From Lolliginicoccus lacisalsi (GTDB taxonomy: Bacteria > Actinomycetota > Actinomycetes > Mycobacteriales > Mycobacteriaceae), in assembly GCF_014841105.1 (NCBI RefSeq), contig NZ_JACYWE010000004.1, forward strand, positions 62,001 through 126,000: DNA of 64,000 bases. Reading direction: 5' to 3'. The position numbers were made by a program, and so were the translations under genes. The notes below the pieces were generated by a model. That model was not told where the DNA came from and did not search any database. It saw nothing but the letters and a program-made list of their open reading frames with translations. Below, in pieces: positions 1 to 64,000 of the stretch. Within the stretch, counting starts at the first letter, position 1; every line of letters begins with the position of its first letter.

Positions 1-1
1 C

Positions 2-688
2 CGGTGGCTCACCCCCGTGCTGCTCGAGGCCGGGATCGACCTGCTCGTCATCCAGGGCACCATCATCTCGGCCGAGCATGTGTCCACCAATGAGCCGCTG
101 AACCTGAAGCGGTTCATCGCGGAGCTCGACATCCCGGTGGTTGCTGGCGGTGTCAGTGATCACCGCACTGCCCTGCACCTGATGCGCACTGGCGCTGCTG
201 GCGTCATCGTGGGCTACGGCGCGTCGGCGGCCACCACGACGCGCGAGGTCCTCGGTATCGGCGTGCCGATGGCCACCGCGATCGCGGATGCCGCCGCTGC
301 CCGGCGCGAGTACCTCGACGAGACCGGCGGCCGCTACGTGCATGTCATCGCTGACGGTGACCTGCATTCCTCCAGCGATGTCGCCAAAGCCATCGCCTGC
401 GGCGCGGACGCGGTCTCGCTGGGATCGCTGCTCGCGGCGGCGCGGGAGGCGCCCGGCATGGGGTGGTACTGGCCGTCCGTCGCGGCCCATCCCTCGATGC
501 CGCGCGGGACCATCGCCCGGTTCTACGACAAGAACGAGCAAGCGCCGCTCGACAATGTCCTCAACGGCCCCTCGCACGATCCGTTCGGGTCCACCAACAT
601 CGTGGGTGGATTGCGCCGGGCCATGGCCAAGGCCGGGTACTCGGACCTGAAGGAGTTCCAGAAGGTCGGGCTGTCGGTCCGGGGCTGA
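2..688 (+). CDS. guaB3: GuaB3-type IMP dehydrogenase family protein (5' partial)
   Basis: The reading frame is open from the window edge, so the N-terminal part is missing. The visible 228 residues are the C-terminal half of the (beta/alpha)8 barrel. They include the phosphate-binding segments VVAGGVSDH and GAAGVIVGYG and a DAVSLGSLLAAA stretch. The segment GRYVHVIADGDLHSSSDVAKA is typical of the actinobacterial GuaB3 subfamily, which differs from the true IMP dehydrogenase GuaB2. The family acts in guanine nucleotide metabolism. guaA lies about 21 kb downstream on the same strand. Assignment to GuaB3 rather than GuaB2 is by sequence character and by position just upstream of the sigma factor pair. 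Confidence 0.88.
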   Translation, partial: RWLTPVLLEAGIDLLVIQGTIISAEHVSTNEPLNLKRFIAELDIPVVAGGVSDHRTALHLMRTGAAGVIVGYGASAATTTREVLGIGVPMATAIADAAAARREYLDETGGRYVHVIADGDLHSSSDVAKAIACGADAVSLGSLLAAAREAPGMGWYWPSVAAHPSMPRGTIARFYDKNEQAPLDNVLNGPSHDPFGSTNIVGGLRRAMAKAGYSDLKEFQKVGLSVRG

Positions 689-822
689 TCCCGCGACAGG
701 CCCCCGGGGTGAACGACGAGCTGGCAGACCGGGCCCGGGTTTCCTGGGTCCGGGACGATGAGAGGGGCGCGGAGTACCCTAGGCCGTGGAGAGCTTTTCG
801 ACGACCCTTCAGGGGGAGATCC

Positions 823-1269
823 TTGATCGCGAGAAACACCAGCAGCGCGCAGCGCGGAATCTCGGTCGACATTTCGATCCGTGCCGATATTCACTACCTC
901 CCCGTCTTCCGCGAGGTGGTCAAGTCCGTGGCGCAGGCGTCGGGATTCGATGCGGACGGCATCGACGACGTGCAGCTCGCGGTGGATGAGGTGGCGGCCA
1001 CCCTCATCGAGATCACTGCCGATGGCTCAGAGGTCAGTTGCTCCCTCGAGGACAATGGCGGAGAGCTCTGCGTCACCATGACCTCGGAGTGCGCTGCCGC
1101 GCCGCTGCCCAGGAGCAACAGCTTCCGCTGGCATGTGGTGCGCACTCTTGCCGACGACCTTGATTGGCACCAGGATGCGGTCTCTGAGAAACATTCGCTT
1201 CGCAATGAGAAGTGCCCCACCACGACGGTACAGATTGTGAAGCGAAAGGCCTTGCCGACCTGTGAGTGA
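823..1269 (+). CDS. RsbW-like anti-sigma factor (HATPase_c kinase fold)
   Basis: This 148-residue protein has the GHKL ATPase fold of anti-sigma factors of the UsfX/RsbW type. An N-box-like segment VQLAVDEVAATLIE lies near residue 53 and a C-terminal strand ends in TTTVQIVKRK. It is inferred to bind and silence the sigma factor encoded by the next gene. I chose the TTG at 823 because AGGGGGA lies at 811-817; longer in-frame reading upstream has no family similarity. The stop overlaps the sigma gene start (GTG at 1262) by 8 bases, so the two are translationally coupled. No SigF-type promoter was found in the 134-bp gap upstream. Confidence 0.85.
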   Translation: MIARNTSSAQRGISVDISIRADIHYLPVFREVVKSVAQASGFDADGIDDVQLAVDEVAATLIEITADGSEVSCSLEDNGGELCVTMTSECAAAPLPRSNSFRWHVVRTLADDLDWHQDAVSEKHSLRNEKCPTTTVQIVKRKALPTCE

Positions 1270-2023
1270 TCCTGACTACTCGGATATCCCGCGGCGTATC
1301 GCCCGGTTGCGGGAGCTCAACGATTGCGAGGACGCGGCGATCACGCTCCGTGAGGAGATCATCGCTCACTGCGTGCCTCTCGCCGAGCACATCTCCTGGC
1401 GCTTCGCGCACCGGGGCGAGCCCATCGATGATCTCCAGCAGGTGGCCCTCGTCGGGCTGATCCACTCGATCGATCGCTTCGACCCCTCCGTGGGCGGTGA
1501 TTTCCTCGCCTTCGCCGTGCCCACCATCATGGGGGAGGTCCGGCGGCATTTCCGTGACACCCGGTGGGCCGTGCGGGTGCCCCGGCGGCTCCAGGAAACC
1601 CATCTCGCCATCGGCTCGGCCAGCGCGGAACTCGCTCAGGACCTTGGCCGCGAGCCCACTCCGGCCGAGATCGCGGCGGAACTCGATGTCACCGTCGCGC
1701 AGGTCGAGCAGGGCCAGATGGCGGGCAGGGCCTTCGTCGCGCAGTCCGCCGATGCTGGACAGGGCCACGGCGAGGATGACCGGTCAGTCCTTGACACCCT
1801 GGGCTCGGTCGATGCTGCGCTCGAGCAGCTCGAGGATCATGAGGCCCTGCAGGAGGCGCTCGACCAGCTTCCCTCTCGGGAGCGCAGCATCATCATCATG
1901 CGCTTCTTCGGCAACAAGACCCAGGCGCAGATCGCCGAGCAGCTCGGTATCTCGCAGATGCATGTGTCCCGGCTGCTCGCGCGCACCCTGGCCCAGTTGC
2001 GGGCACGAATGGTCGGCGAGTAG
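1262..2023 (+). CDS. sigF: RNA polymerase sigma factor, SigB/SigF family
   Basis: This 253-residue group 3 sigma-70 factor of the SigF/SigB type shows region 2 (DDLQQVALVGLIHSIDRFDP, residues ~58-77; then FLAFAVPTIMGEVRRHFRD). Region 3 follows (LGREPTPAEIAAEL). Region 4 ends with the helix-turn-helix QAQIAEQLGISQMHVSRLLA near residue 220. The GTG start overlaps the anti-sigma gene. The family directs general-stress and stationary-phase genes from GTTT-N15-GGGTAT promoters. Perfect matches to that pattern occur 46 bp downstream of this gene and repeatedly in the next 17 kb, so it probably drives those genes. The anti-anti-sigma partner is not adjacent; the STAS protein at 12714 is a candidate. 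Confidence 0.92.
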   Translation: MSDPDYSDIPRRIARLRELNDCEDAAITLREEIIAHCVPLAEHISWRFAHRGEPIDDLQQVALVGLIHSIDRFDPSVGGDFLAFAVPTIMGEVRRHFRDTRWAVRVPRRLQETHLAIGSASAELAQDLGREPTPAEIAAELDVTVAQVEQGQMAGRAFVAQSADAGQGHGEDDRSVLDTLGSVDAALEQLEDHEALQEALDQLPSRERSIIIMRFFGNKTQAQIAEQLGISQMHVSRLLARTLAQLRARMVGE

Positions 2024-2069
2024 CTCGAGTCCACCGGTGCGCCGCCCTGCCCGCTTGGGCGGGCCGCAG

Positions 2070-2094
2070 GTTTGGTGTGCTGGGGGTCGGGTAT
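2070..2094 (+). promoter_or_regulatory. SigF-type promoter for the ATP-grasp operon
   Basis: GGTTT (-35, ending at 2073), a spacer of exactly 15 bases and GGGTAT (-10, 2089-2094) match the mycobacterial SigF consensus without mismatch. The inferred transcription start is near 2101, about 60 bases upstream of the ATP-grasp gene. The site is on the strand of that operon and just downstream of the sigF stop codon. Confidence 0.8.
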
Positions 2095-2161
2095 CCGACG
2101 CTCATTGCACTCGACGGGCTCGATGCCCCATTGCCAGCGCGTGAGGAGATGAGCGCTAGCC

Positions 2162-3475
2162 ATGTCTTACACCGTATTGGTACCGGGGATCACACGGGAG
2201 CAGCACGACGCGCTCGGACAGATCGAGCGTGATCGGGATGTGCGCTTCTATCCGTTGCTCGAGCATGAGCGCCTGGTCGCGGCCAAGCAAATCGAGCTGG
2301 CGCCGCTGTTGAAGGCAGCACGCGAACAGGTCGCGGCATTCGAGCATCCGATCGATGGGATCATCCCGCACTGGGATTTCCCCACGAGCGTGCTGGCGCC
2401 CATCCTGGCGAACGAGCTCGGATTGCGGTCGCCGACCCTCGGTTCCGTTCTGCGCTGCGAGCACAAGTACTGGAGCCGGGTGGAGCAGCACGCGAGCATC
2501 CCCGCTTATGTCCCCCGCTTCGAGCTCGTGGATCCATGGGATGAGAACGCCGCGAGCGAGGTCGGCCTTGAGTATCCGTTCTGGCTCAAGCCCGTCAAGT
2601 CGCACTCCTCGATGCTGGGCTTCCGCATCGACGATCAGGAGCAGCTCGAAGCGGCCCTCGCCGCGATGCGCTCCTCCCTCGGCAACATGGCCGAGGCGTT
2701 CGACGAGGCACTTGAACGCGTCGATATCCCGGATGGGATAACTGACGCTGCCGCTTTTCGATGCCTCGCGGAGGAGTTGCTGACCGGCCAGGAGTTTGCG
2801 ATCGAGGGGTCGGTGGCGGGCGACGTGATGCGGGTGCATGGTGTCTTCGACATGCAGGTCGAGCGCGGAACGCATTCGATCGACTCGTTCCTCTATCCCG
2901 CAGCCCGGATTCCCGCGCAGGTGCAGGAGGAAGCAATCGGGGCGGCCCGCGATTTCCTCGCGCACGTGGGGTTCTTGGATGGCTGCTTCAACGCGGAGTT
3001 CTTCTGGAACCCAGAACGGCAGCTCCTCCGCTTGGTCGAGGTCAATACCCGGATCTCGCAGTCTCATACAGAGATGTTCATGAAGGTCGATGGAGCCCCC
3101 AATCACCTCGTGGCGCTCGATGTTGCGCTCGGCAGGGAGCCCAGCATGCCGCATCGGCGCGGGCCATTCCCCTTCGCGGCCTTGTTCTACGTGACCACGG
3201 AGGAGGATGGCGTGGTCGAGGGGGTTCCCGGGCCCGCGGACCTCGAGGCGCTCGCGCGGACCTGCCCGGGCGCGAAGCTCCACTTAGCAGTGGGCCCTGG
3301 CGACCGGCTATCCGGGATGGCGAACCAGGACGAATATCGCTTCCGGCTCGGCACCCTGGTCATTGGCCTCGATGATCCCGATGAGCTCGAGAGGCTCTTC
3401 CGCAAATGCCGGGACTGCCTGCCGTTCGCTATCAAGCGATCCTCGGAGGAGGACAACCATGGAGTACGTGACTGA
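2162..3475 (+). CDS. ATP-grasp domain protein
   Basis: This 437-residue protein has an ATP-grasp architecture related to biotin carboxylase-type ligases. An N-terminal Rossmann-like part comes first. The ATP-binding strand YPFWLKPVKSHSSMLG lies near residues 139-154, and the metal-binding region NAEFFWNPERQLLRLVEVNTRIS near 278-300 has the E and N that coordinate Mg-ATP. Such enzymes join a carboxylate to an amine or thiol; the substrate is unknown. The gene is first in a SigF-driven operon and overlaps the CocE-like hydrolase gene by 17 bases. A ligase next to a hydrolase suggests a small acylated or peptide-like product, but this is inference. Confidence 0.8.
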   Translation: MSYTVLVPGITREQHDALGQIERDRDVRFYPLLEHERLVAAKQIELAPLLKAAREQVAAFEHPIDGIIPHWDFPTSVLAPILANELGLRSPTLGSVLRCEHKYWSRVEQHASIPAYVPRFELVDPWDENAASEVGLEYPFWLKPVKSHSSMLGFRIDDQEQLEAALAAMRSSLGNMAEAFDEALERVDIPDGITDAAAFRCLAEELLTGQEFAIEGSVAGDVMRVHGVFDMQVERGTHSIDSFLYPAARIPAQVQEEAIGAARDFLAHVGFLDGCFNAEFFWNPERQLLRLVEVNTRISQSHTEMFMKVDGAPNHLVALDVALGREPSMPHRRGPFPFAALFYVTTEEDGVVEGVPGPADLEALARTCPGAKLHLAVGPGDRLSGMANQDEYRFRLGTLVIGLDDPDELERLFRKCRDCLPFAIKRSSEEDNHGVRD

Positions 3476-5516
3476 GCTACCGCACGAGGTCATGGACCGG
3501 GAGAACGAGTTCATCCCGCTGCCCGACGGGACCCGGCTCGCAGCGCGACTCTGGATGCCCCGAGACGCTGCCGCCTCGCCCGTGCCTGCGGTGCTCGAGT
3601 ACATCCCCTACCGCAAGCGGGACGTGACCCGGGGCCGCGATGCTCTGAACCACCCCTACATCGCCGGGCATGGCTATGCCTGCGTACGGGTGGACCTGCG
3701 CGGCAGCGGGGACTCGGACGGTGTCCTCCGGGACGAGTACCTGGCGACCGAGCACGAGGACGCCCTCGACGTCATCGACTGGATAGCACGACAGCCCTGG
3801 TGCGACGGCAACGTGGGAATGATGGGCATCTCCTGGGGTGGCTTCAACAGCCTGCAGGTCGCGGCCAAGCGCCCGCCCGCGCTGAAGGCGATCATCAGTG
3901 CCTCGGCCACCGAGGATCTCTACTTCGACAACATGCACTACATGGGCGGTTGCCTCTTGTCGGACAATCTCTCCGAGGCCACGGTGATGTTCGCGTTCAA
4001 CAGCTTGCCGCCGGACCCGGCGATCGTGGGCGAGCAGTGGCGCGAGATGTGGCACGAGCGCCTTCGCGGCAGCGGGCTGTGGATCGAGAACGGGCTCAGG
4101 CACCAGCATCGCGACGACTACTGGAAGCGCGTAGCGATCAACGAGGACTACGGGATGATCCAGTGCCCCGTGTTCGCGGTCGGCGGCTGGGCCGATGGAT
4201 ACACCAACTCCATCTTCCGGCTCCTGGAGCATCTTGAGGTTCCCTGCAGGGCGTTGATCGGGCCGTGGGGCCACAAGTACCCGCATACGGGCGTGCCAGG
4301 GCCCGCGATCGGGTTCCTCGACGAGGTGGTGCGCTGGTGGGATCAATGGTTGAAGGGCAAGGACACCGGCTTGCTCGACGAGCCAGCCCTACGGGTGTGG
4401 ATGCAGGATGCTGTACCGCCGCAGACCTCCTACGACGAGAGGCCCGGCCGCTGGGTGGCGGAGCAGGGCTGGCCGTCGAGCTCCATCGAGGAGCTGCGCC
4501 TCGAGCTGGGCGAGGGCTCGTTGCTCGGCCTCAGGGGTGCGGAGCGGGGCATTGGCTGTGCGGTGGGGCGGGACAACCACGTCGTGAACTCCCTGCTGAG
4601 CGTAGGCATGTTTGCCGGCAAGTGGGCATCCTATGCAGCGCCTCCCGACCTGCCCTCGGACCAGCGCGAGGAGGACGGCGGCTCGCTCGTCTACGAGACG
4701 GGCGAGCTGACCGATCCGATCGAGATCCTGGGAATGCCGCTGTTGCGGCTTGCCGTGGTCGCGGACAAGCCCGTCGCCATGGTCGCGGTCCGGATCTCGG
4801 ATGTCGCGCGCACGGGCGAGGCAACCAGGGTCACCTACGGCCTGCTTAACCTCGCGCACCGCGAGAGCAGCGCGCGGCCGAGCCCGCTCGTCCCGGGCAC
4901 CTGCTATGTCGTCGATGTTCCCCTCAACGGGGTCGCGCAATCGTTCCCGGTGGGGCACAGGATCAGGCTCGCGATCTCGAGCTCGTACTGGCCGCTCGCC
5001 TGGCCTCCGCCCGAGGCCGCGACGCTATCCATTGATCCCGCGCGCAGCGAGCTGGTGCTGCCAATCCGGGCACCGCGGGCCGAGGATGATCTGCTCAGGC
5101 CATTTGGGAAGCCCACGGCTGCGCCGCCGCTCGAGACCACGCGACTGGAACCGACCCAGCACCATTGGAAGCTCATCCGTGACCTGGCATCGGGGGAGTC
5201 GACCCTGGAGATCGTGAACGACCAGGGCGAGCTCCGCCTCGACGATACGAATACCGTGCTGCGCCGTGCCACCACGGAGTGGTTCTCCAGCGTGCAGAAC
5301 GATGTGGGCTCGGTGCGGGGCGAGACCAGGACCGTGCGTCGCATATCGCGGGACGATTGGCAGATCGAGGTCTCCACGCGCACCGTGATGACGTCCACTG
5401 CCGCGGAGTTCTTCCTGACCGCGGAGCTCGATGCCTGGGAGTTCGACGAGCAGCACGGTGATTCACGGGTGTACTCGCAGAACTGGAGCACCCGCATCCC
5501 GCGGGATCTCGTGTGA
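3459..5516 (+). CDS. CocE/NonD family alpha/beta hydrolase (X-Pro dipeptidyl-peptidase type)
   Basis: This 685-residue protein carries the full S15/CocE architecture. The alpha/beta hydrolase core has the nucleophile elbow GISWGGFNS near residue 130, the acid in GGWADGYTN near 242 and the histidine in GPWGHKYPHTG near 268. A jelly-roll C-terminal domain follows (from about residue 330 to 560) and then an extra ~120-residue tail. The family hydrolyses amides or esters. The ATG at 3459 has GGAGGAGGA at 3445-3453 and lies inside the end of the ATP-grasp gene. No signal peptide is visible, so it is probably cytoplasmic. The physiological substrate is unknown. Confidence 0.88.
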   Translation: MEYVTELPHEVMDRENEFIPLPDGTRLAARLWMPRDAAASPVPAVLEYIPYRKRDVTRGRDALNHPYIAGHGYACVRVDLRGSGDSDGVLRDEYLATEHEDALDVIDWIARQPWCDGNVGMMGISWGGFNSLQVAAKRPPALKAIISASATEDLYFDNMHYMGGCLLSDNLSEATVMFAFNSLPPDPAIVGEQWREMWHERLRGSGLWIENGLRHQHRDDYWKRVAINEDYGMIQCPVFAVGGWADGYTNSIFRLLEHLEVPCRALIGPWGHKYPHTGVPGPAIGFLDEVVRWWDQWLKGKDTGLLDEPALRVWMQDAVPPQTSYDERPGRWVAEQGWPSSSIEELRLELGEGSLLGLRGAERGIGCAVGRDNHVVNSLLSVGMFAGKWASYAAPPDLPSDQREEDGGSLVYETGELTDPIEILGMPLLRLAVVADKPVAMVAVRISDVARTGEATRVTYGLLNLAHRESSARPSPLVPGTCYVVDVPLNGVAQSFPVGHRIRLAISSSYWPLAWPPPEAATLSIDPARSELVLPIRAPRAEDDLLRPFGKPTAAPPLETTRLEPTQHHWKLIRDLASGESTLEIVNDQGELRLDDTNTVLRRATTEWFSSVQNDVGSVRGETRTVRRISRDDWQIEVSTRTVMTSTAAEFFLTAELDAWEFDEQHGDSRVYSQNWSTRIPRDLV

Positions 5517-5601
5517 CGCCCCGAGCGAGGCCAAGGTTTCGGAGGCGCGAGCGGGGGTATCCCATCCTCCATCCGATCAAGCGCGACAGTGGAGGTGCAG
5601 G

Positions 5602-6339
5602 GTGACCCTTGAGATCGAAGGCGTTCCCCCGCAGGAGGTACCCCCGAGGGAAACGGTGCCGGAGAACGGCGCGGCACTCGATGCGCGGCCACCCAAGGTG
5701 TTCCGCCTGCCCGGCGTCTATCGCCCGCAGGAGGACAGCATGCTGCTCGCGCGCGAGTACCTGCGCAGCGGGTTGGCTGGCCGCGGCGCGGTCCTCGATG
5801 CGTGCTGCGGGACCGGGTACCTGGCGCTCACGGCGGCTAGGAGCGGCTGCCCATCGGTGACGGCAGTCGATTCCTCGGTGCGAGCGGTGCTGTCGGCAAG
5901 GATCAACGCTGCGCTTCTCAAGGCCCGTGTCGATGTCCTCCACAGCGATCTCGCGACGCTAGTCGGGGCGCGCTCGTTCGACACCATCCTGACCAACCCT
6001 CCCTACGTGCCCTGGCGGGCAAGCGACTCCGCGCGGCCCTGCCCGAACTGGGACGCGGGCGCGAACGGCCGGAGCGTGATCGATGTCTTGTGCCTCGCCG
6101 CCGACCGGCTCCTTCGCCCTGGGGGATCGATGCTGATGGTGCACTCCGGGATCAGCGGAGTCGAGGAGACGCTTTCCCTGCTCCGCAGCAATGGCCTCGT
6201 GGCTTCCGTCGTTGCCCGCCAGGGAATCCCCTTCGGCCCGGTGATGCGGCAACGGCGGAACGCGCTGGTCAAGGCAGGCTACCTGTCGCCCTCCCAGGTC
6301 CTCGAGGAGATCGTCGTTGTCCGAGCCGATAAGCGATAA
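5602..6339 (+). CDS. HemK-like SAM-dependent methyltransferase
   Basis: This 245-residue class I methyltransferase has the SAM-binding motif VLDACCGTGYLALTAA near residues 67-82 and the NPPYVPW motif near residue 130. NPPY is the signature of N-methyltransferases acting on planar nitrogens, including HemK/PrmC, which methylates Gln in release factors, and HemK2/MTQ2. It is shorter than PrmC and lacks its N-terminal helical domain, so the HemK2 group is the closer match. The GTG at 5602 is preceded by GGAGG at 5591-5595. The CDGSH gene overlaps its end by 23 bases. A methylation step in the same operon-encoded process is inferred. Confidence 0.85.
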   Translation: MTLEIEGVPPQEVPPRETVPENGAALDARPPKVFRLPGVYRPQEDSMLLAREYLRSGLAGRGAVLDACCGTGYLALTAARSGCPSVTAVDSSVRAVLSARINAALLKARVDVLHSDLATLVGARSFDTILTNPPYVPWRASDSARPCPNWDAGANGRSVIDVLCLAADRLLRPGGSMLMVHSGISGVEETLSLLRSNGLVASVVARQGIPFGPVMRQRRNALVKAGYLSPSQVLEEIVVVRADKR

Positions 6340-6607
6340 GCCAGCAAGCGACAAGCCCCTGCCGTCCATGCGCTACACCGCCGACGGACCCCTCCTAGTT
6401 CCGGGACCGGTTCGCATCGAGCTTCCGGACGGGACGTTCGCCGAGTCCCACCGGGTGATGGTGGCGCTCTGCTTGTGCCGCCGGAGCCGCATCTTCCCCT
6501 TCTGCGATACGAGCCATCGGAAAAGGCGCAAGCAACGACGGGCCAGTGCTCTGGACAGCTGCGCCGCCCGGGGCGAGGACGACGGGGACGGCCAGGTCGA
6601 TCGCTAG
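6317..6607 (+). CDS. CDGSH iron-sulfur domain protein
   Basis: This 96-residue protein contains a single CDGSH-type 2Fe-2S motif: CLCRRSRIFPFCDTSH near residues 52-67, with three Cys and the His ligand. The segment before it (GPVRIELPDGT) is the usual short beta lead-in. The TTG start at 6317 is supported by GAGGAG at 6304-6309 and overlaps the methyltransferase gene. A basic run (HRKRRKQRR) and an acidic tail follow the cluster. Its stop codon overlaps the stop codon of the convergent diiron-enzyme gene. An electron-transfer role for that enzyme is plausible but not shown. Confidence 0.9.
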   Translation: MSEPISDKPASDKPLPSMRYTADGPLLVPGPVRIELPDGTFAESHRVMVALCLCRRSRIFPFCDTSHRKRRKQRRASALDSCAARGEDDGDGQVDR

Positions 6608-7662
6608 AGCTCGCCAGCCTCTCGCAGGCTCGTGCGCCCGTGCTCCCACGAGCCAAGCAGCCTCGCCGACGAGCGCTCCTCGAGGAAGCTGCTCGCCCCG
6701 ATGCCGAAGCTGACATCGTCGCGCATATCCGGTCGAGCCCGCAGCAGCTCGCCCACGACATCGGTGCGCATGAGTTGCTCGTGTACGGCATCGGCCTCGA
6801 TGTGCTCGCGGTAGAAGTGCACGCAGGCCTCGCGGGCGCCAAGCCGCTCGAGGGCATCCCTCATCACGCGCGCGCCCGGGCCGTTGGAGATCTCCGCTGC
6901 GGCGAACATGCCCACGTGCGCGCCGAGCCTCGATCGATGCAACCCGCACAGGGACATCAGGTTCACCGTCGCCAGGGTCTCCGCTGGCACCTGATCGAGA
7001 TAGGCGAGGTATCGCGAGTCGAGGTCCGCGGCGTCCATCAGATCGGCGAAGAGGCGGGAGTGCATGCGCCAATGCTGCCCGCCGCCATACTCGTCGAACT
7101 CCACCGCCACGAGCGCCGCCTTGGGTCGGCCCGTGAGGCGCGGGATCGCCCATGCTTGCGGGTCGGCTTCCTTCAACTGATAGATGGATCGATGGATGAA
7201 TAGCTCGCGCATCTGTGCCCACGTGCCTGAATCACGCATGAACGTGCCCACCGTTCCGGTGCTCGGGGGCGGGGCGCAGAGGTCCTCGAGCGCGAGCACG
7301 GGATCCTCGATGTGCACGTGCTCGCGCAGGACGTCGAGGAACAGCGGCTCGAGCGCGGCCCGCACGCCGAGCAGTGCCGGATGCCACTCCCAGGCGGGAT
7401 CGGTATTGGCGAACCCCTGGTAGTGGAGCTCGTAGCACACGGTGAGCGCGAGCTGCGCGTCCTCGCCCAGCGCATCGCAGCCCCGCGCGAGCCCGGCGAG
7501 ATCGCGCAGGCCATCGTTCGGCACCTCCGCCGCTTCCCGGGACAACGCTTCGAGGATGCCCGCGGAAACGGGTCCTCGCGGGCGGGGCAGCGATGGCCCC
7601 GGGATGCCCTGCTCGCTGGCTAGCTGGTGCTCGACGACGGGGGAGGCCTGGCGGGAGCTCAT
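6604..7662 (-). CDS. Iron-containing redox enzyme family protein (haem-oxygenase-like diiron fold)
   Basis: This 352-residue, mostly helical protein resembles the haem-oxygenase-like diiron oxidases. Candidate metal-ligand helices are CYELHYQGF near residue 76, VEFDEYGGGQHWRMH near 186 and YREHIEADAVHEQ near 283. Such enzymes oxidise amines, fatty acids or amino-acid derivatives. I chose the ATG at 7662 because homology begins there and a SigF-like promoter lies just upstream; an in-frame ATG at 7716 has no ribosome binding site. It is convergent with the CDGSH gene and shares its stop region, so it belongs to the cluster by position although on the other strand. Confidence 0.8.
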   Translation of the reverse strand: MSSRQASPVVEHQLASEQGIPGPSLPRPRGPVSAGILEALSREAAEVPNDGLRDLAGLARGCDALGEDAQLALTVCYELHYQGFANTDPAWEWHPALLGVRAALEPLFLDVLREHVHIEDPVLALEDLCAPPPSTGTVGTFMRDSGTWAQMRELFIHRSIYQLKEADPQAWAIPRLTGRPKAALVAVEFDEYGGGQHWRMHSRLFADLMDAADLDSRYLAYLDQVPAETLATVNLMSLCGLHRSRLGAHVGMFAAAEISNGPGARVMRDALERLGAREACVHFYREHIEADAVHEQLMRTDVVGELLRARPDMRDDVSFGIGASSFLEERSSARLLGSWEHGRTSLREAGEL

Positions 7663-7672
7663 GGCGCGAGGG

Positions 7673-7697
7673 TTCCCCACGGCAGCGTGCGGTAAAC
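7673..7697 (-). promoter_or_regulatory. Possible SigF-type promoter for the diiron-enzyme gene
   Basis: On the minus strand GTTT (7697-7694), a 15-base spacer and GGGGAA (7678-7673) fit the SigF pattern with two -10 mismatches. The inferred start would lie only a few bases upstream of the ATG at 7662, giving an almost leaderless transcript. It is weaker than the other sites in this region. Confidence 0.4.
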
Positions 7698-7812
7698 GTT
7701 GCGGGACTGCCCCCATGAATAGTCGGCGCTCGTCTGGGTATGCCCTCAGGGCAACCGCACCACGGAGAAGACCGATCCGGTCACGCGCCGCCCACGAGAG
7801 GAGGAACCACTC

Positions 7813-8094
7813 ATGGCTGACGACGACCTCGACCGCCAGGATGTGACCCCGCCGCAGGATACTGGCGAGCCTGATCCGGTGGAGACCGATCCAGCCTCGC
7901 TCAGCAGTGCCGAGTACCTCGATGAGGAGCGCCTCGGCGAGAATCCGCTCACAGGGGCCATGGCACCGCCGGACGACTGGTCCGAGGCGGACGCCCGAGG
8001 GACCACTCCCGAAGAGGCACGAGAGGGAGAGACGCTCGACGAGAAGCTCGAGCAGGAGGAGCCAGACATCCTGCCGGGCGAATCACCGCCCTAG
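7813..8094 (+). CDS. Small acidic DUF5709-like protein
   Basis: This 93-residue, strongly acidic, probably disordered protein has the composition and motifs (SAEYLDEERLGENPLTGAM, PPDDW) of the DUF5709 family found in Actinobacteria. No function is known. The ATG at 7813 has a strong ribosome binding site (GAGGAGG at 7796-7802). Upstream is a perfect SigF -10 (GGGTAT at 7736-7741) but without a convincing -35 box at 15-17 bases. It is transcribed divergently from the diiron-enzyme gene. Its place among stress genes suggests a stress-tolerance role, as an inference only. Confidence 0.75.
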   Translation: MADDDLDRQDVTPPQDTGEPDPVETDPASLSSAEYLDEERLGENPLTGAMAPPDDWSEADARGTTPEEAREGETLDEKLEQEEPDILPGESPP

Positions 8095-8113
8095 CGCGCG
8101 CATGGCGTGCTCC

Positions 8114-8157
8114 ACGCAGCTCGCGCCCCCAGGCATGCCCGGGGGCGCGAGCTGCGT
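8114..8157. terminator. Strong bidirectional hairpin between convergent genes
   Basis: A perfect 17-bp inverted repeat (arms 8114-8130 and 8141-8157) with a 10-base loop lies between the convergent genes ending at 8094 (+) and 8169 (-). There is no T-run on either side, so it is a factor-independent terminator only by stem strength and position. Confidence 0.7.
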
Positions 8158-8168
8158 CACGCGCGGGC

Positions 8169-8465
8169 TCAGATTGGGGCGGGCAGAACGTGCACGTCGC
8201 AGCCTTGTCGGTCCTTGGTATCGGGGTGGGTCCTGAGCTTGCGCCGCGCCTGCCACCGCCACGAGACAACCGCAGCGATCAGGAGCACCGCGCAGCTCGT
8301 GCCGGCGAACCACGCTGGCACGGCGTGCCCCGAGGCCGCGGCGACCAGGGCGAGCGGGAGCGCGATGAGCGCCAGCACGATGAAGGCATACGCGAGCCGT
8401 GCCAGGGCGCGCCCCGTCTTGTCGGGGAACGACGAACCCTGGCCCGGGCTGCCGAGGGCATTCAT
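8169..8465 (-). CDS. Small protein with two membrane segments
   Basis: This 98-residue protein has two predicted membrane helices (about residues 24-45 and 50-68), then a basic tail. Its start overlaps the end of the hibernation-factor gene by 4 bases, so it is last in a three-gene minus-strand operon. I do not recognise the family. The last dozen codons lie on a 35-bp stretch (8175-8209) that is identical, on the plus strand, to the early coding part of the glycosyltransferase gene at 11270-11304. The C-terminus therefore looks like a recent replacement. Confidence 0.65.
   Translation of the reverse strand: MNALGSPGQGSSFPDKTGRALARLAYAFIVLALIALPLALVAAASGHAVPAWFAGTSCAVLLIAAVVSWRWQARRKLRTHPDTKDRQGCDVHVLPAPI
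8175..8209 (+). repeat. 35-bp exact repeat, copy 1
   Basis: These 35 bases are identical to 11270-11304. Here they cover the 3' end of the minus-strand small membrane protein gene. In the other copy they encode a WGGQNVHVAALS motif of the glycosyltransferase on the plus strand. Confidence 0.9.
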
Positions 8466-9544
8466 GAGGAGGCCCCCGTGTCGCTCATCGCGAGAGCCGG
8501 GGCTCGCAGGATCGCGCCCATCCCGTCCTGGAAGCGCACGTCGTCCTTGGCGCAGACGAAGACCTTCCCGCCCTGGCGGATGGTAGTGGCGACCACGGCA
8601 TCAGCCTCCCGGGTGTCGGTGACTTCGGAGGATGGATCCTCGCCTGCCAGTGGGCGCGCGACCAGCAACGTGTCGACGTTTCCTTGCTGCAAGTTCGCCG
8701 CGATGGAGGAGAGGCCATCGACGGCATAGCCCGAGGACCGGCCGGACTCGATGCGGAAGCGCTCGAGAGCCTCCGCGACCTTCTCGGCCTGGCGCTGCCG
8801 CACGAGGTCGGTGATGGCCTCGTGGAGCCCGTCCTCGCTGGCTCCATCGGCGCGGCCTCCCTCGGGCACGGGGTGAGCGAGGGCCCGCACGTCGTTAGGC
8901 AGCATGTTCTCGATGCTCGTGCGTGCCTGCACCTCGCCACCCAGGACGAGCATGGACGGATGGGCCTTGCGCACCGCGGCAGCGAGATGCTCGGCCGTCT
9001 CGCGATGATTCCGCTCGATCATCTCCTCCGTGCGCTCCTCGACCCGGGCCCAGCTGAAGCGGTCACCGGCGTTCGCCTTGTGCACGGGGTGGTGGTCCTG
9101 GTCCTCGGACCTGGTGTCGATCGTGTGGCCGTACTCATCGATGTAGCTCACGTCCACGCCGGTGCGGTCCACCTCAGCGACCATGATGGTCTGCCGCGGC
9201 ACGCCATGCTCGAACAGTGGAAGCAGGTGCGGCACGGGCGAGAAGCGGGCAGCGGGCTGATCGGGCACCATGGGCAGTTCCTCGTCAACGATGACGGTGT
9301 CCTCGGAGAACACCAGCGCCCGTCCGCGGCGGCCGATGGGGGGCTGCTCCCAGTCGCCCAGCGCCGGGATTCGCTCGATGAGGGCTTCCGGCGCGCCCTG
9401 CTCGCGCGCTCGATCAGCGATATCGCGCCAGCGCAGCTCGCGTGCCTTCGCCGCGTCCTCGGTGTTGTGGGAGTCATCGACGTAGATCGAGAGGAACGGC
9501 CCGTGTGCTTCCTCCAGGCGGTTTCTCAAATCACTCATGTCCAT
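8462..9544 (-). CDS. Balon/Rv2629-like ribosome hibernation factor (bacterial eRF1-like)
   Basis: This 360-residue protein resembles M. tuberculosis Rv2629. It shares the N-terminal pattern GPFLSIYVDDSHNTEDA and the GRRGRALVF segment near residue 72. It also shares the PVHK segment near 150 and the C-terminal GRSSGYAVDGLSSIAANLQQGNVDTL region. Rv2629 belongs to the aeRF1/Pelota-related family that includes Balon, which binds the ribosomal A site in dormancy. The gene starts one base after the stop of the flavoenzyme gene and overlaps the next small membrane gene. Placement in a SigF-rich island fits a dormancy or stress role; Rv2629 itself is in the DosR regulon. Confidence 0.8.
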   Translation of the reverse strand: MDMSDLRNRLEEAHGPFLSIYVDDSHNTEDAAKARELRWRDIADRAREQGAPEALIERIPALGDWEQPPIGRRGRALVFSEDTVIVDEELPMVPDQPAARFSPVPHLLPLFEHGVPRQTIMVAEVDRTGVDVSYIDEYGHTIDTRSEDQDHHPVHKANAGDRFSWARVEERTEEMIERNHRETAEHLAAAVRKAHPSMLVLGGEVQARTSIENMLPNDVRALAHPVPEGGRADGASEDGLHEAITDLVRQRQAEKVAEALERFRIESGRSSGYAVDGLSSIAANLQQGNVDTLLVARPLAGEDPSSEVTDTREADAVVATTIRQGGKVFVCAKDDVRFQDGMGAILRAPALAMSDTGASS

Positions 9545-9545
9545 T

Positions 9546-11075
9546 TCAGGATCTACTTCCTTTCCATTGCAGGGATTGGCAGGGCGCGAGGTCCCGGGTG
9601 GCCGGGCCCTCGATCAGGGCGCCGTCCGGCTCGAAGCGAGAGCCGTGCAGGGGGCAGTCCCAGGTGCGTTCGGCGGGGTTCCAGGCGAGCAACCCCTTGA
9701 GGTGCGGGCAGATCGCGGAGACCGTTTGCGTCGAGCCGTCCACCGTGCTCGAGGCGACCGGCCGCAATCGGTGACAGTGCACGAATCCCTCGCCCTCGCG
9801 GGGCGGCTCGCGGTGGAGCCGTGCTAGGCGCGGCAGGCTCGCGGTCGCTGCGGTGCCCACCTGCGCGTTCTGCGCCACGAACCGCGGCAGCCGGCGCGCC
9901 ACGAGCGAGCGCTGGCTGTCGAAGAGCTCCATGCCGGGCACGTTGGCGCCGGTCAGCCGGGCAGCGAGCATGCGTCCCGCGGCGATCCCGTTGGTCATTC
10001 CCCATTTCGCATAGCCACTCGCCATCAGGATGCGGGTGCCACCGGGCAGGAGCCGGCCGACGAGCGGCAGGCCGTCGAGGCTGCGGTAGTCCTGGGCAGA
10101 CCATTGGTGCGTGGGCGCGAGGGCGGGAAAGTACTGGGCCGTCCAGTCCCGGAGGTCGCGCTCCCGCTCCTGCGTGTCGCTTGCCCGGCCCGTGACATGG
10201 CCATTGCCACCGACGAGCAGGTGCCCCGGGGCGGAGCGCACGGATCGCGGGGGCGCGGCGTCGGGGGGATCGATCGACACGTACATGCCTTCCGGGCGCA
10301 GCGCGTCCGGGGCGAGCGGGAAAGCCGCGAGGTAGGAGCGCTGGGCCTCGAGCTTGGTGAAGAACCCGCCACGATCGAGGATCGGGGTTCCCGTCGCGAG
10401 CACGACCCGAGCGGTGATGATATCGCCGTGGGAAGTGTGCACCGTGGTGGGGCCCGCGGTCGAGACCCCGCGCGCGGTGATGCCTTCGATGATCGTGCCG
10501 CCGAGCGTGATGATCTCCTCCGCGAGCGCCACCGAGAGCTCCACGGGATCGCACTGGAGCTGCCCCTCGAGGCCCACGAACCCCGCGATGGGGAACGGCA
10601 CGTAGTCGATGGGGGCGCCTTGGCCCCAGCCGATATCGAGCCCGGCGGCGCGGGCGGCGTCGGCCTCGCGGTGCAGCGCGGGGAGCGTGGAGCTGGCCTG
10701 TGCGATCGAGTAGGCGGCGCGCTCCTGCACGGGCACGCCGGATCGGGCGCAGAACTCGCGCAGCCACTTCAGCGCTGCTTGGTTGACCTCGACGTACTCT
10801 CGGGCCTTCTCGGCGCCGTGGGAGCGGGTGATCTCGCTGATCCGGGCGCCCTGGAGGCAGGTGGCCTTGGCGGTGGTCTTGCCCGTGGTGAGCCCGGCGA
10901 CGCCGTGCCGGTCGAGCACTGTCACCTCGAGCCCGGCGCGCGCGCATTCGAGGCCGCACACCAGGCCGGTGAGGCCCGCCCCGACGATCAGCACCTCCGC
11001 CGCCGGTGGCACCGCGATGGAGCGGGGCCCGGGGTGCGGTTGCGTGTTCCTCGTATCGAGCCAGAGCGATCCCAT
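9546..11075 (-). CDS. FAD-dependent oxidoreductase with C-terminal Rieske domain
   Basis: This 509-residue protein has a DAO-type FAD fold. The dinucleotide motif VLIVGAGLTGLVCG lies near residues 28-41, and the FAD C-terminal motif ILMASGYAKWGMTNG near 350. A Rieske 2Fe-2S domain follows, with CPH near residue 462 and CPLHGSRF near 480. The DAO-Rieske fusion is an established family whose substrate is unclear. It is first in a minus-strand operon followed by the hibernation-factor gene with a one-base gap. A weak SigF-like element (GATT-N16-TGGTAC) is present upstream on the minus strand. Cytoplasmic location is likely because no signal peptide is seen. Confidence 0.88.
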   Translation of the reverse strand: MGSLWLDTRNTQPHPGPRSIAVPPAAEVLIVGAGLTGLVCGLECARAGLEVTVLDRHGVAGLTTGKTTAKATCLQGARISEITRSHGAEKAREYVEVNQAALKWLREFCARSGVPVQERAAYSIAQASSTLPALHREADAARAAGLDIGWGQGAPIDYVPFPIAGFVGLEGQLQCDPVELSVALAEEIITLGGTIIEGITARGVSTAGPTTVHTSHGDIITARVVLATGTPILDRGGFFTKLEAQRSYLAAFPLAPDALRPEGMYVSIDPPDAAPPRSVRSAPGHLLVGGNGHVTGRASDTQERERDLRDWTAQYFPALAPTHQWSAQDYRSLDGLPLVGRLLPGGTRILMASGYAKWGMTNGIAAGRMLAARLTGANVPGMELFDSQRSLVARRLPRFVAQNAQVGTAATASLPRLARLHREPPREGEGFVHCHRLRPVASSTVDGSTQTVSAICPHLKGLLAWNPAERTWDCPLHGSRFEPDGALIEGPATRDLAPCQSLQWKGSRS

Positions 11076-11143
11076 GGGGGGTGGGTACCACTTCGAGCGC
11101 GGTCCTAATCATTCCTGGGTCGATTCCCTGGCTTGGGGCGCGA

Positions 11144-11170
11144 GGTATGGAATGCAGTGGCTGCGGGTAG
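11144..11170 (+). promoter_or_regulatory. Probable SigF-type promoter for the glycosyltransferase gene
   Basis: GGTAT (11144-11148), a 16-base spacer and GGGTAG (11165-11170) match the SigF pattern with one -35 mismatch. The inferred start is about 34 bases upstream of the ATG at 11210. Confidence 0.5.
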
Positions 11171-11209
11171 CACTCCGGCGCAGCACATGCGTGGCAGGGA
11201 AGGCGTGAA

Positions 11210-12424
11210 ATGCGAATCGCTATGGTCTCCGAGCATGCGAGCCCCCTCGCATCTCCTGGCACGGGCAACTGGGGCGGGCAGAACGTGCACGTCGCAGCCT
11301 TGTCCGCGGCGCTGGCTCGCCGTGGCCACGAGGTCACGGTCTATGCGCGGCGCGATGACGCGGACCTGCCCGAGGGAATGATCAGCGGGGACGGCTACCA
11401 GGTGGTGCATGTGGCGGCGGGGCCGCCACGGCGCTTGCCCAAGGACGCGGTCATGCCGCATATGACCGAGTTCGCCCGGTTCCTGCGCACCGAGTGGTCG
11501 CGGGAGGCCCCCGATGTGGCGCACGCGCACTTCTGGACATCGGGCATCGCTACCCAGCTGGTCTCGCGCGTCCTGGGCACCCGGACCATCCAGACGTTCC
11601 ATGTCCTCGGCTCGCTCGAGCACAGCGCCGGAGCAACCTCGGGCGCGAGCCCGGACGGGCGGATCCGCACGGAGCGTGCCATCGCGCGGGCGGCCTCCCG
11701 GATCATCGCCGCCAGCTCGGAGGAAGCGTTCGAGCTCGCTCGCATGGGCGTGCCGGGAACGCGCATCTCGCGGGTGCCCTGTGGTGTCGATCTTGACCTG
11801 TTCACGCCCTCGGGGCAGCGCGAGCGCCCCGCCGGGCGGCGGAAGCGCGTTGTTTCCGTGGGCCGCTTGGCTCCCGGGAAGGGGTTCGATATCGCTATCG
11901 AGGCGGTCGCGAGGATTCCGGCCGCCGAGCTGGTGATCGCCGGCGGCCCGGACGGCGCGGGGGCCAAGGGCAGCGGCGAGGCCCGGCGATTGCGCGCGCT
12001 CGCGCGGAATCTGGGCTGCGAGCAGCGCGTGCATCTGCTGGGCCAGGTGCCGCGGGATCGCATGCCGGAGCTGCTGCGCACGGCGGATGCGGTCCTGTGC
12101 ACTCCGCGCTATGAGTCGTTCGGCATGGTGCCGCTCGAGGCGATGGCGTGCGGGGTCCCGGTGGTGGCGCACGCGGTGGGCGGGGTGCTCGATACCGTGA
12201 TCGATGGGGTGACTGGTGTGCTGGTGCCGCCGCACCGGCCCCGTTTGCTGGTCAGCGCGCTGCGCGAGGTGCTGTCCCGGCCCGCGTTCGCGGAGGGGCT
12301 GGGCATTGCTGGCCGCGATCGGGCGGTCGCGAGGTACTCGTGGGACCAGATCGCCACGGAGACCGAGCACGCCTACCAGCGTGCCGCGCTTGCCCCGGCG
12401 GGGAGCCTCGATCGAAGCTCCTGA
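11210..12424 (+). CDS. GT4-family glycosyltransferase
   Basis: This 404-residue GT-B retaining glycosyltransferase has an N-terminal glycine-rich acceptor loop (NWGGQNVHVAALSAAL, residues ~20-35). The donor domain opens with VVSVGRLAPGKGFDIAIEAV near residue 223. The EX7E region is YESFGMVPLEAMACGVPVVA near 303-322. It resembles MshA and sucrose-synthase-like GT4 enzymes, but the acceptor is unknown. No signal peptide or membrane helix is present. A SigF-like promoter precedes it. It is followed by an AT-rich gap and a STAS gene rather than by carbohydrate genes, so context does not identify the product. Confidence 0.87.
   Translation: MRIAMVSEHASPLASPGTGNWGGQNVHVAALSAALARRGHEVTVYARRDDADLPEGMISGDGYQVVHVAAGPPRRLPKDAVMPHMTEFARFLRTEWSREAPDVAHAHFWTSGIATQLVSRVLGTRTIQTFHVLGSLEHSAGATSGASPDGRIRTERAIARAASRIIAASSEEAFELARMGVPGTRISRVPCGVDLDLFTPSGQRERPAGRRKRVVSVGRLAPGKGFDIAIEAVARIPAAELVIAGGPDGAGAKGSGEARRLRALARNLGCEQRVHLLGQVPRDRMPELLRTADAVLCTPRYESFGMVPLEAMACGVPVVAHAVGGVLDTVIDGVTGVLVPPHRPRLLVSALREVLSRPAFAEGLGIAGRDRAVARYSWDQIATETEHAYQRAALAPAGSLDRSS
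11270..11304 (+). repeat. 35-bp exact repeat, copy 2
   Basis: This copy is identical to 8175-8209. It lies inside the glycosyltransferase gene and encodes the conserved glycine-rich loop, so it is likely the source copy. Confidence 0.9.
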
Positions 12425-12713
12425 CCGGGTGGGGCCCCGGGCTTTCCCCGACTGGCCGGGCCGCTGATGAAGGCTGGAAGCAGGCAGTCAGCGATAAATT
12501 CCATTGTGTAATTATTTTCGGAGCGGGCGGTAGTGATAATTGACCAGAAAATCCGTGATTCCTGAATGAGGTTTAACATTCAATGTGCATGCGTAAGATA
12601 TTAAAGAAATGGTAAAGCAGATTCAAAATAGCTGCGAAATAGTTGCGATTCGCGCCATGAGCAGGGAGTGTGGAAGAGAGAATTAACTTCTAGGTAACAG
12701 GTGAGGAGTCACC
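12425..12713 (+). promoter_or_regulatory. AT-rich intergenic region with possible SigF-like promoter upstream of the STAS gene
   Basis: This 289-base gap is clearly richer in A+T than its surroundings from about 12490 to 12700. It contains GGTTT (12570-12574), a 16-base spacer and GCGTAA (12591-12596), which fits the SigF pattern with two -10 mismatches. The transcript leader would be about 110 bases. A short CCGGG-CCCGG stem (12425-12440) at the left end may terminate the glycosyltransferase transcript. No gene was recognised. Confidence 0.4.
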
Positions 12714-13109
12714 ATGGGGTCGATAGGAACAGGTCAGCAGGACCATGCGGCGGGCTGGGAACGGCGCGGCCATGGCCCGCGCGAGCCCGTGCGATTAGCA
12801 GTATTCCAGGGCGAGCTCGATGCGACGAGCCACGACGAGCTCGCAAGCACGATGCGCGAGCTCCTGAAAGCTCCGGACCCGATAATTGTCGATCTTTCCG
12901 GATCGAGATTCTGCAGCGCCTCGTGCATCGAGCGCATCGCGGAATGGGCGCAGCGCGCCAAGACCATGGGCATCGACTTCTCGATCATGGCACCACGATC
13001 CATCGCCCAGTGCTTCGAGCTCTTCGAGCCCGCTCCGCACGTCATTCCCGGCCATCGCCCCCTCACGGCTGGCCCGGAAAGGCGCTTCGTCCACATCTAC
13101 ACGGTTTAG
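12714..13109 (+). CDS. STAS-domain protein (anti-anti-sigma-like)
   Basis: This 131-residue protein has the STAS fold typical of RsbV/SpoIIAA-like regulators. The strand REPVRLAVFQGELDATSHDEL leads into PIIVDLSGSRFCSASCIERI (residues ~57-76), where the regulatory serine of the family normally sits in a D-S-S/T-G motif. Here that site reads CSASC, so phosphorylation control may differ. The ATG at 12714 is preceded by GGTGAGGA. It could counter the RsbW-like anti-sigma factor at 823, which lacks a neighbouring antagonist. That link is inferred only from family and distance. Confidence 0.7.
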   Translation: MGSIGTGQQDHAAGWERRGHGPREPVRLAVFQGELDATSHDELASTMRELLKAPDPIIVDLSGSRFCSASCIERIAEWAQRAKTMGIDFSIMAPRSIAQCFELFEPAPHVIPGHRPLTAGPERRFVHIYTV

Positions 13110-13140
13110 AGGGCCCGCTGGGAGCCAGGGTGCCGCGATA

Positions 13141-13165
13141 GTTTGCCGCCCCTGCCCCGGGGTAG
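13141..13165 (+). promoter_or_regulatory. SigF-type promoter for the GCS2-family gene
   Basis: GTTT (13141-13144), a 15-base spacer and GGGTAG (13160-13165) form a near-perfect SigF promoter. The inferred start near 13172 leaves a leader of about 58 bases and supports the ATG at 13230 as the start rather than upstream in-frame codons. Confidence 0.8.
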
Positions 13166-13229
13166 CCAGCCAGGGCCGGACCAGGCGCCCCTCGCAGGCC
13201 AGGTCCTCGTTGCAGCCGAGAGGACCATC

Positions 13230-14627
13230 ATGCTCACGACCAGCCCCGCGCCAGGCCCCGAGGAATCCGCGCCAGGCACACGACGGCGCACCCCCGCGCG
13301 GATCGGCGTGGAGGAGGAGTTCCTGCTCCACGATCACCAGGCCGGCCAGGCCACGCCGCGCGCGGCCGAGGTCATCGCGGCGCTCGGAACCAGCCGCGAC
13401 CACGCGCGGACCGAGATGCATGGCACCCAGCTCGAGCTGGTCACAGAGCCGGCGACCGATCTCCGGGCGCTCACCGCCGATCTCCTGCGCAATCGGAAGC
13501 AAGCGATCGCGGCCGCCGACGAGCTCGGCATGCGCCTGCTCGCCACAGGGCTCCACCCCCTCGCGGAACCAGGCCCCGCGCCGCCGTCCGAGCAGCGCTA
13601 CCAGGAGATGATCGCGCACTATGGCGCGGCAGCGGCCACCTACCAGGGCTGCGGCACCCATGTCCACGTCGAGGTGACGGACCGGGATGCGGCCGCGCTC
13701 GTCCTCGGGCACATTGCCCCCTGGATCCCCGTGCTCGTGGCGCTCGCGGGGAACTCCTCCTACTGCGCGGGCACCGATACGGGATTCTCGAGCTGGAGGA
13801 TCGCCCTGCAGCGCCGGTTCCCGCTCGCCGGGCTGCCACCGGCGTTTTGCTCCGCCGCTCACTACGACGAGACCATCGACAACCTCGTCGACCGCGGCGT
13901 GCTCAAGGACCAGCACACCAGCTTCTGGCTGGCCCGCCTATCCGACCGCTATCCCACTGTGGAGCTCCGCGCCGCCGATGTCGGGCTCACCGCGGACGAC
14001 TCTGCGCTGCAAGCAGCCCTGAGCCGCGCGCTCGTCATGACGGCGCTGGCGGACCTCGAGCGGGGCATCGAGCCGGTAGCGCTCGACCCGGCATGGGCGG
14101 ATGCGGCCGTATGGATGGCGGCGCGGCACGGGATCGAGGGCCCGGCCATCGATCCCGTCGCGCAAATCCAGGTGCCGCTCGCCCATCGGCTGGCCTCGCT
14201 TCTCGAGACCACTACCGATGCGCTGTGCGAAGCAGGGGACTACCAGAGAGCCCGCGCCATGCTGGCCGGGCTCCAGCGCCGCGGAACCGGGGCCGAGGTC
14301 CAGCGGCGAGCTGGCTGCTCGGGAACCGATCACGTGATCACCGTCGCCGAGCAAGCGGCCGGGCAATCCGAGGGCCTCGGGCATGGTGGGCGCAGGCTCC
14401 TCGCGTGCGCGCGGGAGGACACTGCCGCGCAGGCTACCCCGATGATCGCTAGCACTGATCCGGGCGCCTGCCAGGACGCCGCGCCCGAATCAAGCCCCGC
14501 TAGCCGCTCCATCACTGGGGCCCAGAGCACTGGGGCCCAGAGCACTGGGGCCCAGAGCATCCTGCTGGCTATCGGCCTGCTCGTGATGCTTCTCGCGGCC
14601 GTAGTAGGAGTGGCGGCGATCCTGTAG
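13230..14627 (+). CDS. YbdK/EgtA-like carboxylate-amine ligase with C-terminal membrane anchor
   Basis: This 465-residue protein is a member of the glutamate-cysteine ligase family 2. It has IGVEEEFLL near residue 27, the T-E-MHGTQLELVTEPA segment near 65 and GCGTHVHVEV near 140. GNSSYCAGTDTGFSSWR follows near 175 and YPTVELRAADVG near 245. The family ligates a carboxylate to an amine with ATP. Residues after about 355 are an extra low-complexity tail. It contains three TGAQS repeats and ends in a hydrophobic helix (ILLAIGLLVMLLAAVVGVAAIL), which predicts a C-terminal membrane anchor unusual for the family. The ATG at 13230 has GAGAGGA upstream. Confidence 0.82.
   Translation: MLTTSPAPGPEESAPGTRRRTPARIGVEEEFLLHDHQAGQATPRAAEVIAALGTSRDHARTEMHGTQLELVTEPATDLRALTADLLRNRKQAIAAADELGMRLLATGLHPLAEPGPAPPSEQRYQEMIAHYGAAAATYQGCGTHVHVEVTDRDAAALVLGHIAPWIPVLVALAGNSSYCAGTDTGFSSWRIALQRRFPLAGLPPAFCSAAHYDETIDNLVDRGVLKDQHTSFWLARLSDRYPTVELRAADVGLTADDSALQAALSRALVMTALADLERGIEPVALDPAWADAAVWMAARHGIEGPAIDPVAQIQVPLAHRLASLLETTTDALCEAGDYQRARAMLAGLQRRGTGAEVQRRAGCSGTDHVITVAEQAAGQSEGLGHGGRRLLACAREDTAAQATPMIASTDPGACQDAAPESSPASRSITGAQSTGAQSTGAQSILLAIGLLVMLLAAVVGVAAIL
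14514..14558 (+). repeat. Three tandem 15-bp coding repeats
   Basis: Three identical 15-bp units (ACTGGGGCCCAGAGC) encode TGAQS three times, just before the C-terminal membrane helix of the GCS2-family protein. In-frame length makes copy-number variation tolerable. Confidence 0.95.
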
Positions 14628-14716
14628 CCACAATTTGCGTGGAATCAGCATGGTCAATGATCTCGAGCAGCGATTCCATGACCCGCGGGCCTTCCGCTGA
14701 CAAGCAGTGCGAGGTT

Positions 14717-14741
14717 GTTTAACCCCGCGCCGGACGGGTAG
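14717..14741 (+). promoter_or_regulatory. SigF-type promoter for the SRPBCC-oxidoreductase operon
   Basis: GTTT (14717-14720), a 15-base spacer and GGGTAG (14736-14741) match the same pattern as the promoter at 13141. The inferred start is about 33 bases upstream of the ATG at 14781. Confidence 0.8.
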
Positions 14742-14780
14742 GGACACAGCAGCCAACGCCCCCGGCACGAAGTGGACATC

Positions 14781-15215
14781 ATGGCATCGACCCTCCGCAC
14801 GAGCGCAACCCCCCACGCGATCTGGAACGTGCTGAATGACGCCTGGCTCTACGCTGGCTGGGTAGTGGGATCCTCGCGAATCCGGGACGTGGACCCGCAA
14901 TGGCCCCGCCCGGGCACGCGCTTCCATCACTCTTTCGGGGCCTGGCCACTGGTCAACAACGACTTCACCGAGGTCGTCTCGCAGGTGCCAGGAAAGTCCC
15001 TCGAGCTCGTGGCGCGGACCTGGCCCCTGGGCAAGGCTCGCGTGCGGGTCACCATCAACGAGCTGGACCATGGATCTGAGATCACCCTCGAGGAATGGAT
15101 TATCACAGCCCCGGCCAAGTGGATCCCCCGCCGCGTGCAGGAGGAGCTCGCGGCACCGAGGAACAAGGAATGCCTGCGGCGGCTCGCGCTCATCGCGGAA
15201 GGCCGGGGCGCATGA
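14781..15215 (+). CDS. SRPBCC-superfamily protein
   Basis: This 144-residue START/Bet v1-like protein has the N-terminal pattern MASTLRTSATPHAIWNVLND and the FHHSFGAWPLVNNDFTEV strand seen in polyketide-cyclase-like SRPBCC proteins, which bind hydrophobic ligands. A GTG at 14772 is an alternative start; the ATG at 14781 matches the family start better. Its stop overlaps the start of the CrtI-like gene (ATGA at 15212), so the two are coupled and probably handle the same lipid or polyene-like ligand. Confidence 0.8.
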   Translation: MASTLRTSATPHAIWNVLNDAWLYAGWVVGSSRIRDVDPQWPRPGTRFHHSFGAWPLVNNDFTEVVSQVPGKSLELVARTWPLGKARVRVTINELDHGSEITLEEWIITAPAKWIPRRVQEELAAPRNKECLRRLALIAEGRGA

Positions 15216-16744
15216 CCCCTGTAGCGGACGCGGTGATCATCGGCTCGGGGCCCAACGGGCTCGTTGCCGCCAATGTGCTCGCCGACCACGGCTGGACCGT
15301 GCAGGTGCTCGAAGCAGCGTCCGAGCCCGGCGGCGCCGTGCGATCTGTCCTCCGGGAGCCCGGCATAACCTGGGATCTCTTCAGCTCCTTCTACCCCTTC
15401 GCGCGCGCCACGCCTGCCCTGCCCAGCCTGGGGCTGGAGGAGTTCGGCCTCCGCTGGCGCCACGCGCCGTCGCCGCTCGCGCACATCTACGGCGAGGATC
15501 TCGAGGATGCGATCTGCATCGAGCCGACGTCGGCCGGCACCGCTGCCGCGATCGCGAGGACGAGCATGCGCGACGCGCGGACGTGGCTCGAGCTGTGCGA
15601 CGAGTGGCACGTCATCGGGCCCCACCTGCTACGGATGATGTTCAATCCATTTCCTCCTGTCCGGGGCGCTGCAGGATTGCTGCGCGCGCTCGGCGCGGCC
15701 GGGGCCTTGCGCTTCGCCCGCTTCCTTGCCCTGCCCGTGCAGAGGATGGAGGCCGAGCTCTTCGACAGCGAGCCGGCGCGGGCGCTGCTGCGCGGAAACG
15801 CCATGCACGCAGATGTGCCGCCCGACGCCCCCGTGAGCGGGGTAATTGGCTATGTGATGTCGATGCTCGCCCAGGAGCACGGCTTCCCCACGCCGGAAGG
15901 GGGCGCTGGAGCGCTGACCAGCGCGCTCGCCCGCAGGCTGGAGGAAGCCGGAGGCCGGATCACCTGCGACTCGCCAGTCGACCAGATCATCGTCGAGAAC
16001 GGTCGCGCCACCGGCGTGACCACCGCCATCGGGAAGGTGTTCCGTGCCCGGCGGGCCGTGATCGCCGATACCAGCGCGCCTGCGCTCTACGAGGAGCTCT
16101 TGCCGCGCGAGGTCGTGCCCGAGCAGGTAGCGCGCGACATTCGTGCATTTGCATGGGACCCGCCGGTCGTCAAGGTCAACTATGCGATTCGCGGGGCGAT
16201 TCCCTGGACCGCGGCGAGCGCGCACCACGCCGGCACCGTCCATCTTGGTTCGATCAACGACAGCACAGCGCCCTTGGTCATCGTGGGGCAGATGAGCGTG
16301 GCTGATCCGAGCCGCTCCTCGCGCGGCACCACCAGCGCGTGGGCGTACGCCAAGGCGCCAGCGCAAAGCTCCGAGGAGGAGCAGCAGCAGTTCGCCGAAT
16401 GGATCACCAGCGTCATCGAGGCGCACGCCCCGGGCTTCGGTGCCCAGTTAATCGGCAGCGAGGTGCAGACCGGGAAGGACATGGAGCGGGAGAACCCGAA
16501 CTTGCGCGGCGGAGCCGTCAACGCGGGAACTTTCGAGCTTCATCAGCAGTACATCTTCCGCCCCATTCCCGGTTTGGCGGACAACCATACCCCCGTCGCG
16601 GGCCTCTATCTCGGTAGCGCCTCAGCGCACCCAGGGGGAGGCGTGCACGGCATGTGCGGATGGAACGCGGCGCACGCCGCGCTCGGCGCGCGCTGGCCCC
16701 GCCAGCGCATCCGAGCCGCGATCAATCGAAAGCTCATGAGCTGA
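15212..16744 (+). CDS. CrtI/phytoene-desaturase-like FAD oxidoreductase
   Basis: This 510-residue flavoprotein has an N-terminal dinucleotide motif AVIIGSGPNGLVAANVL (residues ~7-23). EAASEPGGAVRS follows, and there is a GGAGALTSALARRLEEAGG segment near residue 230. The C-terminal FAD motif is LYLGSASAHPGGGVHGMCGWNAA near 472-494. These define the phytoene desaturase-like NAD(P)/FAD family; the actinobacterial members are mostly of unknown substrate. No carotenoid genes (crtB, crtE) are nearby, so carotenoid synthesis is not supported. It is cotranscribed with the SRPBCC gene from the SigF-type promoter at 14717. The 128-bp gap after it (16745-16872) holds no recognised gene. Confidence 0.85.
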   Translation: MTPVADAVIIGSGPNGLVAANVLADHGWTVQVLEAASEPGGAVRSVLREPGITWDLFSSFYPFARATPALPSLGLEEFGLRWRHAPSPLAHIYGEDLEDAICIEPTSAGTAAAIARTSMRDARTWLELCDEWHVIGPHLLRMMFNPFPPVRGAAGLLRALGAAGALRFARFLALPVQRMEAELFDSEPARALLRGNAMHADVPPDAPVSGVIGYVMSMLAQEHGFPTPEGGAGALTSALARRLEEAGGRITCDSPVDQIIVENGRATGVTTAIGKVFRARRAVIADTSAPALYEELLPREVVPEQVARDIRAFAWDPPVVKVNYAIRGAIPWTAASAHHAGTVHLGSINDSTAPLVIVGQMSVADPSRSSRGTTSAWAYAKAPAQSSEEEQQQFAEWITSVIEAHAPGFGAQLIGSEVQTGKDMERENPNLRGGAVNAGTFELHQQYIFRPIPGLADNHTPVAGLYLGSASAHPGGGVHGMCGWNAAHAALGARWPRQRIRAAINRKLMS

Positions 16745-16872
16745 AGTAGCGGGCATGAGGGCAGGGACATGGCAGGGACGCCGCTCGGTCTCGGTGGAAT
16801 CCGTACCGCACCCGCGAATCGAGGAGGCGCCGCAGGCCTGCTACATGTTTCAGGCCCAGGCAGACGGGATGG

Positions 16873-17568
16873 TCAAGATCCTGCTTGCTCCCTGAGAGCA
16901 GCGCCACGCGCCGCGCGGCTGCCCCGGTAGGCGCCCGCCCGGACCGACGCCAGCCATCCCGGCGCCAGCGCGCATCCCGCCCCCGTATTGAGCACGGGAT
17001 CGAATGACCACTCAGCGCTCACTGGTCGGGTGAGGATCAGGGAGCCGAGGCCGTGGCTGCCGGAGCCCCGCCCGCTGCCGTGCAGCATGAGCTCGAGGGG
17101 GCGCTCCGCCACTGCTTCGGTGAGCGCGCCCCGCCGGCAGGAGATCCAGCGGTCATCCGCCGCACGGGCGTGGAACCACGTGAGATCGCCGCCCTCGCAT
17201 CTGTACGGCATGACGGTGCTGAAGCTTGCCGCCGTCCAGGCCGTCGAAGGCGCGGGGACCATGCGCCCTAGGACCCCCGGGCTGGCGCTGCTGATGAGCA
17301 GCAGGTCCCAGGGCCTGTCGCCCAGGAACCGGACGGAGATGCCTAGCGCATCGGGCAGGGCGCCACCAAGTCCCAAGCCCTTGGATAGTCGAACTTGGCA
17401 GGTGCTGGCCCCGACCGCGGCGAGGGGCCCGTCGCCGCTCGGCCGGACCTCGGCAACGAAGCATTCGCCCCGCGGGTGAAACAGTCGCTCGCCCCGCGCG
17501 CGGGCCGCGGCCCGCGCGCCCTTGCCTGACCATCGATCAAGCTGCTCGCGCAGCGCCCGTGCGTTCAT
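16873..17568 (-). CDS. Catalase-like superfamily hypothetical protein
   Basis: The 231-residue sequence starts with a region (RLFHPRGECFVAEV) and a later strand (CQVRLSKGLGLGGALPDALG, then PWDLLLISSA) resembling haem-dependent catalase-like proteins of Actinobacteria, often annotated as hypothetical or phosphodiesterase. It is much shorter than a true catalase, and I cannot place the catalytic His or the haem-ligand Tyr, so enzymatic activity is uncertain. The ATG at 17568 is preceded on the minus strand by GAGGAGG. The upstream gene on the same strand is separated by a terminator, so it should have its own promoter; none was recognised. Confidence 0.5.
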   Translation of the reverse strand: MNARALREQLDRWSGKGARAAARARGERLFHPRGECFVAEVRPSGDGPLAAVGASTCQVRLSKGLGLGGALPDALGISVRFLGDRPWDLLLISSASPGVLGRMVPAPSTAWTAASFSTVMPYRCEGGDLTWFHARAADDRWISCRRGALTEAVAERPLELMLHGSGRGSGSHGLGSLILTRPVSAEWSFDPVLNTGAGCALAPGWLASVRAGAYRGSRAARGAALREQAGS

Positions 17569-17614
17569 CCCGGACAGGCCTCCTCGCTCCGATTAGCGTT
17601 GCTGGACAACCATG

Positions 17615-17655
17615 AAAACCCCCGGGGGCAGGGAAGATCGTCCCTGCCCCCGGGG
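17615..17655 (-). terminator. Intrinsic terminator after the minus-strand SRPBCC gene
   Basis: A perfect 15-bp inverted repeat (17620-17634 and 17641-17655, 6-base loop) is followed on the minus strand by GTTTT within two bases of the stem. It lies 49 bp past the stop codon of the SRPBCC gene. Confidence 0.85.
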
Positions 17656-17703
17656 TGCCATGCCGACAGCGGGGTCGCTGACTGCCGGCATGGGGTCTTT
17701 GGC

Positions 17704-18165
17704 CTACGGCGCCGGTGGCTCGACATTGCCGCGCCAGCCGCCGCTGGCAGCTCCTTGTTGCTCGATGAAGGTCTTGAAGCGCTTCATATCTGCCTTGATC
17801 TGCATATCGACGATGTTGAGCGCGTCGCCGATGTCTTCGGCGATGCCCTGGGGATCGATATCGATCTGGCTGGTCACCCTGGATTTCCCCTCGTCGAGGC
17901 GGTGGAACGTCACCACCCCGGCATGGTTCGGGCCCCCGATCGAGTGCCACGCGACGCGCTCGTCCGGATGCTGCTCATCGACCACGGCATCGAACTCGCG
18001 GGAGACGGGCCCGAAGCGGACGTGGAACCGCAGGTGGGTATCGTCGATCTGCTCGACCTGCTGCATGTGCTCCATGAAGTGCGGCCATTCCTCGAACTGG
18101 GTCCACTGGTTGTAGGCCACGGTGACTGGTACGTCGACGTCGATCGATTTCTCGACAGTTCCCAT
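17704..18165 (-). CDS. SRPBCC-family (cyclase/dehydrase-like) stress protein
   Basis: This 153-residue protein begins MGTVEKSIDVDVPVTVAYNQWTQFEEWP, the typical start of the coenzyme Q-binding/COQ10-like SRPBCC subfamily. It continues with the expected strands (TSQIDIDPQGIAEDIGDALN) and ends in a proline-rich tail. These proteins bind hydrophobic ligands and recur in actinobacterial general-stress regulons. A strong SigF promoter lies at 18232-18208 on the minus strand, back to back with the promoter of the SDR operon. A strong intrinsic terminator follows the gene, so it is monocistronic. Confidence 0.82.
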   Translation of the reverse strand: MGTVEKSIDVDVPVTVAYNQWTQFEEWPHFMEHMQQVEQIDDTHLRFHVRFGPVSREFDAVVDEQHPDERVAWHSIGGPNHAGVVTFHRLDEGKSRVTSQIDIDPQGIAEDIGDALNIVDMQIKADMKRFKTFIEQQGAASGGWRGNVEPPAP

Positions 18166-18207
18166 TGCTGCATTCCTTCCGTGGTGGTTCGAGCGTTCAC
18201 CAGGTGC

Positions 18208-18232
18208 CTACCCGAGTCCTCCGCGGCTAAAC
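18208..18232 (-). promoter_or_regulatory. SigF-type promoter for the minus-strand SRPBCC gene
   Basis: Read on the minus strand this is GTTT (18232-18229), a 15-base spacer and GGGTAG (18213-18208). The inferred start leaves a leader of about 36 bases before the ATG at 18165. Confidence 0.8.
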
Positions 18233-18319
18233 AGCACGACTCGACGGATCGACGATTCGAGAGCCTTCGCGCGCTGGCCGCATTGTGCGCGGGACGCGCG
18301 GGGGTTGTGCGCGGGAAAG

Positions 18320-18345
18320 GGTTACGGGGGCGCGCGCGCGGGTAG
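18320..18345 (+). promoter_or_regulatory. SigF-type promoter for the SDR-ChaB-DUF4383 operon
   Basis: GGTTA (18320-18324), a 15-base spacer and GGGTAG (18340-18345) match the SigF pattern with one -35 mismatch. The inferred start is near 18352, which makes the ATG at 18367 (with AAGGA at 18358-18362) a better start than the ATG at 18355. Confidence 0.75.
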
Positions 18346-18366
18346 ACCGGCTTTATGAAGGAACCC

Positions 18367-19194
18367 ATGATCGCCTATCCAGGCCGCACGCGGGAGATGC
18401 CGTCGAAGCCGCAGGACGAGATGCGCGATTATGCGGGGCGGGATCTGCTCGCCGGGCAGACGGCACTGGTCACCGGTGGTGACTCGGGAATCGGTCGCGC
18501 GGTCGCCATCGCGCTCGCCAAGGAGGGCGCCGATGTCGCTATCGGCTATCTCTCCGAGAACGATGATGCCCGCCATACCGTCGAGCTGATCGAGGCCGAG
18601 GGGCGCAAGGCCTGGGCCAAGGCTGCGGACCTGACGGATGCCGATGCGTGCCGCCAGCTCGTCGAGGAAGCCGCGGGCGAGCTCGGGGGCATCTCGATCC
18701 TGGTGAACAACGCCGCCTACCAGCAGCCGGTGGACCGGTTCGAGGACATCAGCGATGAGCAATGGCGCCACACCTTCGCCGTGAACCTCGATGCCATCTT
18801 CTACATCACCAAGGCCGCCCTGCCCCACATTCCCGATGGTGGGGCCATCATCAACACGTCCTCGATCAATGGCTTGCGCGGCAACAAGCACCTCATCGAC
18901 TACGCGGCCACCAAGGGTGGCATCCTTGCCCTCACCTATTCGCTGGCGCAGTCACTGATGGACCGGCGCATCCGGGTCAACTGCGTTGCCCCGGGCCCCG
19001 TGTGGACCCCGCTGATCCCAGCCACGTTCCCGGAGGGAGCGGTCGAGGACTTCGGCGAGCAAGCCCCCTTCGGGCGGGCCGCGCAGCCCGATGAGATCGC
19101 GCCCTCTTTCGTGTTCTTTGCCGCGAACCAACTGTCCTCGTACTACTCGGGAGAGGTGCTCGCCCCGATCGGTGGCGAGACGCTGCCCGGATAG
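18367..19194 (+). CDS. SDR-family oxidoreductase (GSP39/YghA-like)
   Basis: This 275-residue classical short-chain dehydrogenase has the cofactor motif TGGDSGIGRA near residues 36-45 and NNAAYQQ near 115. The catalytic Ser lies in INTSSINGLRG near 161, with YAATKGG near 175. The ~30-residue N-terminal extension before the Rossmann fold is characteristic of the general-stress GSP39/YghA group. It is first in a SigF-type operon with the ChaB-like and DUF4383 genes. The substrate is unknown; a role in detoxifying carbonyl compounds is a common guess for this group but is not shown here. Confidence 0.88.
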   Translation: MIAYPGRTREMPSKPQDEMRDYAGRDLLAGQTALVTGGDSGIGRAVAIALAKEGADVAIGYLSENDDARHTVELIEAEGRKAWAKAADLTDADACRQLVEEAAGELGGISILVNNAAYQQPVDRFEDISDEQWRHTFAVNLDAIFYITKAALPHIPDGGAIINTSSINGLRGNKHLIDYAATKGGILALTYSLAQSLMDRRIRVNCVAPGPVWTPLIPATFPEGAVEDFGEQAPFGRAAQPDEIAPSFVFFAANQLSSYYSGEVLAPIGGETLPG

Positions 19195-19217
19195 CGACCC
19201 CCAGGAGGTGGAGCCCC

Positions 19218-19658
19218 ATGCCGAAGACCACGCGATCGGGAAGCGCGCGAAAGAGCGAGCTCCCGAGCACCCTCAAGCGCTCGAGCGCTAAGGCTCAGCG
19301 AACATTTGCCAAGGCGTACGACTCAGCGATGGACGAATACGGCAGCGAGGAGCGCGCGCATCGCGTGGCATACGACGCGCTGAAGCGCACCTTCCAGAAG
19401 GTGGGCGACAGGTGGGAGGCGAAGGAGGCGCGCGGGCCCTCCGATGAGCGCGCCCGCGACAGCAGCGATCCTGACGCTCCCACGCGCGGGGGAGTCGATG
19501 CGTACGCCACCAAGGACGAGTTGCTCCGCATCGCACGTCGGCTCGATGTGCGCGGGCGATCCACCATGCGCAAGGCGGAGCTTGTCAAAGCCATCGAGAA
19601 GGCAAACGACCGCGAGACGCGCGCCGCCCGCGAGGGCACGAGTTCTCGCCACGACTAG
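19218..19658 (+). CDS. ChaB-family protein with Rho N-terminal-like domain
   Basis: This 146-residue protein has an N-terminal ChaB domain (LPSTLKRSSAKAQRTFAKAY, then HRVAYDALKRTFQKVGDRWE, residues ~15-70). An acidic linker leads to a C-terminal Rho_N/SAP-like helical motif (TKDELLRIARRLDVRGRST, ~100-120) that usually binds nucleic acid. This fusion is common in actinobacterial stress operons and its function is not established. It follows the SDR gene after 23 bases with AGGAGG upstream, so it is cotranscribed. Confidence 0.85.
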   Translation: MPKTTRSGSARKSELPSTLKRSSAKAQRTFAKAYDSAMDEYGSEERAHRVAYDALKRTFQKVGDRWEAKEARGPSDERARDSSDPDAPTRGGVDAYATKDELLRIARRLDVRGRSTMRKAELVKAIEKANDRETRAAREGTSSRHD

Positions 19659-19669
19659 GCAGGAGCATC

Positions 19670-20116
19670 ATGAAACACGGTTCAAAGCGGGAGAGCGAAG
19701 TCCCGGCCTCCCGCGTGCGCCAGTTCTTCGCGCTCGCGGTGGGCATCGCGTTCGTCGCTGCGGGAATCCTCGGCGTCGTCCCGTGGGCCACCACGGGCGC
19801 TTCCGAGCTATCAGCGGCGGGCCCGCACAGCGAGACCTACCTCTTCGGCATCTTCGCGGTGTCGATCCTGCACAACGTCCTGCACCTGGCGTTCGGCGTC
19901 GCCGGAATCGTGCTGGCGATGCGAGCGATCGGTGCCCGCATCTACCTCGTCGGAGGGGGCATCGCATACCTTGCCCTGACCGTCTACGGGCTGGTCATCG
20001 ATCTGGACAGCGAGGCAAATGTCATCCCGCCCAATCAAGCGGACAACTGGCTGCACCTCGGCGTCGGTCTCGCCTTGGTTGTGCTCGGCCTGGTGCCGCT
20101 GCGCGGTCCGCGGTAG
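19670..20116 (+). CDS. DUF4383-family membrane protein
   Basis: This 148-residue protein has four predicted membrane helices (about residues 17-38, 57-78, 84-104 and 122-142). It also has the LHNVLHLAFGVAG motif typical of DUF4383. The function is unknown; members are frequent in SigB/SigF-type regulons. The gene lies 11 bases after the ChaB-like gene, with AGGAG upstream, and is last in the operon, followed by a hairpin. Confidence 0.88.
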   Translation: MKHGSKRESEVPASRVRQFFALAVGIAFVAAGILGVVPWATTGASELSAAGPHSETYLFGIFAVSILHNVLHLAFGVAGIVLAMRAIGARIYLVGGGIAYLALTVYGLVIDLDSEANVIPPNQADNWLHLGVGLALVVLGLVPLRGPR

Positions 20117-20137
20117 CTCTCCCCGGTCGCTAGGCAG

Positions 20138-20173
20138 CGCCCTCTTGTGCCATTAGCTGGGCACAAGAGGGCG
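20138..20173. terminator. 14-bp hairpin after the DUF4383 gene
   Basis: A perfect 14-bp inverted repeat (20138-20151 and 20160-20173, 8-base loop) lies 22 bases after the stop codon. It has no T-run, so terminator function is inferred from stem and position. Its right arm runs into the gntR remnant. Confidence 0.65.
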
Positions 20174-20532
20174 TCATCATCGCGGCAGGCGCCGCGCTCC
20201 CGGCCATCCGGTGCCTCGTCGTGCTGCTCGCGCGCCAAATCGGCCCAGCACCTGGCACCGTCGCCCGTGCCTGCAAGGTGCTCGAGGGCGAGGGCTACGT
20301 CACAACCCGGCGCGGAGCGGGAACACGCATCGCGCCCGGAGAGGTTGAACCCCTCGGCATCGAACCGCGCGGGGATCAGGCTACCGAGCGCCTTTCCCGC
20401 GCGGCCCACGACGACGCCGCCATAGCCGCCGCCAGCGGGCATGTCCTTGCCGGCGCCATCGCGGCGCTCGTGCAGGCATGGGAGGCGCCCGCGGGACCGA
20501 GGGAGCGCCACGAGGACGAGAGGCAGCCATGA
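20174..20532 (+). pseudogene. 5'-truncated GntR/YtrA-type regulator
   Basis: The frame encodes the C-terminal two thirds of a GntR winged helix (the recognition part APGTVARACKVLEGEGYVTT, then RRGAGTR) and the short YtrA-type tail. The first ~25 residues of the wing are missing. In frame upstream there is only a stop (TAG at 20131-20133) and no ATG, GTG or TTG before the GTG at 20221, which lies inside the helix-turn-helix. The end overlaps the MFS gene start (ATGA), as in an intact regulator-transporter pair. Most likely a truncated remnant; a protein starting at 20221 could not form a normal DNA-binding domain. Confidence 0.65.
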
Positions 20533-21794
20533 GCCGAGGACTGCTCGCCGACGTGACGCCGCTGCGCAACCAGCACTACCGCCGGCTGTGGACAGCAGGA
20601 GTCATCACCGTCATCGGCGCGCAGCTCAGCATCGTCGCGGTGCCGGTGCAGATCTACCAGATCACCCAGAGCTCCGCCTACGTCGGCCTCGCCGGGATCT
20701 TCGCGCTCGTCCCGCTCATCGTCTTCGGGCTCTGGGGCGGGGCGCTCGCCGACGTCATGGACCGGCGGCTGCTCATGATCCTCGCCACCAGCGGACTAGT
20801 CCTCACCGCCATCGCCTTCTGGGCACAGGCCGCCGCCGGCCTCGACAACGTCTGGCTCATCCTCGGCCTGCTCGCGGTCCAGCAGGCATTCTTCGCCATC
20901 AACCAGCCCACCAGGGCCGCGATCATCCCGCGCCTGCTGCCCGGCAACCAGCTCCCCGCCGCCAACGCGCTGAACATGATGGTGTTCAATTTCGGCGCCA
21001 TCGCCGGCCCCCTCATGGCCGGCGCCATGATCCCGGTGCTCGGGCTGCCCACCCTCTACCTGCTCGACGCCATCGCTCTGCTCGCCACCCTGTGGGCCGC
21101 CTTCATGCTGCCGCGGCTGCCACCCACCGGAACCTCGCGCCGGGCCGGGTTCGCGCAGGTATTCGAGGGCTTCGCGTTCCTCGCCACCCAGCGGATCCTG
21201 CTCGCCTCGTTCGTCGTCGACATCATCGCGATGGTGGCCGGGATGCCGCGCGCGCTGTTCCCGCAGATCGCCCACGAGACCTTCGGCGATCCCGTGAGCG
21301 GCGGCCTCGTGCTGGGCATGCTGTTCGCCGCGATCTCCGCGGGAGCCGTGCTCGGCGGCGTATTCTCCGGCTGGCTCTCCCGCATCGAGAGGCAAGGCCG
21401 CGCGGTGCTGCTCTGCATCCTCGTGTGGGGCGTCGCCATGACCGGGTTCGGGCTCATGATCGCCTTCGCGCCCCTCGGCGGGGCGCGCCTGTTCCTCTGG
21501 CTGGCGCTGGGCTTCCTGGCCCTCGGTGGTGCCGCCGATATGTTCTCCGCCGCCCTGCGCTCGACCATGCTGCAGGAGATCGCCTCCGACGAGATGCGCG
21601 GGCGGCTGCAGGGCGTGTTCATCGTCGTCGTGGCGGGCGGGCCACGCATCGGTGATGCCCTGCACGGTGCTGCCGCCGCGATGGTCGGCACCGCGGCCGC
21701 CGCCGCCGGGGGAGGGGTACTCGTGATCATCGGCACCATCGCCGCCACGCTCGCGTTCCCCGCGTTCGTGCGCTACCGCGTCCGTCGCAGCTGA
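20529..21794 (+). CDS. MFS transporter, EntS-like
   Basis: This 421-residue protein has 10-12 membrane segments and an MFS loop motif (GGALADVMDRRLLM) near residue 72 between helices 2 and 3. The pattern QPTRAAIIPRLLP near residue 130 is typical of the EntS/MFS_3 exporter group, which exports siderophores and other small molecules. The ATG overlaps the stop of the truncated gntR. Without a working regulator its control is unknown. Substrate cannot be inferred from neighbours. Confidence 0.87.
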   Translation: MSRGLLADVTPLRNQHYRRLWTAGVITVIGAQLSIVAVPVQIYQITQSSAYVGLAGIFALVPLIVFGLWGGALADVMDRRLLMILATSGLVLTAIAFWAQAAAGLDNVWLILGLLAVQQAFFAINQPTRAAIIPRLLPGNQLPAANALNMMVFNFGAIAGPLMAGAMIPVLGLPTLYLLDAIALLATLWAAFMLPRLPPTGTSRRAGFAQVFEGFAFLATQRILLASFVVDIIAMVAGMPRALFPQIAHETFGDPVSGGLVLGMLFAAISAGAVLGGVFSGWLSRIERQGRAVLLCILVWGVAMTGFGLMIAFAPLGGARLFLWLALGFLALGGAADMFSAALRSTMLQEIASDEMRGRLQGVFIVVVAGGPRIGDALHGAAAAMVGTAAAAAGGGVLVIIGTIAATLAFPAFVRYRVRRS

Positions 21795-21848
21795 GCGGCC
21801 CCGCCACGGCGGTACGGAGCACCCACCGGGTCCGCTTACACGGTTCGA

Positions 21849-23420
<1,572 letters not shown>

Positions 23421-23460
23421 CGGACTCCACGCGGGCGGCACCAGCGCTAGGGTAGCGCCC

Positions 23461-24372
23461 ATGACATCAGCGACCCTGGCGGTGCCCCCTGCCCGCAACC
23501 GCGACGTCACCGGGCCGCCTGTCGCCAGCGCCCTCCGCTGGTGGCTGCTCGGCCTGCTTGCCCTCGCCGGGGCCGCGACAGCGTTCGTCACGCTCGTGCT
23601 CACCACCACGGGGCACCGCATCGAGAACGCTGCACTGCGCGGCGCTGATCAGGTGGATGCCGCGCTCGTCGCCGAATCTGACGCCGCCCTCGACGCCATC
23701 ACCGTCACCTCGCTCGCGGTGGCCTCCGTGCTCGTGGTGCTCATCGCGCTCGCCCGCAAGCGCCCCGATCTCGCCATCGCCGCGAGCACCATCATCGTGG
23801 TCTCCTCGCTGATCACCCAGGTGCTCAAGCGGATCGTGCTCCAGTGCCCCGAGCTCATCGAAGTGACCGGACCCTACGCCAGCAACAGCTTTCCCAGCGG
23901 CCACACCACCATCGCCGCATCGATCCTCTTCGCGCTGCTCATCGTTGTCCCCTTCCGATGGCGCGGAATCGCCATGTTCGTCGCCGCCACCTACGCCGTC
24001 GCGATGGGCGCGCACACACTCACCTCCAAATGGCACCGCTTCAGCGATGTGCTCGGCGCCAACCTCCTCACGCTCGGTGTCGCCTGCCTCGTCACCGCGG
24101 CCCTCGTCCACCGCGGCTCCCTCATGCACGTCACCGCCGGGCGCTACCCGCTGCGCATCATCTTCGTCGTCATCCCCATCGCCCTCTCCACCATCGCGAC
24201 CATCCTCATTGGTGCGCTGCTCCTCGTCCTGAGCGATATCCCCGCGGTCCCCGACGCCACCCTCGACTACAACATGTACCTCGCCCTGCACGGGCTCGCC
24301 GCCGGGAGCTCCGGGCTCGTCTTCCTCCTCTTCTGGTGGACCTGGCGGCGCGTGGATATCGCCGAGAAGTGA
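23461..24372 (+). CDS. PAP2-family membrane phosphatase
   Basis: This 303-residue protein has several membrane helices and the three PAP2 motifs: K-rich LKRIVLQCPE near residue 121, SFPSGHTT near 143 and KWHRFSDVLGA near 188. Such enzymes dephosphorylate lipid phosphates such as phosphatidic acid or undecaprenyl pyrophosphate at the membrane. TAGGGT at 23448-23453 sits seven bases before the ATG, which suggests a leaderless transcript from a housekeeping promoter. Transcription is convergent with the next minus-strand gene, across a repeat-rich gap. Confidence 0.87.
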   Translation: MTSATLAVPPARNRDVTGPPVASALRWWLLGLLALAGAATAFVTLVLTTTGHRIENAALRGADQVDAALVAESDAALDAITVTSLAVASVLVVLIALARKRPDLAIAASTIIVVSSLITQVLKRIVLQCPELIEVTGPYASNSFPSGHTTIAASILFALLIVVPFRWRGIAMFVAATYAVAMGAHTLTSKWHRFSDVLGANLLTLGVACLVTAALVHRGSLMHVTAGRYPLRIIFVVIPIALSTIATILIGALLLVLSDIPAVPDATLDYNMYLALHGLAAGSSGLVFLLFWWTWRRVDIAEK

Positions 24373-24376
24373 TCGT

Positions 24377-24505
24377 CGATCGGCTGGCGGGGTGGCTCGG
24401 CTGGCGGGGTGGCGGCGCGGGGGTGGCTCGGCTGGCGGGGTGGCGGTGCGGGGGTGGCTCGGCTGGCGGGGTGGCTCGGCTGGCGGGGTGGCTCGGCTGG
24501 CGAGC
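24377..24505 (+). repeat. GC-rich tandem repeat array
   Basis: About seven imperfect copies of a unit close to GGCTGGCGGGGTGGCTC, some separated by short G-rich inserts, follow the PAP2 gene stop. It lies immediately left of palindromic element copy A. No gene is supported here. Confidence 0.85.
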
Positions 24506-24518
24506 GGCGGTGCGGCGG

Positions 24519-24592
24519 CCAAAAGCACCGGAAACTGCTAAACGCGATAGAAATCGACCTGGGATCTTCGCGGTTTCTATCGCGTTTGCGGC
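24519..24592 (+). repeat. Palindromic intergenic repeat element, copy A
   Basis: Arms AAACGCGATAGAAA (24540-24553) and TTTCTATCGCGTTT (24574-24587) form a perfect 14-bp inverted repeat around a 20-base centre containing CGACCTG. The left flank (AAAGCACCGGAAACTGCT) is also conserved among copies. It sits between convergent genes. Confidence 0.9.
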
Positions 24593-24594
24593 GA

Positions 24595-24690
24595 GAGGCG
24601 GGCGGCGAGCGGCGAGAGGCGAGCCCCTGACCGGCGGCGAGCCTCTGAGCGGCGGCGAGCCTCTGAGTGGCGAGCGGCAGAGGGGGCACC
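24595..24690 (+). repeat. Second tandem repeat array right of element A
   Basis: Short imperfect repeats of CGGCGAGCCTCTGAG and GGCGAGCGG follow element A, so the element is flanked on both sides by tandem arrays. No gene is seen. Confidence 0.7.
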
Positions 24691-24728
24691 GCGGGGCGGC
24701 CGGTAGCAGGCGGCGCTGGCGCGGGCGA

Positions 24729-25658
24729 CTACGACGGGAGCCACGTTCCCCGAGGCGGGGGCAACTCGCAGGCCCTTTCGAGAGCTCTGCGCACCCGCTC
24801 CCCGAGCCGAGCCGGATCCGCGAGATCAGCCCACGTCCAGCGGACCACGGTCCACCCAGCATCGCGGATGGCGTCCTCGCGCAGCTTCTCGCGGAACACC
24901 ACATCACCAGGATGATCGCCCGCCCGGATGAGCGCGCCGTACTTGATGCGCCCGTCGAACTCGCCGACCACCTGTCCCTCGAGCAAGAAATCTGCTCGGC
25001 CGATCAGCGAGCCCCCTTCGTCGAAGAGCAGCGGCTGCAGCACCGGAATCGGCAGCCCCTCGGTCCTGAGGACGAGCCTGCTGCGTGATTCACCCACGCT
25101 CTCGCTGCGCCCGTCGATCAGCCTGACCGCATCGCGAGCCTGTTGGATGCCCTTGCGGCGCGGCAACCGGTCTAGGCACTCACGCACCTGGGCCATGGTC
25201 GCGAGCCCCTGATGGATGGCAGCATCTCCCGTGACCACGCCTGGCTCGACTCCGCAAATCCGCGCCATATCGAGAACGGCGCGGGCGGGCGTGGTCACCG
25301 CGATGCCATGACGGGACGTGACATCCCGCGGGTCGAGCGCATCGATATGCAGGTGGCGGGACTGCTCGATGCGACCACCGCTGCTGCCCGCGCGCGTCAC
25401 ATGCACCCGCGACAGCGTGCTGCCCCAGGTGGGCAATCCCCACAGCGCGGCGGCCGAGGAGTGACTGATCACGCTGTCGCCGCCGCGCAGCGACCGGTGC
25501 ACATCCACGACTCGGGCGAGGTGCTGGTCCTCGGGCGAGAGCTTGTCCCAGGCGTGCGTCTCGACGAAGCAGTCGCGCCGTAGCCGCACGAGTCGCCGCG
25601 TGTCCGGGCCGCGTGGCGAGCGGATGAGCAGGTGCCGATGCGGGTGGGTGTTCCTCAT
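24729..25658 (-). CDS. AbiEi-like/DUF559 protein with C-terminal PD-(D/E)xK-like domain
   Basis: This 309-residue protein belongs to a large actinobacterial family. An AbiEi-like middle part (SHSSAAALWGLP near residue 69) is joined to a DUF559/Vsr-like nuclease fold. The nuclease fold has GRADFLLEGQVVGEFDG near residue 222 and VFREKLREDAIRDAGWTVVRW near 255. The D, E and D/K pattern of the fold is partly visible (D in GRADF, E-x-D in GEFDG, K in RIKYG). No partner toxin gene is adjacent, so a toxin-antitoxin role is not supported. The start is uncertain; homology begins near the ATG at 25658 but no ribosome binding site is clear. Confidence 0.6.
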   Translation of the reverse strand: MRNTHPHRHLLIRSPRGPDTRRLVRLRRDCFVETHAWDKLSPEDQHLARVVDVHRSLRGGDSVISHSSAAALWGLPTWGSTLSRVHVTRAGSSGGRIEQSRHLHIDALDPRDVTSRHGIAVTTPARAVLDMARICGVEPGVVTGDAAIHQGLATMAQVRECLDRLPRRKGIQQARDAVRLIDGRSESVGESRSRLVLRTEGLPIPVLQPLLFDEGGSLIGRADFLLEGQVVGEFDGRIKYGALIRAGDHPGDVVFREKLREDAIRDAGWTVVRWTWADLADPARLGERVRRALERACELPPPRGTWLPS

Positions 25659-25791
25659 GCGGGCATCATGCCGTCGGACGGCGGCACTGCGTTGGCAGAA
25701 ACTTCTCGCCTGTGGATATCGCGAAACCATCCACAGGGCGGGCGGCTCGCCTTGGCAGGTTCGGCAGGATCTTGGCGGCTAGGCCAGGTAG

Positions 25792-25865
25792 CAGAAGCAC
25801 TAGAAACCGCCAAACGCGATAGAAATCGACCTGCGATCTCTGCGGCTTCTATCGCGTTTGCGGCA
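25792..25865 (+). repeat. Palindromic intergenic repeat element, copy B
   Basis: Arms AAACGCGATAGAA (25812-25824) and TTCTATCGCGTTT (25847-25859) flank a centre sharing TCGACCTG with copy A. The left flank (GAAGCACTAGAAACCGCC) matches the flanks of copies A and D. It lies between two minus-strand genes. Confidence 0.9.
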
Positions 25866-25980
25866 CCCACCGGCAGGGGCGGCACCCACCGGCAGGGGCG
25901 GCACCCACCGCGGCACCCACCGCGGAACCCACCGGCACCGCGGCACCGCCCGCCACCGCACCGCGACCGCCCGGCCTACC
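25862..25980 (+). repeat. GC-rich tandem repeats right of element B
   Basis: Repeats of GGCACCCACCGGCAGGG, decaying into GCGGCACCCACC and CACCG units, run from element B into the stop region of the BCCT gene. No gene is seen. Confidence 0.75.
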
Positions 25981-27556
25981 GCGGTTCGGCGTGCATCTCG
26001 GGCACCCACTGGCGGGTGCGCAGCGCGGGCGGGGGAGTCACGTCGTGCCGCAGCGCGCGCCAGAGGTTGTACATCATCAGGAAGGCGATGATGAAGAATG
26101 GCAGGCCGACGACGATGATCACCTGTTGCAGCGCGTCGAGTCCGCTGCCGCCGGCGGAGGCGAGGAGCGTCCCGGCGATCACTCCGGTGGTGATGGCCCA
26201 GAACACGCGTTGCCGGGTGGGACCGACCTCGTCCGCGCCGGTGCACAGCATGTCGGTGACAAGCGCTGCGGAGTCCATGGACGTGGTGAAGAAGATGACC
26301 ACGATGAGGATCGCGAAGAGAGACGTCAGCGTGGACAGAGGGTAGTTGGAGAGGAAGGCGAACAGCGCGCCGGGGATGTCTCCCTGGTCGACGACTTCCT
26401 CGACAAGCCCCCCGCCCCGGTTGAACTCGATGTCGAAGGAGGCGAGGCCGAAGATGCCGAACCAGATAACGCTGAAGGTGGTGGGCAGGCCGAGCACACC
26501 GAGCACGAACTGCCGGATGGTGCGGCCCTGCGAGATGCGGGCGACGAAGATGCCGACGAAGGGTGCCCAGGTGATGGTCCAGGCCCAGTAGAAGACGGTC
26601 CAGCCGCCTTGCCAGCCGGTGTCGCCGAAGGCATCGTTCCAGAACGCGAGCTCGACGACGGAGCTGAGGTAGGAGCCGGCGGATTCGATGGTGCCCCGCA
26701 TGAGGAACAGGGTCGGTCCGAGCACAAGCACGAATAGCAGCAGGCTGATGGCCATCACGATGTTGATGTTGGACAGCCACTTGATGCCCTTGTCGAGGCC
26801 CAGGGATACCGATGTCACGGCGATGGTGGTGATGATCGCGAGGATAGCGAGCTGGGTGAAGGTGTTCGAGGGCAATCCGACGAGCCGCGCGAGGCCACTG
26901 TTGACCTGGAGGGTGCCCAGGCCGATGGAGACGGAGACACCAAAGATGGTGCCGATGACGGCGAGGATGTCGATGGCGCGGCCGATGGGACCGTTGATCC
27001 TGTCGCCAAGCATGGGGTGGAAGATCGAGCTGACGCGCAGTGGCAGCTTGCGCTTGAAGGCGAAGTAGGCGAACGCCAGCGCGGGCAGGCAGAAGATCGC
27101 CCAGGTGTGCAGGGCGAAGTGGTACATGGTGAACGACAGTGCCTCGCGGGCCGCCTCGGTGCTCTCGGGCTCGACGTCGCGCATCGGCGGATTGGCGAAG
27201 TGGCTGATCGGCTCGGCGACGCCCCAGAACATGAGGATGGTGCCGATGCCGGCGGCGAACAGCATCGCGAACCACACGGGCGTCGAGTACCGGGGCTGCT
27301 CGTCGTCGTCGCCCAGGCGCACCGAGCCGAAATGGCTCAATGCCATCCAGAGCAGGAAGACCACGAACGAGGTCACGCCGAAGATGTAGAACCAGCCCAG
27401 GTTGGTGAGGATCCAATCGGACCCCGTCGCGAAGAAGTTTTCCACCGGACCAGGGAAGGCGATCGTTGCGGTGACGAAGACGGCAAGGATCGCCGCGGAC
27501 AGGAAGAAGATGACGGGGTTGGTGCGCAGCCCTAGCCTGTCGTGTAGTCGGTGCAT
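25976..27556 (-). CDS. BCCT-family transporter (betaine/choline/carnitine type)
   Basis: This 526-residue protein has 12 predicted membrane helices. The BCCT signature is in YWAWTITWAPFVGIFVARIS near residue 310, followed by GRTIRQFVLG. GIGTILMFWGVAEPISHF near residue 92 is the conserved helix 3-4 region. Members take up glycine betaine, choline, carnitine or ectoine with Na+ or H+, often in osmotic stress. The short cytoplasmic N- and C-termini suggest limited osmosensing. The ATG at 27556 is preferred over an upstream one by family length. Confidence 0.92.
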   Translation of the reverse strand: MHRLHDRLGLRTNPVIFFLSAAILAVFVTATIAFPGPVENFFATGSDWILTNLGWFYIFGVTSFVVFLLWMALSHFGSVRLGDDDEQPRYSTPVWFAMLFAAGIGTILMFWGVAEPISHFANPPMRDVEPESTEAAREALSFTMYHFALHTWAIFCLPALAFAYFAFKRKLPLRVSSIFHPMLGDRINGPIGRAIDILAVIGTIFGVSVSIGLGTLQVNSGLARLVGLPSNTFTQLAILAIITTIAVTSVSLGLDKGIKWLSNINIVMAISLLLFVLVLGPTLFLMRGTIESAGSYLSSVVELAFWNDAFGDTGWQGGWTVFYWAWTITWAPFVGIFVARISQGRTIRQFVLGVLGLPTTFSVIWFGIFGLASFDIEFNRGGGLVEEVVDQGDIPGALFAFLSNYPLSTLTSLFAILIVVIFFTTSMDSAALVTDMLCTGADEVGPTRQRVFWAITTGVIAGTLLASAGGSGLDALQQVIIVVGLPFFIIAFLMMYNLWRALRHDVTPPPALRTRQWVPEMHAEPR

Positions 27557-27651
27557 GCGCGCAACCCTAGGGATCCGTGGCGGCAAAAGCCATGGGGCAG
27601 GACACGTCGAGCGCTCAATTCACACGGCCGTGACGAGGTTTGTGGCGCGCA

Positions 27652-27885
27652 TCACTCGTTCCGGGGCGGATTGTCAGTCCTCGTCCCATTGGGGGCAATG
27701 ATGAGGATCAGGCCCACGAGGATGGCGAGGCCGATCAGCAGCCAGGGGACCAGGGCGAGGGGGCCGGCCCCGGAGTCGGGATTGATCATCGCCCAGATGG
27801 CGAGCGCGATCACGGTGACGCCGGCGAGCAGGAGCCCGGGCGAGAACCGGTTGCGGGGGCGTGTGCTGGAACGGTGCTCATTCAT
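27652..27885 (-). CDS. Small membrane protein downstream of PspC gene
   Basis: This 77-residue protein has two predicted membrane helices (about residues 17-34 and 44-64). Its start overlaps the stop of the PspC-domain gene by 8 bases, so it is cotranslated with it and probably acts in the same envelope-stress locus. I recognise no named family. Confidence 0.7.
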   Translation of the reverse strand: MNEHRSSTRPRNRFSPGLLLAGVTVIALAIWAMINPDSGAGPLALVPWLLIGLAILVGLILIIAPNGTRTDNPPRNE

Positions 27886-29227
27886 TGCGGACCTCGATGC
27901 TTCCGGCGAGCAGTGACGCGTCGATAGTGAGGATGGGGGAGTCGTCGGGGGGCCCGTCGCGCGAGAGCCCGGGTGGCGGGCACGTGGCCTCGCCCATGCG
28001 GACCGAGCAGGTGACCCGGCTAGCAGTGTCGGGTGGCAGCATCACGACTACCTCCGCGAACAGCGCGCTGACCAGCACTGTGGCATCACGCTCGAGCTCG
28101 ACCTGGCGCAGGTCCACCACGAGCTCGCCGGCGCCGAGGCGGAACTCGGTCACGGGAGCCGTGAGGGCGGTGACCACATGGTTGCGCTCGCCCGCGCCGT
28201 CCTGGAAGCGGCTCCAGTCGACGGGCCCGAGCAGCGTGGCGAGGATGACGAATACCGATAGCGGCGCCGCGACGACGAGCAGGCCATGCCCGGTGCCACG
28301 CAGGGATCCAGCTACCAGGCCGAGGCCGATGATGGCGAGCGCGATGGCGCCGATCCGTCCCGGGGTGAGCCAGTCCGCGCCGGTTCCCAGCGAGATGGCC
28401 GTGAGGATGCCCGTCACGATGATGGCCAGGCCCAGGGCCAGCGGTGCGATGCGGGATCGTGGCCGTGGCGCGACCGGTGCCGCGGCGCTGCGGGGCTCGG
28501 GCAGGTCCCAGGCGAACGGTGCGACGCCCAGCGGATCCCACGAGGGTGGCTCGGTGCGCTCGGCCGCCACCGTTCCCGCTGCGGGGTCCGTCGGCCGGTA
28601 GGGGACCTGCGGGCGCGGGCCCGGCGGTGGAGCGATCGGCATCCCGCTCGGGCCTTGCGCCTGGGCCGGGGGCATCCAGGGAGCGGCGGTCCCCGCGGCC
28701 GGGGGCGGCGGGAACATGCCTGGGGCAGGCCGTTGCGTCGCGGGAGCCACGGGCGGGGGCGTGCCGGCCGGGGGACGGATCGCGGACGGCGGGAGCGGCG
28801 GGGCAACAGGAGTGCGCTGGTAGAGCATCCACCAGCCCAGCAGCATCAGCGCCAGGCTCACCATGCCCGATCCGCTCATCGCGATCCCGATAGGGGTGAA
28901 CACGCTGACCGCGACCGCGAGAGCGGCCACCAGCACCAGCGAGCTGCCCGAGGACTGCGACGATCGGCCACGACCGAGCAGGGACTCGCCGCCCGAGACC
29001 TCATCATTGTCCTGCGGGAAAAGCAGCCATGCCAGCAGGTACAGCACGATGCCGGTGCCGCTGAAGAATGCTGACACCACGAACGCGACCCGCACGAGCG
29101 CGGGATCCACCTGGTAGCGGTGCGCCATGCCCGCGCACACTCCACCGATCTTTCCCTCGGCGGAGAGCCGGGCAGGGCGGGTCCGCCACAGGTCATGCAG
29201 CTGATCGCCGAAACTTGTCGTTGCCAT
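27878..29227 (-). CDS. PspC-domain membrane protein
   Basis: This 449-residue protein starts with a PspC domain (RLSAEGKIGGVCAGMAHRYQVDP near residues 20-42, then a membrane helix VLYLLAWLLFP). Further membrane helices and a long proline-rich cytoplasmic linker (about 140-230) follow. Next come three membrane helices and a C-terminal beta-rich domain (EFRLGAGELVVDLRQVEL) of the LiaF/DUF1707-like kind. It is divergent from a PspC-histidine kinase gene, with shared palindromes between them, which suggests a LiaF-like sensor partner in envelope stress. The ATG at 29227 starts just before conserved sequence. Confidence 0.85.
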   Translation of the reverse strand: MATTSFGDQLHDLWRTRPARLSAEGKIGGVCAGMAHRYQVDPALVRVAFVVSAFFSGTGIVLYLLAWLLFPQDNDEVSGGESLLGRGRSSQSSGSSLVLVAALAVAVSVFTPIGIAMSGSGMVSLALMLLGWWMLYQRTPVAPPLPPSAIRPPAGTPPPVAPATQRPAPGMFPPPPAAGTAAPWMPPAQAQGPSGMPIAPPPGPRPQVPYRPTDPAAGTVAAERTEPPSWDPLGVAPFAWDLPEPRSAAAPVAPRPRSRIAPLALGLAIIVTGILTAISLGTGADWLTPGRIGAIALAIIGLGLVAGSLRGTGHGLLVVAAPLSVFVILATLLGPVDWSRFQDGAGERNHVVTALTAPVTEFRLGAGELVVDLRQVELERDATVLVSALFAEVVVMLPPDTASRVTCSVRMGEATCPPPGLSRDGPPDDSPILTIDASLLAGSIEVRNE

Positions 29228-29261
29228 GGAACCATCATCGGCCGGGCGGAGCGGCCCGCGC

Positions 29262-29280
29262 ATCAGGGGATGTCCCTGAT
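29262..29280. promoter_or_regulatory. Palindrome 1 in divergent PspC promoter region
   Basis: ATCAGGG-N5-CCCTGAT is a perfect interrupted palindrome, 34 bp upstream of the minus-strand PspC gene. It shares half-sites with palindrome 2 and probably binds the LuxR-type regulator encoded at 30628. Confidence 0.6.
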
Positions 29281-29306
29281 CTTTTCCTGGCGGCCCCCGC
29301 TATCCC

Positions 29307-29322
29307 CAGGGATATCCCTGAT
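29307..29322. promoter_or_regulatory. Palindrome 2 in divergent PspC promoter region
   Basis: CAGGG-ATAT-CCCTG followed by AT repeats the half-site of palindrome 1. The two centres are about 43 bp apart, close to four helical turns, as expected for cooperative binding. Confidence 0.6.
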
Positions 29323-29356
29323 GTGCGGCACAGCGGATCCGTGCCAGGATCGGGGT

Positions 29357-30631
29357 GTGCCCCCTATGCTCCAGCCCGGCCCCTCCACGCCCGTCCTGTA
29401 CCGGCGTGGACGCGGTCGCGTCATCGGCGGGGTAGCGGGCGGGCTCGCGGACCACCTGGGCGTCGATGAGCAAAAGGTACGCATCGCGTTCGTCCTCACC
29501 AGTGCCGCGGCCGGGATCGGTGTCATGTTCTACGGCCTGCTGTGGATCGTCACCAGGCCCGGCGGCGCCGACGTGGACATGTCCAGCGCCACGAGGCGCC
29601 GCGCCCTCGGCCTCGCCACCATCGGAGGGGCGCTCGCCGTGCTCTTCGGCATGCTCTCCAGCGGTCCCCTCGGATCGGTGCTGGTACCGATCCTCGTGGC
29701 CATCGCGGGCGCCGGGCTGGTGTGGCGCGAGCTCGATACCACCGCCCCGCGCGCCCCGCGCCGCTTCTCCGCGACCACCTGGGCCCGGGTGATCGGCGGC
29801 ATCAGCCTCGTCGTGCTCGGCCTTGCCGTCATCTGGATCGGCCAGGTCGATCTGGGCGCGCTGCGCTCCTCCCTGATGGCCGTCGTGGTGACCCTCGTGG
29901 GGGTGGCCCTGCTCACCGTGCCGCTGTGGGTGCGGCTATGGCATGAGCTCAACGCGGAGCGAGCTGCTCGCATCCGTACTGAGGAACGCGATGAGATCGC
30001 CTCCCACCTGCATGATTCGGTGCTGCAGACGCTGGCGCTGATCCAGAAGCAAGCGCACAGCCCGCAAGAGGTGCAGCGTCTCGCGCGCAGCCAGGAGCGG
30101 GAGCTGCGACGCTGGCTGTTCCACGCGGAGGAGGCCAGCCACGATAGCCTCGCTGCCGCGCTGAAATCCATTGCCGGGCACGTCGAGGACCACTACGGCA
30201 TTACTATCGAGACCGTCACCGTCGGGGATGTCCCCCTTCGCGATTCGCCCGTCTACGCGGCACTGCTCGGCGCGGCCAAGGAGGCGCTGGTCAATGCTGC
30301 CAAGCATTCCGGGGAAAGCGCGGTCGATGTATATGCCGAGGTCGAGGAGGAGCGCGTGAGCGTCTTCGTCCGGGACCGCGGCACGGGATTCGACCCCAGC
30401 GCGGTCCCCGCGGACAGGCAAGGGCTCGTCCGCTCCATCCAGCAACGCATCGAGCGCAAGGGCGGCACCGTGGAGATCCGCACCCGCCCGGGCCGGGGCA
30501 CCGAGATCCGGCTGTTCGTTCCCCGGGAGGACCTCTCCGCCGGCACGGATGACCTAGCCGTCGGCGAGGGCACCGGCGTCCAGCCGCAAGCAGCTCCCGG
30601 CAGCGGGCAGAACAAGGAGAAGCAACCATGA
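29357..30631 (+). CDS. PspC-domain sensor histidine kinase
   Basis: This 424-residue protein starts with a PspC domain (YRRGRGRVIGGVAGGLADHLGVDE near residues 14-37). Several membrane helices follow, up to about residue 190. A HisKA_3-type dimerisation motif comes next (EERDEIASHLHDSVLQTLALI, His near residue 220). The HATPase has the N-box LGAAKEALVNAAKHSG and the G-boxes RDRGTGFDP and GRGTEIRLFVP. It should phosphorylate the LuxR-type regulator encoded next (ATGA overlap). The GTG at 29357 is chosen; the ATG at 29366 is an alternative. The layout is LiaS/LiaR-like and points to cell-envelope stress sensing. Confidence 0.88.
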   Translation: MPPMLQPGPSTPVLYRRGRGRVIGGVAGGLADHLGVDEQKVRIAFVLTSAAAGIGVMFYGLLWIVTRPGGADVDMSSATRRRALGLATIGGALAVLFGMLSSGPLGSVLVPILVAIAGAGLVWRELDTTAPRAPRRFSATTWARVIGGISLVVLGLAVIWIGQVDLGALRSSLMAVVVTLVGVALLTVPLWVRLWHELNAERAARIRTEERDEIASHLHDSVLQTLALIQKQAHSPQEVQRLARSQERELRRWLFHAEEASHDSLAAALKSIAGHVEDHYGITIETVTVGDVPLRDSPVYAALLGAAKEALVNAAKHSGESAVDVYAEVEEERVSVFVRDRGTGFDPSAVPADRQGLVRSIQQRIERKGGTVEIRTRPGRGTEIRLFVPREDLSAGTDDLAVGEGTGVQPQAAPGSGQNKEKQP

Positions 30632-31272
30632 CCCTGCGGGTATTCCTCGTCGATGACCATGCCGTCTTCCGGTCGGGAGTGCGCGCCGAGCTCGCCACCC
30701 AGCCAGACATCGAGATCGTCGGCGAGGCTGGCACCGTGGCCGATGCGGTCCGCGGCATCAACACCACCCGTCCCGATGTCGTCCTGCTTGATGTGCACAT
30801 GCCCGACGGCGGTGGCATCACCGTGCTGCGGGATATCGACGAGGGGCCGGTATGCCTTGCCCTGAGCGTCTCCGATGCGGCCGAGGACGTCATCGCCGTC
30901 ATCCGCGCCGGTGCGCGCGGCTATGTCACCAAGACGATCTCCGGCAGCGAGCTCGCTGATGCCGCGCGCCGGGTCGCGGGCGGCGATGCGGTGTTCAGCC
31001 CTCGGCTCGCCGGCTTCGTGCTCGCCTCGTTCACCGGCCGCTCTCCCTTGCCGGAGCCGCCACTGGACCCCGAGCTCGACTCGCTCACCCCCCGCGAGCT
31101 CGAGGTGCTGCGCCTGCTCGCCCGCGGATACACCTACCGGGAGATCGCCGAGGAACTGTTCATCTCCATCAAGACCGTGGAGACCCACGCCTCCAACGTG
31201 CTGCGCAAGACCCAGCAATCCAACCGCAACGCCCTGACCCGCTGGGCGCACCGCCGGCACATCGTCGGATAG
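30628..31272 (+). CDS. NarL/LuxR-family response regulator
   Basis: This 214-residue protein has a receiver domain with acidic pocket DDH near residue 9, phosphoacceptor Asp in VVLLDVHMPDGGG near 55 and the conserved Lys in GYVTKTISGSEL near 103. A GerE helix-turn-helix follows (LTPRELEVLRLLARGYTYREIA near 150, then SIKTVETHASNVLRKT). It overlaps the kinase gene by 4 bases. It is the probable ligand of the paired CAGGG/CCCTG palindromes in the divergent promoter region, which would give autoregulation. Confidence 0.93.
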   Translation: MTLRVFLVDDHAVFRSGVRAELATQPDIEIVGEAGTVADAVRGINTTRPDVVLLDVHMPDGGGITVLRDIDEGPVCLALSVSDAAEDVIAVIRAGARGYVTKTISGSELADAARRVAGGDAVFSPRLAGFVLASFTGRSPLPEPPLDPELDSLTPRELEVLRLLARGYTYREIAEELFISIKTVETHASNVLRKTQQSNRNALTRWAHRRHIVG

Positions 31273-31306
31273 GTGCGCCCGGGGGGTGCTGCTGGGCTTG
31301 GGGGCG

Positions 31307-32524
31307 CTAGATCTGGCTGACGATGAGCCCCACGATGATCGATGCCCCGAGCCCGAGGGTGAGGAGCATCAGCGCGACGATCAGCGACAGCTTGCGGGTG
31401 CTCATCAGGTCCGCGAGCTCGTTCTCGTCGTACTCCTGGTACTCGACGATCTCGGGCTCGGGGATGAACGGGCGAGGCTTGAAGCGCGGCTCGGCAGCGG
31501 GGGAGCCGGTGTTGCTCGACCAGAGTGGTGCTGACTGGGGAGCGCGCCGCGCCGCGGCAACGCTGGAGGAGCTTCCCGTGGCTGGGCTGGAGGGGCTGCG
31601 CCGCTGCCACGGGGGGATCTCGCCGGGAGCGATCTGCAGCGGGGCGGTCAGCACGAATCGCGTGTTGTTGTCGTCCCCGGCGCCGATCCGGGCCAGCGCG
31701 TCGCGCGACTCGCTCATCGTGGGCCGGTGCGCGGCATCGGGATCGAGCATGCGACGGACCACTGCTGCCACCGCGCCATCGCGGCGCGGGGCGCGGATGG
31801 TGCCGCTGACAGCATGATTGAGCTGGCCCACGGGATCGTTGTCGGGACCGAACGGGGAGCAGCCCTCGAGCGTGGCGTACAAGGTGGCGCCGAGCGAGAA
31901 AACATCGGAAGCGGGGGAAGCATCCTCGCCGCGAGCGATCTCGGGAGCGAGATAGCCGGGCGTGCCAATGACGTTGAGGTGCCCGAACCCAGCATCGGCG
32001 GGGTGGGCGAGGCCGAACCCGGCGAGCTTGACCCGTCCCGGATGGCGTCCATTGGTGATGAGCACATTGCCCGGATGGACATCGCGATGCAGCAACCCGG
32101 TGCGGTGCGCGGTCGCGAGCGCGTCCGCGAGCTGCGCGCCGAGCTGCGCGACCATCAAGGAGGTGAGCCGCGTGCTCAGCTCCAGCGCCTGCGACAGGCC
32201 GATGGACGGGATGTGCTCCATCACCATCCAGGGCTCGTCGTTATCGAGGGCCACGTCGTAGAGGGTGACGATGCTGGCATGGGAGAGCCTGGCCGCGGCA
32301 CTGCCATCGCGGAGCGCGCGCTGCCGGGCAGCCGCGATCATCTGGGGTGGCAGGCCAGGGATGCTCACGGCTGGCTTGAGCACCACGTCGCGGTCAAGGA
32401 GCTGGTCCTTCGCGAGCCACGGCGAGGAGAGGCTGGATCCGCCCAGCCTGGAACGGAGGCGGTAGCGACCAGCTATGAGAGAGCCGGACCCAGCGCCGCG
32501 TCGAGCTTGTTCCAGGTTCGTCAT
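31307..32524 (-). CDS. Membrane-anchored Ser/Thr protein kinase-like protein lacking the DFG Asp (probable pseudokinase)
   Basis: This 405-residue protein has a Hanks-type kinase fold (about residues 20-280), a proline/serine-rich linker and one C-terminal membrane helix (about 381-402) with almost nothing beyond it. The catalytic-loop HRD is present (HRDVHPGN, His146-Asn153) and Lys50 is a plausible ATP-anchoring Lys. However, the glycine-rich loop is degenerate (GGSSLSSPW), and the DFG motif reads GFG (Gly169), losing the Mg-binding Asp. Weak or no phosphotransfer is therefore expected and a scaffold role is likely. The minus-strand promoter lies directly upstream, so the mRNA appears leaderless. 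Confidence 0.82.
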   Translation of the reverse strand: MTNLEQARRGAGSGSLIAGRYRLRSRLGGSSLSSPWLAKDQLLDRDVVLKPAVSIPGLPPQMIAAARQRALRDGSAAARLSHASIVTLYDVALDNDEPWMVMEHIPSIGLSQALELSTRLTSLMVAQLGAQLADALATAHRTGLLHRDVHPGNVLITNGRHPGRVKLAGFGLAHPADAGFGHLNVIGTPGYLAPEIARGEDASPASDVFSLGATLYATLEGCSPFGPDNDPVGQLNHAVSGTIRAPRRDGAVAAVVRRMLDPDAAHRPTMSESRDALARIGAGDDNNTRFVLTAPLQIAPGEIPPWQRRSPSSPATGSSSSVAAARRAPQSAPLWSSNTGSPAAEPRFKPRPFIPEPEIVEYQEYDENELADLMSTRKLSLIVALMLLTLGLGASIIVGLIVSQI

Positions 32525-32531
32525 TCTCCCG

Positions 32532-32560
32532 AAGGTAGTGGTGCCGGGGCTTTCTGCGAA
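32532..32560 (-). promoter_or_regulatory. Housekeeping-type promoter giving a leaderless kinase mRNA
   Basis: On the minus strand TTCGCA (32560-32555), a 17-base spacer and TACCTT (32537-32532) end seven bases before the ATG at 32524, so transcription should begin at or next to the start codon. GGGAG abuts the ATG too closely to be a ribosome binding site. Confidence 0.5.
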
Positions 32561-32646
32561 GACCCAGGGCCAAACCGTGATCAAGATAGTGCCGGCTCGT
32601 GACGGTGCCGGGGTGGTGGACATCTGGTAGGCTCGCGCGATAATGA

Positions 32647-32662
32647 TCGAACAAGTGTTCGA
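32647..32662. promoter_or_regulatory. LexA (SOS) box upstream of imuA'
   Basis: TCGAAC-AAGT-GTTCGA is a perfect match to the mycobacterial LexA box. It lies 112 bp upstream of the imuA' ATG and predicts DNA-damage induction of imuA'-imuB. Confidence 0.92.
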
Positions 32663-32774
32663 TATGGCACATGCTTGATGTGGTTGCGCCTTCCCCCAGC
32701 AGCGACTGGCAACCCGTGTCGCGTGGTGCTGTGCCATGTGGTCCTTGTTGCCGCGATCTGGATGGAGGGGAGCC

Positions 32775-33551
32775 ATGGGAGCTAGTCCGCTGGAGGTGCC
32801 CGGGCTTGGCGTCGGAGCGACCGTGCAGCACGTGCCCGCGCCGGACATGCCTGCACCCGCTACGCCGGGGCTGGGTCCAGTGGCCCGGGCCCACGGCGTA
32901 TCTCCTAGCGCGCGCCGACTGGCCCTGCTGCGCGAGCAGGTTCCGGGAATGGCCGAGCAGGGAACGCTGCCGGTGCCCGCGCCCCTGCGGGAAGCGATCC
33001 CGGGAGGGGGGCTCGCTCACGGCACGGCCTGCCTCTTCTCCGGCACGCCCCTGGTCCTGATGGGGGTCCTCGCCGAAGTGACCCGGGCAGGTGGCCATGC
33101 CGCGCTGCTGGGCCTGCCCGAGCTCGGCCTGGTCGCGGCCGCCGAGATGGGGGCGGACCTGCGCCGCATCGCCCTGGTCCCGCACCCGGGGCAGGATCCC
33201 GCCCAGATCATCTCCGTCCTGCTCGAGGGCATGGACCTGGTGGTGATCGGCCCGGGCAGCCAGGGCGTCGCGCCAGCCCGGGCGCGAGCGATCAATGCCC
33301 GGCTGCGCGGGAAGAAGACCGTCCTCGCGGTGCTCGGCACGGAATGGCCGGGGGCGCGCACGACCATCGCGGGGCACGTGCGCCGGTACGCGGGCGTCAG
33401 CCGCGGCAGGGGACGGCTGCGCTCCCACGAGCTGCTCATCACGGTCCAGGGGCGCGGCTCGCCACCGAGCTCGGTGCCGGCCTGCCTCTCCGCGGCGGCG
33501 CGAGGCACTGCCCAGGACCGACTGGTCAGGTGGGATAGCGCGGATGAATGA
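32775..33551 (+). CDS. imuA': ImuA'-like mutasome protein
   Basis: This 258-residue protein is the actinobacterial ImuA' (Rv3395c-like), a RecA-fold relative that recruits ImuB and DnaE2 for damage-induced mutagenesis. The fold is visible from about residue 76 (GGGLAHGTACLFSGTPLVLM, then GGHAALLGLPELGLVAAAEMG). There is no Walker A lysine, so ATP binding is not expected. The ATG at 32775 has GGAGGGGA upstream and a LexA box controls it. The gene overlaps imuB by 8 bases. Confidence 0.85.
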   Translation: MGASPLEVPGLGVGATVQHVPAPDMPAPATPGLGPVARAHGVSPSARRLALLREQVPGMAEQGTLPVPAPLREAIPGGGLAHGTACLFSGTPLVLMGVLAEVTRAGGHAALLGLPELGLVAAAEMGADLRRIALVPHPGQDPAQIISVLLEGMDLVVIGPGSQGVAPARARAINARLRGKKTVLAVLGTEWPGARTTIAGHVRRYAGVSRGRGRLRSHELLITVQGRGSPPSSVPACLSAAARGTAQDRLVRWDSADE

Positions 33552-35148
33552 GGCCGGGAACGCGGTGCCGGGCGCCGCCGCGCCGATGGGACGGATCGTG
33601 GCGATCTGGTTCCCCGACTGGCCCGCGCTGGCGGCTCTCGCGGACGCGGGGCTGGCTGCCGATGAACCCCTGGCCGTGGTGGCGGGCAACCGGGTGACCG
33701 CATGCACCGCCCCGGCCCGCGCGCAAGGGGTACGCCGTGGCATCCGTCGCCGCGAGGCCCAGTCCCGATGCCCTGGGGTGCGGATCGTTGCCGAGGACGC
33801 CCAGCGGGACGCGCGCGCCTTCGAGCCAGTCCTCGCCGGGCTCGACGAGATCGCTCCCCGCGGTGAGATCCTGCGCCCCGGGCTGCTCGTGCTCTCCCTG
33901 CATGGCATCGCCCGGTACTACGGCAGCGAGCCCGCAGCGGCCGAGGCGCTCGTTGATGCCGCGGCCCGGGCCGGGCACGAGTGCCAGACCGGCATCGCCG
34001 ACCGGATCCTCACCGCCGTCCTCGCCGCGCGCCAAGGCCGGATCGTGCCCCCGGGGGCCGACCGTGACTACCTCGCCGGCCTGCCCATCGCCGACCTTGC
34101 CGCGGAGCCCTCGCTCTCCGCCCCCGACCGGCGCGAGCTCGTCCACCTGCTGCACCGCCTCGGGATCCGCACCATCGGTGACTACGCGGCGCTATCGGCC
34201 AGGCACGTGGCATCCCGGTTCGGCAACGACGCGATCACCGCCCACCGCCGCGCCCGGGGCGAACCGGACCGCCCGCCATCAGGCCTGCCCACGCCGCCCG
34301 GGCTCGAGATCGAGCACGACTACGACCCACCGATCGATCGGGTCGACGCGGCCGCCTTCGCCGGGCGGGCCCTCGCCGCTGAGCTGCACGGAAAGCTCTC
34401 CGCCATCGGAGTCGCCTGCACCAGGCTGCGCGTGCAAGCCCGCGCCGCGGAAGGCGCCAGCCATGAGCGCACCTGGCATTGCGCGCAGCCCCTCACTCCC
34501 GAGAGCACGGCGGACCGGATCCGCTGGCAGCTCGACGGCTGGCTCTCCCGCCGCGATGCCGGGCGCGCCACCGGCCCTGACGGAGGAATCATCACCCTGC
34601 GCCTCGAACCGGTGGAAGTCGTCACCGCCAGCGGCCTCCAGCTCGGGCTATGGGGACAGGCCGGGGCGCGCGAGGAACGCGCCCGCCGCGCCGTCGTGCG
34701 CGTCCAGGCACTGCTCGGCGGCGATGCCGTCCAGGCCCCCGCCACACAGGGCGGGCGCGCGCCCCGGGCACGCATCACCACCAGTCCGCACGGAGAGCAC
34801 CAGCTCATCATCCGGCCGCCGGGAGCGCCCTGGCCAGGAGCGCTGCCCCCGCCTGCTCCCGCATGGCTGCCCGACCCTCCGAGGCCGGTGCGGCTGCTCG
34901 ACGGCGCGGGCGCAGCGATCCAGGTCTCCGGGCGGGGGATCCTCACCGCCGTGCCCTGCATCCTCCACGACCAAGGGATATCGTCCCGGATCATTGCCTG
35001 GGCGGGACCCTGGTGCCTCGACGAGGAATGGTGGGACCCGGAGGCGGGGCAGCGCGCCGCCCGGCTGCAGGTGATCACCCATCCCGGCCGCGCCTACCTG
35101 CTGGTGAGCAACCGGCAGCAATGGGCGATCGAAGGCATCTGGGACTGA
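33544..35148 (+). CDS. imuB: ImuB, catalytically inactive Y-family polymerase homologue
   Basis: This 534-residue Y-family-like protein begins IVAIWFPDWPALAAL where active polymerases have acidic residues. The second catalytic segment reads LVLSLHGIARYYG without the SxDE acids, so it is a non-catalytic adaptor as in Mycobacterium. A candidate beta-clamp motif QLGLWG (near residue 364) corresponds to QLPLWG of mycobacterial ImuB. ImuB links the clamp, ImuA' and DnaE2. It overlaps imuA' by 8 bases, and dnaE2 is downstream on the same strand. Confidence 0.93.
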   Translation: MNEAGNAVPGAAAPMGRIVAIWFPDWPALAALADAGLAADEPLAVVAGNRVTACTAPARAQGVRRGIRRREAQSRCPGVRIVAEDAQRDARAFEPVLAGLDEIAPRGEILRPGLLVLSLHGIARYYGSEPAAAEALVDAAARAGHECQTGIADRILTAVLAARQGRIVPPGADRDYLAGLPIADLAAEPSLSAPDRRELVHLLHRLGIRTIGDYAALSARHVASRFGNDAITAHRRARGEPDRPPSGLPTPPGLEIEHDYDPPIDRVDAAAFAGRALAAELHGKLSAIGVACTRLRVQARAAEGASHERTWHCAQPLTPESTADRIRWQLDGWLSRRDAGRATGPDGGIITLRLEPVEVVTASGLQLGLWGQAGAREERARRAVVRVQALLGGDAVQAPATQGGRAPRARITTSPHGEHQLIIRPPGAPWPGALPPPAPAWLPDPPRPVRLLDGAGAAIQVSGRGILTAVPCILHDQGISSRIIAWAGPWCLDEEWWDPEAGQRAARLQVITHPGRAYLLVSNRQQWAIEGIWD

Positions 35149-35217
35149 CCGGCGCTCGCGGGGTTGTCGCGCCGGGGGCGTCGCGCCGGGGACGTCGCGC
35201 CGGGGGCGTCGGCGCGG

Positions 35218-35291
35218 CAAACGCACCTGAAAATGGCAAACGCGATAGAAAATAACCTGGTTCTGAGGCAGCTTCTATCGCGTTTGGCGCT
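35218..35291 (+). repeat. Palindromic intergenic repeat element, copy C
   Basis: Arms AAACGCGATAGAA (35238-35250) and TTCTATCGCGTTT (35273-35285) flank a centre with AACCTGG. The left flank (CAAACGCACCTGAAAATGG) is related to the other copies. GC-rich GTCGCGCCGGGG repeats lie just left of it (35165-35210). It sits between imuB (+) and a minus-strand small ORF. Confidence 0.9.
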
Positions 35292-35332
35292 GAACGGACT
35301 AGCCGGCCGCGAGGCCTGCCCAGCCGCGAGGA

Positions 35333-35436
35333 TCAGGGGATGTTCGGGAACAGCTGGAGAGCCTCGAGGGTCAGGCCCAGGTTGTTGTAGACCCAGTCGC
35401 GTACCAGTGCATCGATCTGTGTGATGTCGGGGAGCA
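35333..35436 (-). CDS. Candidate 34-residue small protein
   Basis: This short minus-strand ORF encodes 34 residues starting MLPDITQIDALVRDWV and ending LQLFPNIP. It is amphipathic with aromatic residues and no Arg/Pro-rich shadow character. GAGAGGA lies eight bases upstream of the ATG at 35436, a good ribosome binding site. It occupies a gap otherwise filled by a repeat. No family is recognised; small amphipathic peptides of this size include actinobacterial porin-like and membrane-active peptides, but similarity was not shown. Confidence 0.5.
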
Positions 35437-35611
35437 TGGTGGTGTCCTCTCGTTGGTGTCCCTGCCGGGTGTCGGCAGGGGATCGTGTCCGGTGGTGCCA
35501 GTATGGCCACCAAAGGCCACGTTGTCCTAGGAAGAGATGACAATTCTCAGCGAGCGCTAAGGAGTCGCGGAGGCGGGAGCCTCGCCGCGGCCCTTGCATG
35601 ATCCGCCCCTA

Positions 35612-35627
35612 TCGAACGTATGTTCTA
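35612..35627. promoter_or_regulatory. LexA (SOS) box upstream of dnaE2
   Basis: TCGAAC-GTAT-GTTCTA matches the LexA box with one mismatch in the right half. It lies 170 bp before the dnaE2 ATG, so dnaE2 has its own damage-inducible promoter, separate from imuA'. The leader between holds an imperfect GCACCTGCTTGC / GCAAGCAGGTAC inverted repeat. Confidence 0.88.
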
Positions 35628-35797
35628 GTATTCTTGTGGTGCGTCGCCTTCCCCGCGCACGAGCACCTGCTTGCCAGCCGACCGAGCCAGCCGACCGAAC
35701 CAGCAGGTGCGCAAGCAGGTACGCCAGTCGAGCAAGCCAGCTAGACGGGCTCGATGAGCCTGGTCATGGCCAGGCCCCGAGGGAAGGGGGGACGCGC

Positions 35798-38700
35798 ATG
35801 GGATGGTCCGATGGCCCGCCCTCGTGGCCGGAGCTGGAGCGGATCCTCTCGGGCCGCCCGGCCCCGCGGGAGGAGGCGCATCCAGGGGATGGGAACGATA
35901 GCCCCGCCTGGTCCCGCGTCCGCGAGCCCTACACGGCGCATCCTCGTGGCGAGGAACCACGCCCTGCCACGGTTCCGTACGCGGAGCTGCATGCCCACAC
36001 GGCTTTCAGCTTCCTCGATGGCGCGAGCCATCCGGAGGAGATGGCGGAGCAGGCGGCCCAGCTGCGGCTCGAGGCGCTGGCCATCACGGATCACAACGGC
36101 CTCTACGGGGTGGTGCGCTTCGCGGAGGCCGCCCGCGAGCTGGGCCTGCGCACCATCTATGGCGCTGAGCTGACCGTGGGCACGAGCGAGCCCCGCACAG
36201 GAAGCCCGGATCCGCCGGGGGCGCACGTGCTGGTCCTCGCGCGGGGCGCGGAGGGCTACCGCAGGCTCTCCCGCTGCATCGCCGACGCGCATCTCGAGGG
36301 CGAGCACAAGGGCACTCCGCGCTTTGATCTCGCGGGCCTCGCGGATGCTGCCGGGGGGCATTGGCAGATCCTCACGGGTTGCCGCAAGGGGCATGTGCGG
36401 GCGGCGCTGGAGCGGGGCGGGCCCTCGGCCGCGGAGGCCGCGCTGCGCGAGCTCGTCGAGCTGTTCGGCCGCGACAACGTGGCCGTCGAGCTGACCTGCC
36501 ATGGCCTGCCGGATGACGATGAGCGCAATGATGCCCTGTACCGGCTTGCCCGCGCGCACGGCCTGCGGGTGGTCGCCACCACGGCCGCGCACCACGCCAC
36601 TCCGGCCGGGGGGCGGCTGGCGCACGCGATGGCGGCGATCCGATCCCGGGCGAGCCTCGATGAGGTCTCCGGCTGGCTGCCCCCGGTGGGGCAGGGTTTC
36701 CTGCGGCCGGGCGAGGAGATGGCGCACCTGTTCGCGCACTATCCGGAGGCGGTGCCCACGGCCGCCGAGATCGGTCGCGAATGCGCGTTCGACCTGCGAC
36801 TGATAGCACCGAGGCTGCCCCCGTTCGCCGTGCCGGACGGCCACGACGAGGACAGCTGGCTGCGCGAGCTCGTCATAGCCGGTGCGCGCGAGCGGTATGG
36901 GTCGCCCGCCGATCATCCGGGTGCCTATCAGCAGATCGAGCATGAGCTCCGGGTGATCAAGCAGCTTGGCTTTCCCGGCTACTTCCTCACCGTGCATGAC
37001 ATCGTCGGGTTCTGCCGCGGCCACGGCATCCTCTGCCAGGGCCGGGGCTCGGCCGCGAACTCCGCGGTGTGCTACGCGATGGGCATCACGAATGTCGATG
37101 CGGTGGCCAATGGGCTGCTGTTCGAGAGGTTCCTGGCCCCCGAGCGTGATGGGCCTCCCGATATCGACCTCGATATCGAGTCGGACCGCCGGGAGGAAGC
37201 GATCCAGTACGTCTACACCCGCTATGGCCGGACCCACGCTGCCCAGGTCGCCAATGTGATCACCTACCGGGGCAAGTCCGCGGTGCGCGACGCGGCGCGG
37301 GCGCTGGGCTTCCCGCAGGGGTCCCAGGATGCGTGGAGCAAGCAGGTGGATCGCTGGCATGGCGTGCGCGTGGACGCGGATTCCAGCATCCCGCGCCCGG
37401 TGCTGGAACTGGCCGCGCAGCTCGAGGGCTATCCGCGCCACCTGGGCATCCACTCCGGCGGCATGGTGATCTGCGACCGTCCCATCGCCGAGGTGTGCCC
37501 GGTGGAGTGGGCACGCATGCCCGGCCGCAGCGTCCTGCAGTGGGACAAGGACGATTGCGCTGCCGCTGGGCTGGTCAAGTTCGATCTGCTGGGGCTGGGC
37601 ATGCTCTCGGCGCTGCACTACGCCATCGATCTCGTGGCCGAGCACAAGGGCATCGCGGTCGATCTGGCCCGCCTCGACCTCGCCGAGCCCGCCGTCTACG
37701 ACATGCTGTGCGAGGGCGACTCGGTGGGGGTGTTCCAGGTGGAGTCCCGCGCCCAGATGGCTACCTTGCCGAGGCTGCGGCCGCGTGCCTTCTTCGACCT
37801 GGCCGTGGAGGTGGCGCTCATCCGCCCTGGCCCCATCCAGGGAGGTTCGGTGCATCCATACATCCGGCGCCGCAACGGTGCCGAGCCGGTCTCCTATGAT
37901 CATCCGGCCCTGGAGAAAGCCCTCGGCAAGACACTGGGCATCCCGCTGTTCCAGGAGCAACTGATGCAGATCGCGGTGGACATCGCGGGGTTCAGTGCTG
38001 CCGAGGCCGATCAGTTGCGCCGCGCGATGGGGTCCAAGCGGTCCCCGGAGAAGATGGAGCGCCTGCGTGCCCGCTTCTACGACGGCATGCGCGAGCTGCA
38101 TGGCATCACGGGCGCCACCGCGGACCGCATCTACGAGAAGCTGCGGGCCTTCGCCAACTTCGGCTTCCCCGAGAGCCATTCCCAGAGCTTCGCCGCCCTG
38201 GTCTTCTACTCGGCATGGTTCAAGCTGCACCATCCCGCGGCGTTCTGCGCGGCGTTGCTGCGCGCCCAGCCGATGGGCTTCTACTCGCCGCAGTCCCTCG
38301 GCGCGGATGCCCGGCGCCATGGCGTGCGCGTGCACCGTCCCGATATCAACGCCAGCCTCGAGCACGCGACCCTCGAGGAGCAGGGCACCGAGGTGCGGCT
38401 CGGGCTTGCCGCGGTCCGGGGGATCGGCACCGCCACCGCGGCCACGCTGGTGCGGGAGCGGCAGCAGCACGGTCCCTACCAGGATCTGGAGGAACTGTCC
38501 CGCCGCGCGGGCCTGTCCACCGCGGAGCTGGAGGCCCTCGCCACGGCCGGGGCGTTCACGAGCCTGGGGCTGGATCGTCGGGAAGCCCTCTGGGGTGCTG
38601 GCGCGGCCGCGCGCGCGACGGGCGGACACCTGCCGGGGACGGTTGTCGCCACTACTCCGTCGCTGCCGGGCATGAGCGCGCTCGAGCTGGCCGCTGCCGA

Positions 38701-39088
38701 TGCCTGGGCCACGAGCATCACCCCGGACCAGTACCCGACCGAGTTCCTGCGCCAGCATCTCGACGCGCTCGGCGTCACGCCCGCCGACAAGCTGCTCGCG
38801 GTGCCGGATGGGCAGCGCATCCTCGTCGCGGGGGCGGTCACCCACCGGCAGCGCCCGGCCACGGCGCGGGGCGTGACATTCCTCAGCCTCGAGGACGAGA
38901 CGGGCCTGGTGAACGTGCTGTGCTCGCCGGGATTGTGGAAGCGCTACCGCGTCCTCGCCCGTACCGCGACGGCCTTGCTCGTACGGGGCATCATCCAGAA
39001 CGCCGAGGGGACCGCGACCATCATCGCTGACCAGCTCAATGCCCTGGACCTGCGCATGGCGGCCACGCGCTCACGGGACTTCCAGTGA
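35798..39088 (+). CDS. dnaE2: Error-prone DNA polymerase III alpha subunit DnaE2
   Basis: This 1096-residue C-family polymerase for damage-induced mutagenesis has a PHP domain with AELHAHTAFSFLDGAS near residue 60 and ITDHNGLYG near 92. The catalytic Asp pair is in PPDIDLDIESDRREE near residues 452-466, followed by VGVFQVESRAQMATL. An OB fold lies near the C-terminus (FLSLEDETGLVNVLCSPGLW). It lacks the long C-terminal part of replicative DnaE1. I chose the ATG at 35798 because the N-terminus MGWSDGPPSWPELERIL is characteristic of actinobacterial DnaE2 and AAGGGGG precedes it. It works with ImuA' and ImuB. Confidence 0.96.
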   Translation: MGWSDGPPSWPELERILSGRPAPREEAHPGDGNDSPAWSRVREPYTAHPRGEEPRPATVPYAELHAHTAFSFLDGASHPEEMAEQAAQLRLEALAITDHNGLYGVVRFAEAARELGLRTIYGAELTVGTSEPRTGSPDPPGAHVLVLARGAEGYRRLSRCIADAHLEGEHKGTPRFDLAGLADAAGGHWQILTGCRKGHVRAALERGGPSAAEAALRELVELFGRDNVAVELTCHGLPDDDERNDALYRLARAHGLRVVATTAAHHATPAGGRLAHAMAAIRSRASLDEVSGWLPPVGQGFLRPGEEMAHLFAHYPEAVPTAAEIGRECAFDLRLIAPRLPPFAVPDGHDEDSWLRELVIAGARERYGSPADHPGAYQQIEHELRVIKQLGFPGYFLTVHDIVGFCRGHGILCQGRGSAANSAVCYAMGITNVDAVANGLLFERFLAPERDGPPDIDLDIESDRREEAIQYVYTRYGRTHAAQVANVITYRGKSAVRDAARALGFPQGSQDAWSKQVDRWHGVRVDADSSIPRPVLELAAQLEGYPRHLGIHSGGMVICDRPIAEVCPVEWARMPGRSVLQWDKDDCAAAGLVKFDLLGLGMLSALHYAIDLVAEHKGIAVDLARLDLAEPAVYDMLCEGDSVGVFQVESRAQMATLPRLRPRAFFDLAVEVALIRPGPIQGGSVHPYIRRRNGAEPVSYDHPALEKALGKTLGIPLFQEQLMQIAVDIAGFSAAEADQLRRAMGSKRSPEKMERLRARFYDGMRELHGITGATADRIYEKLRAFANFGFPESHSQSFAALVFYSAWFKLHHPAAFCAALLRAQPMGFYSPQSLGADARRHGVRVHRPDINASLEHATLEEQGTEVRLGLAAVRGIGTATAATLVRERQQHGPYQDLEELSRRAGLSTAELEALATAGAFTSLGLDRREALWGAGAAARATGGHLPGTVVATTPSLPGMSALELAAADAWATSITPDQYPTEFLRQHLDALGVTPADKLLAVPDGQRILVAGAVTHRQRPATARGVTFLSLEDETGLVNVLCSPGLWKRYRVLARTATALLVRGIIQNAEGTATIIADQLNALDLRMAATRSRDFQ

Positions 39089-39574
39089 GGCGACCTGACG
39101 CCCGTGGTCGAGGACCGTCGTCAGGGAAGGATCAGGGGAACGGGAACGGCACGAACGGCACCGGCCCCGAGCAGGGCTGGAACAGCGCTGGGCCGATCTC
39201 GCACATGAACCAGGCAAGATGCTGGCCGAGCTGGAATGCCTGGTCCAGGGTCAAGGGAAAGAACACGAGCGCCCCCTATGTCGATGTTGCCGCTATCAAT
39301 GCTGGCCGGGCAACTGCTGCTGCCGGAATGATCCGTGGAATGCCCGGAATTCTAGCGCTGCGCCCGGCCCGGCAGGAGCGGAACACCACCCACCGATGAT
39401 TATCGACGCGTATTTCAAGCCCCAGAGTGCCCGGCAGCCACTCGTCGCGGGGATCCTCGCCCTGCTCAAGGGTGCCACCTCGCGTCGCAAGCGCTTTGCT
39501 ATCGACCTTCCCGGGCCCCGCTAGAGTGGTGCCGGATAGACCCATACCAGCACGACCCACCCCGAGGACACCGC
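39089..39574. other. Gap with no confident gene
   Basis: This 486-bp stretch between dnaE2 and the thioesterase gene has open frames on both strands but none with a recognised fold, ribosome binding site or consistent third-position GC bias. A fragment reading RWADLAHEPGKMLAELECLV in one frame looks protein-like and could be a decayed remnant. No promoter was assigned. Confidence 0.5.
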
Positions 39575-40336
39575 ATGGCATTCGCGAGCTCCCCCTGGCT
39601 GCGTACCTTCAAGACCACGCCCGGCACGCCCCGCACCGACCTGGTGTGCTTCCCGCCCGCCGGCGGGTCCGCCAGCGCCTACCACGGCCTTGCCAAGGAG
39701 CTCGCGCCCGGCATCGCGGTGGCGGCGGTGCAATACCCAGGACGGCAGGACCGCCTCGATGACCCCATGATCGACACCATCGAGGGCACGGCCAGCGCCA
39801 TCGCCGAGGCGATCACAGCTTCCCGCAGCGCTGGTCGGCCGCTCGCGCTGTTCGGGCACAGCATGGGGGCGAGCGTGGCCTTCGAGACCGCCCGCGCGCT
39901 CCACGAGCGTGGCGCCGCGCCCGCCCACCTCATCATCTCTGGTCGGATCCCACCGCATCATCCGCGCGACACCGCGTTCCACAAGGCCACTGATGCGGAT
40001 CTCATCACCGAGCTCGAGCGGCTCGCCAACAACCCCGCCAGCGTGCAGATCCTTCGCGAGGTGCCCGAGATCGCCGAGATGGTGCTGCCCTCGGTGCGTA
40101 ATGACTACAAGGCTGTCGAGACCTACCACTACCAGTCAGCTACCCCATCGCTCGACTGCCCGCTGACCGTCTTCGTCGCGGACGACGATCCCACCGTCAC
40201 CGTCGAGCAATCCCGCGAATGGGCCCGCCACACCACCGGTCCGTTCGACCTCGTCACTTTCCCCGGGCGGCACTTCTACCTCGATGAGCAGACCGAGGCC
40301 GTCGCCAAGAACATCGCCACCGTCATCGGCGGATAG
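39575..40336 (+). CDS. Type II thioesterase (TEII, alpha/beta hydrolase)
   Basis: This 253-residue protein has the TEII pattern: VCFPPAGGSASAYHGLA near residue 24, YPGRQDR near 56, nucleophile elbow FGHSMGASVAFE near 91 and catalytic His in FPGRHFYL near 230. TEII enzymes remove wrongly loaded acyl groups from PKS/NRPS carrier domains. No carrier or synthase gene is present within the window, but a group of condensation/PapA-like acyltransferases follows. It may serve the same lipid pathway or a distant synthase. Confidence 0.9.
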   Translation: MAFASSPWLRTFKTTPGTPRTDLVCFPPAGGSASAYHGLAKELAPGIAVAAVQYPGRQDRLDDPMIDTIEGTASAIAEAITASRSAGRPLALFGHSMGASVAFETARALHERGAAPAHLIISGRIPPHHPRDTAFHKATDADLITELERLANNPASVQILREVPEIAEMVLPSVRNDYKAVETYHYQSATPSLDCPLTVFVADDDPTVTVEQSREWARHTTGPFDLVTFPGRHFYLDEQTEAVAKNIATVIGG

Positions 40337-40359
40337 GCGCTGGCCGCTGCCCGCGTGGC

Positions 40360-40833
40360 CTACACAGCTCCGTGGAAGCCGTGCTGCCGCCAGGCCTCGT
40401 ACACCGCCACGGCCGCGGAGTTGGCGAGGTTCAGCGAGCGACGCCCCGCGAGCATGGGGATCCGCACCCTGTTGGTGACGTGGGGATCATCGAGCACCTC
40501 GGCGGACAGGCCCGTCGGCTCGGGGCCGAACAGCAGCACGTCGCCCGGATCGTAGGTGATCTCGGTGTGCGGGGTGGTGGCGTGCGCGGTGAAGGCATGA
40601 ACGCGCTCCGGGCGCAGCGCTGCCCAGGCTGCCTCGAGGTCCTCGTGCACGGTGACGGAGGCAAGGTCGTGGTAGTCGAGCCCGGCGCGGCGCAGCTTCG
40701 GCTCGCTCAGGTCGAACCCGAGCGGACCGACGAGATGCAGCTCGCTGCCCGTGGCGGCGGCCAGCCGGATGGCGTTGCCGGTATTGGGCGGGATGCGGGG
40801 CTCGTGGAACATCACTCGGAACACAACACCCAT
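40360..40833 (-). CDS. trmL: tRNA (cytidine/uridine-2'-O-)-methyltransferase TrmL-like
   Basis: This 157-residue SPOUT methyltransferase has motif 1 FHEPRIPPNTGNAIRLAA near residues 9-26, motif 2 VLLFGPEPTGLSAEVL near 100 and motif 3 RIPMLAGRRSLNLANSAAVAVYEAWRQ near 122-148, which form the SAM-binding knot. TrmL methylates the wobble ribose of tRNA-Leu. The ATG at 40833 fits the family length. It is a conserved Mycobacteriales housekeeping gene unrelated to the lipid locus on either side. Confidence 0.92.
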   Translation of the reverse strand: MGVVFRVMFHEPRIPPNTGNAIRLAAATGSELHLVGPLGFDLSEPKLRRAGLDYHDLASVTVHEDLEAAWAALRPERVHAFTAHATTPHTEITYDPGDVLLFGPEPTGLSAEVLDDPHVTNRVRIPMLAGRRSLNLANSAAVAVYEAWRQHGFHGAV

Positions 40834-40905
40834 TCTCCGGGGTCGGGGCGGCCAGTCCCAACCCGGGATGGGTATCCCGCCGCCGTTCCCGTCACAGCTG
40901 CCCGT

Positions 40906-40960
40906 CCGCTGCACCGGCCGAACCTGCCCCGCTACCCCCGCTGCACCGGCCGAACCTGCC
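40906..40960 (+). repeat. Two exact 23-bp direct repeats in the trmL-acyltransferase gap
   Basis: The 23-base unit starting CCGCTGCACCGGCCGAACC occurs at 40906-40928 and 40938-40960, at a 32-bp period. The 248-bp gap (40834-41081) holds no gene that I can support. The repeats could bind a regulator or be a small duplication. Confidence 0.85.
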
Positions 40961-41081
40961 TCGGTTGTGTGATGCTTTGCACCCAGGAAGGCGCGATCGA
41001 GGGTGCATTTGGTAACACAACCGGCGGCCCCGGGCGGCCGACGCGCGCAACCGGCGGTAGTCCGCCAGCTCGCGAAACCCG

Positions 41082-42479
41082 CTACAGCACCGAAGGCCGG
41101 TGCTCGCCAGTCCGGGCGATCGAGCTCATGATGTCGCGGACGGTCGCGAAATAGCGCGCCAGGACCTCCTGCGCCCGCGGGGTGCTGGGGGTCTGGGAGC
41201 TGAGGAACAGCCCATCCTCGGTGCGGACGAGCCACATGTTGGCGTTGCTGGTGCGGCCCTCGCCGGTGAAGATGAGCCCGTTGCGGTGGGCCTCGGTGCC
41301 CGCGCCGGGCATGTGCCGGGTATCGAGGTAGTTCACCATCTGCGGAGTGCTGGTCGGCGGCGCGAGGCGCCCCTCGGCGATGAACCGCGCGAGCACGGCG
41401 TGCACGGGCGTGGGCGCGAGGTCCTTCGCGGTGTCGAAGCTGGCCTGGGCGCGGGGGAGCAGCGCGGTGAAGGACAGGTCCGAAGGGAGCGGGAACGCGA
41501 CGGGCACGAAGTTGCAGAACCAGCCCTGCGCGAGGGCATGCTCGGGGGAGCGGGTGGAGAGCACGGTGAGCCCGAAGTAGGTGGTGGAGCCGGTGAGCTG
41601 GTGCTCGGCGAGCGCGAGGACCGCGAAGATCGCTCCGCTGGGCCGTGCTCCATCCCGCGCGCACGCCTGCTCGAAAGCCGTGGCCCCGGCATCGTCGAGC
41701 AGGTGGTGGGAGATGATGCGCACGGGCGCGGTCTCGCCGGGCGGGAGTCCGAGATCGAGCGGGAAGCGCGGGATGCGCCAGTCGCCGAGCGCGAAGATCC
41801 CTGCCCATCGCTGGTGCAGGCCAGGATCGCTAGCGAAGCGGCGGGCCGCCTCGGACTCGCGCAGGGGGTAGGCGGTGTGGGGCTGGGCGAGCTCGGCGGG
41901 GAAGGTAAAAGCCGCATCGTCGGCATGGGCGAGGTAGCGCTGGGCGAGCTCGCCCAGGGCGAGGCCGTGAGAGATGCCATCGGTGAGGGCATGATCGGCG
42001 CCGTAGTACAGCGTGAACGAGCCGCCGTGGTCGATGGCACCGAAAGCGCAGCCCGGCGCGCTCCACGGGACGCACTGTCTAGCGAGATGCTCGGCGATGT
42101 GGCGGGCCGCATCGGCGCTGCAGACGGGGTTGTCCGCGCTCAGCATGGTCTCGATGCCATCCGGGGGATGGACCAAGCGGGCGTAGCTTCCGTCGCGTTC
42201 CTCGAAGACGGTGCGGGTGTTCTCGTGGGTGATGCTGAAGCCGGTGACGGCCGCGGCGAGGGCAGCGCGGTCGAGCGGCCGGTCGATGCGCGTGAGGCCC
42301 CCGATGAATGCCCGGTAGGGCTGGCCCGCTGCCCGGCTGGCGCTCGCGGCGCGCAGGTGATCGAGCTGCAGGAAGCTGGCCGGGTGCTCGTGCGGCGCGG
42401 ATCCGGGGCGCGGCGCGGGCGCGACGATCACGGGTATTCCTCCGGTGGCGTTCCACTCGGAGAGGGCGGTGCGGATCAA
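41082..42479 (-). CDS. Condensation/PapA-like acyltransferase 1
   Basis: This 465-residue stand-alone protein has the condensation-domain fold. The motif is YGADHALTDGISHG near residue 162, a DHxxxDG form of the HHxxxDG catalytic motif whose second His is retained. Later segments (GLTVLSTRSPEHALAQGWFCNFVPVAFPL near residue 310-338) correspond to the DFGWG-side region, but the sequence there is divergent. PapA-type members transfer fatty acyl groups from CoA or carrier proteins onto sugars or diols. It is third in a minus-strand series; 51 bases separate it from acyltransferase 2. Confidence 0.8.
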   Translation of the reverse strand: MIRTALSEWNATGGIPVIVAPAPRPGSAPHEHPASFLQLDHLRAASASRAAGQPYRAFIGGLTRIDRPLDRAALAAAVTGFSITHENTRTVFEERDGSYARLVHPPDGIETMLSADNPVCSADAARHIAEHLARQCVPWSAPGCAFGAIDHGGSFTLYYGADHALTDGISHGLALGELAQRYLAHADDAAFTFPAELAQPHTAYPLRESEAARRFASDPGLHQRWAGIFALGDWRIPRFPLDLGLPPGETAPVRIISHHLLDDAGATAFEQACARDGARPSGAIFAVLALAEHQLTGSTTYFGLTVLSTRSPEHALAQGWFCNFVPVAFPLPSDLSFTALLPRAQASFDTAKDLAPTPVHAVLARFIAEGRLAPPTSTPQMVNYLDTRHMPGAGTEAHRNGLIFTGEGRTSNANMWLVRTEDGLFLSSQTPSTPRAQEVLARYFATVRDIMSSIARTGEHRPSVL

Positions 42480-42530
42480 GCGGTCCTCCTGTTGATCGGG
42501 GATCGTTCGTCGGAGGCTCGAGCGGCAAGC

Positions 42531-43922
42531 TCAGGCGGCGATGGGCGTGGTGCTGGCGCTGCGCAGCACCGTGGCGAGCTCGCTGAGGAACATCTCGATC
42601 GCCAGGTGCGCTTGGGGCGTATCGGGATAGCGGGTCGAGACGTTGAGCCCGTGGGGAGTGCGGTTGATCCAGAAGTAGACCTCGTTGCTGCTGTAGCTGT
42701 TGGAGCGCAGCGCGCGGCCCTGGATGTCGGGCATGCGGTCGGCCTCGGGAAGGTAGCGGATGTCGACGTAGGAGACGACGAACCGGGGTGTCGCGGTGGT
42801 GCCGAGCAACTCGGCGACGCGGGCGAACGGGGCGAGCGCGAGGGGCTTGGTGGCGGCGAGCGCACGGGTGGCGGACTGGAGCGCGCCAGGGAGGTCGTTG
42901 CCGTGGGCGACGGTGAGCTCGAGGGGGACGATGTTGACGAACCATCCCATCGACTCGGCCCAGCTCTCGTGGACGCGGGTGTGCACGGGCATGATCGTGG
43001 AGAACCTGGTGCCGCCGCCTGTGCGGGCCTGTGCCAGCGCGAGCGCGGCGAGGATGCCGGCCTGCGAGCTGAAGCCGTGGGCGCGGCAGGCGGTGTTGAG
43101 GGCTTGCGCCTCGTCGAGGTCGAGGAGCCATCGGGAGAGGCTGGCTTGCCTGCTGGTAGCGGTAGCTGGCTCGACGGGGCCGAAGGCGGGGAACTGGTGG
43201 TCGTGCTGGGCGAGGAAGTCGCGCCAGGCCTGCACGGCGGGGGCCTCGGTGGTCAGCGCCTCGCAGGCCTTCTGCTCGACGACAGCGAAGTCGAGATGGC
43301 TTCCGTATGCCTTCGCGGTGGTGTGGTGGGTGCCGTCAACGATGTCGTTGTAGAGCGCTCGCAGCTCGCTGATGGCGATGACCTGGCTGTAGGCGTCCAT
43401 CACGGAGTGGTCCGCGCCGAAGATGCAGAGGAACGATCCGTCGTCGCTGCCGGGCTCGAGGGGGCCGGGCTCAACGGTGGCGAGGATGCAGTGCGGCCAG
43501 GACAGCGGCGAGAGGGCGGTCTCGAACTGCTCAGTGAGGAAGTCGCGGGCCTCGGCCCCGGTGCGGGCGCGGAGAACGGGCACGGGCACGGCGTCGATGG
43601 CGTCGACAGGGAGCGTCTGGCGGGCCCAGCCGGCAGGCGTGGGGAGGACCGTGGTGCGCAGCGCCTCGTGGCGGGCGAACCAGGTAGTGATGAGGGCGCG
43701 CATGGCCTCGGGGGAGTAGGGGCGCTCGATACGGAAGGCGGAGCCGATCCAGCTACCGCGCCCGGGGCGGTCGGTGGTGCGATCAGCGCGGTCGCAGTGC
43801 TCGCGGTGCGCGGAGGAGAGCGGGCGGGCGTCCGGGGCCCAGGCGCCGCGGGCGACCACGGGTGTCCAGGTGGTGAGGCGACCGTCGGGGAGCGGGTATT
43901 GATCGAGCTCGGTGTATTCCAT
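42531..43922 (-). CDS. Condensation/PapA-like acyltransferase 2
   Basis: This 463-residue protein begins MEYTELDQYPLPDG, the usual N-terminus of PapA-type proteins. The catalytic motif is FGADHSVMDAYSQV near residue 180 (DHxxxDA). SMGWFVNIVPLELTV near residue 330 is the second conserved region. The ATG at 43922 is chosen because GAAGGGG precedes it and homology starts there, although the frame is open further upstream. Function is probably transfer of an acyl chain to a sugar or diol in a cell-envelope lipid; the substrate is not readable. Confidence 0.82.
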   Translation of the reverse strand: MEYTELDQYPLPDGRLTTWTPVVARGAWAPDARPLSSAHREHCDRADRTTDRPGRGSWIGSAFRIERPYSPEAMRALITTWFARHEALRTTVLPTPAGWARQTLPVDAIDAVPVPVLRARTGAEARDFLTEQFETALSPLSWPHCILATVEPGPLEPGSDDGSFLCIFGADHSVMDAYSQVIAISELRALYNDIVDGTHHTTAKAYGSHLDFAVVEQKACEALTTEAPAVQAWRDFLAQHDHQFPAFGPVEPATATSRQASLSRWLLDLDEAQALNTACRAHGFSSQAGILAALALAQARTGGGTRFSTIMPVHTRVHESWAESMGWFVNIVPLELTVAHGNDLPGALQSATRALAATKPLALAPFARVAELLGTTATPRFVVSYVDIRYLPEADRMPDIQGRALRSNSYSSNEVYFWINRTPHGLNVSTRYPDTPQAHLAIEMFLSELATVLRSASTTPIAA

Positions 43923-44358
43923 CGTGGCCCCTTCGCCAATCTCCGGGTTTATTTTCTGGTGGCTTGCGATGGATTGATCGTAAGGAGCTCCCGGTCCTGG
44001 TGGCGGTCGCGCCGTGGGGTGGGGCGGATCACGCTTGAAATAGTTCCGCGGATGTGAATAATCCTGCGGTGCCCGGTATTTCGCTTCATCCCAGTACGCT
44101 TGTTGTCTCGTCACGGAATGGGCTGGGTAAATTGTTTCCGCCGCGAGCAAGGTGCGAATGCGTCGTGATTGTCGCCTTCATCGTTTTTCGGGCGCCGTGG
44201 CGCTCGTTATTGTTCTCGGCGCGGTTAAGGCGATTGCATCCATGTTTCGCGGCGTTGCGCGGCGCCCAACGCGGGGTGAACGGGGCGTGCTGTGACGACT
44301 CCTCCGCCGCGAGCGCCCCGTGGGAGCCATCACAGCAGGCATGGCCGAGCGTGATATC
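43923..44358. other. AT-richer gap between acyltransferase genes 2 and 3
   Basis: The 436-bp gap between two genes on the same strand has clearly lower GC than its neighbours. The acyltransferase 2 frame is open for 76 codons upstream of its ATG here, but with poor codon bias. No ribosomal, tRNA or riboswitch motif was recognised. It likely carries the promoter for genes 2 and 1. Confidence 0.5.
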
Positions 44359-45741
44359 TCACTTGCGCGCGCGCGGCGGCGTGGCAGGCGCGCGCAGTGC
44401 CTCGCGCCATTCGGTCCACAGCGCCTGCATGACGTGCCCCGAGGCGTCGGTGCGCGGGTAGCGGGAGCGGAGGAAGATGCCGCGCTCGTCCCGCCAGATC
44501 CAGAACTGGGCGTCGTCGGCGACGGTGGAGTTGCTGATGTGCACGGGATCGGTGCAGGTGGCGGCGCCGTTTCCAGGGGCGATGCCGGGCAGCGCGCGGT
44601 AGTCGATGTAGGACAGCATGTAGACGTCCTGGCGAGTGCGCTGGAACTCGTCGGCGAGCGCGGTGAGCACGTGCGCGTGGGGGACCGGCGCGAGCTCGAG
44701 GGCGCTGCGGAAGGCGGCGTGGTTGGCGGCCAGATTCGTGGCGAAGCTCGCGCTGGGCACGTTGATGGTCAGCGCGACCGTGTTGGTGTACCACCCGAAC
44801 GTGCGGTCGGAGAGTGGCCGGTGCCGGGTGTGGACGGGCATGAGGATGTCCTGCCGGATCGGGCCGCCGCAGGCCTTGGTGGCCATGCCCAGCGAGGTCG
44901 CGAGCCCGCTGAACATGCTGCCGCCGTGGGTGCGGACCCATTTCTCGAAGTGGCGGGCCTGGTGGGCATCGAGGAGCTGCCGGGAGTCGTCGGCCTGCGG
45001 GTGCAGCGTGCCGGGCTCGCCCACGCCGAGCGGCAGGGGGAACGAGGGCGCGGTGCCGCCGGAGGAGCGCAGGTAGTGCAGCCAGCGCTGGATGCGCCAG
45101 TCCTCGCGGGGGGTGGGGGCAATGGCGGTCTCGTGGGCGGTGTCGGCGACGAAGTCCCCGGCGTCCCCGGTGTCGATCGGGGTGCCGTGGCGCGCGGCGA
45201 GGTAGTCGCGGGAGAGCTCGTGGATGGCGAGCGCGATCGAGTAGGCGTCGGCGTGGCCATGGTCGAACGCGGCGATGATGGTGGCGGTGCTGCCGTGCTC
45301 GATGGCGAGGAAGCGCATGGCGGGGTAGCGGGTGGGCCTGCAGTGCTCGCCGAGCAGGCGGGCGAGCAGCTGTTGCATCTGGCGGGGCGTGGCGGCGTCG
45401 TGGGGGAGTTGCTGGGGCTCGGCGATGGTGGTGCTGGCGTGGATGTGCCGGGTGATGGTGCCGTCCTGCTCACGGAACTCGCTGCGCAGGGTGGGGTGGC
45501 GGCGCAGGAACGCGGCGAGCGCGGTGGCGAGCGCGGCGCGGTCGAGGGCGTGGGTGACGGTGAACGCCGCGGCGAGCCAGACGCTGCGACCGTCGGGGTC
45601 GGCCGCGGCCCCGGCGAGGTGGAACTGCTGGTTGAACGAGGGGGCGATGGGGGAGCGGGCTATGGGCCCGGTGGTGGTGACGGGCCATTCCCAGATCGTG
45701 CCGGGCTGCGGCTGGTAGCGGCTGATCGTGGTGAGCTCCAT
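44359..45741 (-). CDS. Condensation/PapA-like acyltransferase 3
   Basis: This 460-residue condensation-fold protein has the motif AAFDHGHADAYSIA near residue 158 (DHxxxDA) and the second region DRTFGWYTNTVALTINV near 312. It lies 12 bases downstream of the tetR stop on the same strand, so the two may be cotranscribed. It is related in layout, not closely in sequence, to acyltransferases 1 and 2, suggesting sequential acylations of one scaffold. Confidence 0.8.
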   Translation of the reverse strand: MELTTISRYQPQPGTIWEWPVTTTGPIARSPIAPSFNQQFHLAGAAADPDGRSVWLAAAFTVTHALDRAALATALAAFLRRHPTLRSEFREQDGTITRHIHASTTIAEPQQLPHDAATPRQMQQLLARLLGEHCRPTRYPAMRFLAIEHGSTATIIAAFDHGHADAYSIALAIHELSRDYLAARHGTPIDTGDAGDFVADTAHETAIAPTPREDWRIQRWLHYLRSSGGTAPSFPLPLGVGEPGTLHPQADDSRQLLDAHQARHFEKWVRTHGGSMFSGLATSLGMATKACGGPIRQDILMPVHTRHRPLSDRTFGWYTNTVALTINVPSASFATNLAANHAAFRSALELAPVPHAHVLTALADEFQRTRQDVYMLSYIDYRALPGIAPGNGAATCTDPVHISNSTVADDAQFWIWRDERGIFLRSRYPRTDASGHVMQALWTEWREALRAPATPPRARK

Positions 45742-45753
45742 GCCGATAGGAGC

Positions 45754-46488
45754 TTAATCGGCGCGCTCGCCTGCTGCAGCGTAAGCGCGGTCCATGGTGG
45801 TCTGCAGCGGGATGTGCGGGTCGAAGGCGACGCCGAGGGCTTCCATGTTGCTGCTGATCAGTTGCAGCGTCCAGCCGCAGAGGAGGCTCTCGAGCTGCGC
45901 GGCCTCGGGGACGCGGCTGCGGCGCCAGCGGTTGACCGTGGCGTCGACGAGGCCGACGAGCGCGAAGGCGAGGGGCCCGGCGCTGGAGGTGTCGGCGTCG
46001 AGCGCATCGAGCACCGCGGTGAAGAGGTCGGCGATCTGGGTGGCGATCGTGGTCTTGGCGGTGGTGGCGACGTCGGGGCCGGCGGTGCCGTTGCGGGATG
46101 CGCGGGAGCCCACGAAGTGGTGCAGGTGGGGGTGCTCGGTGGTCCAGGAGATGTAGGCGTGGACGCTGTCGTGGATGAGCTCGGTGGGGGTCCGGGAGAG
46201 GTCGAGGCGGGGCGCGAGATCGGCAAGGACCTTGTCGGCGATGTGCGCGCGGATCTGGTAGTCGAGATCGGCGCGGTCGCGGAAGAACCGATAGATGCCC
46301 GCCCGGGTGACGTGGGCGTGCTCAGCGATGCGGGAGACACCGACGGCGGGCCCGTCCACCTCGATGGCCGTCAGCGCGGAGTCGAGGATGAGCTGGCGGC
46401 GGGCTGCCTTGTGGTCCTCCCAGCGCACGGCGCGGCGGTCCGTGGGGCGTTCGTCCGGGCGAGGAGGGCGGTGAGTTGTCCTGGGCAC
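45754..46488 (-). CDS. TetR-family regulator
   Basis: This 244-residue regulator has an N-terminal helix-turn-helix (VSRIAEHAHVTRAGIYRFF, near residues 50-68) followed by an all-helical ligand domain. It is divergent from the thiolase operon and adjacent to acyltransferase 3, so it probably controls both, perhaps in response to an acyl-CoA. The start is uncertain: I use the GTG at 46488 because a -10 (GATAAT) lies nine bases upstream, giving a leaderless mRNA; the frame is open to a GTG at 46527. Confidence 0.82.
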   Translation of the reverse strand: MPRTTHRPPRPDERPTDRRAVRWEDHKAARRQLILDSALTAIEVDGPAVGVSRIAEHAHVTRAGIYRFFRDRADLDYQIRAHIADKVLADLAPRLDLSRTPTELIHDSVHAYISWTTEHPHLHHFVGSRASRNGTAGPDVATTAKTTIATQIADLFTAVLDALDADTSSAGPLAFALVGLVDATVNRWRRSRVPEAAQLESLLCGWTLQLISSNMEALGVAFDPHIPLQTTMDRAYAAAGERAD

Positions 46489-46497
46489 GCCGAAAAG

Positions 46498-46544
46498 ATT
46501 ATCGAACAAACCCCTTGTGTGTAACACGTTGGATCACATAGATT
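46498..46544. promoter_or_regulatory. Divergent tetR/thiolase promoter region
   Basis: On the minus strand GATAAT (46503-46498) serves tetR. On the plus strand TTGTGT (46515-46520), an 18-base spacer and TAGATT (46539-46544) could serve the thiolase operon. The plus-strand spacer contains the small palindrome GTGT-A-ACAC, a possible TetR operator. All are unproven. Confidence 0.4.
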
Positions 46545-46599
46545 GCTGATACACGATGACTCAGGTACCTGGGCTCGACTCTCCAGAGGAGCAAGAACC

Positions 46600-47829
46600 A
46601 TGGCCCGCAACAGCATCCGCGGCACGAACCACAACAAGGTCTACGTCGTCGGCGTCGGCATGACGAAGTTCGAGAAGCCCGGCTCCCGCGACTGGGACTA
46701 CCCCGACATGGCCCGCGAGGCCGGCATCAACGCCATCGACGACGCCGGGATCGCCTACCACGAGATCGGCCAGGCCTACGCCGGCTACGTCTACGGCGAA
46801 TCAACCTCGGGCCAGCGCGCGATCTATGAGCTGGGCATGTCCGGCATCCCCATCGTCAACGTCAACAACAACTGCTCCACCGGGTCCGCGGCACTGTTCC
46901 TCGCCGCGCAGGCCATTCGCGGCGGATCCACTGACTGCGCCCTTGCCCTCGGCTTCGAGAAGATGCAGCCCGGCTCCCTCGGCTCCACGTTCGACGACCG
47001 CGAGCAACCCATGATGCGTCACCTCCTCGCCCTCGCCGAGCTGCAGGAGTTCGCCATGCCCCCGGCGCCCTACATGTTCGGCGCGGCCGGGCGGGAGCAC
47101 ATGGAGCGCTACGGCACCACCGCCGAGCACTTCGCGAAGATCGGCGTCAAGAACCACCGCCACTCCCGCAACAACCCCTACGCGCAGTTCCAGGACGAGT
47201 ACACGCTCGACGAGGTGCTCGGCGCCAAGCAGATCTACGCGCCCCTGACCAAGCTGCAATGCTCCCCGACCTCCGACGGCGCCGGGGCGGCCATCCTCGC
47301 CAGCGAGCGCTTCGTCGAGGAGCACGGGCTCTCCCGCCAAGCCGTGGAGATCGTCGGCCAGTCCATGGTCACCGACATGCGCTCCACCTTCGATGACAAC
47401 AGCGCCATCAGCCTCGTCGGTGGCGACATGACCCGCGTCGCCGCCCAGCAGGTCTACCGGCAGGCCGGCATCACGGCCGACGACATCGACGTCATCGAGC
47501 TGCACGATTGCTTCTCCACCAACGAGCTCATCACCTACGAGGCCCTTGAGCTGTGCGGGCCCGGCGAGGGCGGCAAGCTCATCGACAACGACGACACCAC
47601 CTACGGCGGGCGCTGGGTCGTCAACCCCTCCGGTGGCCTCATCTCCAAGGGCCACCCCCTCGGCGCGACCGGTCTCGCCCAGTGCGCCGAGCTGACCTGG
47701 CAGCTGCGTGGCACCGCCGGGGCCCGCCAGGTCTACAGCGCCGCCACCCCAAGCGGCGTGGCGCTGCAGCACAACATCGGCCTCGGCGGCGCGGTGGTCG
47801 TCACCGCGTACCGGCCCGCCGAGCGCTAG
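46600..47829 (+). CDS. SCP-x-type thiolase (lipid-transfer protein family)
   Basis: This 409-residue thiolase-superfamily protein has the nucleophile Cys in [13 protein letters not shown] (Cys92). [14 protein letters not shown] lies near residue 304 and the C-terminal motif [20 protein letters not shown] near 350, typical of SCP-x/lipid-transfer thiolases. These act on beta-keto acyl-CoAs, including branched or steroid-derived ones. The ATG at 46600 has CAGAGGAG upstream. It is first in a long plus-strand operon, separated from SRPBCC by 55 bases. Confidence 0.88.
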
Positions 47830-47884
47830 CCCGCCCACCCCAGCAACCCCTTCAACGGCAACCCCTCGATCAAAGGAAACCCTC

Positions 47885-48316
47885 ATGGCATCCGTCTCCG
47901 TCTCCGCCCACGTCCCCGCCGCTCCCGAGAAGGCCTGGGACCTGCTCTGCGACCTCTCCCGCTGGGACGAGTGGCTCACCATGCACGTCAAGTGGAAGGG
48001 CGAGATCCCCGCCGAGATCGGCGCCGGCACCACCATCACGCAGGTCGTCTCGGTCATGGGCATGGCCAACAAGATCGAATGGAACGTCGACGAGTACGAC
48101 GCCCCCCGCCTCGTGCGGATCTCGGGCACCGGCATGGCCGGGGTGCAGGTGGAGTTCGTCCTCTCGGTCGCTCCCGACGGCGCTGGCTCCAACGTCACCA
48201 TCGACGCCTCCTTCACCGGCACGATGATCGTCGGGCCGATCGGCAAGGCCGTCGCCAAGAACGCCCGGGCTGATCTCGAGACGTCCATCGCGAAGTTCAC
48301 CGAACTGCTTGGCTGA
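47885..48316 (+). CDS. SRPBCC-superfamily protein in thiolase operon
   Basis: This 143-residue START-like protein begins MASVSVSAHVPAAPEKAWDLLCDLSRWDEW, the MxaD/polyketide-cyclase-like form, and ends LETSIAKFTELLG. It is likely a lipid- or acyl-binding helper. AAAGGAAA precedes the ATG at 47885. The MaoC gene begins 7 bases after its stop. Confidence 0.85.
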   Translation: MASVSVSAHVPAAPEKAWDLLCDLSRWDEWLTMHVKWKGEIPAEIGAGTTITQVVSVMGMANKIEWNVDEYDAPRLVRISGTGMAGVQVEFVLSVAPDGAGSNVTIDASFTGTMIVGPIGKAVAKNARADLETSIAKFTELLG

Positions 48317-48323
48317 GCCCGCC

Positions 48324-49199
48324 ATGACGCCTCCCGCCAGCCCCCCAGCCTCGCTGACCGTCGCGTTCACCTCCTCTGGCCTCGGCGAATGGACCGAGCC
48401 CGAGGTCTTCGACGTCACCGCGGAGCGCATCGCCGCCTATGCCGCGGCCACCAACGACCCCATCGCCCGGCACCGCGACGGCACCGTCGCGCCACCCGTG
48501 TTCGCGGTCGTGCCGGTCTTTTTCTCGATGGCACCGGCCGCGCTGTCGGTCGCGCCACCGGAGCTGCTGATGAAGCTCGTCCACGGCGAGCAGGACTTCC
48601 GCTTCCACCGGCCCATCCTCGCCGGGGACCAGCTCACCGTGCGATCGCGGCCCATTGGCTTCACGGGCCGGCCCAACGGCCCCACCGTGGTCGTCCACGC
48701 CGAATCCAGGGATCGCGGCGGCGAGCTCGTCAACGAGCAATGGATGACCGCCTTCTTCCGCAACGTCGATGCCGGCGAAGCACGCGGGGAGCAAGCCCCG
48801 GAGCACCGGTTCGATGACACGCTGCGCGAGCAAGCACCCATGGCGACGGTCGAGCAGCATATCGACGAGGACCAGACCTACCGCTACTCGCCGGCCTCGG
48901 GCGATCCCATGCCCATCCACCTCGATGACGAGATCGCCCGCATGGCCGGGCTGCCCGGGATCATCAACCACGGGCTCTGCACCATGGCCTTCGCCTCGTG
49001 GGCAGCGCTCACCGGGCTCGCCGACGACCAGACCGAGCGGCTCCTGCGCTTCGCGGTCCGCTTCGCCAAGCCCGTCCTGCCCGGGCAGGACATCACCACG
49101 CGCATGTGGGCGAGCCCGCAGCGAGCAAGCACTTATCACTTCGAGACCAGCGTGGCCGACACCCCCGTCCTCACCGACGGACTGATCGAGCTCCGCTAG
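48324..49199 (+). CDS. MaoC-family double hot-dog hydratase
   Basis: This 291-residue protein is two hot-dog domains in tandem, as in mycobacterial HtdY-like and eukaryotic MFE-2 hydratases. The second domain carries the R-hydratase motif (YSPASGDPMPIHLDDEIARM near residue 195, then GLPGIINHGLCTM) with the catalytic Asp and His. It should hydrate trans-2-enoyl-CoA to (R)-3-hydroxyacyl-CoA. The TTG at 48309, inside the SRPBCC end, is an alternative start; the ATG at 48324 lacks a clear ribosome binding site. Confidence 0.85.
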   Translation: MTPPASPPASLTVAFTSSGLGEWTEPEVFDVTAERIAAYAAATNDPIARHRDGTVAPPVFAVVPVFFSMAPAALSVAPPELLMKLVHGEQDFRFHRPILAGDQLTVRSRPIGFTGRPNGPTVVVHAESRDRGGELVNEQWMTAFFRNVDAGEARGEQAPEHRFDDTLREQAPMATVEQHIDEDQTYRYSPASGDPMPIHLDDEIARMAGLPGIINHGLCTMAFASWAALTGLADDQTERLLRFAVRFAKPVLPGQDITTRMWASPQRASTYHFETSVADTPVLTDGLIELR

Positions 49200-49251
49200 C
49201 CCAAGAGATCCGCCCGAGAGATCCGCTAGCCCAACCAAGGAGCCATCCACG

Positions 49252-50121
49252 ATGAACACGCTCGACGGAAAAGTCGCCATCGTCACCGGGGCCGGCCGCG
49301 GAATCGGCCGCGAGCACGCCCTCCTGCTCGCCGCCGAGGGAGCCCGCGTCGTGGTCAACGACCTCGGCGGCGCCAACGACGGCACCGGAACCGACGCCGG
49401 GCCCGCCCAGCAGGTCGTCGACGAGATCCACTCGGCCGGCGGCACCGCCGTGGCCAACACCGACAACATCGCCACCTGGGACGGCGCCGAGCGCCTCGTG
49501 CAGCAGGCCATCGACACGTTCGGTGACCTCCACATCCTCGTCAACAACGCCGGCATCCTCCGCGATGCGTTCCTCGCCGGGATGACCGAGGAGCAGTGGG
49601 ATTCCGTCATCGCCGTCCACCTGAAGGGCCATGCCGCGCCCACCCACCATGCGGCCGCCTACTGGAAGTCGCGCGCCAAGGCCGGCGAGCACGTCAACGC
49701 GGCAGTGATCAACACCTCCTCCGCCTCGGGGACATTCATGCCCAACGCGGGGCAGAGCAACTATGGCGCGGCCAAGGCCGGCATCGCCGCGTTCACCCTC
49801 GTCGCGGCGGACGAGCTCGAGCGCTACGGCGTGCGTGTCAACGCGATCGCCCCCATCGCCCGCACGCGCCTCACCCTCGCCACCCCCGGCATGGGCGCGA
49901 TCTTCGCGGAGGAGGTCCCAGAGGGGGAGTTCGACCCCTTCAGCCCCGCCAACATCGCGCCGCTCGTCGTCCGGCTCGCCCACCCCGAGTGCAAGCTCAC
50001 CGGCAAGGTCTATGCCGTCCAGGGCGGCGCCATCACCGAGCTGCACGGCTGGACCGGCGGCACCACCATCGAGTCCGACGGCCCCTGGACGGTCCGCGAT
50101 CTCGCGGACCGCCTGGGATGA
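49252..50121 (+). CDS. SDR-family 3-hydroxyacyl-CoA dehydrogenase-like protein
   Basis: This 289-residue classical SDR has TGAGRGIGREHA near residue 12, NNAGILRD near 98, INTSSASGTF near 153 and YGAAKAGI near 168 (Ser-Tyr-Lys). It resembles the dehydrogenase domain of MFE-2 (HSD17B4-like), which oxidises (R)-3-hydroxyacyl-CoA. With the MaoC and thiolase genes it completes a beta-oxidation-like set. The FadE gene follows its stop. Confidence 0.88.
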   Translation: MNTLDGKVAIVTGAGRGIGREHALLLAAEGARVVVNDLGGANDGTGTDAGPAQQVVDEIHSAGGTAVANTDNIATWDGAERLVQQAIDTFGDLHILVNNAGILRDAFLAGMTEEQWDSVIAVHLKGHAAPTHHAAAYWKSRAKAGEHVNAAVINTSSASGTFMPNAGQSNYGAAKAGIAAFTLVAADELERYGVRVNAIAPIARTRLTLATPGMGAIFAEEVPEGEFDPFSPANIAPLVVRLAHPECKLTGKVYAVQGGAITELHGWTGGTTIESDGPWTVRDLADRLG

Positions 50122-50132
50122 AAGGCACCGCC

Positions 50133-52388
50133 ATGGCATCCGCCACCACAGAGACCTCCACCACGGCCCTCCGGGCGATCGAGCATGGGGTTGGCATCCT
50201 CGACGAGCATCGCGCGCTCGCCGACTCCGTCCGGGCCTTCACCGAGCGCTACATCCGCGCGGATGACGTCCGCGCCGAGATCGACGCGACCGACGAGGAG
50301 CGCACCCCGCCGTTCTGGTCCGACCTCGCAGCCCAGGAGCTCCTCGGGCTCGCCATCCCCGAGGAGCACGGCGGCAGCGGCTACGGGATCCTCACCCTCG
50401 CCGTGGCGCTGGAGGCGCTCGGGCGCCGCATCGCCCCCGGGCCATTCGTGCCTACCGTTCTCGCGAGCGCCATGATCAGCGCCTCGGACTCCAAGGCACG
50501 GGTGGAGCTCCTGCCCTCCCTCGCTAGCGGGGAAAGGGTGGCCGCCGTCGCCCTGCGCGGCACCTTCACCACCTCCCGCGACAGCGATGGGCTGATCCTC
50601 GACGGGCACGCCGATGCGGTGATCTCCGCCGAGCACGCGGACATCATCGTCCTGCCCGCGACCGTGGGCGATGGGGAGACCATCTGGCTCGCGGTCGACG
50701 CCGCCTCGGTCCACGCGACGGCCCAGGACAGCATCGACCTGCTGCGCGGCTCCGCGCGCATCGAGGCCCGCGGCGCGCGGATCAGCACCGGCCGCATCCT
50801 CGACGGGCTCGGCCACGCGCACGGCCAGGCCCTCGCCACCGCGCTCCTCGGCGCCGAGGCGCTCGGCATCATGTCCTGGTGCGTCACGACCGCGGCGGAG
50901 TATGCCCGCGTCCGCGAGCAGTTCGGCCGACCGATCGGCCAGTTCCAGGGGGTCAAGCACCTGTGCGCCCGCATGGGGGTGGCTCTCGAGAAGGCCCGCG
51001 CCGTCATCTGGGATGCCGCCAGCGCCCTCGACAACAACGACGCTACCGCGTCCCTCGCGGCCTCCATCGCCGCGACGATCGTGCCCCGCGCCGCGGTCAC
51101 CGTCGCCCAGGACTGCATCCAGGTGCACGGCGGCATCGGCTTCACCTGGGAGCATGACGCGCACATCTACTACCGGCGGGCGCTGGCCATCCGTGGCGCG
51201 CTCGATCATCATGATGTGCACGCGCGCCAGGTGGCGGAGGCCGCTCTGGCCGGGACCACGCGTGGCTCCGCCATCGAGCTGCCGCCCGAGGCCGCTGCGA
51301 TCCGTTCGCGCATCCGGGCCGCCCTCGAGCCGATCGCCAGGATCACCGATGAGGACGAGCAGCTCATCGCCCTCGGCGATGGGGGCTGGGTGCAGCCGCA
51401 CCTGCCCGAGCCATACGGCCGCGCCGCCGCGCCGCTCGAGCAGATCATCATCGCCCAGGAACTCGACGCTGCCGGGATCGCCATGCCGCAGCTGCTCATG
51501 GGCGGGTGGGCGATCCAGGCGATCGTCGCGCATGGCAGCGAGAGCCAGAAGCGCGACCTCGCCGTCCCCACGCTGCGCGGCGAACTGGTGTGGTGCCAGC
51601 TCTTCTCCGAGCCCGGCGCAGGATCGGACCTCGCCTCGCTCAGCACCCGGGCCGTGCGCGCCGACGGCGGCTGGCGGGTCACCGGCCAAAAGATCTGGAC
51701 CACGGTCGCGCAGTTCGCGGACTGGGCGATGCTCATCGCCCGCACCGATCCCGACAAGCCCAAGCACCAGGGCATCACCTACTTCGTGCTCGACATGTCC
51801 ACCCCCGGCATCACCGTCCGGCCATTGCGAGAGATGACCGGATCAGCATTGTTCAACCAGGTATTCCTCGATGACGTATTCATCCCCGACGAGCATGTCG
51901 TCGGCAGGATCAACGACGGGTGGCACGTAGCCCGGACCACCCTTGCCGGGGAGCGGGTGGCGCTGAGCCAGAAGATGGAGGCCTACGCCACCGACCGCGA
52001 CCTGCTGGACTTCGCGCGCGGCCGCGACCTCTCGCCGACCTCGATGGTGCGCCTCGGCGAGCTGCTCGCCGAGAGCCAGGCCGTGGACCTCATCGGCGCG
52101 CGCGTCGTCCTCAAGCAGCTCGCCGGCATCGACGTCAGCACCACTTCATCGGTGGGCAAGCTGCTCGCGATGTCGCTCGGCCAGGCGATCTCCGAGTTCG
52201 TCGTCGAGGAGCTCGGCCCCGCGGGCACGGCGGCCGTGCCCGGACAGCCCAGCGACAAGGCCATCGAGCAGCTCATCGCCGGCCGGGCCACCACCATCTA
52301 CGGCGGCACCACCGAGGTGCAGCTCAACGTCATCGGCGAGCGCATGCTGGGCCTGCCCCGGGACGCCGAGCCCGTGGCCGCGCGGTGA
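50133..52388 (+). CDS. Fused double acyl-CoA dehydrogenase
   Basis: This 751-residue protein consists of two acyl-CoA dehydrogenase modules. The first (about 1-370) has YARVREQFGRPIGQFQGVKH near residue 262 and IQVHGGIGFTWEHD near 335, which contains a candidate catalytic Glu. The second (about 385-750) has LFSEPGAGSDLASLSTRA near residue 492, GQKIWTT near 515 and YGGTTEVQLNVIGERMLG near 725. Such double modules resemble mycobacterial FadE6/FadE22/FadE34-like proteins. It introduces an alpha-beta double bond into acyl-CoAs. The ATG at 50133 is chosen over 50118 because AAAGG is at the right distance. Confidence 0.87.
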   Translation: MASATTETSTTALRAIEHGVGILDEHRALADSVRAFTERYIRADDVRAEIDATDEERTPPFWSDLAAQELLGLAIPEEHGGSGYGILTLAVALEALGRRIAPGPFVPTVLASAMISASDSKARVELLPSLASGERVAAVALRGTFTTSRDSDGLILDGHADAVISAEHADIIVLPATVGDGETIWLAVDAASVHATAQDSIDLLRGSARIEARGARISTGRILDGLGHAHGQALATALLGAEALGIMSWCVTTAAEYARVREQFGRPIGQFQGVKHLCARMGVALEKARAVIWDAASALDNNDATASLAASIAATIVPRAAVTVAQDCIQVHGGIGFTWEHDAHIYYRRALAIRGALDHHDVHARQVAEAALAGTTRGSAIELPPEAAAIRSRIRAALEPIARITDEDEQLIALGDGGWVQPHLPEPYGRAAAPLEQIIIAQELDAAGIAMPQLLMGGWAIQAIVAHGSESQKRDLAVPTLRGELVWCQLFSEPGAGSDLASLSTRAVRADGGWRVTGQKIWTTVAQFADWAMLIARTDPDKPKHQGITYFVLDMSTPGITVRPLREMTGSALFNQVFLDDVFIPDEHVVGRINDGWHVARTTLAGERVALSQKMEAYATDRDLLDFARGRDLSPTSMVRLGELLAESQAVDLIGARVVLKQLAGIDVSTTSSVGKLLAMSLGQAISEFVVEELGPAGTAAVPGQPSDKAIEQLIAGRATTIYGGTTEVQLNVIGERMLGLPRDAEPVAAR

Positions 52389-53248
52389 CCGAGGGCATCA
52401 CACGGCCGGGCCGCGCCATCGTCCAGGGCTCGGGGGAGGACCTTGTCATCCTCGTGCACGGGTTCTCCGATAGCGCCGACGGGTGGCATCGCGTGCAGCC
52501 GCTCCTCGCGCGCGAGCGCACCGTGGTGGCGATCGATCTGCCGGGTTTCGGGCGGTCGGCCGAGGCCTGGCCGTTGCCCCTGCTCGACGCCTATCGCGAC
52601 CTGATCCTCGCGATGGCCCGCGAGCACGGCCGCGGCGGGACCACCACGATCGTCGGCAACTCCCTCGGGGGCGTCGCCGCCGCCCATGCCGCCGCCCACG
52701 CGCCGGACCTGATCGACCGCATCGTCCTCGCGGACGTGCCGGGGCTCGCGCCGACGCCGCCGCTGTGGTCGCGCGCCTCCTCGGTCCGCGCCGAGGCGAT
52801 GCTGCGCGCGCTGACGGGCAGGCTCCCAGCCCGCGCCGCGGTCACCGTGTTCGAGCTGCTCTTCAGCGCCGCGGCACGGCACCGCAAGCGCCTCGACATC
52901 GCAGCGCGCCGCGCCGTGCGGGAGAACTACCCCCACCCGAGCACGGTCGTCGCGCTGCTGCCCAAGGCCCGGGAAGTGCTGCGCGCCCTCGATGGGCTGG
53001 ACCTGCCGAGCCTGATCGCGGCACTGCCGATGCCCGTGCACCTCGTCTGGGGCGAGCATGACTGGCTGACGCCCCCGCGCACCGGCCGCGGCCTGCTCGC
53101 CCACCCCCACGTGACCAGCGCCGTCCTCCCCGGTTGCGGGCACTGCCCGCAGCACGACCGGCCCCGCGCCTTCGCCACGCTCCTCGAGGAGGTGCTGGGC
53201 ACCCCGCACGGCCAGGACGGACCCGAGAGAAATGAGATCGTTCAGTGA
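52385..53248 (+). CDS. Alpha/beta hydrolase
   Basis: This 287-residue protein has the oxyanion HGFSDSADGW near residue 26, nucleophile elbow GNSLGGVAAAH near 90, Asp in GEHDWLTPP near 223 and His in GCGHCPQHD near 250. It may be a thioesterase, esterase or a C-C hydrolase of the operon's lipid. The GTG start overlaps the FadE stop (GTGA), and the FadD gene overlaps its own end. Confidence 0.85.
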   Translation: MTEGITRPGRAIVQGSGEDLVILVHGFSDSADGWHRVQPLLARERTVVAIDLPGFGRSAEAWPLPLLDAYRDLILAMAREHGRGGTTTIVGNSLGGVAAAHAAAHAPDLIDRIVLADVPGLAPTPPLWSRASSVRAEAMLRALTGRLPARAAVTVFELLFSAAARHRKRLDIAARRAVRENYPHPSTVVALLPKAREVLRALDGLDLPSLIAALPMPVHLVWGEHDWLTPPRTGRGLLAHPHVTSAVLPGCGHCPQHDRPRAFATLLEEVLGTPHGQDGPERNEIVQ

Positions 53249-54918
53249 ATCCGGTTCGCAGCGCGCCCCGCATGGTGGGGCTCGTCCGCGGTGCTCGCGC
53301 CATGATCGCCTCCGGCATCGTGCCGCTCGCCCGTCCCGACCTAGCGCTCCGGTCCGTTCGGGTCCTCCGGCGGCAAGGACCATTCGTCGGCGCCCTGCAA
53401 GTGCCGCTCGGTCGCGCGCCGCACAGCGTGGCACTGATCGACGATGCCGGGCCGATGACCTACTGGGAGCTCGACCAGGGATCGACCGCGCTGGCCAGGG
53501 CCTGGGGCTCGTGCGGGCTCGGCAGCGGATCGGTGGTGGCGACGCTATGCCGCGACCACCGGTACCTGGTGATCGCCATGCTGGCCGCCGGCAAGCTCGG
53601 TGCCCGACTGGTGCTGCTCAACACTGGGTTCTCCGGGCCGCAACTGCGCGCCATCGCCGAGCGGGAGAATATCGACGCGCTGGTGCACGACTGCGAGTTC
53701 GACGCGATCGTCGAGCATGCGCCTGCTTCGGTGACCACCTACCTCGGCTGGCATGATCCACAGGCCCCCGCGCGGCGCGCCTGCCCCACGGTCAGCGATC
53801 TCATGCTGTTCCCGCCCTCGCTGCCACTGCCCGTGCCCCGGGCCGCACGCGGATTCGTCCTGCTCACCAGCGGCACCACGGGGATCCCCAAGGGCGCGCC
53901 ACGGGAACGGACGTCGATCCTCTCGACAGGCCAGTTCCTCGACCGCATCCCGCTGCGCGCGGGCGGGGTCACAGTCATCGCTGCGCCCGCCTTCCATGGC
54001 ACGGGACTGTCGCAGTTGCTGCTCGCCCTCGCGCTCGGCAGCACCGTCGTGCTCGCGCGCCGGTTCGACCCTTCGGCCGCGCTCGCGGCGATCGAGCAGC
54101 ACGGTGCCGATGCGCTGATCGTCGTGCCGACCATGCTCCACCGCATGCTCGAGGCGGATGCTGCCGCCGCGGAGCGCCGCGACACCTCGTCGCTGCGGGT
54201 GCTCCTCACTGCTGGATCCGCGCTCGCCCCGGAGCTGTATCGCCGCGCCACCGCCCGGTTCGGCGACGTGGTGCACAACCTCTACGGCTCCACCGAGGTC
54301 GCTGTCGCCTCGGTCGCCACGCCCGATGAGCTGCGGCGAGCACCGGGCACCGTGGGCAGGCCGCCCGCGGGATGCCAGGTCAAGCTCGTTGATCAGGATG
54401 GCAACGAGGTGACCGGGGCGCATCGGCGCGGACGGGTATTCGTGGGGAGCGGGCTCTCGTTCGAGGGCTACACCGATGGCCGGTCCCGCGAGACCTACCG
54501 TGGCCTGCTCGATACCGGGGACATCGGCCACTGGGACTGGTCGGGGCTGCTCTACATCGACGGCCGCGCCGACGACATGATCGTCTCGGGTGGCGAGAAC
54601 ATCCATCCCGTGGCGGTGGAGAACAGCCTGCTCGAGCATCCAGGCGTCAGCGATGCCGCGGTGATCGGGGTGCCCGACGCGGACTTCGGGCACCGGTTAC
54701 GGGCGTACCTCGTGCCCGCCAGCGGGGGCGGGGCAGCAGGCGAGGAGCTCGAGGATTCCGTTCGCGATCACATCCGGGCCCAGCTCGGCAGGCTCGCCGT
54801 TCCCCGCGACGTAGTGATCGTCGAGAGCCTGCCGCGCAATGCCACCGGCAAGCTGCTTCGAAATGTGCTGCAGGATACAGAGACGGTCATCACAATGGAT
54901 GGGAGCGCGCGGCACTGA
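53245..54918 (+). CDS. FadD-like acyl-CoA synthetase (ANL superfamily)
   Basis: This 557-residue AMP-forming enzyme has the P-loop LLTSGTTGIPKGA near residue 209, YGSTEVAV near 347 and the hinge-region motif LDTGDIGHWDWSGLLYIDGR near 420, followed by DDMIVSGGENIHP. The catalytic Lys is in RNATGKLLR near 536. It activates a carboxylic acid as AMP ester then CoA thioester. The GTG start at 53245 overlaps the hydrolase stop. It is last of seven tightly linked genes, so it probably loads the acid that the operon processes. Acyl chain type is unknown. Confidence 0.9.
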   Translation: MNPVRSAPRMVGLVRGARAMIASGIVPLARPDLALRSVRVLRRQGPFVGALQVPLGRAPHSVALIDDAGPMTYWELDQGSTALARAWGSCGLGSGSVVATLCRDHRYLVIAMLAAGKLGARLVLLNTGFSGPQLRAIAERENIDALVHDCEFDAIVEHAPASVTTYLGWHDPQAPARRACPTVSDLMLFPPSLPLPVPRAARGFVLLTSGTTGIPKGAPRERTSILSTGQFLDRIPLRAGGVTVIAAPAFHGTGLSQLLLALALGSTVVLARRFDPSAALAAIEQHGADALIVVPTMLHRMLEADAAAAERRDTSSLRVLLTAGSALAPELYRRATARFGDVVHNLYGSTEVAVASVATPDELRRAPGTVGRPPAGCQVKLVDQDGNEVTGAHRRGRVFVGSGLSFEGYTDGRSRETYRGLLDTGDIGHWDWSGLLYIDGRADDMIVSGGENIHPVAVENSLLEHPGVSDAAVIGVPDADFGHRLRAYLVPASGGGAAGEELEDSVRDHIRAQLGRLAVPRDVVIVESLPRNATGKLLRNVLQDTETVITMDGSARH

Positions 54919-55218
54919 TAGGTTGAAAGGTTGCGGGAAAAGGTCAATTCTGCGGCGCTAGCCGTGCGCGGAAGCATTGCGGAGGACCATCCTGAGCAGC
55001 GCTTTCCTGGTGGGCGGGGGAGTGGAAACCTGCTGGCGGTGCCGCTTTCTCGTTGATGGTCGGGCTTGGTGCCGAACATGCTGGATGTTAAGCGATGGAG
55101 AAAACGCCGTCCCGGAATGCCGCAATTGTTGCATTTCCTGTTACGCGGGCAATAACTGCCGAACATCACGCGAAAATGGTGTCCCGCATCAATGCCCGAA
55201 GCCCTTTACGATCAGCGC
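54919..55218. other. AT-richer gap after fadD
   Basis: This 300-bp gap has lower GC. An open frame from a TTG at 54977 gives an unusually Cys-rich peptide, but it continues as a shadow frame through the next gene, so I do not call it. It probably carries the promoter of the fourth acyltransferase; no clear -10/-35 pair was found. Confidence 0.45.
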
Positions 55219-56562
55219 ATGGTCATACGACTCGCCCCCCTCGACTGCGCCGCGTACCGGGTGGAGGCCGCCGCCGGGCGCCGCGTGGCGAGCCAGGCAG
55301 TGTGGAAGTACGACCGCCCCGTCGACCATGATGTTCTCGCCCGCTTCCACCGACGTCTCGGGCAAGGCCCGCTCGCGCGCCGCATCGCTCCCGCCACCAT
55401 TCCCGCCGCCGGGGACCGCTGGGTCAAGGAACCGGGCAGCGAGCCCATCGAGCATGCGCCTGGCCCGCTACCCGACCACGCCGTCGAGGACTGGATCCGC
55501 GACCGCAGCCATGCTCCCGTCAGCGGAACCGGGCCCACCTGGCGCATGGCCGTCGCCGACCTCGAGTCCGGTGGAGCCGTCGTCTCCGTCCTCGCCTCCC
55601 ACAGCATCGCCGACGGGCAGGCCTTCACCTACGCGCTCCTCGCCGCCGCCTCGGATGCCGCGCTGCCCGTCCCCGCCGATGACGCAGCAACGGCCCGAAC
55701 GGCCCTCGCTGACTCCCGCGCTGCCCTCGCTGCCGCCCCCGCGACCATCCTCGCTCTCGCAGGCCTCCCGCGCGCGCTCGCCAGCAGCAAGCCAGCGCAC
55801 CGTCCGCGGCCACGCACCACCGCCGCAGCGCCCGTAGCCGTCGACGTCATCGCGCGGCTCACCACCGCGAGCGGGGAGTTCCGCTTCCCCGGCGCATCGC
55901 TGCCCGTGGCCAGCCACGACTGGACCACCCGCGCCACCGCGCTCGGCGGCACCACCAACTCGCTGTTCATGGCCATCGCCGCGGACATCGCCACCCGCCT
56001 CGGCCGCGTTGCCGACGACGGCTCCGTCCAGCTCGCCATCCCCGTCAGCCAAAGGACCGCAGGCGACCATCGCGCCAATGCCATCACCGGCGTCACCATC
56101 CCCCTCGATCCCGGCCACGTCCGCACCGGGCTCGGGCCCGTGCGCGCGCTCGCCAAGAAGCGGCTAAGCGAGGCCAAGGGCAAGCCCCACCCGCTCGAGC
56201 CGCTGATCCCGATCACCACGGCCCTGCCCCGGCCCGCTGTCCGTGCCCTCGCCGGAACGATCCTGCACGGCGACTACCTCAGCGTCGGCTGCTCCAACGT
56301 GGGCGTCGCTCCCGAGCAGCTGCTGTCCATCGACGGAGCGCCCGCCACCCACATGATGATGACCTTCGTGCTCCAGGGATACCGCCCCGACCAGATCCTC
56401 CGCACCGGCGGCCGGCTCAATATCGGCATCCTGGAGGCCGCCGGCCTCATCCGCCTCCGCGTCTATGGCTTCGACCCTCGCGTCCCGCTCGACGACGACG
56501 GACTCCGCGAGCTCAGCGCCGACGTCCTGCGCTCCTGGGGGCTCGCCGTGCAGCCCTGGTAA
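55219..56562 (+). CDS. PapA/condensation-like acyltransferase 4
   Basis: This 447-residue acyltransferase of the HxxxD superfamily has the motif LASHSIADGQAFTY near residue 122 (SHxxxDG). The conserved segment SVGCSNVGVAPEQLLSIDGAP near residue 356 is like the C-terminal core of WS/DGAT and PapA proteins. It shares only the fold with acyltransferases 1-3. It lies directly upstream of the DrrAB-type exporter genes, as PapA5 lies near DrrABC in mycobacteria. The start is uncertain; an in-frame ATG at 55192 is an alternative and neither has a clear ribosome binding site. Confidence 0.75.
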   Translation: MVIRLAPLDCAAYRVEAAAGRRVASQAVWKYDRPVDHDVLARFHRRLGQGPLARRIAPATIPAAGDRWVKEPGSEPIEHAPGPLPDHAVEDWIRDRSHAPVSGTGPTWRMAVADLESGGAVVSVLASHSIADGQAFTYALLAAASDAALPVPADDAATARTALADSRAALAAAPATILALAGLPRALASSKPAHRPRPRTTAAAPVAVDVIARLTTASGEFRFPGASLPVASHDWTTRATALGGTTNSLFMAIAADIATRLGRVADDGSVQLAIPVSQRTAGDHRANAITGVTIPLDPGHVRTGLGPVRALAKKRLSEAKGKPHPLEPLIPITTALPRPAVRALAGTILHGDYLSVGCSNVGVAPEQLLSIDGAPATHMMMTFVLQGYRPDQILRTGGRLNIGILEAAGLIRLRVYGFDPRVPLDDDGLRELSADVLRSWGLAVQPW

Positions 56563-56616
56563 CCCCGCCCTGCTTGACGACACCCTGCTTGACGACACCG
56601 ACGAGAGGCCGCACTC

Positions 56617-57573
56617 ATGACCGAACCAACCCTCGCCATCGACGCGCGGGGCCTCGCCAAGCACTACGGGACCTTCGCCGCCGTCACCTCCGTCGACCTC
56701 GCCGTGCCCACCGGAACCGTCCACGCGGTCCTCGGCCCCAACGGTGCCGGAAAGACCACCACAGTGCGCATGCTCGCCACCCTCACCAGGCCCACCGGCG
56801 GAACAGCCCGCATCCTCGGCCACGACATCGTCCGCGACGCCACCGCCGTGCGCTCCCTCATCGGGCTCACCGGCCAGTACGCCAGCGTTGACAATGACCT
56901 CAGCGCCCGCGAGAACCTCACTATCTTCGCCCGGCTGCTCGGCTACAACCGTGCCCGTGCCCGCGCCCGCACCGACGAACTGCTTGCGGAGTTCAGCCTC
57001 ACCGACTCCGCCACCAAGCCCTTGAAGAGCTTCTCCGGCGGCATGCGCCGCCGCCTCGATCTCGCCGCGAGCCTCATCGCCGAGCCACCGCTGATCTTCC
57101 TCGACGAGCCCACCACGGGCCTCGACCCGCGCACCCGCGTCGACATGTGGAACACCGTGCGCTCGCTCGTGGCGCGCGGCTCCACCATCCTGCTCACCAC
57201 CCAGTACCTCGAGGAGGCCGACGAGCTCGCTGATCGCATCACCGTCATCGACCACGGCACCGTCGTCGCCGAGGGCAGCCCCGATGAGCTCAAGGACAGC
57301 ATCGGCCACAGCGTCCTGCGCGTCACCGTCACCGACCCGCACGACACCCTCCGCGCCGCCCGCATCGTCGCCGCCTCCACCGGCGCCGAGGCCTCCGCCG
57401 CCACCCCCGGAACCCTCACTGCCGCGCTCGCCAGCACCAGCGAGGTCCCAGAGGTTCTCCTCGCGCTGCGCGCCGCCGGAATAGGGATCCGCGACCTCGC
57501 GATCGAGCGCCCCGACCTCAACGCCGTCTTCTTCGCCCTCACCGGCAACCCGCACAAGGAGGATGTCGCTTGA
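56617..57573 (+). CDS. ABC transporter ATPase, DrrA-like
   Basis: This 318-residue ABC-2 ATPase has Walker A VLGPNGAGKTTT near residue 38, signature FSGGMRRRLDLA near 135 and Walker B LIFLDEPTTGLDPRT near 157. The DrrA-type C-terminal domain ends with LNAVFFALTG near 306. DrrA proteins power export of lipids or hydrophobic antibiotics. It overlaps the permease gene by 4 bases. Confidence 0.9.
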   Translation: MTEPTLAIDARGLAKHYGTFAAVTSVDLAVPTGTVHAVLGPNGAGKTTTVRMLATLTRPTGGTARILGHDIVRDATAVRSLIGLTGQYASVDNDLSARENLTIFARLLGYNRARARARTDELLAEFSLTDSATKPLKSFSGGMRRRLDLAASLIAEPPLIFLDEPTTGLDPRTRVDMWNTVRSLVARGSTILLTTQYLEEADELADRITVIDHGTVVAEGSPDELKDSIGHSVLRVTVTDPHDTLRAARIVAASTGAEASAATPGTLTAALASTSEVPEVLLALRAAGIGIRDLAIERPDLNAVFFALTGNPHKEDVA

Positions 57574-58379
57574 CCATCACCCGCGCGCCCGCCCCACCCA
57601 TCGAGCCCATCGCCCGCGTGACCCTTGCCGCCACGTTCCACCAGACCCGCATGATGGCCTACCGCGGACTGCTCAAGCTGCGCCGCAGCCCCCAGCAGCT
57701 CTACGACGTCATCATCCTGCCCATCGTCGGCACCGTGCTGTTCGCCACCATCTTCGGTGGCGTCGTCACCGGAAGCGTCGACTCCTACCTGCCCTTCCTC
57801 ATTCCCGGCGTGCTCGTGCAGATCATCGTCACCGTCAGCGTCGTTACCGGGGTACAGCTCTCCGACGACATCAGCAAGGGCATCTTCGACCGCTTCAACG
57901 CCCTGCCCGTCGCCCGCATCGCCCCGCTCGCCGGAGCGCTCGCCGCGTCCACCATCCGCTACGCCATCGCCGCGATCATGACCATCCTCGTCGGCTACGT
58001 CATGGGCTACCGCGCCGAGAGCATCCTCGGACTGCTCCTCGGCGCCATCCTCGTCATCCTCGCCGGATTCGTCGTCAGCTGGATCTTTGCGCTTCTCGGC
58101 GTGCTCCTCACCGAGCCTTCTGCCGTCCAGGGCCTCTCCATGCTCGTCCTGACCCCGCTGATGTTCGCTTCCAACGCGCTCGTGCCCATCGAGACCATGC
58201 CCGGATGGATGCAGGCCGTGGCCAGGTTCAACCCGATCTCCCACCTCGTCTCGGCACTGCGCGAGCTCACCATGACCGGCAGCCCCGGTAGTGACACCGC
58301 CTGGGCGATCCTCGGCCTCGCGCTCATCCTCGCTGTGTTCGTGCCCCTCACCGTGGGCGCCTACATGCGCCGGTCGTAG
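57570..58379 (+). CDS. ABC-2 type permease, DrrB-like
   Basis: This 269-residue permease has six predicted membrane helices and the ABC-2 membrane family pattern. [19 protein letters not shown] near residue 205 and [14 protein letters not shown] near 229 are typical of DrrB/DrrC. The TTG start at 57570 overlaps the ATPase gene (TTGA). With the DrrA-like protein it forms a half-exporter that could move the lipid built by the neighbouring acyltransferases across the membrane. Confidence 0.9.
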
Positions 58380-58447
58380 GCTGCCCGGCTGATGCGTCGC
58401 GCGCCCGCTTTGACGAGCGGCCCCGAGAACCTGGAACAATAGCGGGC

Positions 58448-59299
58448 GTGACGGCGACAAGACTTGATGGCAAGGCCACCCGCGACGAACTCTTCCACGA
58501 CCTCGCAGCGCGCGTGGAGGTGCTCGAGTCCCGCGGCATCCAGCCCGGGCTCGGCACGATCCTCGTCGGAGACGACCCCGGCTCGGCAGCATACGTGCGC
58601 GGCAAGCACGCTGACTGCGCCCGCGTCGGCATCGCTTCCATCCGCCGCGACCTGCCCGCTGACATCAGCCAGGAAAAGCTGCACGCCACCATCGACGAGC
58701 TCAACGCGGACCCGGCCTGCACCGGCTACATCGTGCAGCTGCCCCTGCCCAAGCACCTCGACGAGAACGCCGCCCTCGAGCGCATCGACCCCGACAAGGA
58801 CGCGGACGGGCTCCACCCCATCAACCTCGGCCGCCTCGTCCTCGGCAAGGAAGCACCCCTGCCGTGCACGCCGCGCGGCATCGTGCACCTGCTGCGCCGC
58901 TACGACGTGCCCATTGCTGGTGCCCACGTCGTCGTTGTCGGGCGCGGCATCACCGTCGGTCGGCCCATCGGACTGCTCCTCACCCGGCGCAGCGAGAACG
59001 CCACCGTCACCCTCTGCCACACCGGCACCCGCGACCTCGCCGCCCACGTCCGCCAGGCCGACATCGTCATCGCCGCGGCCGGAGTGCCCGGAATCATCAC
59101 CGCCGACATGGTCAAGCCCGGAGCCGCAGTCCTCGATGTCGGCGTGAGCCGCGTCGAAGGCAAGCTCGCCGGTGATGTCGCCCCCGAGGTGTGGGACACC
59201 GCCGGCCATGTCTCGCCCAACCCCGGCGGAGTCGGCCCCCTCACCCGGGCCTTCCTCATCGCCAACGTGGTCGAGCGCGCCGAGCGGCAGCAAGCCTGA
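58448..59299 (+). CDS. folD: Bifunctional methylenetetrahydrofolate dehydrogenase/cyclohydrolase
   Basis: This 283-residue enzyme has a catalytic domain ([14 protein letters not shown] near residue 46, with the catalytic Lys; [11 protein letters not shown] near 92; DADGLHPIN near 118). The NADP-binding domain has [13 protein letters not shown] near 157, and [14 protein letters not shown] near 258 is invariant in FolD. It interconverts methylene-, methenyl- and formyl-tetrahydrofolate in the cytosol. It starts with GTG at 58448 and precedes the DUF3017 gene as in other Mycobacteriales. Confidence 0.96.
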
Positions 59300-59392
59300 T
59301 CTCGCTCGCAGTGGCGGCATGGACCGGCGGGGCCGGCGCGCGGAGGCAGATCCCTCGCGCCTCGCGCCCGCGCCACTAGGTTGGGAAAATGG

Positions 59393-59477
59393 GCCGGACA
59401 CAAACTTGAGCCGGACACAAACTTGAGCCGGGCAGCACCTTGAGCCGGGCAGCACCTTGAGCAGGGCAGCACCGCCG
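59393..59477 (+). repeat. Five-unit 17-bp minisatellite
   Basis: Units 1 and 2 are GCCGGACACAAACTTGA, units 3 and 4 are GCCGGGCAGCACCTTGA and unit 5 is a decayed form, so two sequence types occur in tandem pairs. The array lies 35 bp upstream of the DUF3017 start and may vary in copy number. Confidence 0.95.
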
Positions 59478-59511
59478 CACGGGACCACGACCAGCAGACG
59501 AGGGGGAACCA

Positions 59512-59820
59512 GTGGCACCACGGATCCACCCAGCGCGCCGCGAGCAGATCCGCGCTGCGATGTCGCATGTGCCGCTCGCCATCATCAGCGTGTTCCTGCT
59601 GCTCGCGCTCGTGCTCGTGCTGCAGGACCGCTGGCGGCGCGGGGCATTCGTCCTCGGCGTCACCTCGTTGCTCGCTGCCTGGTTCAGGCTCATCCTGCCC
59701 GAGATCCAGGCAGGACTGATCGCGGTGCGCAGCAAGCCCTTCGACGTGAGCGTGCTCGTGTCCATGGGCGTGATCATCGTGTGGCTGACCTTGTCCATCG
59801 ATCCGCTCGGCACCGACTAG
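59512..59820 (+). CDS. DUF3017-family membrane protein
   Basis: This 102-residue protein has three predicted membrane helices (about residues 21-38, 47-62 and 80-97). Its place after folD matches the conserved folD-DUF3017 arrangement of Mycobacteriales (Rv3356c-Rv3355c). Function is unknown. The GTG at 59512 is preceded by AGGGGG. Confidence 0.88.
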   Translation: MAPRIHPARREQIRAAMSHVPLAIISVFLLLALVLVLQDRWRRGAFVLGVTSLLAAWFRLILPEIQAGLIAVRSKPFDVSVLVSMGVIIVWLTLSIDPLGTD

Positions 59821-59883
59821 GCGCGGTCTAGGCGGTGGCTGCCGGTGCGCGGCGGTGGCTTTGGCTGCCGTTCGGCGCGTTGG

Positions 59884-59966
59884 CTGCCGTCCGCCGCAAA
59901 CGCGATAGAAGCGGCCGGATATGCAGGTCGGCTTCTATCGCGTTTGGTGGTTTCCGGTGCTTTTGC
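59884..59966 (-). repeat. Palindromic intergenic repeat element, copy D (reverse)
   Basis: Arms AAACGCGATAGAAGC (59898-59912) and GCTTCTATCGCGTTT (59931-59945) flank a centre that matches the others when reversed (CGACCTGC). The conserved flank AAAGCACCGGAAACC is at 59946-59966 on the minus strand. It lies between DUF3017 and metX, which are convergent. Confidence 0.9.
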
Positions 59967-60034
59967 GACGCCTGGCGGGTGACGTGGCTTCAAGCGGCAG
60001 TCCCAGCGCCGGTCAGCCCTGCTACCTCGGCGCG

Positions 60035-60075
60035 AGTGGAAAATTTTCCCGCTCCTAGAGGGAAAAGTTTCCACT
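60035..60075. repeat. 16-bp inverted repeat downstream of metX
   Basis: Arms AGTGGAAAATTTTCCC (60035-60050) and GGGAAAAGTTTCCACT (60060-60075) pair at 15 of 16 positions with a 9-base loop. It could be a terminator of the metYX operon, or a binding site; no T-run follows on either strand. From 60077 to 60150 about three copies of a CCCACCAGCCGCGC-containing unit follow. Confidence 0.6.
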
Positions 60076-60151
60076 AGCAGCGCGCCACCAGCCGCGCGAG
60101 CCCAACCCACCAGCCGCGCGCGCCCAACCCACCAGCCGCGCCGCCGCGTGC

Positions 60152-61360
60152 TCAGCGAATGCTGTGGCGCGCGAGCTCCATCGTGTCGGTGAGGAGCGCG
60201 GAGATCTCCTCGAGATCGGTGAGGAAGCCGTCGTGGCCCTTGTCGGTGTGCAGCACGCGCAGTTCCTTGCAGCCTGGCAGCTTCGCGGCGAGCTCTTCCT
60301 GCAGGCGCAGGGGGGAGAGCCGGTCGGAGGTGATGCCACCGACGATGGTGGGCACGGTGCAGGAGGCGAGCGCGGCATCGAGCCCGCCGCGACCGCGGCC
60401 GACGTCGTGGCTGCTGAGGGAGTCGCTGAGGATGACGTAGCTACCGGCGTCGAACCGGTGGACGAGCTTGCCGGCCTGGTGGTCGAGGTAGCTCTGGATG
60501 GAGTACTGGCCACCGTGGACGGGTGACACGTCGGTCTGCGCATCGTTGCCGAACCGGGTGTCGAGTTCTTCCTCGCCACGGTAGGTGAGGTGGGCGATGC
60601 GGCGTGCCACGCCCAGACCGTGCTCGGGAGAGCGACCGGTGCCGTAGTAATCGCCGCCCTGCCAGCCGGGGTCGGTCTTGATGGCGAGGATCTGCGCGGT
60701 CTGGGTGCCGATCTGATCGGCGGTGGCGCGGGCTCCGACGGCGAGGACGAGCGCGCTGGCGACGCGATCGGGGCAGGTGATGGCCCATTCGAGCGCGCGG
60801 GCACCGCCCATGGAGCCGCCCAGGACGGACGCGAAGCGCTCGATGCCGAGCAGGTCAGCGAGCTTGCGCTCGGCGTTGACCTGGTCGCGGATCGTCACTG
60901 CGGGGAAGCGTGATCCCCAGGGCTTGCCGTCGGGGGCGAGGGATCCGGGGCCGGTGCTGCCCTGGCAGCCGCCGACGGCATTGGCGGCGAGGACGCACCA
61001 TTCGTTGGTGTCGACGACCGCGCCGGGGCCGATGAGCCCGTCCCACCATCCCGGGGAGGGGTGGTGGGCATCGGCGGGACCGGTGACGTGGGAATCACCG
61101 GTGAGGGCGTGCAGCGCCAGGATGACGTTGTCGCCGCGGGGCGATACCTCGCCCCAGCGCTGCACCGCGAGGGTCACGTCGGGCAGCGTGGCACCGTTCT
61201 CCATGCGGAGCGGCCCGATGCGAACGTGGCCGACACTGCCGTCCGGCGCTGGCCAGAGGGCACTGCCTAGGCCACGCTCCGCCCCGCGCCCGGTGGAGGG
61301 CGCGGACGGGGCGCGGTTGCTGAGCGGCGGGTGAACGCTGCGCGGGTGGCTCACTCTCAA
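60152..61360 (-). CDS. metX: Homoserine O-acetyltransferase
   Basis: This 402-residue alpha/beta hydrolase-fold acyltransferase has the [13 protein letters not shown] segment near residue 82 and nucleophile elbow [13 protein letters not shown] near 181. The Asp-His end is [14 protein letters not shown] near 370. It acetylates homoserine with acetyl-CoA in the first step to methionine. It starts with TTG at 61360, overlapping the metY stop, or the GTG at 61354. It is transcribed with metY and so is under the SAM-IV leader. Confidence 0.95.
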
Positions 61361-62649
61361 GATGCCGCCGCTTCGAATCCGAGCTGGAGGTCGGCGATGA
61401 TGTCCTCGATGCCCTCGATGCCCACGGCGAGCCGCACGAGGCCGGGGGTGACGCCAGCGGAAAGCTGCTCCTCGGGAGACAGCTGCGCGTGCGTCGTTGA
61501 TGCGGGGTGGATGACGAGGGAGCGCACGTCACCGATGTTAGCGACATGGCTGTGGAGGACGAGCGCGTTGACGAACCGCTTGCCGGCCTCCACGCCGCCC
61601 TCGAGCTCGAAGGACAGCACCGCTCCGGGGCCCTTGGGCGCGAGCTTGCTGGCGCGCTCGTACCAGGGGGAAGCGGGCAGGCCGGAGTAGTGGACGGCGA
61701 GGACGTCGTCCCGGCTTGCGAGGTGTTCGGCTACGGCGCGAGCGTTCTGCACATGACGTTCAATGCGCAGGCTGAGGGTTTCTATTCCCTGCCCGATGAG
61801 GAACGCGTTGAACGGCGAGACCGCGGCACCGGTGTCGCGGAGCAGTGTCAGGCGGGCCTTGAGCGCGAAGGCGGGCGGGCCGAGGTCAGCGTAGACGAGG
61901 CCGTTGTAGGACGGGTCGGGAGTGGTGAACCCGGGGTACCGGCCGGACGTCCAATCGAAGGTGCCGCCGTCGACGATGACGCCCGCGACGGAGGTGCCGT
62001 GGCCGCCCAGGTACTTGGTGGCGGAGTGCACGACGATGTCAGCGCCGTGGGCGAGCGGCTGGATGAGATAGGGGGTGGCGACGGTGTTGTCGACGATCAG
62101 CGGGATCCCGTTGGCATGGGCGATGCCAGCGATGCCGTCGATGTCGAGGATCTCGCCCCTGGGGTTTGCGATCGTTTCCCCGAAGAACGCCTTGGTGTTG
62201 TCGCGCACGGCTGCCTGCCACTGGTCGAGATCGTCGGGGTCATCGACGAAGCTCACCGTGATGCCGAGCTTGGGCAGCGAGTAGTGGAACAGGTTGTAGG
62301 TGCCGCCATAGAGGCGCGGGCTGGAGACGATGTGGTCGCCAGCCTCGGCGAGGGTGAGGATCGCGTAGGTCTCGGCCGCCTGGCCGGAGGCGAGGAGCAG
62401 CGCGGCGGCACCGCCCTCGAGCGCGGCGATGCGCTGCTCGATCACGTCCTGGGTGGGGTTGATGATGCGCGTGTAGATATTGCCGGGCTCAGCGAGGCTG
62501 AACAGCGCCGCGGCGTGATCGGTGTCCCGGAAGGCGTACGAGGTGGTCTGGTAGATCGGGAGGGCGCGGGCGCCCGTTGTTGGATCGGGTGCCTGGCCGG
62601 CGTGGACCTGCTTGGTCTCGAAGCTCCAGCTTGCTGCTGCGTCGCTCAT
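61357..62649 (-). CDS. metY: O-acetylhomoserine sulfhydrylase
   Basis: This 430-residue PLP enzyme of the Cys/Met metabolism family begins [20 protein letters not shown]. The PLP Lys is in [17 protein letters not shown] (near residue 210), and [16 protein letters not shown] near 36 is conserved. It makes homocysteine from O-acetylhomoserine and sulfide. The ATG at 62649 has AGGAG upstream. A leader of over 380 bases before it contains a uORF and a SAM-IV riboswitch, so its expression should fall when SAM is plentiful. Confidence 0.95.
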
Positions 62650-62850
62650 GGCGTGATCTCCTGGGAGTCGTGTCGGGGCAGCATCCCGGCCTCGGACTTG
62701 CGGGGATGCGGGGGGACGGCACGAATGGTCCGCGTGGAGCGCGGGAACTCACCTCGACGGTGGCCGCGGGGCCGGGCCCTGGGGCTCGCGCGACGGGTGG
62801 TGTTCCGTGGGCGGGGCGCGGTCCGGCGCGCCCTCAGGCTCTAGCGGTGG

Positions 62851-62868
62851 CTAGCGACATCGACTCAT
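62851..62868 (-). CDS. Five-codon leader ORF (MSRCR) with Cys codon
   Basis: ATG-AGT-CGA-TGT-CGC-TAG lies 201 bases upstream of the metY start and is preceded by GGAGG four bases before the ATG at the right spacing. It encodes Met-Ser-Arg-Cys-Arg. Cysteine-codon leader ORFs are known to attenuate sulfur genes in mycobacteria, so this may sense charged tRNA-Cys. It is too short to be judged by homology. Confidence 0.55.
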   Translation of the reverse strand: MSRCR

Positions 62869-62902
62869 GGTGAACCTCCGTTGGTGACAATACCCGGTTC
62901 CC

Positions 62903-62922
62903 GGGCCCGTCCCAGCGGGCCC
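62903..62922 (-). promoter_or_regulatory. Small GC hairpin between riboswitch and uORF
   Basis: GGGCCCG and CGGGCCC pair perfectly with a 6-base loop. It lies between the riboswitch core and the uORF and may be part of its 3' stem or expression platform. Confidence 0.45.
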
Positions 62923-62939
62923 GCGCTTGCAGCGCGCGC

Positions 62940-63037
62940 GGTGCTTCGCGCGATGCCTGGTCATCACCCGGGGCACCCCACCGCGGAAGGAGGGTTGCCG
63001 AGCAGCCAGCCGGGGCTTGGCGCTGCTTCTCATGACC
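62940..63037 (-). ncRNA. SAM-IV riboswitch upstream of metY
   Basis: The minus-strand RNA starts GGTCATGAG (63037-63029) and closes with GATGACC (62965-62959), forming the P1 stem. Between them lie the conserved parts: CAAGCCCCGGCT, CGGCAACCCTCC, CCGCGGTGGGGTGCC and CCCGGGTGATGACC. These match the SAM-IV consensus known upstream of met genes in Actinobacteria. SAM binding should repress metY-metX. The exact 3' boundary is approximate because the extended pseudoknot stem was not fully traced. Confidence 0.88.
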
Positions 63038-63045
63038 TGTTCCCG

Positions 63046-63051
63046 ATAGTA
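63046..63051 (-). promoter_or_regulatory. Probable -10 of the metYX leader transcript
   Basis: TACTAT on the minus strand (63051-63046) lies about seven bases before the inferred start near 63040, just upstream of the riboswitch. No good -35 is found at 16-18 bases. Confidence 0.45.
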
Positions 63052-63348
63052 GCGCCACTGGCGCCAAAGCGGGAATCGGGGGAGGGGGCCGGTCCTCGCG
63101 CGGCGCGCCGGGGCTAGGCTTGGGCCCAGCGTGGCGGGCCTTCCTGGCATGCGGGGCCCGAAGCATCCCTCGAGGGCCTACTCCAACCAGTACGCTTGTC
63201 ATGTTTGCTGTGGGTGGGACGTGGACCCTCCCAGCACGATAGGTTTAATCCGATGAACCGTGATGCCTGAGCGCGGGCCGGATGCACTCACAAAGTGCGG
63301 CACGCGAGAGTCGCGCCAGGACCATTGCCGAGGAGGACGCGAACACCC

Positions 63349-64000
63349 ATGTCCAAGATCAAGGTTGAGGGCACTGTCGTAGAGCTCGATGGCGACGAGA
63401 TGACCCGTATCATCTGGCAGTTCATCAAGGACAAGCTGATCCATCCGTACCTCGATGTGAACCTCGAGTACTACGACCTCGGCATGGAGAATCGCGATGC
63501 CACGGATGACGAGGTCACCGTGGACGCCGCCAATGCGATCAAGAAGCACGGGGTAGGCGTCAAGTGCGCCACCATCACCCCGGACGAGGCGCGCATGGAG
63601 GAGTTCGGGCTCAAGAAGATGTGGCGGTCGCCCAACGGCACCATCCGCAACATCCTCGGGGGCACGATCTTTCGTGCCCCCATTATTATTTCCAACGTTC
63701 CGCGGCTCGTCCCGGGCTGGACGAAGCCGGTGGTCGTGGGGCGCCACGCGTTCGGCGACCAGTACCGCGCCACCGATTTCAAGGTGCACCAGGCCGGTAC
63801 CGTCACGCTGACCTTCACGCCCGAGGACGGCAGCGAGCCCATCGTGCACGAGGTCGTCAAGATGCCCGAGGACGGCGGCGTCGTGCTCGGCATGTACAAC
63901 TTCAAGAAGTCGATCCAGGATTTCGCGCGCGCCTCCCTGTCCTACGGGCTGCAGCAGAACTATCCGGTGTACCTGTCGACGAAGAACACGATCCTCAAGG
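63349..64000 (+). CDS. icd: NADP-dependent isocitrate dehydrogenase (3' partial)
   Basis: The first 217 residues start [44 protein letters not shown] lies near residue 82 and [20 protein letters not shown] near residues 90-110, the characteristic substrate-binding region. These are typical of the dimeric eukaryote-like (type II) NADP enzyme of Mycobacterium (Icd1). It converts isocitrate to 2-oxoglutarate in the TCA cycle. The ATG at 63349 has GAGGAGG at 63330-63336. The gene runs off the window's right edge. Placement after metY matches M. tuberculosis Rv3339c-Rv3341. Confidence 0.95.

Follow-up and report, generated by a model that had tools for sequence, protein, structure and literature searches.

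The 64,000 nt of DNA analysed here (the window) correspond to positions 62,001-126,000 of the forward strand of contig NZ_JACYWE010000004.1 of Lolliginicoccus lacisalsi (assembly GCF_014841105.1). The minus strand carries two overlapping sulfur-metabolism genes: metY (61357..62649), which encodes an O-acetylhomoserine/O-acetylserine sulfhydrylase and matches NF005872 with 835.8 bits against a cut-off of 703, and metX (60152..61360), a homoserine O-acetyltransferase gene identified by NF047917. Upstream of these genes and on the same strand, cmscan places a SAM-IV riboswitch aptamer (RF00634) at 62918..63037 with 111.1 bits against a gathering cut-off of 38, covering model positions 1-116, and this is the sole match at gathering within the 64-kb window. 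The preliminary description of this DNA had called a well-conserved SAM-IV core at this place and the covariance search bears it out. Just 5' of the aptamer a candidate -10 element, TACTAT (63046..63051, minus strand), is proposed from a motif match. A TAnnnT box stands in the same place ahead of SAM-IV in all four genus genomes searched (TACTAT in three, TATCAT in one) and is kept also in the leader L005, although the flanks differ there. A simple sigma-70 promoter scan of the leader region returned no promoter. A divergent second SAM-IV of 67 bits is present in the same genome (L002:1501-1614(-), contig C4), 30 nt before an unnamed ORF of 136 aa, and each of the four genus genomes has such a second site, scoring 63-74 bits.

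Between the aptamer and metY the leader holds several further elements, all on the minus strand. A platform hairpin, CGGGCCCG-CTGGGA-CGGGCCCG (62902..62923), overlaps the last bases of the aptamer and is a candidate anti-sequestor; it is predicted from the sequence and from local MFE folds of the four genus leaders, and the corresponding helix covaries in another leader group. Behind it lies TATTGT (62887..62892), by its motif a possible internal -10 element, and then a very short ORF (uORF) whose Shine-Dalgarno sequence (SD), GGAGG (62875..62879), is identical in the four genus leaders and is spaced 6 nt from the ATG. The uORF (62851..62868, stop included) reads ATG AGT CGA TGT CGC TAG and would encode MSRCR, with its single Cys codon, TGT, at 62859-62857, two codons before the stop. 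From the uORF stop to the metY ATG there are 201 nt, at the end of which CGACACGACTC (62665..62675), complementary in the leader MFE structure to uORF bases 3-8 and 10-14 (11 bp with one bulge), adjoins the SD of metY, AGGAG (62658..62662). A five-codon Met-Ser-Arg-Cys-Arg ORF with its own ribosome binding site, about 200 bases from metY, had been described previously and is read here in the same form; the tandem of riboswitch and uORF at this locus is real.

Taken alone, a five-codon ORF with one Cys codon is unremarkable. An SD-led uORF accompanies the aptamer, however, in 4/4 genus genomes searched, encoding MSRCR in three and MCRCC in L005, the most divergent of them. Ungapped comparison of the leaders L001 and L005 gave an identity of 15/18 positions within the uORF and 14/16 in the SD region, against 19/60 in the next 60 bases, and the three differences inside the ORF convert Ser2 and Arg5 to Cys in L005.

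Leaders from a wider range of actinomycetes were collected from 80 named metY loci and from SAM-IV places in 298 genomes of the order (225 with a match) and 296 genomes of the class (200 with a match), the two sets overlapping. The loci fetched are part of the SAM-IV places among the matches listed and do not amount to a census. With an HMM profile trained on 27 sites, 262 SAM-IV sites were located in 259 of 284 loci; the other 25 are metY loci without a detected site, one of which, L085, has no upstream sequence. A total of 143 sites precede metY (at least 50% identity), 82 of them in long leaders, in which metY starts at least 78 nt past the aptamer, and 61 in short ones. Three duplicate leaders were dropped and 22 of the 82 long leaders were removed as redundant, leaving 60.

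Most long leaders have a small ORF behind the aptamer, with predicted products such as MCCC.., MRCCCQ, MCRCR, MCMCP, MSCCRR, MCCRMCCRS, MRCCCRMKRG, MCCSICCC, MSCRMCCRH and MRASLHPLTRCCCR. By a loose criterion, applied without shuffle comparison, an SD-preceded ORF with at least one Cys is found in 72 of the 82 long leaders and in 51 of the 60 non-redundant ones. When at least two Cys are required, 37 of the 60 still have such an ORF, whereas 60 dinucleotide shuffles give 1.1 on average and never more than 5, and at least three Cys occur in 23/60 where the shuffles give 0.2; single uORFs have up to 6. Cys shows the highest excess among the 20 residues. Arg comes close to it in absolute excess (41 vs 5.5), and rises are seen also for Leu (21 vs 2.9) and Ser (18 vs 4.5). 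Overlapping reading frames within the same ORFs and the common Cys-Arg pattern may account for part of this. Ten of the 82 long leaders have no scored Cys uORF, among them L014, which carries one by eye; L210 has Tyr in place of Cys. Conservation of the uORF and its Cys codon in relatives had been named beforehand as the test on which the preliminary description could fall, and the two are conserved in the genus and recur in most of the long leaders. An ORF that arose by chance behind an ordinary SAM-IV riboswitch would be easy to picture from its five codons and from the 61 of 143 SAM-IV/metY leaders that are short and in which no such ORF was seen. The genus conservation and the enrichment of Cys-rich, SD-led uORFs over shuffled leaders place the window uORF beyond chance and make this explanation highly improbable.

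Codon choice gives a further pointer. The Cys codons of the 51 non-redundant uORFs comprise 93 TGT and 28 TGC, whereas 35 long ORFs of the window, chosen mechanically and unchecked as to gene status, contain 18 TGT and 162 TGC; as the two samples come from different genomes, this preference for TGT is not a matched test. The long ORFs were used because the Cys codons of metY itself are too few (7), and against these the difference was not significant (p=0.19). Were the uORF a general translation-coupling or mRNA-stabilising ORF, its Cys codons would have no part in sensing cysteine, and the single Cys codon in the window, the enrichment of Arg and the retention of the uORF with Tyr in L210 would all be accommodated. 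The frequency of uORFs with three or more Cys, some with six, and the use of TGT speak against such a role, which we regard as improbable, if less so than a chance ORF. Several features of individual uORFs may be recorded here. The L210 peptide, MRSYR, is an apparent homologue of an MRSCR uORF with Tyr for Cys and so represents a natural loss of the Cys codon. Ten of the 72 scored uORFs (L058, L080, L115, L185, L189, L215, L260, L270, L272 and L279) contain Cys-Arg-Met, with a Met codon after the Cys codons. In L009, L011, L032, L043 and L211 the uORF begins MCC(C/R)x and continues with a D(T/R)PR segment that hardly varies (CGATACGCCCCG in four of the five), followed by a variable tail; those of L032 and L211, which are of rhodococcal type, abut metY directly (TGA ATG).

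Riboswitch and uORF do not always occur together. Five of 119 SAM-IV sites not before metY are followed by an SD-preceded ORF with at least two Cys, in a set that is no matched control and is mainly of direct layout, since the gene often starts directly behind the aptamer, and in which the sequence past the aptamer is shorter than 120 nt at three sites. L239 and L262, two of the five, contain ...RHIDLQRVSSALCCC and ...RHVDLLRVSSALCRR, which follow the pattern of known leader peptides; of these, L239 precedes ABC-transporter genes and L262 an FMN reductase and an SsuA-like binding protein, and a third, L131, lies upstream of an SsuE-type FMN reductase. At L239 and L262 a leader peptide of the RH(V/I)DLxRVSSALC type is thus found just 3' of SAM-IV, which is the same combination before other genes. 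Conversely, an SD-preceded two-Cys ORF is found at 4 of the 25 metY loci without SAM-IV, that of L054 resembling a leader peptide, and by eye L065, L067, L077 and L088, metY loci in which no SAM-IV was found, have an HVDxxRVxSxAC peptide that the SD rule had missed. From the Cys leader ORFs at metY loci without SAM-IV and behind SAM-IV at other genes, the two appear to be separable modules that have been combined ahead of metY.

The position of the uORF bears on the target of the riboswitch. In the short leaders (n=61) metY starts at a median of 44 nt past the aptamer (quartiles 41-54), and in the long leaders the uORF starts at a median of 39 nt (quartiles 37-44), so that the platform appears to face the ribosome site of the uORF. 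In mycobacteria a near-identical platform (GGGTCCG..CGGGCCCC..., then CAGGGG or TGGAGG) precedes either metY or a uORF, depending on the species. A translational platform is likely for SAM-IV here. Further support comes from a group of 13 leaders (A4) chosen by eye for its platform, in which the hairpin overlapping the aptamer 3' end is 100% paired, with changes on both sides at 2 of 9 pairs, each in one sequence, and in which a competing helix formed by the same bases would cover the uORF SD (80.8% paired, sliding giving no more than 56.4%, and no pair altered in both strands). When a fourteenth leader with one broken pair, L075, was added later, the anti-sequestor helix was 99.2% paired and showed two-sided changes at three pairs, with 0/500 shuffles as high; for the competing helix the figures were 81.0% against at most 57.1% when slid, and a two-sided change at one pair, with 51/500 shuffles as high. 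These mutually exclusive helices are what a translational off-switch on the uORF would be expected to look like, with better support for the first helix than for the second.

In folding calculations, blocking the pseudoknot bases lowered the mean accessibility of the uORF SD only slightly, from 0.39 to 0.32, with a decrease in 35 of 62 uORFs, and that of the direct metY SD from 0.31 to 0.24, with a decrease in 23 of 47. Within the genus the uORF SD changed from 0.41 to 0.34 in L001 and in the opposite direction, from 0.21 to 0.51, in L005. Gating of the uORF by SAM is accordingly best inferred from the position of the uORF and from the one group chosen by eye, not from the window's genus. It may be asked whether the two inputs are instead independent, the Cys uORF sensing cysteine without being gated by the riboswitch, and SAM-IV reaching metY in another way or being bypassed by an internal promoter. 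TATTGT or TAATGT lies 24 nt before the uORF in all four genus genomes and could yield an mRNA free of the aptamer, and the little gating seen on folding in this genus, together with the four peptides at loci where no SAM-IV was found, which indicate that the Cys module can stand alone, would fit such independence. A TAnnnT at this distance is, however, missing from 45 of 47 non-redundant leaders, the two that have it both being from the window's genus, and neither the near coincidence of uORF start and direct metY start relative to the aptamer nor the exclusive helices on the uORF SD in the A4 group would be expected. Independent inputs are in our judgement unlikely, and the reading preferred here is that the riboswitch and the uORF act in series. 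The preliminary description had placed two layers of control on one RNA, and the comparison of leaders upholds this; it had also treated them as separate, whereas the position of the uORF suggests that the riboswitch acts on its ribosome site.

The step from uORF to metY may be less uniform. No intrinsic terminator was found in 62500-63400, which includes the stretch between uORF and metY, and transcription attenuation of the trp type was rejected on this ground. In the MFE structure of the window leader, uORF bases (GAGUCG and UGUCG) pair with CGACACGACUC beside the metY SD, and the interaction between the uORF and the metY ribosome binding site (RBS) scores 9.0 as against 1.2 +- 2.1 for shuffled uORFs. 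The 291-nt leader as a whole folds no better than shuffles (z -0.02), so that this helix is weak evidence, and a modelled stalled ribosome leaves the window metY SD unopened (accessibility 0.63 free and 0.61 stalled). By eye the pairing is kept in L003 and includes G-U in L004, while in L005 there are only six, shifted, pairs; a compensatory change between L001 and L005 was considered for this helix and rejected, as the partner in L005 is shifted by two columns. Comparable pairing occurs in some lineages; in the five leaders of one group (A6), 96% of cells are paired between uORF and RBS region, with no covariation. Across 49 leaders neither the opening of the metY SD by stalling (p=0.09; 9 open by more than 0.15 and 1 closes) nor uORF-RBS pairing above shuffles (p=0.30) was significant. 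A mismatched-pair test on 45 leaders gave p values from 0.014 to 0.40 across six window choices, the lowest being uncorrected, and in 21 leaders the mean pairing of the uORF was -15.8 with the pre-SD window and stronger, at -18.8, with mid-leader segments. A universal uORF-RBS helix was rejected on the results for the 49 leaders and the better pairing of mid-leader segments, and the latter comparison together with the stall model in the window disfavours a simple ribosome-site mechanism.

Termination by Rho offers another route, in which the uORF ribosome would cover or expose a C-rich stretch and metY would be controlled at the level of transcription elongation; this is compatible with a serial gate. 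Between uORF and metY the spacer is rich in C and poor in G (C/G 0.41/0.26 in 37 leaders, with C minus G above that of metY coding sequence of equal length, p=0.0017), and in the window it is 0.47/0.30, compared with 0.33/0.34 for 29 intergenic leaders of the window. Such a composition is as expected for Rho, and the failure to find an intrinsic terminator also counts for this route. Rho-dependent ends with uORFs have been reported for M. tuberculosis riboswitch leaders in the portion of PMC12810186 available to us, and a role for Rho in mycobacterial cys leaders has been suggested (PMC1262725, in excerpt). Against this, L032 and L211, whose uORFs abut metY, have no spacer on which Rho could act and are arranged as expected for coupling. 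We consider Rho a possible last step, short of an even chance, and the step from uORF to metY may differ between lineages.

Overall, the tandem is a recurrent actinomycete arrangement, and its simplest reading, on the comparative sequence evidence, is a gate on metY that takes SAM and cysteine in series. In such a leader, SAM-IV at the 5' end of the metY-metX mRNA would control initiation at the uORF via its translational platform, the ribosome translating the uORF would report the supply of cysteinyl-tRNA at the Cys codons, and the state of that ribosome would decide metY expression. With SAM high the uORF would not be entered and metY would be off; with SAM low and cysteine plentiful the ribosome would clear the uORF and metY would be mostly off; and with both low the ribosome would stall at the Cys codon or codons and metY would be released, through a freed metY ribosome site, coupling or Rho, probably depending on the lineage. 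That metY is on only when SAM and cysteinyl-tRNA are both low is, in our view, probable but by no means assured. The original proposal, that SAM-IV and a Cys-sensing uORF both control metY, is in this form supported by the comparison of leaders.

A more general statement can be made tentatively, at somewhat less than even confidence: that the arrangement is a modular serial AND gate in which a SAM-IV-regulated ribosome site is taken either by the gene or by a Cys-sensing uORF, that the module has been repeatedly gained and lost, that the rare codon TGT is preferred in it, and that it can be reduced to a sensor of five codons, one of them regulatory. In a quick phylogeny of 138 metY proteins, in which 40 of 135 inner branches have less than 80% support and L014 was counted by eye as a uORF carrier, the distinction between direct and uORF leaders requires 16 or more changes if the nine long leaders that lack a Cys uORF are set aside. 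All three leader classes together need 23 changes, a number as low as which was seen in 0/200 shuffles, and for the uORF group 9 changes are required even when only well-supported branches are considered. These counts suggest that the uORF module came and went repeatedly. If the serial reading is true, a wide range of actinomycetes would have, on a single mRNA, a riboswitch and an amino-acid-sensing leader peptide acting in series, with the end product SAM and cysteine as the other sulfur amino acid for inputs, and metY would join the cysteine-responsive leader network. A serial gate could also account for the distance between SAM-IV and metY at 82 of the 143 sites analysed, and it gives testable predictions in AND logic and in riboswitch-controlled uORF initiation.

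The components belong to two known kinds. The likeness to SAM-IV (RF00634) extends to aptamer sequence and structure and to location at the 5' end of the mRNA of a sulfur gene, the response to SAM being predicted here. SAM-IV has been placed before the O-acetylhomoserine sulfhydrylase gene of M. avium, with no uORF reported in the part of that paper seen (PMC3774663), whereas here a Cys uORF lies between aptamer and metY. Like the Cys leader peptides, the uORF is a conserved short ORF with a Cys codon before a sulfur gene and, as with other actinobacterial examples, there is no intrinsic terminator; the window ORF has one Cys only. The run of consecutive Cys codons is absent from MSRCR and present in MCRCC of L005 and in many relatives. 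Polycysteine sORFs that are leaderless are reportedly, from its title, the subject of Canestrari 2020. As opposed to the leaderless type, with the ORF at the mRNA 5' end, the window uORF is SD-led (62875-62879) and lies downstream of the riboswitch, and is probably not leaderless, with the internal TATTGT 24 nt upstream as a caveat. Excerpts of PMC9094748 and PMC13236596 cite Canestrari 2020 for Cys-responsive sORFs. Cys leader peptides were predicted for mycobacterial cys operons, without terminators and possibly with Rho, by Seliverstov 2005 (PMC1262725), which in the portion available reports that conserved RNA structure was not seen upstream of methionine operons. The repertoire of the organism does include such peptides, as MHLVQRRHIDFKRVCSCCCRSMPA before nirA-cysH (L289:961-1035(+), contig C1) matches NF042936, the Ms4527A family Cys-rich leader peptide, with 46.1 bits against a cut-off of 45; a second leader-like match, at C1:348777, falls below its cut-off (25.9 of 27 bits). 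None of six metY uORFs of 22-31 aa matches NCBIfam NF042934, NF042936 or NF042933 at E 10, MSRCR being below the 20-aa minimum of the search. The metY uORFs differ from these families in being without the HVDxxRVxSxxC motif and in extending down to five codons.

The combination was not found described in the literature searched: among the matches listed, and in the parts of them available, none joins SAM-IV with a Cys uORF, in agreement with the earlier statement that such a tandem is not known to be described for SAM-IV, although Canestrari 2020 or D'Halluin 2023 may mention it. Several other leaders combine two elements in comparable ways. The enterobacterial mgtA leader, with the proline-codon uORF mgtL, holds a sensing structure and a codon-sensing uORF in one leader. 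Like the metY leader it joins two inputs, but ligands and layout differ. In M. tuberculosis, Mbox-uORF2 and the B12 riboswitch with uPPE2 likewise consist of a riboswitch and a uORF before the main gene, and in the text seen of PMC12810186 and PMC11260477 these uORFs are not described as amino-acid sensors; citing earlier work, PMC12810186 states in the same portion that Rho-dependent termination and the translation of small peptides accompany most riboswitches of M. tuberculosis. In Xanthomonas, according to the part of PMC7270179 available, a SAM-I riboswitch also senses uncharged initiator tRNA, so that SAM and an amino-acid-linked signal are brought together on one met leader, as proposed here, with the difference that the second input is sensed by the riboswitch itself, whereas in the metY leader it would be read by a uORF.
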